A program made the position numbers and the translations under genes. 32,911 bases of DNA from Streptosporangiales bacterium (GTDB lineage: Bacteria; Actinomycetota; Actinomycetes; Streptosporangiales; WHST01): the NCBI GenBank assembly GCA_009379825.1, contig WHTA01000063.1, positions 1 to 32,911 of the forward strand, given 5' to 3'. The notes under the pieces were generated by a model. It saw nothing but the letters and a program-made list of their open reading frames with translations, was not told the DNA's origin and did no database searches. Below are positions 1 to 32,911 of the stretch, piece after piece (the stretch's first letter is position 1; each line of letters begins with the position of its first letter).

Positions 1-8
1 GGACTACC

Positions 9-1340
9 TTGAGCATGGGCGTACCTTCCCGAACCAGCGCGCCAACGCTGGCCCTGATCAGAACTGCATGGGCTTCAGATCATCCTTCGAGAAGGTACGC
101 CCCTCCCGAAGCACATCCACAGGTTCTGATCATTGCTCTCCTCTACGGCACCGCGTCCGCGCTGGTCTTCGGCCAGCTCTTCTTCCCCAGCGTCTCGCCC
201 GCGGCCGGGACGATCGCGGCGTTCGCCACCTTCGCCATCACGTTCGCGGCCCGGCCGATCGGCGCTGCCCTCTTCGGGCACTTCGGTGACCGCATCGGCC
301 GCAAGAACATGCTGGTGCTCTCCATGCTCATGATGGGCGTCGGCACGTTCCTCATCGGGCTGCTGCCGACCTACCAGACGATCGGCATCTGGGCGCCGAT
401 CTGTCTCGTCTTGCTCCGCATCGTGCAGGGCTTCGCCGTAGGCGGCGAGTACGGCGGTGCGACGACGATGGCCATGGAGTACGCGCCACCGCACCGGCGC
501 GGTTTCTACACCACCTGGCCACAGATGGGCAACCCGCTCGGCCTGCTGCTCGGCACGTCGATGATCTACCTGTTCGCCCTGCTGCCCGAGGACCAGTTCC
601 TGTCCTGGGGTTGGCGCGTCCCGTTCCTGTTCAGTGCGGTGCTCGTCGCCGTCGGTGTGTACATCCGGATGCGGATCGAGGAGACGCCGACCTTCCAGCA
701 CGCGCGCGAGGAGCAACCGCAGACACGGATGCCGCTGCTCGAGCTGGCACGCACGTACAAGCGGACGCTGCTGCTGGTGATCCTTGCGCCGGCCGCGTTG
801 AACGTGGCGTTCTACATCTTCTCCGCCTGGTCGATCTCGTACATGACCACCGAGCTGAAGCTGTCCACTACGACGGCGCTCGGCGTGGTGATGTTCGCCG
901 CCGGACTCGACTTCATCGCGCAGCCGTTCTTCGGACTGCTCTCCGACAAGATCGGCCGGCGACCAGTCTACATCGGCGGCTCCATCGTGTTCGGCCTGCT
1001 GGCGTTCCCGTTCTTCTGGATGGTCGACACCAAGTCGGTGGTGCTGATCGTGATCGCCATGATCCTCGCCATCACCATCGGCCACGGGTCGACATACAGC
1101 ACGCAGGCCGTGTTCTTCGCGGAGCTGTTCGGCACCAACGTGCGCTACAGCGGCATCTCCATCGGCTACCACGTGGGCGCCGCGCTGATGTCCGGCCCTG
1201 GACCGTTCGTCGCCGCCGCGCTGTTGAGCGCCACCGGCGGCACCTGGGGCATCTCGCTGCTCATGGTCGTGGCGTCGGTCGTGTCGGTCATCGCCATCTG
1301 GCGGGCCGGCGAGACGTACCGCAAGGACATCCACGCCTAG
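9..1340 (+). CDS. MFS transporter, metabolite:H+ symporter (MHS) type, abnormal 5' end
   Basis: Inner-membrane proton symporter of the MHS branch of the major facilitator superfamily (ProP, shikimate and dicarboxylate carriers). The body is intact: YGTASALVFGQLFFP ends helix 1, the GHFGDRIGRK loop 2-3 signature and RIVQGFAVGGEYGG of helix 4 are present, and a second signature, SDKIGRR, lies in the C-terminal half. About twelve helices can be traced to the end. Family members normally open with a segment like TTIEWYDFFLYGTA. Here everything before LYGTA (before about base 140) is unrelated and contains inverted repeats. The listed TTG start is simply the first possible start in the window; the true start may lie outside it or be lost. 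The stop overlaps that of the convergent DUF2332 gene. The substrate cannot be told. Confidence 0.75.
   Translation: MSMGVPSRTSAPTLALIRTAWASDHPSRRYAPPEAHPQVLIIALLYGTASALVFGQLFFPSVSPAAGTIAAFATFAITFAARPIGAALFGHFGDRIGRKNMLVLSMLMMGVGTFLIGLLPTYQTIGIWAPICLVLLRIVQGFAVGGEYGGATTMAMEYAPPHRRGFYTTWPQMGNPLGLLLGTSMIYLFALLPEDQFLSWGWRVPFLFSAVLVAVGVYIRMRIEETPTFQHAREEQPQTRMPLLELARTYKRTLLLVILAPAALNVAFYIFSAWSISYMTTELKLSTTTALGVVMFAAGLDFIAQPFFGLLSDKIGRRPVYIGGSIVFGLLAFPFFWMVDTKSVVLIVIAMILAITIGHGSTYSTQAVFFAELFGTNVRYSGISIGYHVGAALMSGPGPFVAAALLSATGGTWGISLLMVVASVVSVIAIWRAGETYRKDIHA
17..132. repeat. Two interleaved inverted repeats at the transporter's 5' end
   Basis: Arm A (19-33, gcgtaccttcccgaa) is matched in reverse complement by 86-100 with one mismatch. 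Arm B (55-64, tgatcagaac) is matched exactly in reverse complement by 123-132. The order is A, B, A', B' rather than a simple hairpin, with nearly equal A-to-B and A'-to-B' spacing (36 and 37 bases). The block coincides with the part of the transporter gene that does not look like its family. It could be a mobile-element scar, a fold-back rearrangement or an assembly artefact at the contig edge. Confidence 0.5.
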
Positions 1341-2398
1341 TCTGCCAGCCACGCCAGCAAGCGGCCCCGCGACCAGCAGCGGCCAACGGCCTCGGCGTGC
1401 AGAGCCGATTGGTCGAACACCGCAAGGCCGATGATGCTGTGGCCGGAGGCGCGGCGATCGCCGAGTGTCGGTATCGTCGGTGCGACTCCGACCCCCTCAG
1501 CCGACACCCACGCCACCGCCCCGCCGGCCGCGGCTTCGTCGAGACGGTGCAGGAAGCGCAGGCGGCTCTCGAGCGGGAAGCGCGACAGCGCCCACGTCGT
1601 GGTGACGACAGGCAGGGCGTCCGTGGGCACGCGGGCGAAGGCGTCGGGCATTACCTCGACGGCGTCACCTTGCAGCAGCAGCGGCGGGGCCGTCGCCGCC
1701 AACGCCATCTCCGCTTCGAGCCTCGCGGCCCGCTCCGGCTGATCCGGCCACAGGCAGGCGCGCAACCATCGGGCGTCGTCCGCGTCGGTCACGTCGACCG
1801 GATCGAGGTCGACGCCGACGCGGGCGACGACCTCGGGCATCACCCGCGTCGGGATGGGCCGGTCTCCCACGATCGAAGACGACAGCTGCACGGGAGATGA
1901 CGGGTCGCCAAGCGACTGTCCGTTGCTGTAGGTGATGCCGACGCGATCGACATTGAGATTGAGCCCGCCCGAACAGCCCACGTCGATCAGCCCAACCGCA
2001 TTCGCGCCTACCCGGCGCGCCGCCTCGGCAATGGCCGGATACAGCACGGCGCAGCGTCCGGTCTCGTCGGTCCGTGTCCGCCGGCGCACGGCGACGGCCA
2101 CGACCGAGTCGGTCATTCGCAGCAGCGTGTCGATCGCCGCCTCGGCGGCAGCGTCGCCGTCCGCAGCGGCATAGGCCGCGGCAAGCGCCGGGGCGCGTCC
2201 GGCGAGGGCGAGGTCGTGCAGCGCGGCGAGGGTCACCGTAGGGTGCCGCTTGCGCGCCGGCGCCGCCTCGATGGCGCGCAGCGCCTCGTCGGACTCACTC
2301 AGGGCGACGGCGACGCGCTCGTACAGCGGCGATGTCTCTGCGGCGTCGACCGCACCGAAGCGTCGGTACACCTCGGCGAGTGTGCGGGCCCTAGCCAC
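1337..2398 (-). CDS. DUF2332 family protein
   Basis: Protein of 353 aa matching the DUF2332 family, which is common in Actinobacteria and has no established function. The diagnostic piece is LIDVGCSGGLNLNVDR near residue 140, where relatives carry a similar GASAGLNL stretch resembling the glycine-rich SAM-binding loop of methyltransferases. A later segment ending in VVTTTWALSRFP fits the conserved C-terminal half. The GTG start lies 4 bases after the stop of the upstream rpiR-type gene, so the two are probably cotranscribed; an AAGGA about 11 bases upstream, inside the end of the regulator gene, may serve as the ribosome site. The gene is convergent with the MHS transporter and the stops overlap. 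A methyltransferase role is only a guess from the fold-like motif. Confidence 0.8.
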   Translation of the reverse strand: MARARTLAEVYRRFGAVDAAETSPLYERVAVALSESDEALRAIEAAPARKRHPTVTLAALHDLALAGRAPALAAAYAAADGDAAAEAAIDTLLRMTDSVVAVAVRRRTRTDETGRCAVLYPAIAEAARRVGANAVGLIDVGCSGGLNLNVDRVGITYSNGQSLGDPSSPVQLSSSIVGDRPIPTRVMPEVVARVGVDLDPVDVTDADDARWLRACLWPDQPERAARLEAEMALAATAPPLLLQGDAVEVMPDAFARVPTDALPVVTTTWALSRFPLESRLRFLHRLDEAAAGGAVAWVSAEGVGVAPTIPTLGDRRASGHSIIGLAVFDQSALHAEAVGRCWSRGRLLAWLAD

Positions 2399-2402
2399 CG
2401 GC

Positions 2403-3320
2403 TCACCGATCCTTGCGCTGTTTCGCCGCGCGGCGCTTGACCGGCGGCTTGGCCTGGCTGCCGACCAGCTGAGTACGTAGGCCGGTGAGCAGGTCGGACG
2501 TCGAGGTCGCGGTGCTCTCGTCGTGCGCGGCGACCGACAGCACGAGCGCGTCGGTCACCACGGAGGCACTCAGCAGCTCACCGGTGAAGCCGCTCGGCGA
2601 GTGGCTGGCCGGCAGGCAGACGTCGACCCGCTCACCGAACACCGGCGCGAGCGAGTCGGTGACCAGCACGCAACCGGCACCGACCGCCGCCGCGTGGTCG
2701 ATGATCACCTCGATGTCGGTGAGCACCCGCCCGGGCGAGTAGACGACGACCGCGTCCTCCGGCCGCAGCGGCAGCAGCTCGTCGGCGAGCCGGAACCCGG
2801 TGTGCTCGGTGCTCCTGGCCGCGCGCCCGAGGCGCACCAACCGCCTCGCTAGGTAGTGCGCGATCAGGCCGGACGGCCCGATGCCGAACGCGAAGACCTC
2901 GCGGGCCGCGACGAGCACCTCGGCGGCGCGGTCGAACTCCGCCGCGCCGGTGAGCCTGTGGGTCTCCTCCACCCGTTCCGCGGCCTCGGAGAACACCCGG
3001 TCGAGGATCGTGTCGGGGGCGTGCCCCGTCTGCTCGATCCGCCGGCGCAGCCGCGCAGCGGGCGGCGTGCTCTGCAGCGTCGTCTGGCTGAGCTGCCGCT
3101 TCAGCTCGGGCAGCCCGGAGTAGCCGAGCGCCTTCGCCGTCCGCACCACCGTCGCGTCGCTGGTGCCGGTGAGCTCACCGATCCGCTCGGCGGACGCGAA
3201 CATCACCTCGTTCAGGTTGTTGCGCAGGTAGTCGGCGACCTTGCGCTCCGCGGGCGCGAGCGTGACGACCAGCTGCGCGATCCGCTCCTGCAACGTCGAC
3301 GCCTCCGGATCACCGGTCAC
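2403..3320 (-). CDS. MurR/RpiR family transcriptional regulator
   Basis: DNA-binding regulator of 305 aa with the RpiR layout. Residues about 10-80 form the HTH_6 domain (APAERKVADYLRNN, then ASAERIGELTGTSDATVVR, the recognition helix). Residues about 125-265 form a SIS sugar-phosphate-binding domain with the GIGPSGLIAHYLARRL loop. Such proteins usually sense phosphosugars or amino-sugar acids; the effector here is unknown. It starts at GTG with GAGAGG (plus-strand 3329-3334) eight bases upstream. It is divergent from the C45 hydrolase gene across a 91-bp region rich in CTAC repeats, so it most likely controls that gene and itself. The DUF2332 gene follows after 4 bases. Confidence 0.9.
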   Translation of the reverse strand: MTGDPEASTLQERIAQLVVTLAPAERKVADYLRNNLNEVMFASAERIGELTGTSDATVVRTAKALGYSGLPELKRQLSQTTLQSTPPAARLRRRIEQTGHAPDTILDRVFSEAAERVEETHRLTGAAEFDRAAEVLVAAREVFAFGIGPSGLIAHYLARRLVRLGRAARSTEHTGFRLADELLPLRPEDAVVVYSPGRVLTDIEVIIDHAAAVGAGCVLVTDSLAPVFGERVDVCLPASHSPSGFTGELLSASVVTDALVLSVAAHDESTATSTSDLLTGLRTQLVGSQAKPPVKRRAAKQRKDR

Positions 3321-3356
3321 GGGCAGTACCTCTCGTCTCGGCTCTTGCAGCGCCTA

Positions 3357-3397
3357 CTACGCCTCGCTACAGTCTCGTAGCAAATACTACAGCCTCG
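3357..3397. promoter_or_regulatory. Probable RpiR operator in the divergent promoter region
   Basis: Three direct copies of a CTAC(A)G-Y-CTCG word occur at 3357-3366, 3367-3377 and 3387-3397. The middle copy lies in an inverted repeat, GCTAC-agtctc-GTAGC (3366-3381). The block sits between the divergent RpiR regulator and the C45-family gene, where an autoregulated operator is expected. The assignment to this regulator is inference. Confidence 0.5.
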
Positions 3398-3411
3398 ACG
3401 AGAGGGGCGCG

Positions 3412-4530
3412 GTGACCAACATCGACCTCATCGAAGTCTCCGGCGCGCCGCGTGCCCGAGGTGAGCAGTACGGCGAAGCGGCGCGGGCGAAGATCGAACA
3501 GGCCATCGCGTTCTACGCCGAGGCATTCGTCGCACACTCGGCGGTCAGCTGGGCGGAGGTGACGGAGCGCGCCAAGCTGTGGATGCCGCTCGTCGAGCAG
3601 TTCGCGCCCGACCTGGTGGAGGAACTGCACGGCATCGCAGCCGGAGCTGACGTCTCGCCGCTCGACGTCCTCGCGCTCAACGCCCGCGGCGACATCGTGC
3701 ACGACCGCGCGTTCGCCAGCGTCGACCCGGCGCAGGAGGAGGGCTGTTCCTCGTACGCCCTGCTGCCCGAGGCGTCCGGCGACGGCAAGGTGTACTGCGG
3801 GCAGAACTGGGACTGGCTGGCCGGCGTGCAGAACACCACGGTCGCGCTGCGCGTCCACCAGCCGCCGAAGCCCACCGTCATCACCGTCGTCGAAGCCGGC
3901 CAGGTGGGCCGGCAGGGCGCGAACTCCACCGGCGTCGCGGTCAACGCGAACGGTCTCGGCGGCCGTTTCGACAACAGCATCGGCGTGCCGCAGACGTTCA
4001 TTCGCAGGCGCATCCTCGACAGCACGAGCTTCGGCGAGGCACTGCAAGTGCCCATCACCGCGCGGCAGCAGATCGCCGCCAACCTGCTCCTCACCCACGC
4101 CGACGGTGTCGCCGTCGACCTGGAGACCACACCGGGCAGGCACCACTGGCTCTACCCGGACGACGACCTGCTCGTCCACACGAACCACTACATCGACTGG
4201 GTGCCCGACCAGCTGCGGACGAGCTACCGGCCGACGTCGCCCAGCTCGCTGTACCGCCTCCCGCTGCTGCGCAAGGGCCTGCAACGGTGCCGCAGCACCG
4301 ACGACAGCACGGAGACGGTGAAGCTCGTCGCGGAGTCGCTGCGCAACCACTTCGGCTACCCGAACGCGCTGTGCTGCCATCCGGACGAGAACGAAGTGCC
4401 GCTCAAGCAGTCGCAGACCCTGACGTCCTCCATCGTCGACCTCACCGACGGCGTCTTCTGGGTGACCCAGGGACCGCCGTGCCAGAGCGACTTCGTCGCC
4501 TTGCCCTGGAACATCTACACCACTTCCTGA
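3412..4530 (+). CDS. C45 family autoproteolytic acyltransferase/hydrolase
   Basis: Ntn-hydrolase of the peptidase C45 group (relatives: penicillin acyl-CoA:6-APA acyltransferase and many uncharacterised bacterial amide hydrolases). These precursors cleave themselves before a cysteine that becomes the N-terminal nucleophile. Here that site is most likely Gly111-Cys112 in EEGCSSYALLP, followed by the family motif YCGQNWDW and later GANSTGVAVNANGLGG. The start at GTG 3412 (372 aa) is chosen because the similarity begins at NIDLIEVSGAPRARGEQYGE and GAGAGG lies just upstream (3400-3405); the frame stays open to 3241 but would overlap the regulator. No signal peptide, so probably cytoplasmic. It is divergent from the RpiR regulator and 14 bases ahead of an alpha/beta hydrolase. 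The substrate, probably an amide or acylated amine, is unknown. Confidence 0.85.
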   Translation: MTNIDLIEVSGAPRARGEQYGEAARAKIEQAIAFYAEAFVAHSAVSWAEVTERAKLWMPLVEQFAPDLVEELHGIAAGADVSPLDVLALNARGDIVHDRAFASVDPAQEEGCSSYALLPEASGDGKVYCGQNWDWLAGVQNTTVALRVHQPPKPTVITVVEAGQVGRQGANSTGVAVNANGLGGRFDNSIGVPQTFIRRRILDSTSFGEALQVPITARQQIAANLLLTHADGVAVDLETTPGRHHWLYPDDDLLVHTNHYIDWVPDQLRTSYRPTSPSSLYRLPLLRKGLQRCRSTDDSTETVKLVAESLRNHFGYPNALCCHPDENEVPLKQSQTLTSSIVDLTDGVFWVTQGPPCQSDFVALPWNIYTTS

Positions 4531-4544
4531 AAGGTGTGCTGCCC

Positions 4545-5383
4545 ATGCGCGACATGCCGGCCACGGGAAGAAGCTCTCCTACTACCAGTTCGGCGCGACG
4601 TCGTTGTACGCCTGCCAGTTCGACCAGCGGTTCTCGTACTGCCTGTACGTGCCGCGCAGCTACTCCGAGGACGACGACGACCGGCGGTACCAGCTGATCG
4701 TCGCCGTGCACGGCACCGGCCGCGACGCGTACGGCTGCCGCGACCTGCTGGCCGACTTCTGCGAAGAGAACGACTGCATCGTGCTGGCGCCGCTCTTTCC
4801 TTGCGGCATCGAGGAGCCCGGCGAGCTGAGCAACTACAAGTTCATCGAGTACCGCGGTATCCGGTACGACCACGTGCTGCTCGCCATGGTCGACGAGATC
4901 GCCGCGATCTGGCGGGTGCACAGTGACCGCTTCATGCTGACTGGGTTCTCCGGCGGCGGCCACTTCACCCACAGGTTCGCGTACCTGCATCCCGACCGGC
5001 TGCTCGCGATCTCCGTGGCCGCGCCCGGTGTCGTCACGCTGCTCGACCCTTCGCACCCGTGGTGGGTCGGCGTCGACGACCTGGCGACCAGGTTCGACCG
5101 GCCGCTCGACCTCGACGCGCTGCAACAGGTAGCCGTCCACCTGGTGGTGGGCGGTGACGACACGGAGACCTGGGAGATCACCATCCGCGAAGGCGACAGC
5201 CTGTACCAGCCGGGTGCGGACGTCCAGGGCGCGACCCGGATCGAGCGCCTCCACTCGCTCGCGAGCAGTTTCGAGAAGAACGGCGTCCCCGTCGAGGTGG
5301 ACGTCGTGCCCGGGGTGGGTCACGAGCTCGCCCCGCTGATGCCGGCGACCCCACGTGCCGGCCGTCGATCTCCACCCCGGTGA
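4545..5383 (+). pseudogene. Alpha/beta hydrolase (PHB depolymerase-like esterase) with frameshift near start
   Basis: Serine hydrolase with the nucleophile elbow GFSGGGHF, oxyanion region VAVHGTGRDAYG, a likely acid in VVGGDDTETW and the catalytic histidine in GVGHEL. The reading frame that carries the domain has only a TTG at 4604 as a start, yet coding-like sequence (GKKLSYYQFGATS) continues upstream of it. The natural start appears to be ATG 4545, preceded by GAAAGG (4529-4534), giving MRDMP in another frame. One base missing in ccggccac (about 4557-4563) would join them as MRDMPGHGKKLSYYQF. Either the gene is frameshifted, the sequence has an error, or a short TTG form of 259 aa is made. 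The last dozen residues (after LMPA) also look unlike the family. It follows the C45 gene by 14 bases, so the two probably share a transcript. Confidence 0.7.
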
Positions 5384-5560
5384 TCGGCCGGCGCAGCGAC
5401 TGCAGGGGAAGGGTCAGGGTTCTGGCCGAGCTCGTGGCGGCCAGCGTGATAGGTAGGCATGAACATGGACTCCGGGCGACGTGGGTGGCCCGGGCAGCAC
5501 AGAGCGCCGCCCAGCAACTGGCATGCTGACGCGGCGGAGCGTTCTCGAAGAGTCGCTGGC

Positions 5561-5577
5561 CGCCGCTAGACGCGGCG
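5561..5577. terminator. Weak hairpin between convergent genes
   Basis: Perfect 6-bp stem cgccgc / gcggcg with a 5-base loop, lying in the 246-base gap between the convergent alpha/beta hydrolase and SDR genes. There is no T-run on either side. It may act as a bidirectional terminator. The rest of the gap shows no gene. Confidence 0.3.
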
Positions 5578-5629
5578 CAGCCTCATGAGTGCGATGTTCG
5601 TATTACCCACGGCCGGCATCCTACCCGAG

Positions 5630-6373
5630 TCAGGCCAGCTGGCCGCCATCCACGGTGAGCGTGGCGCCGGTGACGTACCTGGCGGCGTCGCCGGCGAGGT
5701 ACGCGACCATGCTGGCGACGTCGTCGGGCTCGCCGTACCGGCCGAGCGCGATCTGTGGCAGCTTCTCCCGTGCCCGCTCCGTCTCGGCGGGGTTCATCTC
5801 GGTGTCGGTGTTGCCCGGCTGCACGACGTTGACGGTGATGCCGCGCGGACCGAGGTCGCGGGCGAGCCCCTGGCTGAAGCCGATGACGGCCGACTTCGTC
5901 AGGGCGTACAGGCTGACGCCCGGCCGACCGGTCCTCGCCGCGAGGTTGCTGCCGATGGTGATGATGCGACCGCCCTCGCCGAGGTGCCGCGCCGCCGCCT
6001 TGACCGCGACGAACACCGCGCGGACGTTGACGGTGACCGCCTCGTCGAAGTCCGCCGCAGTCAGCGCGTCGATGGTGCCCACCGGCAGCACCGCGGCGTT
6101 GTTCACCAGGATGTCGAGCCGGCCGAAGTCCGCGACCGCACGGTCGACGGCGGCGGTCACCGCTGCGTCGTCCGCCGCCGGCGCGGCGACGGCGACGGCG
6201 CGCCTGCCCGCCTGCTTGACCTGCTCCACCACGTCCGCGGCCCGGGCGGCTGAGCGCTCGTACGTGACGAGGACGTCCGCACCGTCGCGCGCCAACCGCA
6301 CCGCCGTCGCGGCGCCGATCCCCCGGCTCCCGCCGGTGACGATCGCGACCTTCCCGGTGAGCGGCGCGTCCAT
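5630..6373 (-). CDS. SDR family NAD(P)-dependent oxidoreductase (FabG-like)
   Basis: Classical short-chain dehydrogenase of 247 aa, the usual length. The cofactor loop TGGSRGIG is at residues 14-21, NNAAV marks the central strand, the catalytic serine is in TIGSNLA, and YALTK supplies the Tyr and Lys. The end, GATLTVDGG, is typical of 3-oxoacyl-ACP reductase-like members. Absence of an acidic residue right after the second strand (YERSAARAAD) leans toward NADPH, but this is uncertain. The ATG is preceded by GAAGGG at good spacing. It is the last gene of a minus-strand run, 37 bases after the amidase pseudogene, so it probably once handled an alcohol or ketone intermediate of that pathway. Unlike its two upstream neighbours it is intact. 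Confidence 0.88.
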   Translation of the reverse strand: MDAPLTGKVAIVTGGSRGIGAATAVRLARDGADVLVTYERSAARAADVVEQVKQAGRRAVAVAAPAADDAAVTAAVDRAVADFGRLDILVNNAAVLPVGTIDALTAADFDEAVTVNVRAVFVAVKAAARHLGEGGRIITIGSNLAARTGRPGVSLYALTKSAVIGFSQGLARDLGPRGITVNVVQPGNTDTEMNPAETERAREKLPQIALGRYGEPDDVASMVAYLAGDAARYVTGATLTVDGGQLA

Positions 6374-6410
6374 ACCGACCCTTCAGCGTGCTGCCCCTGC
6401 CGCCTCCAGG

Positions 6411-7679
6411 CTACTGGCTCGACGCCAACCGCTCCCCCACCCAGGCGGCGGTTGCGAGCAGGTCGCGGTCCGCGCCACGCCGTCCGACGAGCTGGATCCC
6501 GATCGGCATGCCGTTCGGCCCGGTCAACCCGGGCACGGTCACCGCCGGACAGCCGAGCAGCGACCAGAGCCGGCAGAAGACGGCGTCGCCGGTCGAGCCG
6601 AGGCCCACAGGCGCCTCGCCGGGCGCGGTCAACGTGAGGACCGCGTCCCAGTCCGTGAGCAGCTCGTCGAGCTTCGCCTTGCCGTCCTCCCCCAGTCGCA
6701 GTGCCTGCTCGTAGCTGGCCGGGTCGAGGGCCTGGCCACTCTCGATGATCCCGCGCAGCACGTCGCTGAGCTCGTCCGCGCCCCGCTCGTACTCCGGCCG
6801 CAGCGACCGCGCGGTCTCGTACTCCATGACCGTCCAGTGCGCGTCGAGCAACTCGCCCATCGGCATGGCAGGCGCACAGTCCGCGACGGTGGCTCCCGCG
6901 TCCAGGCACCGGCCGACGGCTTCGTCGAACGCCTGCCGGCCGGCGTCGTCGGCGCGGTCCTACCACGGCGTCCGTACGGCGGCCAGCCGCGGCGCGCCGG
7001 ACCGCGGCAGCGAACGGTGCGGCTGGCCCGCAAGCACGGCGAGCAGCGCGGCGAGGTCGTCGGCGGCGCCCGCGAACAGCCCCGGCACGTCGAGGCTCTG
7101 CGCGAGCGGCTGGATGCCGGTCATGGAGAGCAGCCCGTACGTGGGCTTGAGCGCCCAGGCGCCACAGAACGCGGCCGGCCGGATGGCCGAGCCCACCGTC
7201 TGCGTGCCGAGCGCGAGCGGCACCATGCCGTCGCCGACCGACGCCGCCGACCCACTCGACGAGCCGCCAGAGGTGCGCGCCGGGTCGTGCGGGTTCGCGG
7301 TCGGCCCCGGGTGTCAGGTCGCCAGCTCGGTCGACACCGTCTTGCCGAGGATCACAGCACCCGCGGCACGCAGTGCGGCGACGCAGTCGGCGTCGCGTTC
7401 CGGCCGGCGGCCCGCATGCAGCACGGTGCCCTGCTCGGTGGGCAGGTCCGCGGTGTCGATGACGTCTTTCACCCCCACCGGCACGCCGTGCAGCGGCGAC
7501 CTGGGCGCCTCGGCGTCCCTGGCACGTGCCTGACGCAGCGCCAGCTCGGCATCGAGGTGTGCCCACGCGTGCACGGTGTCCTCGCGTTCCGCGATCCGTT
7601 GCAGGCAGGCGCGCACCACCTCTTCCGACGTCACCTCCCCTGAGCTGATCCGGCGGCCGGTGGCGAGCACGGCGCCCAT
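6411..7679 (-). pseudogene. Amidase (AS signature family) interrupted by two in-frame stops
   Basis: Amidase-signature enzyme that would hydrolyse an amide to acid and ammonia. A single frame of about 422 codons runs from ATG 7679 (GGAGA a few bases upstream) to TAG 6411. The catalytic lysine lies in GVPVGVKDVID and the serine pair in TSGGSSSGSAASVGDG with GSAIR beyond it. The C-terminal FCRLWSLLGCPAVTVPG matches the family. The frame is broken by TGA at 7314-7316 (after KTVSTELAT, before HPGPTANP) and by TAG at 6960-6962 (after VRTPW, before DRADDAG). No frameshift is needed: all three pieces are in phase. Both stops could have come from TGG by one G-to-A change. The neighbouring transporter is also broken, which favours true decay over sequencing error. 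The start overlaps the damaged end of the MFS gene. Confidence 0.85.
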
Positions 7680-8489
7680 GGCGTCTCCGTTCTCTGCGGC
7701 AACGGTCGGTTCTTCGTCTCCGGTCCCGCGACCAGACTCAGCGCGATGCCGACGACGTACACGCAGGTGATGATCGCCGTGGCCCTGAGGTAGGTCGGGT
7801 ACACCTCGGTCGGATAGATGCCCATCCACCCCATCAGCCCGAGCGTGAAGAACCCGTTGACGGCGAGGAAGAACACGTACGTGATGCCAAGAGATTGATC
7901 TAGGAGGTCGGCGCCGACGACACCTGCGTGCGCGGGCACGCGCGTCGAGACCGCCCACCAGCCGATCAAGCAGCTGGCCGCAAGCAGCAGCAACTTCACC
8001 GTCTGGCCCCTGAACCGTGGATCGGTGAGGCACTGGCTGAAGGTGAGCTTCGTCAGCGCGACTTCCCGCTCGTCCAGCGTCGCGCCCTGTCGCTGCCGGT
8101 CACGTGCCTGCCGCCTGGCCTGCCGCGACTCCTCCCACATCGGGGGCTCGGCGACCCGCCGCCGTACGTACAGCGCGAGCAGTGCCGGCACGATGCCGAG
8201 CACGAACAGCCAGCGCCAGGACCCGCCGGCCGCGTCGATGAACAGCCAGACGCCGGTGGCGACGAGGAAGCCGACGCCGAAGCAGCCCGCGAGGAACGCC
8301 AGGCCACGCCCGCGCGTGCGCGGCTTGAGGTACTCCGACAGCAACGTGGTGCCCGTCCCCCACTCCGCGCCCATCCCGAGACCGGTGAGGAAACGCAGCA
8401 CGATGAACACCCCAGCCGAGGCTCGCCGCGGTGAAGGCGCGCCGGCGCAGCACGGTCTGGTCGGCGGCGGTGAGCGACTCGGTTGTCAT
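7631..8489 (-). pseudogene. MFS transporter remnant with internal deletions
   Basis: Remnant of a sugar/aromatic-acid type MFS carrier. The true start is ATG 8489 (MTTESLTAADQTVLRRR, then SLGWG). The frame jumps directly to VLRFLTGLGMGAEWGTG of helix 4, so roughly the first three helices are gone and the join (near 8410-8415) is out of frame. The rest (259 codons open from 8410) contains SEYLKPRTRGRG and VKLLLLAASCLIGWWAVST. It then appears to lack two more blocks, near 7885 (DQSLGI to TYVFF) and near 7785 (YLRATA to IITCVY), before ending at GPETKNRPLPQ. Judged against a usual length near 430-460 residues, well over 100 residues are missing, so transport is unlikely. It begins 5 bases after the monooxygenase stop, and its 3' end runs into the amidase start. 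Confidence 0.8.
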
Positions 8490-8494
8490 CGGGG

Positions 8495-9652
8495 TCACCC
8501 ACTTCCGAACGCCGGCAGGTCGAGGAAGCGATCGGCGGCGGCCAGGCGGGTCGAGACGTTCGCGGCCAGCTCGGTGCGTGCGGCGTCCAGCTGTGCCTGG
8601 GTGGTGATGCTCTGCTCGGTCTGCAGCATCTGGTGCGAGAAGCTGTAGACGAACGCGCACCGTGGATACCTGCGCTCCTGGTAGCTCGCCAGCAGCTGGT
8701 CGACCGGCTTACCGCTGACGGCCTCCTCCGCGAGCACCATGCCGTCCTCCAGGGCCATCGCCGACCCCTGGGTGAGATGCGGTGGGTACGGGTGGGCCGC
8801 GTCACCGGCGATCACCAACCGGCCGCGGTGCCACGGCGGCGGCACCAGCGTCACCTCGAGCGGGCTGTACGCGATCTCCAGGTCGGTCGACAGGGTGTCC
8901 CTGATCTCCGCGGCCAGCCCGCCGTAGCCGGCCAGCCGGTCCCGCAGCAGCTCGCAGAAGTCCGCGGGGTCGAAGCGGGGACGCCCCGGCTCCGGGCGGA
9001 TGTGGAACAGGTACATCTGCTTCTCGTTGAGTGGCATGACGCCGGTCTTGCTGCCCAGCCCCTGGTAGAACTCCATGCAGGTGACGTCTGCCGGCCGCTC
9101 CACGATCGTGCGCCAGGCCGAGTAGCCGGCAGGCACCGGCTCGCAGGCGCGCCCGTACAGCTCGTGCCTGGTGGTCGACTTCACGCCGTCGAAACCGACC
9201 ACCAGGTCGAAGTCGCCGGTGCGCCCGTCGTCGAACGTGACGTGCACCGAGGGCCCGTCCTTGACCAGGTCGGCGACCACCGTGCCCAGCCGGATGTCCA
9301 CGCCGGCCGCCCTGGTCGCGGCCACCAGGATGCGGTGCAGGTCCTTGCGCGGCAGCGCACTCATCGCCGGCAGTCCCGCGCCGCCGAGCAGGAACCTGTG
9401 CTCCGCGATCAGCACGCGGTCGTAGTCGTGGATCCTGATCCGGTCGAACGCGAAACCGGCGTCCAGCACGTCGTCGAGCACCCCGATGGCGTCGAGTACG
9501 CGCAGCGCGTTCGCCGGTTGACCGAGCCCGACGCCGTACACGGTGAACTCGGGCTTGCGTTCCACCAGCACGACCTCGACGCCGCGCTGGGCCAGCGCCG
9601 TCGCGGTGGCGAGACCTCCGATTCCGCCACCGACCACGAGTACGCGCTGCAT
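8495..9652 (-). CDS. FAD-dependent aromatic monooxygenase
   Basis: Flavoprotein hydroxylase of the PHBH/salicylate hydroxylase group, 385 aa, using NAD(P)H and oxygen to hydroxylate an aromatic or similar ring. It opens with RVLVVGGGIGGLATATALA, the dinucleotide-binding GxGxxG, followed by the acidic ribose contact in VEVVLVERKP. The middle has FDLVVGFDGVKSTTR (the DG motif) and the C-terminal half has LVIAGDAAHPYPPHLTQG (the GD motif). ATG 9652 is chosen because the Rossmann fold starts at once, although its ribosome site is poor; the frame stays open further upstream without domain content. A LysR-type regulator lies 68 bases upstream in the same direction, and the broken MFS carrier starts 5 bases downstream. 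The context points to catabolism of an amide-bearing aromatic; the substrate is unknown. Confidence 0.85.
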   Translation of the reverse strand: MQRVLVVGGGIGGLATATALAQRGVEVVLVERKPEFTVYGVGLGQPANALRVLDAIGVLDDVLDAGFAFDRIRIHDYDRVLIAEHRFLLGGAGLPAMSALPRKDLHRILVAATRAAGVDIRLGTVVADLVKDGPSVHVTFDDGRTGDFDLVVGFDGVKSTTRHELYGRACEPVPAGYSAWRTIVERPADVTCMEFYQGLGSKTGVMPLNEKQMYLFHIRPEPGRPRFDPADFCELLRDRLAGYGGLAAEIRDTLSTDLEIAYSPLEVTLVPPPWHRGRLVIAGDAAHPYPPHLTQGSAMALEDGMVLAEEAVSGKPVDQLLASYQERRYPRCAFVYSFSHQMLQTEQSITTQAQLDAARTELAANVSTRLAAADRFLDLPAFGSG

Positions 9653-9720
9653 GCCACGACCGTAGGGAGTGCGATGCGATAGCAGAAATCGATTCTCCTG
9701 ATGCCAGCCATCCACGCCGG

Positions 9721-10641
9721 CTATTCCCGCTGGTCCTCCAGGGCCACGGCGATGTCGGCGAGCTGCTCCCGCAGCCACTGGTGGGCCGGTTCGTCGGTGC
9801 GGCGGGGGTGCCAGAACATCTGCTGCGTGATCGGCGTCAGCGACACCGGCGGCTCGACGGTCCTGATGCGCGTCAGCGCACCGAGTGCGTGCCCGAGCCG
9901 CTCGTGGATCATGGCGATCAGCCGGGTGCCGGGCAGCAGCATCGGGGCGACCAGGAAGCTCTCCGTGGTCATCTCCACGTTGCGCCCGATGCCCAGCTCG
10001 TCCAGCTCCCGGTCGACGGTGGAGCGCTGCCCGTTGGCGCGGTACGCCAGGTACGGCAGCTCCTGGAACCTGGCCACGGTGAGGTCGCCTTCGCGGTCCG
10101 GGTGGTCGGCGGCCATCGCGCAGACGAACCTGTCGGTGAACAGGTCCGCGCTGGCCAGGCCGTCGACGTTCTCCACCACCTCACGGGGCAGCACGAGCAG
10201 GTCGATCTCGCCGGTGCGGAGCTGGTCGGCGTACTGGTGCAGCACCGGCTCCACCTGCAGCCGGACGTTCGGGGCGAGCGCCGTCAGCCGGCCCATCAGC
10301 TGCCGCAGCAGCACGAGCGTGATGTAGTCGGTCGCCGCCACCACGAACGTCCGCGCGTCGCGCGTCGGGTCGAAGCCCGGCCGGGCGCTGAGCGTCTGCT
10401 CGATCCTCGTCAGGATGTCGCGCAGCGGTCCCTGCAGCGACTCGGCGAACGAGGTGAGCTCCAGGCTACGCCCGGACCGCACCAGCAACGGGTCGTCGAG
10501 CAACCGCCGCAACCGCGCGAGCGACGCGCTCATCGCCGGCTGGCTGACCGACAACCGCTGCGCGGCCCGCGTGACGTGCCGCTCCCGCAACAGCGCGTCG
10601 AGCGCGACGAGCAGGTTCAAGTCGATCTGGCGCAGATCCAC
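9721..10641 (-). CDS. LysR family transcriptional regulator (NodD-like)
   Basis: LysR-type regulator of 306 aa. The N-terminal winged helix (residues 1-65) has the typical LLVALDALLRERHVTRAAQ and LSVSQPAMSASLARLRRL segments. The remainder is the two-lobed effector domain of the NodD/PcpR-like kind (VVAATDYITLVLL). The start is GTG 10641 with GGGAGG seven bases upstream, directly next to a 12-bp hairpin. It is transcribed toward the FAD monooxygenase, 68 bases ahead of it, so it may be cotranscribed with the operon or activate it from the short gap. Its ligand is probably the aromatic substrate or an intermediate of the operon, by analogy only. Confidence 0.9.
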   Translation of the reverse strand: MDLRQIDLNLLVALDALLRERHVTRAAQRLSVSQPAMSASLARLRRLLDDPLLVRSGRSLELTSFAESLQGPLRDILTRIEQTLSARPGFDPTRDARTFVVAATDYITLVLLRQLMGRLTALAPNVRLQVEPVLHQYADQLRTGEIDLLVLPREVVENVDGLASADLFTDRFVCAMAADHPDREGDLTVARFQELPYLAYRANGQRSTVDRELDELGIGRNVEMTTESFLVAPMLLPGTRLIAMIHERLGHALGALTRIRTVEPPVSLTPITQQMFWHPRRTDEPAHQWLREQLADIAVALEDQRE

Positions 10642-10653
10642 CGCCCGGCCTCC

Positions 10654-10683
10654 CAGGATGCTCGGCTGCTACCGAGCATCCTG
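10654..10683 (-). terminator. 12-bp perfect hairpin between PLD-like gene and lysR
   Basis: caggatgctcgg and ccgagcatcctg pair perfectly over 12 bp with a 6-base loop. The hairpin begins 2 bases after the stop of the phospholipase D-like gene and ends next to the GGGAGG ribosome site of lysR. The strand shown is the sense of both genes. It lacks a T-run, as is common in high-GC actinobacteria. It is most likely a terminator, with a possible second effect on lysR translation. Confidence 0.6.
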
Positions 10684-10685
10684 CC

Positions 10686-11857
10686 CTACGCCGACGCGGC
10701 CGCGTACAGCGTCGCGAAGTTGTCCTTGTACTGCTCGTAGACGGGGCCGAGGTTGGTCTTCACCATCGCCTCGTCGTTGCGGCGCAGCGAGGTCTGGTTG
10801 AAGTTGGGGCTGCCGGTGAGCACCCAGCGTGCGCCCGGCTCGCCGGCGTAGCTGCCTTCGAGCAACAGGTACTTGGAGTGGATGCGGCCGGGCAGCGCGT
10901 TGGGGTTGTCGAGCAACCGCATGAAGATGTTCGGCTCCGCCGACAGCCGGGCGCGTGCCTCGTCGTCCATCAGGCCGTGCAGATACGTACCCGGCAGCCC
11001 TGCTCGGCCAGCTCGACGAGCCGCTCGGCGAGCCCGATGCGGTACGTGTCCCACTCGGACATCCCGACCCGGATCGTGGTGGAGGTAGCACAGCCGGCGT
11101 CGGCGAGGAAGTCCTGCACCGGGTCGCTCGTCGCGAACGGGAAGAAGTACGACGTCACCGAACCACCGCGCATGCCCGTGTCGGTCACGCGCGCGTAGTC
11201 GTCGTTGCGCCGCTCGGCGGCCAGGTCCGCGAAATAGGAGCCGTACGCGTCGTAGAGCTTGGAGTTTCCGACGAAAGTGGTGGCGTTGTTCCAATACGTG
11301 GTGGAGTTGAGGTCGGTGAAGTTTGCCGACGACTGGACGACCACGTCGGACTTACCGCCGGTACGGGAGAACACGTAGAACTTGTTGTGCTGACCCTTGG
11401 TGCCGATGCACGCCGCGGTGTTGCCCTCGGGTGACAGACCGGTGCAGACGTGCAGCCAGGAGCGCTTCGACTCGTCCGTCCCGAGCGCGGTACGCAACGA
11501 CTCCACGGCGGGGTTGTCCACCTGCCAACCGTCCAGCACGAGCTTTACGTCGACGCCGCGCTCGTGCGCGTCGACGAGCTCCGTGGCGAAGTCCATGCCG
11601 GCGTCGCCGGAGATCACGAAGTGGGCGATGCGGATGCGCGAACCGCTCTGCGCCTGGTGCACGAGGCTGCAGATCTGCCGTACGACCGCGGTCGGGTCTC
11701 CGCCTGCCGGGTCGTTGAACACCGACCCGGTGGCTACGGGTACGGTCGCCGCGTCGCGGCACGGCCGCGCACCCTCGTCGGCCGTAGCCGCGGCTGTAGG
11801 CACCAGGATGAGGGAGAGCAGGAGAGCGACACCGGCGAGCACTGACTTCACGCGCAT
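10686..11857 (-). pseudogene. Secreted phospholipase D-like protein, frameshifted
   Basis: Exported PLD-superfamily protein. It starts at ATG 11857 (AAGGAA about 7 bases upstream) with a signal peptide: MRVK, a hydrophobic LAGVALLLSLILVPTAAA run and probable cleavage near ATA-DEG. The first catalytic block is HNKFYVFSRTGGKS with QSSANF; the second is HSKYLLLEG with LTGSPNFNQTS. Both HxK motifs and the trailing S/N-N-F elements are present, so the ancestral enzyme was complete. The frame breaks between them: the first frame reads GCRVRICTA and stops at 10970, while the second resumes around LMDDEARARL. The slip lies between about 10970 and 11000, and there is no homopolymer there to suggest a trivial error. 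If real, the second active-site half is lost. It stands alone with its own promoter. Confidence 0.82.
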
Positions 11858-11897
11858 CGAGCATTCCTTTGCGGCAGCAGAAAGCACCAAGAATTAG

Positions 11898-11911
11898 CGT
11901 GAATTTTCACG
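11898..11911. promoter_or_regulatory. Palindrome in the leader of the PLD-like gene
   Basis: cgtgaattttcacg has perfect 6-base arms (CGTGAA / TTCACG) around two bases. A second CGTGAA half-site at 11941-11946 borders the predicted -10 hexamer. The pair may be an operator; the regulator is unknown. Confidence 0.35.
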
Positions 11912-11946
11912 TTACTTCTCCCGGGGATTCGGGATTCCGGCGTGAA

Positions 11947-11974
11947 ATCTTATCGGCGGCCGCAGAACTGTCAA
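11947..11974 (-). promoter_or_regulatory. Promoter of the PLD-like gene
   Basis: On the minus strand TTGACA (11974-11969) is followed after 16 bases by TAAGAT (11952-11947), close to the sigma70-type consensus. The predicted leader is about 80 bases. The region is clearly more AT-rich than its surroundings. Confidence 0.6.
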
Positions 11975-12014
11975 GACACGAGAATCGGGGTATCCGGCGA
12001 ATTGTTACGGAGCG

Positions 12015-12806
12015 TCAGGCGTCCTCGCCTGTGCCCATGCCCTCGAGCTCCTCGCTCAGCGCCTCCAGCTCGGAGCCACCGGCCATCTGCAGGGTGAGCT
12101 CGTCCAGGTCGAGCTCCGCCTTCGCGTAGCTCGCCGCCATCCGGCCGCGCTTGAGCAGGACGAACTCGTCCCCCACGAGGAAGGCGTGGTGCGGGTTGTG
12201 CGTGACGAGGATGACACCTAGCCCGGCTTCCCGCGCCGCGGCGACGTACTTCAGCACGACCCCGGACTGCTTCACGCCGAGCGCTGCCGTCGGCTCGTCC
12301 AGGATCAGCACCTTGGCGCCGAGGTACACCGCCCGCGCGATGGCCACGCACTGGCGTTCGCCGCCGGAGAGGGTGCCGATCGGCTGGTCGACGTCGCGCA
12401 GGTCGATGCCCATCTTCGCCAGCTCGTCCTTGGTCGTGCGCCGCATGGTCGCGACGTCCAGCCGCCGCACCGGCCATCCGCCGCGGGTGAGCTCGGACCC
12501 GAGGAAGAAGTTCCGCCACACCGGCATCAGCGGCACGACGGCAAGGTCCTGGTACACGGTCGCGATGCCGCGTTCGAGCGCTTCGCGCGGCGACGCGAAC
12601 TGCACGGGCGCGTCGTCGACCTCGAAGCTGCCTTCGTCGTGCTGGTGCAGCCCGGCGACGATCTTTATGAGGGTCGTCTTCCCCGCTCCGTTGTCGCCGA
12701 GCACGCACGTGATCTGGCCCCGGTACACGTCCAGCGAGACGCCGGAGAGCGCAATGATGTTGCCGTAGCGCTTGCCCACCTCGTCGAGCCGTACCAACGG
12801 CCTCAT
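12015..12806 (-). CDS. Sugar ABC transporter ATP-binding protein (single NBD)
   Basis: ATPase of 263 aa powering the importer encoded just upstream. Walker A is GDNGAGKTT (about residues 36-44), the signature is [14 protein letters not shown], Walker B is [11 protein letters not shown] and the H-loop is VILVTHN. It has a single nucleotide-binding domain, whereas RbsA/XylG relatives carry two fused ones. It resembles the short FrcA-type ATPases, which would act as a homodimer. Its ATG (12806) overlaps the permease stop as ATGA, implying coupled translation. The acidic C-terminal tail ([18 protein letters not shown]) is not part of the domain. As the last gene of the iol operon it most likely serves inositol uptake; this rests on context. 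Confidence 0.9.
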
Positions 12807-13837
12807 CGCGACGCCTCCGCCCGCTTGCGCACCCACGCGTTCACCACTGCTGCGCCGAGCAGCATCACGCCGAGGAAGAGCTTGAACCAGTCCGAGTTCC
12901 ACTCGGCGTACACGATGCCCTGCGACGCCATGCCGAAGATCAGCGCACCGACGGCCGCACCGATCGCCGAACCGTAGCCACCGGTGAGCAGGCACCCGCC
13001 GATGACCGCGGCGATGATGTACAGCAGCTCGTTGCCGACACCCTCGCCCGACTGGATGGTGTTGAACGCGAAGACCAGATGCATGCCGGAGAACCACGCC
13101 GCGAACTGCACTCCCATGAACAGCCCGATCTTCGTCCACGCCACCGGCACACTCGCGGCACGCGCGCTCTCCTTCGCGCCGCCGACGGCGTAGATCCAGT
13201 TGCCCACCTTCGTACGGAGCAGCAGCCAGGTGGCGAACGCCACGAACACCACCCACCACAGCACGGTGACCTTCACCGGCAACACATCGCTGGCGAACAC
13301 GGCCTGGGCACTGGCGAAACCGTCCATGTCGGCGACCGAGTTCGACGCCACGTTGCCGGTGAGCAGCTTCGTCATGCCCAGGTTCAGGCCGGTCAACATG
13401 AGGAACATCGCGAGCGTGATGATGAAGCTCGGCAACCCGGTGCGGATCACCAGCACCCCGTTGACGAAGCCGATCGCCAACGAGACGGCCAGCGAGACCA
13501 CCACACCGACCCAGATGTTGAGCGTCAGCTGGTAGCTGAGCAGCGTCGCCGTGAGCGCCGCGGTGATGACCGCGACGCCCGCGGAGAGGTCGAACTCGCC
13601 ACCGATCATCAGCAGCGCCACGGCCAGCGCCATGATGCCGATGGTCGAGCTCGCGTACAACGTGTTCGCCAGCGCGGACGGCCCGATGAACCCGTCGGCG
13701 ACCACCGCGAAGAAGACGAAGACGATGACCGCACCGATCACCGAGCCGAACTCGGGCCGGCTGATACCGCGGCGCAGCAGCGATCGCCGCACCATCCGTT
13801 CGTCCGCGCCCGCAGGTGCAGATGCCGCGTCAGCCAT
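12803..13837 (-). CDS. Sugar ABC transporter permease (RbsC/FrcC family)
   Basis: Membrane permease of 344 aa in the BPD_transp_2 family used by ribose, xylose, fructose and inositol importers. After a short cytoplasmic N-terminus there are about 8-10 hydrophobic helices. Typical family stretches are [10 protein letters not shown] near residue 80 and, later, [16 protein letters not shown], the likely ATPase-contact loop. The start is ATG 13837. It lies 21 bases after the binding-protein stop and overlaps the ATPase start by 4 bases. Together the three genes encode a complete importer. The substrate is inferred to be myo-inositol or a related inositol from its place in the iol operon. Confidence 0.9.
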
Positions 13838-13858
13838 GACAGTCCCCGTCCCTCGTGC

Positions 13859-14860
13859 CTAGCGGGTACCCCTGTCGGTGAACTTCGAGATCTCGTCCAC
13901 GGTGTCGGCCGTCACGACCTGCGGCCCGGTGAGCACCGTCTGGCCGCCACCGATCACGTTGCCGTTGTTGATATGCAGCCAGATCTGGTCGACGGCGAGG
14001 TAGCCCTGCAGGTACGGCTGCTGGTCCACGGCGAAGTCGATGTCGCCGCTCTTCAGGCCGGCGACCAGGTCCTTGTTGAGGTCGAAGGTGGAGACCTGGG
14101 CGTCACTGTTCGCGTCGTCGGCCGCCTTGACCGCCGTCAGCGCGAACGGGGCACCGAGCGCCAGCACGCTGTCGATGCTCTGGTCCGCCTGCAGCCGCGA
14201 CTGGATGGTCGACCGCACGTCGGGCATGTTCTCGCCGTTGACGTGGACGTTCACCATCTCGCCGTCGAACGTCTCCTTGGCGCCTGCGCACCGCGCGTCC
14301 AGCCCCACGTGACCCTGTTCGTGGATCACGCAGAGGCTCTTCTTCGCCCCGGTCTTGTTGAGCTGTTCACCCGCGGCCTGACCGGCGACGGACTCCTCCT
14401 GGCCGAAGTGCGCGAGCGCGCCGTACTCCTTCGACTCCTGCTCGCCGGCGTTGATGGTCACGACGGGGATGCCCTTGTCGATGGCCTTCTCGACGGCGCT
14501 CTTCATCGCGCCGGGCTTCGACAGCGTGACGACGATGCCGTCGACGTCCTGGTTGATGGCGGTCTCCACGAGCTGGGCCTGGCGGGTGCCGTCCGGGTCG
14601 TTGGAGTAGAGGAACTTCGCGTTGTCCTTCTGCGCGGCCGCCTTCGCACCCTTCTGCACGATGTCCCAGAAGGTGTCGCCGGGCGCGCTGTGCGTGATCA
14701 TCGCGACCCGGATGCGCGGGGTGTCCGCGACGTTGCCACCACCACCTGTCGCAGCGCTCTCCTCGGATTCCTTGCCGCCCTCGCTGCTGCATGCCGTCAG
14801 GGATACCCCGAGTGCTAAGGCCGCCGCTGCCACCTGTAACCGCTTCCGTCCCGATCCCAT
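13859..14860 (-). CDS. Sugar ABC transporter substrate-binding lipoprotein
   Basis: Periplasmic-binding-protein-like lipoprotein of 333 aa. The N-terminus MGSGRKRLQ, a hydrophobic stretch and the lipobox LTAC indicate export and lipid anchoring. A low-complexity linker (SSEGGKESEESAATGGGG) precedes the type I fold, which begins at IRVAMITHSAPGDTFW and has VDGIVVTLSKP and GIPVVTINAG as in RbsB/FrcB proteins. The start is ATG 14860 with AAGGAG nine bases upstream. It follows iolD by only 37 bases in the same direction, so transport and catabolism are probably on one transcript. Inositol is the expected ligand by context; a different sugar cannot be excluded. Confidence 0.9.
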   Translation of the reverse strand: MGSGRKRLQVAAAALALGVSLTACSSEGGKESEESAATGGGGNVADTPRIRVAMITHSAPGDTFWDIVQKGAKAAAQKDNAKFLYSNDPDGTRQAQLVETAINQDVDGIVVTLSKPGAMKSAVEKAIDKGIPVVTINAGEQESKEYGALAHFGQEESVAGQAAGEQLNKTGAKKSLCVIHEQGHVGLDARCAGAKETFDGEMVNVHVNGENMPDVRSTIQSRLQADQSIDSVLALGAPFALTAVKAADDANSDAQVSTFDLNKDLVAGLKSGDIDFAVDQQPYLQGYLAVDQIWLHINNGNVIGGGQTVLTGPQVVTADTVDEISKFTDRGTR

Positions 14861-14897
14861 GGCGCTCTCCTTTGAGCTTGTCGCTGCTACCTCTGTG

Positions 14898-16760
14898 TCA
14901 CAGATGTCTTCGCTGCTGCTTGCGGTGCGTCTCGTAGTCCGCGTACGCGGCGCGCGTGGAGGCACGGCTCGCGACCTCCGCGACGGGTACGTCCCACCAC
15001 GACTGGGAGTCCGGGCCCCGCCCGATCGGGTCGGTCGGCACGTACACCACCGTGGTGCGGTCCGCCGCGGCGGCGGCGACGAGCGCCTCGCGCAGCTCGT
15101 CGCGGGTGCCGGCCCTGCGCACGTCGGCGCCGAGGCTGGCGGCGTTCGCCGCGAGGTCGACCGGCAGCGGCCCACCGTCGAGCATGCCGGTCGCCTCGTT
15201 GCGCATCCGGTAGCTGGTGCCGAACCGCTCCGCGCCCACAGACTCCGACAGCGCACCGATCGAACCGAACCCTGCGTTGTCGACGAGCACGATCACCAGC
15301 TTGATGCCCTCCGACACAGCGGTGACGATCTCCTGCGGCAGCATCAGGTACGAGCCGTCGCCGATGAGCACGAACACCTCGCGCTCCGGCGCGGCCAGCT
15401 TGATACCGAGACCCGCGGGGATCTCGTAGCCCATGCAGGAGTAGCCGTACTCCACGTGGTACTGCCCTGGATCGCGCGCACGCCACAGCTTGTGCAGGTC
15501 GCCCGGCATGCTGCCGGCCGCGTTCACCACCACGTCGCGTTCGCCCACGGTCTCGTTCAGCACGCCGAGTACGGCGGTCTGCGGCAGCGGCGAGCCGTCG
15601 TGTGCGTACACCTCGTCGACCACCTCGCGCCAGCCCTGCGTGAGCTCGCCGACCTCCGCGCGTACGGTCTCGCCCACCCGCCAGCCGGCGAGCTCGGCGG
15701 TGAGCGCCTGCAGCGCCGCCCTGGCGTCCGCGAGCAGCCCGGTGCCGGCGAGCTTGGCAGTGTCCATCGCCGCGACGTTGACGTTCACGAACCGTACGTC
15801 GGGTTCGGCGAACGCCGAGTGCGAGGCCGTGGTGAAGTCGCTGTAGCGGGTGCCGACGCCGATGACCACGTCGGCGCGCCTGGCAAGCGCGTTGGCGGCC
15901 TGGGTGCCCGTCGCGCCGACAGCGCCCACCGCGCACGGGTGGTCCCACGGCAGCACACCCTTGCCCGCCTGCGTCTCCGCCACCGGCACACCGGTCGCGT
16001 CCGCGAACGCGCGCAGCGCCTCGGTCGCCGCGGAGTACTTGACGCCTCCGCCGGCCACCAGCAGCGGCCGCTTCGCCGACCTGATCTCGGCTACCGCGCG
16101 GGCCAACGCCGCAGGCTCCGGTTGTGGCCTGGCGACGTGCCAGACCCGCGGCTCGAACAGCTCGGCCGGCCAGTCGTACGCCTCCGCCTGCACGTCCTGC
16201 GGCATCGCCAGCGTCACCGCGCCGGTGTCGACCGGGTCGGTCAGCACGCGCATCGCGGCGAGCAGTGCCGCCGGCAGCTGCTCAGCGCGGTTCACGCGGT
16301 CCCAGTACCGCGACACCGGGCGCAGGCAGTCGTTGACCGACACGTCGTACGACCGCGGGTCCTCCAGCTCCTGCAGCACCGGGTTCGCCACCCGGGTGGC
16401 GAAGATGTCGCCGGGCAACAGCAGCACCGGCAACCGGTTGATGGTGGCCAGCGCCGCACCCGTCACCAGGTTCGTGGCGCCCGGCCCGATCGACGTCGTG
16501 CACGCCATCATGGACAACCGGTTCGTGGTGCGCGCGTACCCGACGGCGGCGTGCACCATCGCCTGCTCGTTGCGCGACAGGTAGTAGCGCATCTGCTCGG
16601 TGTGCTCGAGCAGCGCCTGGCCGAGCCCCGCGACGTTGCCGTGCCCGAAGATGCCGAAGCAGCCAGCGATCAGCCGCTGCTGGTCGCCGTCGCGCTCGGA
16701 CCACTGGTTCGCGAGGAACCTGACGGTGGCCTGCGCGACGGTGAGTCGCACGGTGCTCAT
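14898..16760 (-). CDS. iolD: 3D-(3,5/4)-trihydroxycyclohexane-1,2-dione acylhydrolase
   Basis: Thiamine-diphosphate enzyme of 620 aa that opens the inositol-derived diketone ring to 5-deoxy-glucuronate. It has the three-domain acetolactate synthase-like layout. The N-terminal PYR domain includes FGIFGHGNVAGLGQAL and CTTSIGPGATNLVTGAA. The central domain includes PLLVAGGGVKYS. The C-terminal PP domain has GDGSYLMLPQEI with the Asn of DNAGFGS completing the TPP motif. The length matches IolD. ATG 16760 overlaps the iolB stop as ATGA. This is the third enzymatic step of the pathway; its neighbours supply the preceding and following steps. Confidence 0.96.
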   Translation of the reverse strand: MSTVRLTVAQATVRFLANQWSERDGDQQRLIAGCFGIFGHGNVAGLGQALLEHTEQMRYYLSRNEQAMVHAAVGYARTTNRLSMMACTTSIGPGATNLVTGAALATINRLPVLLLPGDIFATRVANPVLQELEDPRSYDVSVNDCLRPVSRYWDRVNRAEQLPAALLAAMRVLTDPVDTGAVTLAMPQDVQAEAYDWPAELFEPRVWHVARPQPEPAALARAVAEIRSAKRPLLVAGGGVKYSAATEALRAFADATGVPVAETQAGKGVLPWDHPCAVGAVGATGTQAANALARRADVVIGVGTRYSDFTTASHSAFAEPDVRFVNVNVAAMDTAKLAGTGLLADARAALQALTAELAGWRVGETVRAEVGELTQGWREVVDEVYAHDGSPLPQTAVLGVLNETVGERDVVVNAAGSMPGDLHKLWRARDPGQYHVEYGYSCMGYEIPAGLGIKLAAPEREVFVLIGDGSYLMLPQEIVTAVSEGIKLVIVLVDNAGFGSIGALSESVGAERFGTSYRMRNEATGMLDGGPLPVDLAANAASLGADVRRAGTRDELREALVAAAAADRTTVVYVPTDPIGRGPDSQSWWDVPVAEVASRASTRAAYADYETHRKQQRRHL

Positions 16761-17638
16761 GCCTCGCTCCCCTCGGTCAGCGGCAGCCGCGGGTCGACGG
16801 GCTGGTCCGTCCACGTCTCGCGGATCCACGCGTGCGCGGGGTCGTCGCAGATCAACCACACGCGCTCCGCCGCAGGACCGGCCATCACGTTCAGGTAGTA
16901 CAGGTCGTAACCGGGTACCGCCATCGACGGGCCGTGCCAACCGTGCGGCATGCAGACGGTGTCGCCGGTACGTACCTCGGCGAGCACGTCGATCGGCCGC
17001 TCGTCGGTGCCGTACACCCGCTGGTACGCCATGCCCTCCCGGCCGGCAGGCGCGTCCACCTCGAAGTAGTAGATCTCCTCGAGCTCCGACTCGACGCCCG
17101 GACGGTCCTCGTCGTGCTTGTGCGGTGGGTACGACGACCAGTTGCCGCCCGGCGTGAGCACCTCCACGGCGATCAGCTTGTCCGCCTCGAACACGTGCGC
17201 GGCACAGAAGTTGTTCACCTGCCTGCTGCAGTTGCCCGCACCGCGCAGCTCCACCGGCACGTCGGCCGCGGGCACGTACCTGACCGGCAGCCGGCGCTCA
17301 CACCTGGCCGCGGGCAGCGCCAGCCGGGCCGCACCGGCGGCGCTGATGGTGGCCTCCGCGTCCCTCGGCAGGTAGCAGAAGTCGCTGACCCCGGTGAACA
17401 CGGAGTCGCGGCCGGTCAGCTCGATCGTCTCGCCGTCGCATTCGACGGCGCAGCCGCCGGCCAGCGGCAGCACGACCATCTCCTCGTCGTGCGTGGCGAA
17501 CGTGTGCCGCTCACCGCCGGCCAGCTCGAGCACCCGCAAGCTGCTGTATCCCCAACCGGCGCGTTCCGGTGTCAGCTCCAGCCGCCACGGCCCGGCACTC
17601 AGCGAACCCGCGCGGTGGTGTCGCAGCTCGTCGGTCAC
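16757..17638 (-). CDS. iolB: 5-deoxy-glucuronate isomerase
   Basis: Converts 5-deoxy-glucuronate to 2-deoxy-5-keto-D-gluconate. The 293-aa protein has the duplicated cupin fold of the KduI/IolB family. The metal-site segment GGNWSSYPPHKHDED is followed by the conserved acidic ELEEIYYFEV and a later PHGWHGPS. The start is GTG 17638 with AGGAGGG (plus-strand 17646-17652) upstream. It is separated by 31 bases from the aldolase-like gene, the widest gap among the catabolic genes of this run, and its stop overlaps the iolD start. Confidence 0.96.
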   Translation of the reverse strand: MTDELRHHRAGSLSAGPWRLELTPERAGWGYSSLRVLELAGGERHTFATHDEEMVVLPLAGGCAVECDGETIELTGRDSVFTGVSDFCYLPRDAEATISAAGAARLALPAARCERRLPVRYVPAADVPVELRGAGNCSRQVNNFCAAHVFEADKLIAVEVLTPGGNWSSYPPHKHDEDRPGVESELEEIYYFEVDAPAGREGMAYQRVYGTDERPIDVLAEVRTGDTVCMPHGWHGPSMAVPGYDLYYLNVMAGPAAERVWLICDDPAHAWIRETWTDQPVDPRLPLTEGSEA

Positions 17639-17669
17639 TCGGTTTCCCTCCTACCCGGACGTTCCAGGA

Positions 17670-18557
17670 CTACAGCAGTCCGACGGCGGTGTCGACCGCT
17701 GCGGCGACATCGTCGTCCGCGGGATACAACAGCGACCGCCCGACCACCAGGCCACGCACGGTGGGTAGCTCGAGCGCGGCCGCCCAGCGCGCGTACACGA
17801 CGTCGGGGTCGTCGGTCACGTCGCCGCCGAGGATCAGCGCCGGTAGCGTCGCCGCCGCCATCACCCGTTCCATGTCCTCGACGACGGGCACCTTCAGCCA
17901 GGTATACGCCGACGTGGTGCCGAGCCCGGACGCGATGCCGAGCGCACGGGCCATCGCCTCGGGGGACAGGTCCGTGGTGAGCTGACCCGCGACCCGTCGC
18001 ATGAGGAACGGCTCCACCATGGCCATCAGCTGCCGCTGCGCGAGCCCGCTCACCGCCTGCGCCGAGGACTCGAGCAGCGCCGCCGTCGCGTGGTCGCCAG
18101 GGTCGATCCGGACGAGCATCTTGCCGCCGTCGAGACCGGCCCGCTCGACGCCGTCGACGTCGTACGCCGTGAACCTGTCGTCGATCTCGAAGGTGGCGCC
18201 GGACAGGCCGCCGCGGTTCATCGACCCGATCACCAGGTGGCCGTCGAGCGCGCCGAGCAACAGCAGGTCGTCGACGATGTCGGGAGTGGCGAGCACACCG
18301 TCGACGCCTGGCCGGCTCAACGCGACGAGCACCCGCTCCAGCAGGTCCTTGCGGTCGGCCATCGCCAGCGGCCGGTCACCCACCCGCAGGGCACCGCGCG
18401 CGGGGTGGTCGACGGCGACGATCAGCAGCCGACCGTTCGCGTCGACCAGGTTCCTGCGCTTCCTGTTGGCGGCCGCCTCGGCGATCGCCGCCGGCTCGTG
18501 GATGCGCCGCTCGACGAGCTCCCGCACGTCGACGGTGGGCACCTGCTCGGGGGTCAT
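17670..18557 (-). CDS. Aldolase-like (beta/alpha)8 protein of the iol cluster
   Basis: Protein of 295 aa related to the DeoC/FbaB-like class I aldolase fold found in actinobacterial inositol clusters (the Cgl0159-type family). Recognisable parts are LLIVAVDHPARGAL near residue 45, a mid-protein GLDGGKMLVRIDPGD that may hold the Schiff-base lysine, and LILGGDVTDDPD near the end. In the pathway the step after IolC is cleavage of 2-deoxy-5-keto-gluconate 6-phosphate to dihydroxyacetone phosphate and malonate semialdehyde. No IolJ-like class II aldolase is seen, so this protein is the natural candidate, by inference. Its ATG 18557 overlaps the iolC stop as ATGA. Confidence 0.8.
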   Translation of the reverse strand: MTPEQVPTVDVRELVERRIHEPAAIAEAAANRKRRNLVDANGRLLIVAVDHPARGALRVGDRPLAMADRKDLLERVLVALSRPGVDGVLATPDIVDDLLLLGALDGHLVIGSMNRGGLSGATFEIDDRFTAYDVDGVERAGLDGGKMLVRIDPGDHATAALLESSAQAVSGLAQRQLMAMVEPFLMRRVAGQLTTDLSPEAMARALGIASGLGTTSAYTWLKVPVVEDMERVMAAATLPALILGGDVTDDPDVVYARWAAALELPTVRGLVVGRSLLYPADDDVAAAVDTAVGLL

Positions 18558-19504
18558 CCGGACTCCCGCATCAGCTGCTCCACCTCTGCGGTGTCGGGCA
18601 TCGCGTCGGCACAGGCCAGCCGGGCGCTGACGTAGGCGCCCGCGGCGTTGCAGAACCGCATGGTCGTCGCCAGGTCCCAGCCGGCGAGCAGGCCGTGGCA
18701 CAGCGCACCGCCGAACGCGTCCCCGGCGCCGAGCCCGTTCACCACGTCGACCGGCACCGGCGGCACCTCGACCCGCTCGTCCCTGGTGGCCGCGAGCACG
18801 CCCTTGGGTCCCTGCTTCACGATCGCCAGCCGCGCACCGCGGTCGAGCAGCCGCTGGGCGGCCTCCTTCGGCTCCCTGCTGCCGACCGCAACCTCGATCT
18901 CGTCGAGGTTGCCCACGGCGACCGTCGCGTGCTCGATGGCCGCGCCGAACACCTCGCCCGCCTCGGCCCGCGACGGCCAGAACATCGGCCGGTAGTCGAG
19001 GTCGATGACCGTGTGGTCCCGGTGCTCGCGTGCCCGCAGCGCCTCGAGCGTCGCCGTACGGCTCGGCTCCTCGGACAGGCCCGTGCCCGTGACGGAGAAC
19101 AGCCGCGCCGCCCGTACGGCGTCGAGGTCGAGCTCCTCGGCGTGGATCTCGAGATCCGGCGCCTTCGGGTACCGGTAGAAGTACAGCGGGAAGCTGTCCG
19201 GCGGGAAGATCTCGCAGAACACCACGGGCGTCGGCAGGTGCGGTACTGCGGTGACGAACCTGTCGTCCACGCCGAAGCCACGCAGCGCCTCGTGGACGTA
19301 CACCCCGAACGGGTCGTCGCCGGTACGCGTGATCACCGCGCTGCGCAGGCCGTGCCTGGCCGCGGCCACGGCCACGTTCGTCGCGCTGCCACCGAGGAAC
19401 CTGCCGAACCGCTCCACGTGCTGCAGCGGGGTGCCGGTCTGCTCCGGGTACAGGTCGACGCCGACCCGGCCCATCGTCAGCACGTCGAAGGGTGTCTCGG
19501 TCAC
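18554..19504 (-). CDS. iolC: 5-dehydro-2-deoxygluconokinase
   Basis: PfkB/ribokinase-family kinase of 316 aa that phosphorylates 2-deoxy-5-keto-D-gluconate at position 6. N-terminal substrate-site elements are TMGRVGVDLYPEQ and FLGGSATNVAVAAARHG. The IolC-typical EIFPPDSFPLYFYR lies near residue 100, and NGLGAGDAFGGAL carries the catalytic aspartate and anion hole. The GTG start at 19504 overlaps the iolE stop as GTGA, and the stop overlaps the aldolase start. The tight packing argues for coupled translation of these steps. Confidence 0.94.
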   Translation of the reverse strand: MTETPFDVLTMGRVGVDLYPEQTGTPLQHVERFGRFLGGSATNVAVAAARHGLRSAVITRTGDDPFGVYVHEALRGFGVDDRFVTAVPHLPTPVVFCEIFPPDSFPLYFYRYPKAPDLEIHAEELDLDAVRAARLFSVTGTGLSEEPSRTATLEALRAREHRDHTVIDLDYRPMFWPSRAEAGEVFGAAIEHATVAVGNLDEIEVAVGSREPKEAAQRLLDRGARLAIVKQGPKGVLAATRDERVEVPPVPVDVVNGLGAGDAFGGALCHGLLAGWDLATTMRFCNAAGAYVSARLACADAMPDTAEVEQLMRESG

Positions 19505-20391
19505 CTTCCCGCCCCCGCCCACAGCTCGGCCAGGTACGCCATGCTCGCCGCCACGTCGGCGCGCGGCCCACCGTCCGCCGCCGGCTCGGCGTCGAGTATG
19601 CAGTCTTGTTCGAGCACGTACCACCCCGTGTACCCGACCGAGTCGAGCAGCCGGACGATCGCCGCCACGTCCACGTCGCCGTCCCCCAGCGGCGCGTAGA
19701 TGCCCTGGCGCACGGCGTCCTGGTAGCCGAGCTCGCCGGCGCGCAGCCGGTCGACGACGGTGCTGCGTACGTCCTTGAGGTGCAGGTGGCCGATGCGCTC
19801 GGGTGCGCTGCGGCACAGCTCGACGGGGTCGACGCCGCCGGCGAACAGGTGACCGGTGTCCAGGCACAGCGGCAGCGCCGACGAGTCGAGCACCCTGGCG
19901 ACCTCGGCCGGCCCCTCGACCACGGTGCCGAGGTGCGGGTGCAATGTCGCCGCGATCCCGCGGTCGGCGGCGCGCGCGGCGATCTCGTCCACCCGCGCGA
20001 AGAGCGTGCGCCACTGCTGTGCACTCAACGCCACCGTGTCGTCGTAGCCGGCCGCGCCGGTCGCCGCGGCGAGCACCACGGTGTCGGCGCCGGCGGCCTG
20101 GAATGCAGTCAGCTCGGCTTCCACGGTGGGCATGGGGTCGGTGTCCGCGTCGTGCAGCACCAGGGCGAGGAACCCGCCGACGGCGCCGATGCCGTGCCCG
20201 CGCAGCGTCGCGGCGCGCAGCTCCGGCTGCTCGGGCAGGAAGCCCGGCGGCCCGAACTCGGTCGCGGCCACGTCCATCTCGGCCATCTCGCGCAACACGC
20301 GGCCGGGGCTCATCTGGTGTCCCCAGCCGGGCACCTCGCAGACTCCCCAGGAGATCGGCGCCGCGGCCAGCCGATGCGCACCCGCCGTCAT
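19501..20391 (-). CDS. iolE: Inosose dehydratase-like TIM-barrel protein
   Basis: Sugar phosphate isomerase/epimerase-fold protein of 296 aa. The start APISWGVCEVPGWG closely recalls IolE, which dehydrates scyllo-inosose to the trihydroxycyclohexane-dione used by IolD. Metal-site residues are expected in the ATEFGPPG, GIAATLHPHLGTVVEG, LCLDTGHLFAGG and GHLHLKDVR segments, all of which are present. The ATG at 20391 overlaps the dehydrogenase stop and the end overlaps the iolC start. The order iolG-iolE-iolC fits sequential catabolism. An epimerase role is possible but less likely. Confidence 0.88.
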   Translation of the reverse strand: MTAGAHRLAAAPISWGVCEVPGWGHQMSPGRVLREMAEMDVAATEFGPPGFLPEQPELRAATLRGHGIGAVGGFLALVLHDADTDPMPTVEAELTAFQAAGADTVVLAAATGAAGYDDTVALSAQQWRTLFARVDEIAARAADRGIAATLHPHLGTVVEGPAEVARVLDSSALPLCLDTGHLFAGGVDPVELCRSAPERIGHLHLKDVRSTVVDRLRAGELGYQDAVRQGIYAPLGDGDVDVAAIVRLLDSVGYTGWYVLEQDCILDAEPAADGGPRADVAASMAYLAELWAGAGR

Positions 20392-21410
20392 CGCCGCACC
20401 TCCGCCACCTGCACGGGACGCCTCTCCGCCTTGGACAACTCGCACGCCTCGGCCACGTAGAACGCCTCGAGCGCCTCGCGCGGTGTGCAGACCCCGTCCG
20501 GCACGCCGTCGCCGACGCCCCGGGTCAACAGCTCGGTGAACGCGGTGACCTCGGCCAGGTACGCGCGCTCGAAGCGGACGGCGAAGTGCGGGGAAGCCGG
20601 CCCCGCCGGCCATCCGACACCGGACTCCGCCGAGCGCAGCGGCACCGTGTCGTCGAGGCCGACCACGACGCTCCCCCGCTCCCCGAGCAGCTCCATCCGC
20701 ACGTCGTAGCCGGCCGCGTTGTACCGGGTGCCGGAGAACAGCGCGATCGTGTCGTCGTCCAGGGTGATCATCGCCGCACCCGTGTCCACGTCGCCGTAGT
20801 CACGGAAGTAGCTGGCGCCGCGGTTCGCGCCGCTTGCGTACACCTCGACGATCTCCCTGCCAGTGACCCAGCGGATCGCGTCGAAGTCGTGTACGCCGCA
20901 GTCGCGGAACAGCCCGCCGGACGCGGCGACGTACTCCGGCTGCGGCGGCGCCGGGTCGAGCGTGGTCGACCGGATCGTGTGTACGAACCCGAGATCGCCG
21001 GCACGTACGGCCGCACGCGCCGCCACGTGCCCGGGGTCGAACCGCCGCTGGAACCCGACCTGCACGAGCGCGCCCGCACGCTCGACGACGTCCACCACCT
21101 CGCGGGTGCCGGCGACGTCCACCGCCACCGGTTTCTCACAGAAGACGGGAATCTGCGCGTCCACAGCGCGCAACACCAGCTCGGCGTGGACGTCGGTCGC
21201 CGCCGCGACGACGAGCCCGTCCATGCCACGCTCGAATAGGTCGTCGACCCGCGGCGTGGCGTGCACGGTCGAGCCGAGTCGGTCGGCCAGCTGCTGTGCA
21301 CGGGCTGTGTCGGCGTCGGCGATCACCAACGCGTCGACGCCGGGCAGCGCGGCGAGGGTCGCCGCGTGCATCGAGCCGATCCGTCCGGCCCCGGCCAGGC
21401 CCAGCTTCAT
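20388..21410 (-). CDS. iolG: Gfo/Idh/MocA oxidoreductase, probable inositol 2-dehydrogenase
   Basis: NAD(P)-dependent dehydrogenase of 340 aa. The Rossmann fold opens with KLGLAGAGRIGSMHAATLA, and the family motif is FCEKPVAVD. The catalytic Asp/His pair lies in GGLFRDCGVHDFDAIRW. As the first gene of the iol operon it most likely oxidises myo-inositol (or scyllo/chiro isomers) to the inosose. Two ATG codons are possible: 21416 touches the GGAGG directly, while 21410 leaves about 6 bases, so 21410 is preferred. It is divergent from gntR. The isomer preference cannot be read from the sequence. Confidence 0.88.
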   Translation of the reverse strand: MKLGLAGAGRIGSMHAATLAALPGVDALVIADADTARAQQLADRLGSTVHATPRVDDLFERGMDGLVVAAATDVHAELVLRAVDAQIPVFCEKPVAVDVAGTREVVDVVERAGALVQVGFQRRFDPGHVAARAAVRAGDLGFVHTIRSTTLDPAPPQPEYVAASGGLFRDCGVHDFDAIRWVTGREIVEVYASGANRGASYFRDYGDVDTGAAMITLDDDTIALFSGTRYNAAGYDVRMELLGERGSVVVGLDDTVPLRSAESGVGWPAGPASPHFAVRFERAYLAEVTAFTELLTRGVGDGVPDGVCTPREALEAFYVAEACELSKAERRPVQVAEVRR

Positions 21411-21459
21411 CGCCATCCTCCGTCGGTTCGCGGTCGCACGGCACAAGTCCGTCCACCGC

Positions 21460-21488
21460 ATCCTCCGGGCAGACGAACACCGTGTCAA
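21460..21488 (-). promoter_or_regulatory. Promoter of the iol operon
   Basis: On the minus strand TTGACA (21488-21483) and GAGGAT (21465-21460) are separated by 17 bases. Predicted transcription start near 21453 gives a leader of about 40 bases before iolG. A palindromic GntR-type site lies immediately upstream of the -35. Confidence 0.65.
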
Positions 21489-21492
21489 CACT

Positions 21493-21504
21493 TTGTCCAG
21501 ACAT
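21493..21504. promoter_or_regulatory. Probable GntR-type operator
   Basis: TTGTCCAGACAT has TGTC/GACA arms around two bases, the pattern often bound by actinobacterial GntR/HutC regulators. It sits 5 bases from the iol -35 and upstream of gntR, so one bound dimer could control both directions. Binding by the adjacent regulator is inferred. Confidence 0.55.
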
Positions 21505-21532
21505 ACTGACGTAACCGATTCTGGCGTAGACT
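21504..21532 (+). promoter_or_regulatory. Possible gntR promoter
   Basis: TAGACT (21527-21532) is a fair -10 with a weak TACTGA (21504-21509) 17 bases upstream. The leader would be short, about 23 bases, and would contain the AGGAGG site. Confidence 0.3.
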
Positions 21533-21561
21533 TGCCGGACGGCCATCGGCAGGAGGTTCGG

Positions 21562-22299
21562 TTGAGCGAGCTGACCGTCACGGTCGACAGGTCCAGCCCT
21601 GTCCCGCTCTACTATCAGGTGGCGCAGCAGTTCGAGCGCGCCATCCGGTCGGGCATGCTCCAACCGGGCACCCGGCTGGACAACGAGATCGAGCTGGCCG
21701 GCCGGCTCGGCCTGTCGCGCCCGACGATCAGGCAGGCCATCGGCTACCTCGTCGACCAGGGTCTGATCGTACGCAAGCGCGGCGTGGGCACCCAGGTGGT
21801 GCACAGCCAGGTCCGCCGGCCGCTGGAGCTGACCAGCCTCTACGACGACCTGGCCGGCGCAGAGGCGGCACCCACCACTACCGTGCGTGCGCTCGGTGAG
21901 CAGGACGCCGACGAGGAGGTCGCCGCGGCGCTCGAGGTGCCGGTCGGCACGCCGGTGGTCCACGTGCAGCGGATCCGGTTCGCCGCCGGCGAGCCGCTGG
22001 CCCTGATGACCAACTTCCTCCCCGTCGGCCTGCTCGAGCTCTCCGAGGCGAGCCTGCAGCAGTCCGGGCTCTACCAGCTGTTCCGCGACCACGGCATCCA
22101 CCTGCACCTGGCGAAGCAGCGCGTCGGCGCCCGCACCGCCACCGCAGGCGAGGCCCGTGACCTGGACGAGCGCCGCGGCGCCGCGCTGCTCACCATGAGC
22201 CGGGTGGCGTACGACACCACAGGCAGGCCGGTGGAGTACGGCACACACCTCTACCGCTCCTCGCGCTACTCGTTCGAGCTGACGCTGGTGGAACGCTGA
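21562..22299 (+). CDS. GntR family (HutC/UTRA) transcriptional regulator
   Basis: Regulator of 245 aa. The N-terminal winged helix (residues about 10-75) includes VPLYYQVAQQFERAI, PGTRLDNEIELAGRLGLSR and PTIRQAIGYL, typical of GntR proteins. The remainder is a UTRA ligand domain, ending YGTHLYRSSRYSFEL. The TTG start is decided by AGGAGG at 21551-21556, five bases upstream; no better start exists before the HTH. It is divergent from the nine-gene iol operon and faces a palindromic operator, so it most likely represses that operon and responds to inositol or an intermediate, by analogy with other iol repressors. Confidence 0.92.
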   Translation: MSELTVTVDRSSPVPLYYQVAQQFERAIRSGMLQPGTRLDNEIELAGRLGLSRPTIRQAIGYLVDQGLIVRKRGVGTQVVHSQVRRPLELTSLYDDLAGAEAAPTTTVRALGEQDADEEVAAALEVPVGTPVVHVQRIRFAAGEPLALMTNFLPVGLLELSEASLQQSGLYQLFRDHGIHLHLAKQRVGARTATAGEARDLDERRGAALLTMSRVAYDTTGRPVEYGTHLYRSSRYSFELTLVER

Positions 22300-22305
22300 C
22301 CGCCG

Positions 22306-23121
22306 ATGCCGCACGTAGCCATCCCCGTACACCCGGCCCTGCGGCCGTTCGTCGCGTCGATCGGCTACTACGAGGGCACCTTCGGCCACACCAGGGAACG
22401 GGTGCTCCCGACCGGCAGCCAGCAGCTGATGGTCAACCTGACCGACGACGTGATGGGCACGTGGCGACCAGACGGGCCCAGGCAGATCGGCGGGGCCGGC
22501 CTGGTCGGCACCGCGACCGGGCCGGTCGATGTCGACCCAGGCCACCAGCGGCAGACGCTCTTCGTCGCGTTCCGGCCCGGCGGCGGGCGTCCGTTCGTTC
22601 CGTTCCCCGCGGCCGAGTCCACCGACGAGCTGGTCGAGCTGCAGCAGGTGTGGGGACGGGCCGGCGGCGTGCTCAGGGAGCGGCTGCTCGCGCAGCCCAC
22701 CCCAGAGGCGAAGCTTGAGGTGCTCGCCGCGCACCTGCTCGCCCACGCGCAGCGGCCGTTGCAGCCGGACCCTTCGGTCGGGTACGCGTGCGCGGCGCTC
22801 GACCGTGGCATGGCCGTGCATGAGGTCGTCGACCGGCTCGGGGTCACCCCGAAGCGGCTGATCCGCACCTTCCACGAGCACGTCGGGGTGGGGCCGAAGC
22901 AGTTCGCCAGGATCCGCAGGCTGCAGCGCGTGCTGCGCGCCGTACCGCACGACCGTCCCGTCGACTGGGCGGCGCTCGCCGTACGGCAAGGCTACGCCGA
23001 CCAGTCCCACCTGATCCACGAGTTCCGCGACCTCACCGGCATCACGCCCGGCAGGTACCGGGCACGGTCGCCCGGGGAGCGCAACCACGTCGTGCTCGGC
23101 CGAGAGCTGACCCGCGGGTAA
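22306..23121 (+). CDS. AraC family transcriptional regulator
   Basis: Regulator of 271 aa. The N-terminal region (HPALRPFVASIGYYEG, then RERVLPTGSQQLMVNL) matches the small sensor domain (DUF6597-like) often found before AraC modules. The C-terminal double HTH includes AVHEVVDRLGVTPKRLIRTFHEHVG and the second helix pair AVRQGYADQSHLIHEFRDLTGITPG. It begins 6 bases after the gntR stop with no clear ribosome site of its own, so it is probably translated with gntR. Such proteins frequently sit beside VOC or glyoxalase-type genes, as here. Its ligand is unknown and it need not be part of inositol control. Confidence 0.88.
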   Translation: MPHVAIPVHPALRPFVASIGYYEGTFGHTRERVLPTGSQQLMVNLTDDVMGTWRPDGPRQIGGAGLVGTATGPVDVDPGHQRQTLFVAFRPGGGRPFVPFPAAESTDELVELQQVWGRAGGVLRERLLAQPTPEAKLEVLAAHLLAHAQRPLQPDPSVGYACAALDRGMAVHEVVDRLGVTPKRLIRTFHEHVGVGPKQFARIRRLQRVLRAVPHDRPVDWAALAVRQGYADQSHLIHEFRDLTGITPGRYRARSPGERNHVVLGRELTRG

Positions 23122-23156
23122 TTTTCTGCAATCCACCACGCCGGCCGGCCGGCACC

Positions 23157-23546
23157 ATGGTGGACATGACAACGACCTTGCAACCACGACTGATCGTCTC
23201 CGACGCCGCCAAGGCCCTCGCGTTCTACGCCGACGCGCTCGGCGCGGAGGTACACAGCAAGCACACCGACGACGACGGCCTGATCGTGAACGCCGACCTC
23301 ACGGTAGCCGGTGCACCGTTCACGGTGAAGGACGAGACCCCTGGGACCACGGACCTCAGCCCCACGTCGTTCGGCGGCACACCGGTACTCCTCCGCCTCA
23401 CGGTGCCCGACGTGGACGCCCTAGGCGCCCGGATGGAACGAGCCGGGGCCACCGTCGTCTTCCCCATCAGCGACCACCCCTACGGCCGGATGGGCCGCTT
23501 CACCGACCCGTACGGCCACATCTGGATGCTCTCGCAGTCCGACTGA
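23157..23546 (+). CDS. VOC family protein (PhnB/glyoxalase-like)
   Basis: Small metal-binding fold protein of about 129 aa with the paired beta-alpha-beta-beta-beta modules of the vicinal oxygen chelate family: LIVSDAAKALAFYADALGAE at the start, RLTVPDVDALGARMERAG in the middle and GRFTDPYGHIWMLS at the end. Members range from glyoxalases and dioxygenases to resistance proteins; the final DPYGHIW is typical of PhnB-like ones. ATG 23157 or ATG 23166 could be used; neither has a strong ribosome site. It lies 35 bases after the AraC-type gene and ends 5 bases from the convergent glucokinase gene. Confidence 0.85.
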   Translation: MVDMTTTLQPRLIVSDAAKALAFYADALGAEVHSKHTDDDGLIVNADLTVAGAPFTVKDETPGTTDLSPTSFGGTPVLLRLTVPDVDALGARMERAGATVVFPISDHPYGRMGRFTDPYGHIWMLSQSD

Positions 23547-23551
23547 CCGCC

Positions 23552-24577
23552 CTACGCGGACGGGGCCGGGCGCGTGGCCAGGCGCTTGCTGGCCATCCGG
23601 CGGCGGGCGCGCCTGATGATGCTGCGCGACTCCCTGGCCAGGTCGGCGGCGCCGATCAGGCCGGCGTCGTTGCCGAGCTGTGCCTCTACGATGCGCGGCT
23701 CGGGGCGGAAGCCCCGGCCGGTCAGCGAGCGGCGGAACGTCTCCCTGGCCGGGCCGAGCAGCAGCTCGCCGGCCTCGGAGACGCCGCCGCCGATGACGAA
23801 GCAGCTCGGGTCGAACGCGGCGGCGAGGTTCGCCAGGCCCGAGCCGAGCCACCGGCCGATCTCGTCGAACAGCTCGACGGCGGTCGGGTCGCCGTCCTTC
23901 GCCGCCTCGGTCACCACCGGGCCTGTGATCGCCCGTACGTCGCCTTCGGCGCGCTCGAGCAGGCTCTGCGCCACCGGCGAGCCGGCCGCCGCGAGCTCCC
24001 TGGCCTCCCGCAGCAGCGCGTTGCCGCTGGCGTACTGCTCCCAGCACCCGCGGTTGCCGCACTCGCAACGGTGCCCGCCGGGCACCATGGTCATGTGGCC
24101 GAACTCACCGGCGATGCCGAACCGGCCACGCTGTACGACGCCGTTGGTGATCACCGCGCCGCCGATGCCCGTGCCGAGGTTGACGCACAGCAGGTGCGTC
24201 TCCCCGACCGCGGCGCCGAACCGCCACTCCGCCCACGCGGACGCGTTCGCGTCGTTCTCCACGACCACCGGCAGGCTCAGCCGCCGTTCGACCCCCGCCC
24301 GCAGCGGCTCGTGCCGCCACGCGAGGTGCGGGGCGAACAGCACCGCGGAACGGTTCGCGTCGACGAACCCGGCCGCACCGATGCCCACCCCCGCGACGTC
24401 GTGGTCCGCGGACAGCGCGGTCACGACGTCGGCGATGGTGTCCTCGGTGTCGTGCGGGTTCTTGCCCGGGGTGTCACGGCGTTGCCTGGCCAGGATGCGA
24501 CCATCGGCGTCCACGACGCCGCCGGCGACCTTCGTGCCGCCGATGTCGATGCCGATGGTCAGCAACCGGCTCGCCAT
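23552..24577 (-). CDS. glkA: ROK family glucokinase
   Basis: Cytoplasmic ATP-dependent glucose kinase, 341 aa from ATG 24577. The N-terminal phosphate loop is IGIDIGGTKVAGG, the catalytic aspartate sits in VVENDANASAW, and the ROK zinc site is HRCECGNRGCWEQYASG. The resemblance to Streptomyces GlkA, which also governs carbon catabolite repression, is strong along the whole length. An alternative ATG at 24613 overlaps the stop of the upstream gene as ATGA and would add 12 residues (MRDTADRKRRGV); translational coupling makes this credible, but family members begin close to the TIGIDIGG strand. It is the last gene of a four-gene minus-strand group. Confidence 0.93.
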   Translation of the reverse strand: MASRLLTIGIDIGGTKVAGGVVDADGRILARQRRDTPGKNPHDTEDTIADVVTALSADHDVAGVGIGAAGFVDANRSAVLFAPHLAWRHEPLRAGVERRLSLPVVVENDANASAWAEWRFGAAVGETHLLCVNLGTGIGGAVITNGVVQRGRFGIAGEFGHMTMVPGGHRCECGNRGCWEQYASGNALLREARELAAAGSPVAQSLLERAEGDVRAITGPVVTEAAKDGDPTAVELFDEIGRWLGSGLANLAAAFDPSCFVIGGGVSEAGELLLGPARETFRRSLTGRGFRPEPRIVEAQLGNDAGLIGAADLARESRSIIRRARRRMASKRLATRPAPSA

Positions 24578-24612
24578 GACCCCCCGGCGCTTGCGGTCCG
24601 CGGTGTCACGCA

Positions 24613-25407
24613 TCAGCGGCGCGGCCAACGGCTCTTGGACTGCTCCGCCGCCTGCCGCACCAGGTCGACCAGCGTCTTCGCCGTGTCGCCGATCTGCTCG
24701 TAAAGCTCCGGCCTGGTGTTACGAACGGCAGCCAGCGTCTGGCAGTACGGGCAGTACCTGCACTCCCTGGACGCGTCGCCGTGCGTCTCCGCAGCCGTCG
24801 CGCTCGCCCAGACGTCGTCGCCGTTGTTCTTGGTCGCCGACTTGAACGCCGACCCCGCCGCCGCACGGCCGAAGCCCGCGGCGGCCTTCGACACCGGTCC
24901 GCCACGGAAGAAGTCACCCAACCAGTCCTCGACGGTGTCGACGAAGGCCGTCGGATCGGCCCTACGGTCGGCCGGTTCGGCGGGCTCCGGCGGGTCGTCG
25001 ACCGGCCTTGGCCCGCTCGTCCGCGCCGCCAACCGCTCCACGGCCTCCGAGGCGTCCTTGAACACGCCGCCGAGGAAGCCCTCCAGCGAGCTGATCAGCT
25101 GCCTGGCCGGGTCCTCCAACTCCGACCAGTCGCCGGCACCCGCCGGCCCGCGCCTGCCGTCCGCACCGTCGTCCGCACCGTCGTCCGGGTCGGGCACCGC
25201 CTCCAGGATCGGCCCCTCGGGCTCGGCGTCCGCCGCGGACGCGTCCGGTGTCTCGTCGCTCACCTCTGCGTCCGCGAACGTGCTCTCGCTGCTCGCGGGC
25301 GTCTCGTCTTCGGACGTGGCCTCGTCGTGGGGGGTGGTGTCGTCGTTGGCGACATCGGCCGGGTCGGTCTCCTCGCGAGGCTTGCTGTCCTCGTTGTCCT
25401 CTGCCAT
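24613..25407 (-). CDS. Acidic DUF5304-like conserved protein
   Basis: Protein of 264 aa. The first 90 residues are a highly acidic, probably disordered segment rich in D, E, T and S. The ordered C-terminal part contains EDWLGDFFRGG and a conserved CRYCPYCQ Cys cluster followed by RNTRPELYEQI, which may bind a metal. The same type of gene lies directly upstream of glkA in Streptomyces; its role is not known. ATG 25407 has GGAG about 8 bases upstream. The stop overlaps the alternative glkA start. Confidence 0.8.
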   Translation of the reverse strand: MAEDNEDSKPREETDPADVANDDTTPHDEATSEDETPASSESTFADAEVSDETPDASAADAEPEGPILEAVPDPDDGADDGADGRRGPAGAGDWSELEDPARQLISSLEGFLGGVFKDASEAVERLAARTSGPRPVDDPPEPAEPADRRADPTAFVDTVEDWLGDFFRGGPVSKAAAGFGRAAAGSAFKSATKNNGDDVWASATAAETHGDASRECRYCPYCQTLAAVRNTRPELYEQIGDTAKTLVDLVRQAAEQSKSRWPRR

Positions 25408-25484
25408 CGCCCTACTCCGTTCTCCTGTTCTTCCCCACCTGTGCCCATCCTCCCAGGGAACTCGGGTAACTGCGATGGCTCGGA

Positions 25485-25913
25485 TCAGCCGGTCACCCGC
25501 TTCCGCAGCCCGTTGAGCGCGGTGTCCACGATGGTCTTCTCGGCCTTCCGCTTCAGCATGCCGATCATCGGCACCTTGACGTCCACGCTGAGCTCGTACG
25601 TCACCACGGTCGTGCCGTCCGACTCGGCCAGGGTGTAGGAGCCGTCCATCGCACTCAGCATCGAACCCTGCTCGACGAGCTTCCAGGACACCTCACGGTC
25701 GGCCCAGGTGTAGGCGAGCACGTAGGTGTCCTTGATGACCCCGGCGTCGAGGGTGAACTTCACCCGGCTGGCGCGCCCGGAGTCGTCCGTGGCGAGCACC
25801 TCGGTCCGTTTGACGTTCGCCCAGTCCGGGTACTGGTCGAAGTCGGCGATGACCGCCATGACCTCGGCAGGAGTGGCGGCGATGCTGATCTGGGAACGGG
25901 TCTGCTCGGCCAT
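25485..25913 (-). CDS. SRPBCC family protein (Rv2185c/TB16.3-like)
   Basis: START-like (polyketide cyclase/dehydrase) protein of 142 aa. It follows mycobacterial Rv2185c along its whole length: TPAEVMAVIADFDQYPDWANVK near the start, FTLDAGVIKDTYVLAY in the middle and VDVKVPMIGMLKRKAEK near the end. The fold binds hydrophobic ligands, but no ligand is known. ATG 25913 (MAEQTRSQ) matches the family start; six more in-frame codons upstream are unlikely to be used. It is the second of two SRPBCC genes, 36 bases after the first. Confidence 0.88.
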   Translation of the reverse strand: MAEQTRSQISIAATPAEVMAVIADFDQYPDWANVKRTEVLATDDSGRASRVKFTLDAGVIKDTYVLAYTWADREVSWKLVEQGSMLSAMDGSYTLAESDGTTVVTYELSVDVKVPMIGMLKRKAEKTIVDTALNGLRKRVTG

Positions 25914-25949
25914 GCCGACGGAGACTACCAACCGGCCGTCCGCCGGTCC

Positions 25950-26414
25950 TCACCTCAGCCGGGCGGCTCGCGACAGTCGTGCCGGCGCGGCGAGCACGAG
26001 CGACGGGCCGGGCTCGCCGGGCGCGCGGCCGTCCTCCAGCTCGTCCTTCAGCGCGTTCAGCCGCGCCTTGAAGGCCACCGCGTGCTCGCGACGCAGCTGG
26101 TCGGCCAACCGCCGTACGCGTGCCGGCGATCCCGGCGACTCGGCCACCGGGTCGGCGCGCAGGTAGAAGTGCACGATCGTGCCGTCGCGGCTGGCTTCCA
26201 GCCAGACCTCGCTGGTGCCACGCAACGGGTGCGCGGCCCCGGGGCTGCCGCCGACGACGCGCCATCTGAGACCCTTCACTCCCCGGTCCTCGGCGAGCTC
26301 GAGCGCGAGCGAGGGCCACCAGCGCCGCCAGGAGCGCGGGTCGGCGAAGGCGTCCGCCAGCCGCTGCGGCGGTGCCACGACGAACGTCTCGTCGACCAGG
26401 TCCACCAGAGGCAT
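25950..26414 (-). CDS. SRPBCC/polyketide cyclase-like protein
   Basis: Second START-like protein, 154 aa. DETFVVAPPQRLADAFADPRSW and RRWWPSLALEL resemble the first strand and helix of the fold, and the end is Arg-rich (PARLSRAARLR). A similar unnamed gene lies between the SRPBCC gene and the acyl-CoA synthetase gene in mycobacteria. ATG 26414 is chosen because similarity begins there. The gene is divergent from the acyl-CoA synthetase with a 108-bp gap in which no convincing promoter hexamers were found. Confidence 0.72.
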   Translation of the reverse strand: MPLVDLVDETFVVAPPQRLADAFADPRSWRRWWPSLALELAEDRGVKGLRWRVVGGSPGAAHPLRGTSEVWLEASRDGTIVHFYLRADPVAESPGSPARVRRLADQLRREHAVAFKARLNALKDELEDGRAPGEPGPSLVLAAPARLSRAARLR

Positions 26415-26522
26415 CGGTCGAGGATACCGGCACAACGTGGTCACGGTGCGTTCTCTCCCAGGCGGTGACGAGGTACTGTCCGGGTAGGAAGCCAGCGACG
26501 GCACAGGCAGGTAGGAGCACCA

Positions 26523-28316
26523 GTGCGCGAATACACCGTGTCGAACACCACCGAGGTCGCCCCCGACGACAACCTCGCCAGGACTCTCCCCCGGCACGCC
26601 GCGGAGCGCCCGAACAAGGTGCTGCTCCGCCGCAAGGTCGACGGCGACTGGCAACCGGTCACGTGCAAGGAGTTCAACGCCCAGGTCAGGTCGCTGGCCA
26701 AGGGCCTGGTGGCCAGCGGCATCGAGCCCGGTGACCGGGTGGCTCTGATGGCACCGACCTGCTACGAGTGGACGCTGCTCGACTTCGCCATCTTCACCGC
26801 GGGCGGGGTCACCGTGCCCGTCTACGACTCGAGCTCACAGAGCCAGATCGCCTGGATACTCAGCGACTCCGGCGCGAAGCTGGCGTTCGCCAAGACCGCA
26901 GACATGGCCGAGGCCATGCGACGCGCCTGCGCCGAAGTCCCTGACGTCAGCAAGGTCTGGACGTTCGAGGACGGCGCGGTCGACGCCGTGACGGCGCTCG
27001 GCGCGGAGGTCGGCGAGGACGAGATCGACCGGCGGATCGACTCCCGCACCGCGGACTCGCTGGCCACGCTGGTGTACACGTCCGGCACCACCGGCCGCCC
27101 GAAGGGCTGCCAGCTGACGCATCGCAACTTACTGTCCAACGCACGCAGTGCCACCGACGCCGAACTGCGGCCGGTCATCAGCAGCCCGGACGCCAGCACG
27201 TTGCTGTTCCTCCCGCTGGCGCACGTCTTCGCCCGCATCATCGAGGTGTTCTGCATCGAGCGTGCGGTGACGTTCGGGCACTGCGAGGACATGCGGGGGT
27301 CGCTCCTCCCCGACCTGGCGAGCTACCGGCCGACGTTCATCCTGGCCGTACCGCGGGTCTTCGAGAAGGTGTTCAACAGCGCGTCCACGAAGGCGACGCT
27401 CGACGGCAAGGGCAAGATCTTCGACAAGGCGGCCGACGTCGCCCGCTCGTACTCGATGTCGCTCGACACCGGCGGTCCCGGCCTCGGCCTGAAGCTGCAG
27501 CACGCGGTCTTCGACCGGCTGGTGTACGGCAAGCTGCGCTCGGTGATGGGCGGGCAGGTGCGCTACGCGGTCTCAGGCGGCGGCCCGCTCGCGCCCGAGC
27601 TCGGCCACTTCTTCCGCGGCCTCGGCCTGATCGTGCTCGAAGGGTACGGGCTCACCGAGACGTCCCCGGTGATCTCCGTCAACGGCCCGGACGCGGTGAA
27701 GATCGGCACCGTCGGCAAGCCGATCGGCGGCACCAGCGTGCGGATAGCCGACGACGGCGAGATCCTGGTCAAGGGCCCGCAGGTCTTCACCGGCTACTGG
27801 AACAACGAGGACGCCACGGCGGCGGACTTCGTCGACGGCTGGTTCCAGACCGGCGACCTGGGCAGCCTGGACGACGAGGGGTACCTGCGGATCACCGGCA
27901 GGAAGAAGGAGATCATCGTCACGGCCAGCGGCAAGAACGTCTCGCCTTCGCTGCTGGAGGACCGGCTGCGCATGCACCAGGTGATCAGCCAGTGCATGGT
28001 CGTCGGCGACAACCGGCCGTACATCGGGGTGCTCGTCACGCTGGACGCCGAGGCGTTGCCTGAATGGGTGAAGGCACAGGGCAAGCAGCCGCTGAGCGAG
28101 GCCGAGGCAGCCGACGACCCGGACGTGCAGCGGGCCGTACAGGCCGCCGTCGACGACGCCAACACCCTCGTGTCGCACGCCGAGGCGATCAAGCGTTTCC
28201 GCATCGTCGCCGGCGACTGGACCGTTGACGGCGGCGAGCTCACCGCGAAGCTGAGCCTGAAGCGCCGAGTGGTCCTGGAGAAGGTCGCCGACCACGTCGA
28301 GCAGCTCTACACCTGA
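26523..28316 (+). CDS. fadD: Long-chain fatty acid-CoA ligase
   Basis: Activates long-chain fatty acids to acyl-CoA through an acyl-adenylate. 597 aa, close to FadD15 (Rv2187), which has the same neighbours. The AMP-binding P-loop YTSGTTGRPKG is near residue 185, GYGLTETSP near 374, the GWFQTGDLG hinge region near 440 and GRKKEIIVTASGKNVSP near 458. The GTG start is set by TAGGAG five to six bases upstream. Its last 10 bases overlap the convergent mannosyltransferase stop. It probably feeds membrane lipid synthesis or fatty-acid use at the inner membrane face. Confidence 0.93.
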   Translation: MREYTVSNTTEVAPDDNLARTLPRHAAERPNKVLLRRKVDGDWQPVTCKEFNAQVRSLAKGLVASGIEPGDRVALMAPTCYEWTLLDFAIFTAGGVTVPVYDSSSQSQIAWILSDSGAKLAFAKTADMAEAMRRACAEVPDVSKVWTFEDGAVDAVTALGAEVGEDEIDRRIDSRTADSLATLVYTSGTTGRPKGCQLTHRNLLSNARSATDAELRPVISSPDASTLLFLPLAHVFARIIEVFCIERAVTFGHCEDMRGSLLPDLASYRPTFILAVPRVFEKVFNSASTKATLDGKGKIFDKAADVARSYSMSLDTGGPGLGLKLQHAVFDRLVYGKLRSVMGGQVRYAVSGGGPLAPELGHFFRGLGLIVLEGYGLTETSPVISVNGPDAVKIGTVGKPIGGTSVRIADDGEILVKGPQVFTGYWNNEDATAADFVDGWFQTGDLGSLDDEGYLRITGRKKEIIVTASGKNVSPSLLEDRLRMHQVISQCMVVGDNRPYIGVLVTLDAEALPEWVKAQGKQPLSEAEAADDPDVQRAVQAAVDDANTLVSHAEAIKRFRIVAGDWTVDGGELTAKLSLKRRVVLEKVADHVEQLYT

Positions 28317-29437
28317 CCGCCAGGCGCCAGCAGCTCGCGGAGCCTGGCCGCCTGGGGCGGCCACTGCCACTCCTGCAGCACCCAGCGGCGGGCGCGTTCT
28401 CCCATGGCCGCGGCTGCGGCCGGGTCGGTGAGTAGCTGGACCAGGCGAGCCGCCACAGCTGCCGGCCGGCGGCCGTCCACCAGGTAGCCGGTGTCGCCGT
28501 CCCGTACGGCGTCCACCGCACCGCCGGCGGCGCCGGCGACTACGGGGAGCCCACACGCGGCGGCCTCGAGGAACACCATGCCGAGCGCCTCGACGTCCAG
28601 TCCGCCCAACCGGCTGCGGCACGGCATGGCGAACACGTCCCCGGCGTCGAAGTAGGCCGGCAGCTCGTCGCGCGGCACCGAACCGGTGAACACGACGGCG
28701 TCCGCCACCCCGGTGGCCGCGGCCAGCCGCCGCAACCGGTGCCTGGCGGGCCCGCCGCCGACGAGCAGCAGCACGGCGTCCGGCACCTGCCGACGTACCG
28801 CGGGCCAGGCCCGCAGTAAGACGTCCTGGCCCTTGCGCGGCACCAGCCGCGACACGCACACCACCACCGGCCGCCCCGTCAGCCCGTACCGCTGCTTGAC
28901 CGCGACGCCCCCGGCGCCCGGCCGGAACACCCGGTGGTCCACGCCCGGGCGCAGCTGCACCAACCGCGCCGCGCCGGCGTCGGACAGCGCCGGCTCGATG
29001 CGCTGCCTGGTGTACTCGCCGACGTACGTCAGCGCGTCCACCCGGTCCCCGATGCGCCGCAACGTCGCACGCGCGCCAGGCAGCCGCGCCCACCCGGCCT
29101 CGTGTCCGTGCGTGAGCGCGACGACGCGGCACACCCCCGCTGCCCGCAGCGCCGGCGCGAGCAGGCCGAGCGGTGCCGCCGCGCCGAACACCGCGGCGTC
29201 GCACCCGTACGCCTGCGCCACCTCGACGACCCGCCGCCGCACCGCCGGCACCGGCAGCAGCAGAGACGTCGGGTGGCGCACGACCTCGAACGGCTGCGCA
29301 CGGTCGAACGCGTCCGCACCGCGCCACGCGGGCGCGTACACGACCGGGTCGGGCAACCCGGCCGTCAGCGCGTGCACGAACACCTGGATGCCGCCTGGCC
29401 GGGGCGGGAAGTCGTTGGTGACGACGAGCGGGCGCAC
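28307..29437 (-). CDS. pimB: GT4 glycosyltransferase, PimB'-like mannosyltransferase
   Basis: GT-B fold enzyme of 376 aa, probably the GDP-mannose-dependent alpha-(1-6) phosphatidylinositol monomannoside mannosyltransferase of PIM synthesis. The N-terminal VVTNDFPPRPGGIQVFV binds the acceptor. VSRLVPRKGQD opens the C-terminal domain, and EALGMVFLEAAACGLPVV is the nucleotide-sugar E-x7-E motif. Position next to the acyl-CoA synthetase and the NlpC/P60 gene matches Rv2188c. The start is GTG 29437, 11 bases after the upstream stop, without a strong ribosome site, so coupling is likely. Other GT4 acceptors are possible. Confidence 0.87.
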   Translation of the reverse strand: MRPLVVTNDFPPRPGGIQVFVHALTAGLPDPVVYAPAWRGADAFDRAQPFEVVRHPTSLLLPVPAVRRRVVEVAQAYGCDAAVFGAAAPLGLLAPALRAAGVCRVVALTHGHEAGWARLPGARATLRRIGDRVDALTYVGEYTRQRIEPALSDAGAARLVQLRPGVDHRVFRPGAGGVAVKQRYGLTGRPVVVCVSRLVPRKGQDVLLRAWPAVRRQVPDAVLLLVGGGPARHRLRRLAAATGVADAVVFTGSVPRDELPAYFDAGDVFAMPCRSRLGGLDVEALGMVFLEAAACGLPVVAGAAGGAVDAVRDGDTGYLVDGRRPAAVAARLVQLLTDPAAAAAMGERARRWVLQEWQWPPQAARLRELLAPGGQV

Positions 29438-29448
29438 TGCGGTGCGGC

Positions 29449-30804
29449 TCAGCCGAGCCGCGACTTTACGTAGGCGCGCCAGCCGTGCCGGAACTCCGAC
29501 CTGGACACGCCGAGCGTGGACCGCAGTACGGCGTCCTGGTCGGCCACGCTGGTGCCGGAGCGGCTGGCCATCGCGCGGTACAGCGCGAGCAGCTTGCCCT
29601 CGCCGTACCTGAACACGACGTACTTCGCCGCGAACCACGCCTCCTCGTACGCCTGGTCGGGCTCGCCGCCGCGGAAGTCGTCGTCCGTGGGCAGGTTGCC
29701 CGGCGCCTCGCCCCGGCGGACGTCCGCGGCGAGCTCGGGCGCGATGCTGGACATGGCGACGTCCTGGTTCTTCCAGCCGACGTAGTCCGCGAACCCCTCG
29801 GAGACCCACAGCGGGACGGTGCCGAGCGAGCCGGTCGCCACGTGGGTGAGCTCGTGGGCGAGCACGACGTCGCGGCCGGTGTCGTTCATCCGCTGCCACG
29901 CCTTCGGGTTGACCACGACCCGGTCCCACCGCCGCAGGTCGCCTGACCCGTCGATCATCGACGCGCCTGTAGCGACCGCGGCGAGCGCCTCGATGTTGTC
30001 GGTCTGCGCAAGCCGCGCTGCGCCGGACACGTCAGGCGGCACGACGACCACCGCGCCCCGAGCCCAGTTGCCGTCCCACACGCCGTCGACGCGGGGCACC
30101 GCGTCGACGGCCCTGCGGTGGATGCGGCGCAGCTTCGCCTTCGGGGTGTCCACCCCGACCACCACGATCCGGTCACCGCGCACCGAGGTGGTCTTGCCGA
30201 GCTCCCACGGCTCGGTGTGCTCGTCGCCTTCGCTGATCGAGGTGATGCGCCACCCCTCGGTGCGTTCCACCACCTCGACCTGTTGCCGGCTGACCGCCCG
30301 CTCGGTCGCGAAGCCGGTCAGGCTGTACGAGATGTACACGGTGTACGCCCAGCGGTCGCCGCCCTTGCTCGGCTCCCGGCGTGCCGACCTGCCGTCGACC
30401 GAGTAGGCCCAGGTGGCTGGCGCCGCGCCGCGCAGGTTGTCGTAGAAGGTGCCCTCGTCCTCGACCAGGTCGGTGGCCGAGTCGTCGAGCGCGGCCAGGA
30501 ACCCGGCCCGGTCGCCGTCGAGCAGCGCGTCCGCGCGGTTGGTCAGCAGGTCCCGCAGCCTGGTCACCGGGCCGTGCTCGGAGACCGAGCGGCCGCTGAG
30601 CGTGCCGCTTGCGCTGGGGAGGGTGGCCGACCGGCTCGTCGAGTCCGGTGACCGCCCGCCAGCGTCGCACCCGCCGAGCAGGACGAGCGCGGCGGCAGCC
30701 AACGCGACGGCCACGCGCCCAGGACGGGCTACCGACGACGGCCTCCTGGGGCCCTTCCGCGCGTTCCGGAGGAACCGGTCTGGACGACCGTGGTGCCGAC
30801 TCAC
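29449..30804 (-). CDS. HExxH metalloprotease-like lipoprotein
   Basis: Exported protein of 451 aa. A basic N-terminus is followed by a hydrophobic run and the lipobox LLGGC, so it is probably a lipoprotein. The central 200 residues look like a ligand-binding, NTF2-like region (LLTNRADALLDGDRAGFLAAL). The C-terminal domain carries VLAHELTHVATG and, 15 residues after the second His, the Glu of LWVSEGFADYVG, the zinc set of peptidase_MA/gluzincin enzymes. It sits between NlpC/P60 and PimB' genes, as a similar unnamed gene does in mycobacteria. A role in envelope protein processing is plausible but unproven. Confidence 0.85.
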   Translation of the reverse strand: MSRHHGRPDRFLRNARKGPRRPSSVARPGRVAVALAAAALVLLGGCDAGGRSPDSTSRSATLPSASGTLSGRSVSEHGPVTRLRDLLTNRADALLDGDRAGFLAALDDSATDLVEDEGTFYDNLRGAAPATWAYSVDGRSARREPSKGGDRWAYTVYISYSLTGFATERAVSRQQVEVVERTEGWRITSISEGDEHTEPWELGKTTSVRGDRIVVVGVDTPKAKLRRIHRRAVDAVPRVDGVWDGNWARGAVVVVPPDVSGAARLAQTDNIEALAAVATGASMIDGSGDLRRWDRVVVNPKAWQRMNDTGRDVVLAHELTHVATGSLGTVPLWVSEGFADYVGWKNQDVAMSSIAPELAADVRRGEAPGNLPTDDDFRGGEPDQAYEEAWFAAKYVVFRYGEGKLLALYRAMASRSGTSVADQDAVLRSTLGVSRSEFRHGWRAYVKSRLG

Positions 30805-30821
30805 CCGCCGATAGTACGGAA

Positions 30822-30860
30822 CGACCCCGGTCGGACCCGTAATCGAGTCGACCGGGGTCG
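30822..30860 (-). terminator. 12-bp hairpin after the NlpC/P60 gene
   Basis: cgaccccggtcg and cgaccggggtcg form a perfect 12-bp stem with a 15-base loop, between the NlpC/P60 stop and the lipoprotein start. It probably ends or attenuates the hydrolase transcript. No T-run follows on the minus strand. Confidence 0.6.
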
Positions 30861-30872
30861 GTCACATCGTCG

Positions 30873-30919
30873 CTCTGCGTATTCGTATAGCTGCCGCAGA
30901 GTGTTCGAGCGGCTGCGGC
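30873..30919 (-). terminator. Overlapping alternative hairpins just after the NlpC/P60 stop
   Basis: gccgcag (30893-30899) pairs with ctgcggc (30913-30919). ctctgcg (30873-30879) pairs with cgcagag (30896-30902), which uses part of the same bases. The two stems exclude each other. They may act in termination together with the stronger hairpin further on. Confidence 0.35.
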
Positions 30920-30922
30920 GGA

Positions 30923-31999
30923 TCAGCTCGGCCGGCCCGCGCCCGCCCACTCGCTCTGGTAGTAGCTGGTGTTGATGCTCGACACCTTCACCGGCTCGCC
31001 GCTGTTCGAGGCGTGGACCATCTTCCCGCCGCCGGCGTAGATGCCGACGTGGTGCACCGGGCTGCCGAAGAAGAGCAGGTCGCCTGGCTGGATCTGGGAC
31101 CTCGACACCGCGGGGACGCTCTGTTGCTGCTGCTGCGACGAGTGCGGCAGCGACGCGCCGCCCTGGCGCCACGCCATCATGGTCAGGCCGGAGCAGTCGA
31201 ACGAGTCAGGGCCTTCCCCGCCCCACTTGTACGGCTTGCCGACCTGGGCGTAGGCGTAATCCAGCACCGCGCCGGCGCGCCCGCTGACCGGTGGCGGGTC
31301 GACATTCGAACGGGTCCGCGAGGTGTCGGTCTGGGCCGCCTGCAGCCGGTCGAGCAGCTGCTTCTGCTCGGCCAGCGCGGAGACGATGGTCTCCTTCTGC
31401 TCGCGCAGCTTCTGCGCGATGGTCTGGCTCTTCTTGGTCGCCTTCGCCGCGATCTTCTTCTGCGACGCGAGCTGCTCGCGTGCCCGCATGAACGCGTCGA
31501 TGCGGTTCTCGTCCTGGCCGGACATCTGGTCCAGGCTCGTCGCCTTGTCGATCAGCTCCTGCGGGGACTTCGAGCTCAGCAGCTGCGCGACGTCGGTGCC
31601 GCCACCGCCGATGTAGGTCGACGCGGCGCGACCGGAGACGGCGGAGCGCAGCCGCTCCACGGCGTCCGCCTGCTTCTTGGTGCGCTTGTTGAGCGCCTTG
31701 AGCTGCTTCTTGCTGCTGGCGAGCTTCGTCTTTGCCGCGGTGAACTCCTCGGTGACCTTCTCGACCTTCACGCCGAGGGACCGGACCTTCTTCTGGACCT
31801 CGTCCATGTCGGGCTCCGCACTGGCCGTGTGCGGAGCCACCACGACGAGCGGCACGAGCAAGGCGAAGGCCGCGAGCATACGCACGGCTACGGTTTTTGC
31901 ACGGGGGCCGAAATGCGCCAAGGCACGAACGATGCGTGCCGATGAGTACCAGTGGTCGTGGCCAGCGGAGACCCGCGGGGGTCTATGCCGTGTCGCCAC
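30923..31999 (-). CDS. NlpC/P60 peptidoglycan endopeptidase
   Basis: Secreted cell-wall hydrolase of 358 aa (RipA/Rv2190c-like) that cuts peptide stems. After a long N-region (VATRHRPPRVSAGHDH) comes a hydrophobic signal (MLAAFALLVPLVVVAPH, cleavage near ASA-EP). Residues about 55-245 form a Lys/Gln-rich coiled coil. The catalytic domain occupies the last 115 residues: DSFDCSGLTMMAW holds the nucleophile Cys, PVHHVGIYAGG the His, and MVHASNSG the third polar residue. The start GTG 31999 is set by GAGGAG (plus-strand 32006-32011) six bases upstream. A cyclic di-AMP riboswitch precedes it, so synthesis is probably tuned to the second messenger. Confidence 0.95.
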   Translation of the reverse strand: MATRHRPPRVSAGHDHWYSSARIVRALAHFGPRAKTVAVRMLAAFALLVPLVVVAPHTASAEPDMDEVQKKVRSLGVKVEKVTEEFTAAKTKLASSKKQLKALNKRTKKQADAVERLRSAVSGRAASTYIGGGGTDVAQLLSSKSPQELIDKATSLDQMSGQDENRIDAFMRAREQLASQKKIAAKATKKSQTIAQKLREQKETIVSALAEQKQLLDRLQAAQTDTSRTRSNVDPPPVSGRAGAVLDYAYAQVGKPYKWGGEGPDSFDCSGLTMMAWRQGGASLPHSSQQQQQSVPAVSRSQIQPGDLLFFGSPVHHVGIYAGGGKMVHASNSGEPVKVSSINTSYYQSEWAGAGRPS

Positions 32000-32025
32000 A
32001 GGCGACTCCTCAATCCACTCTCGGG

Positions 32026-32190
32026 CCGCCTGCCGGGTCAGCTGTCGGGTTCGGGCGGAGATGAGCGCCCTAGGTGCACGCATGCACCATTCACCCCAAG
32101 GGAAGGTGGTTCCCCGGCTCCGTCACCGACTCTGTGGGGACTACGGCGACGAACTCGGCGGGAGCAAGTCGCGCCGCCCGGGGCAGGCGG
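32026..32190 (-). ncRNA. ydaO/yuaA cyclic di-AMP riboswitch
   Basis: Read on the minus strand, the leader has the conserved words of the ydaO class in order: GGGGAACC (32115-32108), GGGTGAA (32096-32090) and GAACCCGACAGCTGACCC (32052-32035). A perfect 9-bp closing stem is formed by CCGCCTGCC (32190-32182) and GGCAGGCGG (32034-32026). This class is known to control cell-wall hydrolase genes in actinobacteria, and the next gene is an NlpC/P60 endopeptidase. The 3' strand of the closing stem can also pair (CAGGCG, 32032-32027) with CGCCTG at the start codon (32004-31999), enclosing the GAGGAG ribosome site in the loop. That suggests translational control. The boundaries follow the stem. Confidence 0.93.
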
Positions 32191-32216
32191 CAGGGGTACG
32201 ACCTTGCTCGAGCCGA

Positions 32217-32246
32217 ACCTTAGTAACCATTCCGTGATGAAGTCAA
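32217..32246 (-). promoter_or_regulatory. Promoter of the riboswitch-NlpC/P60 transcript
   Basis: On the minus strand TTGACT (32246-32241) and TAAGGT (32222-32217) are 18 bases apart. Predicted start near 32210 places the whole riboswitch in the leader, which would be about 210 bases long. Confidence 0.6.
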
Positions 32247-32269
32247 AAGGACCCGCCGCCGCCTTCCTG

Positions 32270-32298
32270 GTGAGCTGTCGCCTGTCGTCGCAGCTCAC
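32270..32298 (-). terminator. Hairpin upstream of the riboswitch promoter
   Basis: gtgagctg and cagctcac pair over 8 bp with a 13-base loop, about 100 bases after the stop of the small Cys-rich gene. It is a possible terminator for that gene. The rest of 32299-32400 shows only a weak 7-bp inverted repeat. Confidence 0.35.
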
Positions 32299-32400
32299 GG
32301 TATGTAGCTCGGTCCGTACCGCCCGACCTCATCCTTGACGGTCGGCACGCCACGAACAGCCACCCCGTATGCACCAGACGTGACCGTCCGCCAGGCCCGG

Positions 32401-32613
32401 TCACCCGATGGCGCGCCGACGCTCGTCGTCGACGACGTCGGTGACGGTCAGTCGTAGTGGCGGCACCAGACCGGACTCCGCTAGCACGCCGAGCGCCGCA
32501 CGCTCGCCGTCGTCGATGTCGACCGCACCCGGCACAGAACCGAGCAGGGTTGTCACGACGCAGTCGCCACACGCGATGTCACGCATCTCACAGCGGTCAC
32601 AGTCGATCAGCAC
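32401..32613 (-). CDS. Small Cys-rich conserved protein
   Basis: Protein of 70 aa opening LIDCDRCEMRDIACGDCVV, with four cysteines in two CxxC pairs that could bind zinc. It continues with an acidic VDIDDGERAALGVLAESGLVPPLRL. Similar small proteins lie between YacP-like NYN genes and NlpC/P60 genes in other actinobacteria; no function is known. The start is GTG 32613 with GAGGGAG about 7 bases upstream. Confidence 0.82.
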   Translation of the reverse strand: MLIDCDRCEMRDIACGDCVVTTLLGSVPGAVDIDDGERAALGVLAESGLVPPLRLTVTDVVDDERRRAIG

Positions 32614-32720
32614 CTGGAACTCCCTCTTCGCCGGTACCTGCGCTCTCGAACGCCCCCGACGTTAACGACGACCACCGACAACGCCCCGCGCCTCGACCAC
32701 TGCCGACGGATCCGCGCAGG

Positions 32721-32911
32721 TCAGGTCCAGGTCAGCCAGTCGACCGGCAGCTGAGCGGACACCGCGTCCGCGCGCCCGCTGCGACCACCTGGTCGACCAC
32801 CTCGCGGTCCGAGGACACGACCACCACGCCGGCACAGGTCAGGCCCGGCCAACCGCTCGACCAGCAGCCGCGCAGACGCCGCATCCGCGCCCGCTGCGAC
32901 CACCTGGTCGA
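32721..32911 (-). pseudogene. 3' end of a YacP-like NYN-domain gene, partly duplicated and frameshifted
   Basis: Reading inward from the window edge, one frame gives [21 protein letters not shown] second frame then gives GVVVVSSDREVVDQVVAAGA. The first frame resumes with RADAVSAQLPVDWLTWT and stops at 32721. VVVVSSDREV followed by an alanine-rich helix is the C-terminal pattern of YacP-like NYN (PIN-fold RNA-binding or nuclease) proteins, which sit beside the small Cys-rich gene in related genomes. The tail is present twice with a 115-base offset, so the gene has a partial tandem duplication or is misassembled. The N-terminal part is outside the window. Confidence 0.55.
32771..32911. repeat. 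Direct repeat at the window end (26 bp exact, about 80 bp diverged)
   Basis: The 26 bases at 32771-32796 recur exactly at 32886-32911, the last bases of the window. About 55 bases before each copy (from about 32715 and 32830) are also alike but diverged. The offset is 115 bases, which is not a multiple of three and explains the frame change in the NYN-type gene. Confidence 0.8.

Follow-up and report, generated by a model that had tools for sequence, protein, structure and literature searches.

The window analysed here is the whole of contig WHTA01000063.1 (32,911 nt; assembly GCA_009379825.1) from a Streptosporangiales bacterium of WHST01, in which a c-di-AMP riboswitch precedes a cell-wall hydrolase gene; all features of the window described below lie on its minus strand. 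The gene (30923..31999) begins with a GTG codon at 31999-31997 and encodes a 358-aa NlpC/P60 protein (PF00877, E 4.2e-30), the N-terminus of which appears signal-peptide-like. Since the named relatives of this protein (10 loci) all belong to Actinomycetota, the host is taken to be an actinobacterium, and since the genome encodes a diadenylate cyclase domain (PF02457), the ligand c-di-AMP can be made. The same genome encodes a second NlpC/P60 homologue (G000:C9:111188-112201; 47% identical over residues 36-357) and has a single riboswitch match, so that this riboswitch controls just one of the two. A promoter-like TTGACT-N18-TAAGGT (32217..32246) can be read from the sequence as a candidate promoter; both congeners (L002 and L003) have the same -35 element and a -10 element of the form TANNNT, and a consensus scan gave no promoter match at the riboswitch locus. 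The transcript would be expected to start close to 32209. Upstream of the leader lies a 70-aa frame (32613-32401) with four cysteines close to its start, for which a Pfam search returned no match.

The aptamer and its upstream leader

The c-di-AMP (ydaO/yuaA) riboswitch aptamer, RF00379, was located by cmscan at 32158-32011 (32011..32158; 83 bits compared to a gathering score of 38, E 4.3e-18), where it matches the full length of the model (positions 1-134) and ends 11 nt before the GTG start of the NlpC/P60 gene. It is the sole RNA family match listed for the window. The riboswitch class named in an earlier sequence-only reading of this DNA is thereby confirmed and, judged by sequence, the aptamer is clearly an ordinary RF00379 c-di-AMP riboswitch, that is, a known switch with a known kind of target. 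RF00379 was found in 3/3 genomes of the family, in 250 of the 345 genomes of the order (none was found in the other 95) and in 112 of 148 genomes drawn from the class. Its copy number varies widely, from one in the genome of the window to 13 in another genome (G024).

The Rfam model and the congeners place the P1 stem between a 5' arm, GTCGCC (32145..32150; Rfam core CGCC, 32148-32145), and a 3' arm, GGCGGC (32025..32030; Rfam core GGCG, 32030-32027). The 4-bp core is kept in all three congeners, with one G-U pair in L003, and the stem extended to 6 bp contains a G-G mismatch in L002. The sequence-only reading had drawn a 9-bp closing stem between CCGCCTGCC (32190-32182) and GGCAGGCGG (32034-32026). 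This complementarity is real (10 bp with a one-base extension) and was equalled in 19/2000 shuffles; as an aptamer stem we rejected it, because Rfam draws P1 at another position and the upstream strand forms part of the 5' arm of a hairpin predicted in the leader upstream of the aptamer (32162..32209). Among the three congeners two pairs of the leader hairpin are changed on both sides, both in L002, one in the outer and one in the inner helix, and the compensated pair of the inner helix falls on the base where the proposed closing stem breaks in L002. The comparative case against the closing stem rests on this one L002 base, as L003 keeps all nine pairs, one of them as G-U. The leader hairpin is itself imperfect in both congeners: two outer pairs and one inner pair are broken in L003, and in L002 one middle pair is broken and three outer pairs lie beyond the aligned stretch.

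Candidate pairings around the start codon

The region between P1 and the gene has three candidate pairings, which we compared within the genus and across actinobacterial loci. Automatic start assignment gave no start at 48 of 268 loci; the counts were restricted to loci that had a start no more than 36 nt past P1 and the usual P1 strand, so that 179 remained, and near-duplicate loci were thinned at 70-80% identity. Tests of the alternative pair described next also required at least 20 nt. Loci that were added later are excluded from the start-hairpin, CGCC and alternative-pair counts and included in the loop-tail count (201 representatives). With respect to starts, 17 of the 25 pattern candidates listed for the order (26 were found) combine a ribosome site, ordinary spacing, a CTG codon and a signal-peptide-like frame (L063, L065, L073, L106, L118, L119, L130, L138, L140, L141, L143, L148, L152, L153, L160, L162 and L163). 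Their frames are LSTT..LSRL..GG.ALT-like and ATG, GTG and TTG are absent close by, which suggests that a family of putatively secreted proteins under riboswitch control begins translation at CTG.

The sequence-only reading centred on an alternative pair in which the 3' strand of P1 takes up the start region. Indeed, GCAGGCGGC (32033-32025), of which the P1 3' arm (32030-32025) forms a part, is complementary to GTCGCCTGT (31998..32006) over 9 bp, 2 of them G-U. The ribosome site GAGGAG (32006..32011) lies inside the loop so formed but for its final G, with which the pairing begins. The pairing is thus present largely as described; its strength is unusual but not beyond chance, as 33/2000 dinucleotide shuffles made from the start region equalled it, and so did 38/3464 19-nt tiles of the window. 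All three congeners keep the alternative pair (L002 and L003 with three G-U pairs each, L002 with a 1-nt bulge), without any two-sided change among them, the sole change yielding U-G. Across 88 actinobacterial representatives the mean energy of the pair was -4.13 compared to -3.99 (sd 0.20) for swapped partners, and 77/300 swaps reached the native value, in a test limited by the near-invariant P1 strand. When these loci were split, the 44 mostly of the order gave no signal (430/500 shuffles reached the native value), and the 44 drawn chiefly from elsewhere in the class (L184 on, a group that also contains some loci of the order) beat the shuffles (0/500) and hardly the swaps (31/500). An exact 8-bp version of the pair (GTAGGCGG/CCGCCTAC), which differs from the window on both sides, occurs at the locus L207; its extra pairs are absent in the family members L209, L235, L275, L295, L305 and L308. 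The covariation of CAGGCG with CGCCTG that had been suggested as a check on the pairing therefore failed to appear, with nothing compensated in the genus and no excess over swaps in the 88 loci. P1-strand exchange as a general actinobacterial mechanism was dropped on the same lack of signal over swaps.

The same start region can also fold on itself, as a hairpin GTCGCC-TGT-GGCGAC (31992..32006; -8.3 kcal/mol) that would enclose the GTG start. Its stem is identical in 3/3 congeners, with a loop of 3 or 4 nt, and no base pair changes within the genus (three congeners); a hairpin as strong was met in 63/2000 shuffles and in 184/2350 28-nt tiles of the window. The CGCC that precedes the NTGGCG start is a copy of the P1 5' arm. 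Where a riboswitch locus has its start within 36 nt, the 14 nt before that start contain CGCC in 15/29 loci with NTGGCG starts compared to 11/113 others (Fisher p 2.5e-6, with loci treated as independent and kinship uncorrected); before this count the starts of L202, L204, L235 and L246 were shifted to the nearest TGGCG. For comparison, two congeneric genomes gave a list of 150 GGAG-N6-11-GTGGCG stretches, which are candidate starts, and a count by eye puts CGCC in between in 11 of them. Since P1 offers GGCG at most loci and CGCC is enriched only where the start offers it, the association points to the start hairpin. In relatives with CGCC and GTGGCG the intervening bases vary (TTC, AGC, TTCC, ACCC, GGGC), as in a hairpin loop, and between distant loci the outer pair differs on both sides, being T-A in the window and A-T in L184 and L211. 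Over 125 representatives the native start hairpins had a mean of -1.74 compared to -1.37 (sd 0.16) for swaps, with 3/200 swaps reaching the native value, and hairpins at -4 or below were found in 22 of the 125 and in 11% of the swaps. This excess is a modest signal, carried by a subset of loci. Codon usage bears on the same stretch: in codons 1-10 of the three congeners shared residues are codon-identical in 24/28 comparisons, and elsewhere in 353/537. Amino-acid identity over these codons is 93%, compared to 43-62% elsewhere, and N-termini of the HR.P type, spotted by eye, turn up again in distant relatives, so the N-terminal protein sequence may be conserved for itself. A second possible hairpin, AGACCC-CCGC-GGGTCT (31969..31984), lies within the coding region; it counts 6 bp in the window and 5 in each of L002 and L003. 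No title or abstract took the start hairpin as its topic in the literature searched, which left most subscription journals outside its scope.

The third pairing joins a loop of the aptamer to the tail before the gene. We placed the pseudoknot loop, GCTCATCTCC (32057..32066), by analogy with the ydaO sequence in PMC5393176; the available text of that paper gives ydaO a pseudoknot of 5 or 6 bp and, by our own reading, the ydaO sequence printed there shows loop-tail complementarity. The best ungapped match in the tail of the window is weak: GAGTG (32016..32020) with CGCTC (32067-32063), at -4.3 kcal/mol, set against a strong 8-bp match in L003. Across 201 representatives the loop-tail energy was -6.58 compared to -5.08 (sd 0.15) with swapped partners, and 0/200 swaps reached the native value. 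Of the 161 loci that combine a loop-tail match with a start no further than 36 nt away, 75 have the pseudoknot strand as the only site-like sequence, 66 have a separate ribosome site, and 20 have neither; the window, with its weak strand at 32020-32016, belongs to the kind with a separate site. On these comparisons, predicted loop-tail pairing adjoining or on the ribosome site is the general pattern across RF00379 loci. In one genus (g40; L018-L045 and L194) the aptamer is directly followed in 28/29 loci by a short frame, which is 10-26 codons long (often 16, and resembling MHQRVVPPDRVLTAAR) and uses the pseudoknot strand as its ribosome site; its stop falls, at many of these loci, within a GGCCGCC..TGAGCGGCC hairpin, and a long frame starts 51-132 nt later. 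Thirteen sixteen-codon copies showed mismatch of 0.29, 0.16 and 0.22 at positions 1, 2 and 3, with no coding constraint seen. The short frame is possibly a riboswitch-gated leader peptide.

Sign and mechanism of the switch

Folding calculations gave no consistent answer as to which state is open for initiation. At one leader length the lowest-energy predicted fold is the alternative pair, which reaches 0.94 in a piece taken from the aptamer on; with the whole leader and 3 nt added at the 3' end, the fold flips to the start hairpin (0.88, compared to 0.08 for the alternative pair), and in L002 and L003 the alternative pair stands at 0.00 and 0.03. The start hairpin, without P1 being forced, is predicted at 0.88 in the window, 0.11 in L002 and 0.95 in L003, and with P1 forced at 0.19, 0.93 and 0.01, respectively. 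Opening the ribosome footprint costs 12.5 kcal/mol in the tail alone, 15.9 kcal/mol when only the P1 strand is exposed and 12.2 kcal/mol with 150 nt upstream. Overall, the folding energies leave the sign unsettled and partly contradict every simple model, including the one that we favour. We consequently dropped them as a source for the sign, three extra nucleotides being enough to alter the preferred fold, and because they support no model consistently we lean on the measured relatives, which are OFF switches.

Our leading reading, which we put at a little short of an even chance, is that the riboswitch lowers translation of the NlpC/P60 cell-wall hydrolase at high c-di-AMP. Such an OFF switch at the level of translation would work by docking adjoining the ribosome site, with the start hairpin perhaps as a helper. 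Once c-di-AMP is bound, P1 would make up, together with the loop-tail pseudoknot, a compact body ending a few bases before GAGGAG, and the unclaimed GTCGCC strand could close over the GTG start, leading to poor initiation. In the ligand-free RNA the loose P1 3' strand could take GTCGCC, so that the start hairpin would be opened and most of the ribosome site left in the loop. The alternative pair would then mark the ligand-free state as a helper of initiation and not as a block, which is the weakest step. The 83-bit RF00379 match, the NlpC/P60 gene directly downstream, the diadenylate cyclase domain and the lack of a terminator-like site speak for an OFF switch acting on translation, as does the measured C. 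glutamicum nlpC riboswitch, by analogy with which we favour this sign. The loop-tail pattern across loci, the start hairpin kept in 3/3 congeners, the tie of CGCC to NTGGCG starts and the modest excess of native hairpins over swaps also count in its favour. Several observations speak against this model: forcing P1 yields the start hairpin in L002 and hardly in the window or L003; it is already formed without forcing in the window and L003; the footprint is about as costly to open in the tail alone as with 150 nt upstream, and costlier when only the P1 strand is exposed; the loop-tail match of the window is weak; hairpins of the strength of the start hairpin are common in the window, and none of its base pairs changes within the genus; the CGCC association is uncorrected for kinship; and codons 1-10 are also conserved as protein.

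The same parts can be put together in other ways. Docking by itself would suffice if the bound aptamer and its pseudoknot crowd or cover the ribosome site, with the start hairpin either damping initiation at all times or arising by coincidence where GC-rich sequence meets a conserved N-terminus. We regard this as an unlikely but serious alternative, since loop-tail pairing is the best-supported tail interaction, hairpins that match the start hairpin in strength occur commonly in the window, and a review, in its available text, places ydaO among the switches with a ribosome site hidden by a docked platform (PMC10907184). It fits less well with the ribosome site of the window lying downstream of a weak loop-tail match, with the tie of CGCC to NTGGCG starts and with the codon identity over codons 1-10. 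Somewhat less probable is transcription attenuation, in which the ligand would stop RNA polymerase in the leader, as the accessible text on Streptomyces rpfA reports in the form of early termination (PMC10117811). In its favour, the Streptomyces leader is likewise described, in the part of PMC9960051 available, as having no canonical terminator; against it, in the window the aptamer match leaves just 11 nt before the start codon, and a scan of 31780-32420 found 0 intrinsic-terminator-like sites, so that an intrinsic terminator between aptamer and gene was rejected.

The ON switch proposed in the sequence-only reading, whereby the P1 3' strand blocks the start without ligand and c-di-AMP locks P1 to free it, we consider the most doubtful of these accounts. 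The alternative pair does exist, is the lowest-energy fold at one leader length and dominates when the folded piece begins at the aptamer; exposing only the P1 strand makes the footprint costlier to open than in the tail alone, and L207 carries an exact 8-bp version of the pair. Against this, the pair collapses when 3 nt are added and is close to absent in both congeners, neither the genus (no compensatory change) nor the 88 loci (no excess over swaps) support it, and the family members of L207 named above do not keep the extra pairs. The claim that ligand frees the start also overlooks the GTCGCC-TGT-GGCGAC hairpin, which can close once the P1 strand is withdrawn, so that a start let go by P1 would not necessarily become accessible. 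The doubt about the sign voiced in that reading was well placed: in the available text of both PMC9960051 and PMC10117811 the measured relatives are OFF switches, and the sign it had proposed is probably reversed. A further reading, which we consider improbable, would make the CGCC before NTGGCG starts a three-way switch strand in a subset of Actinomycetes, held by the P1 3' strand without ligand and by the start hairpin once c-di-AMP locks P1. If true, c-di-AMP riboswitches would have a translational expression platform separate from the one in which a pseudoknot occludes the ribosome site.

Relation to known c-di-AMP riboswitches

Compared to the RF00379 family (ydaO/yuaA leader), the window agrees in aptamer sequence and structure along the entire model and in having a cell-wall hydrolase as target; the search flags no aptamer difference, and the lineage of the window adds the leader hairpin upstream and the start hairpin downstream. 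The closest counterpart is the nlpC riboswitch of Corynebacterium glutamicum, for which the available text of PMC9960051 reports that high c-di-AMP lowers the protein and not the transcript. Both riboswitches precede an NlpC/P60 peptidase gene and, as far as that text describes the C. glutamicum leader, both do so without a canonical terminator. They differ in that for C. glutamicum the paper puts forward a CTCC/GGAG pairing that involves the ribosome site, whereas the start codon in the window may also form a hairpin of its own. In the same text the authors leave open how actinobacterial c-di-AMP riboswitches reach the ribosome. The rpfA riboswitch of Streptomyces is likewise of the c-di-AMP class and precedes a cell-wall hydrolase gene; the hydrolase is of another type, and the available text of PMC10117811 reports early transcription termination. 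Finally, in interdomain-docking riboswitches (preQ1-III and cobalamin, with ydaO also named in the accessible part of PMC10907184), a separate bound aptamer docks on a downstream platform and hides the ribosome site, whereas in the window the site lies beside the docked strand and not clearly inside it. Overall, the comparison yields two separable predictions for these riboswitches, one in which the pseudoknot strand would be the ribosome site and one in which a start hairpin would be built on NTGGCG.
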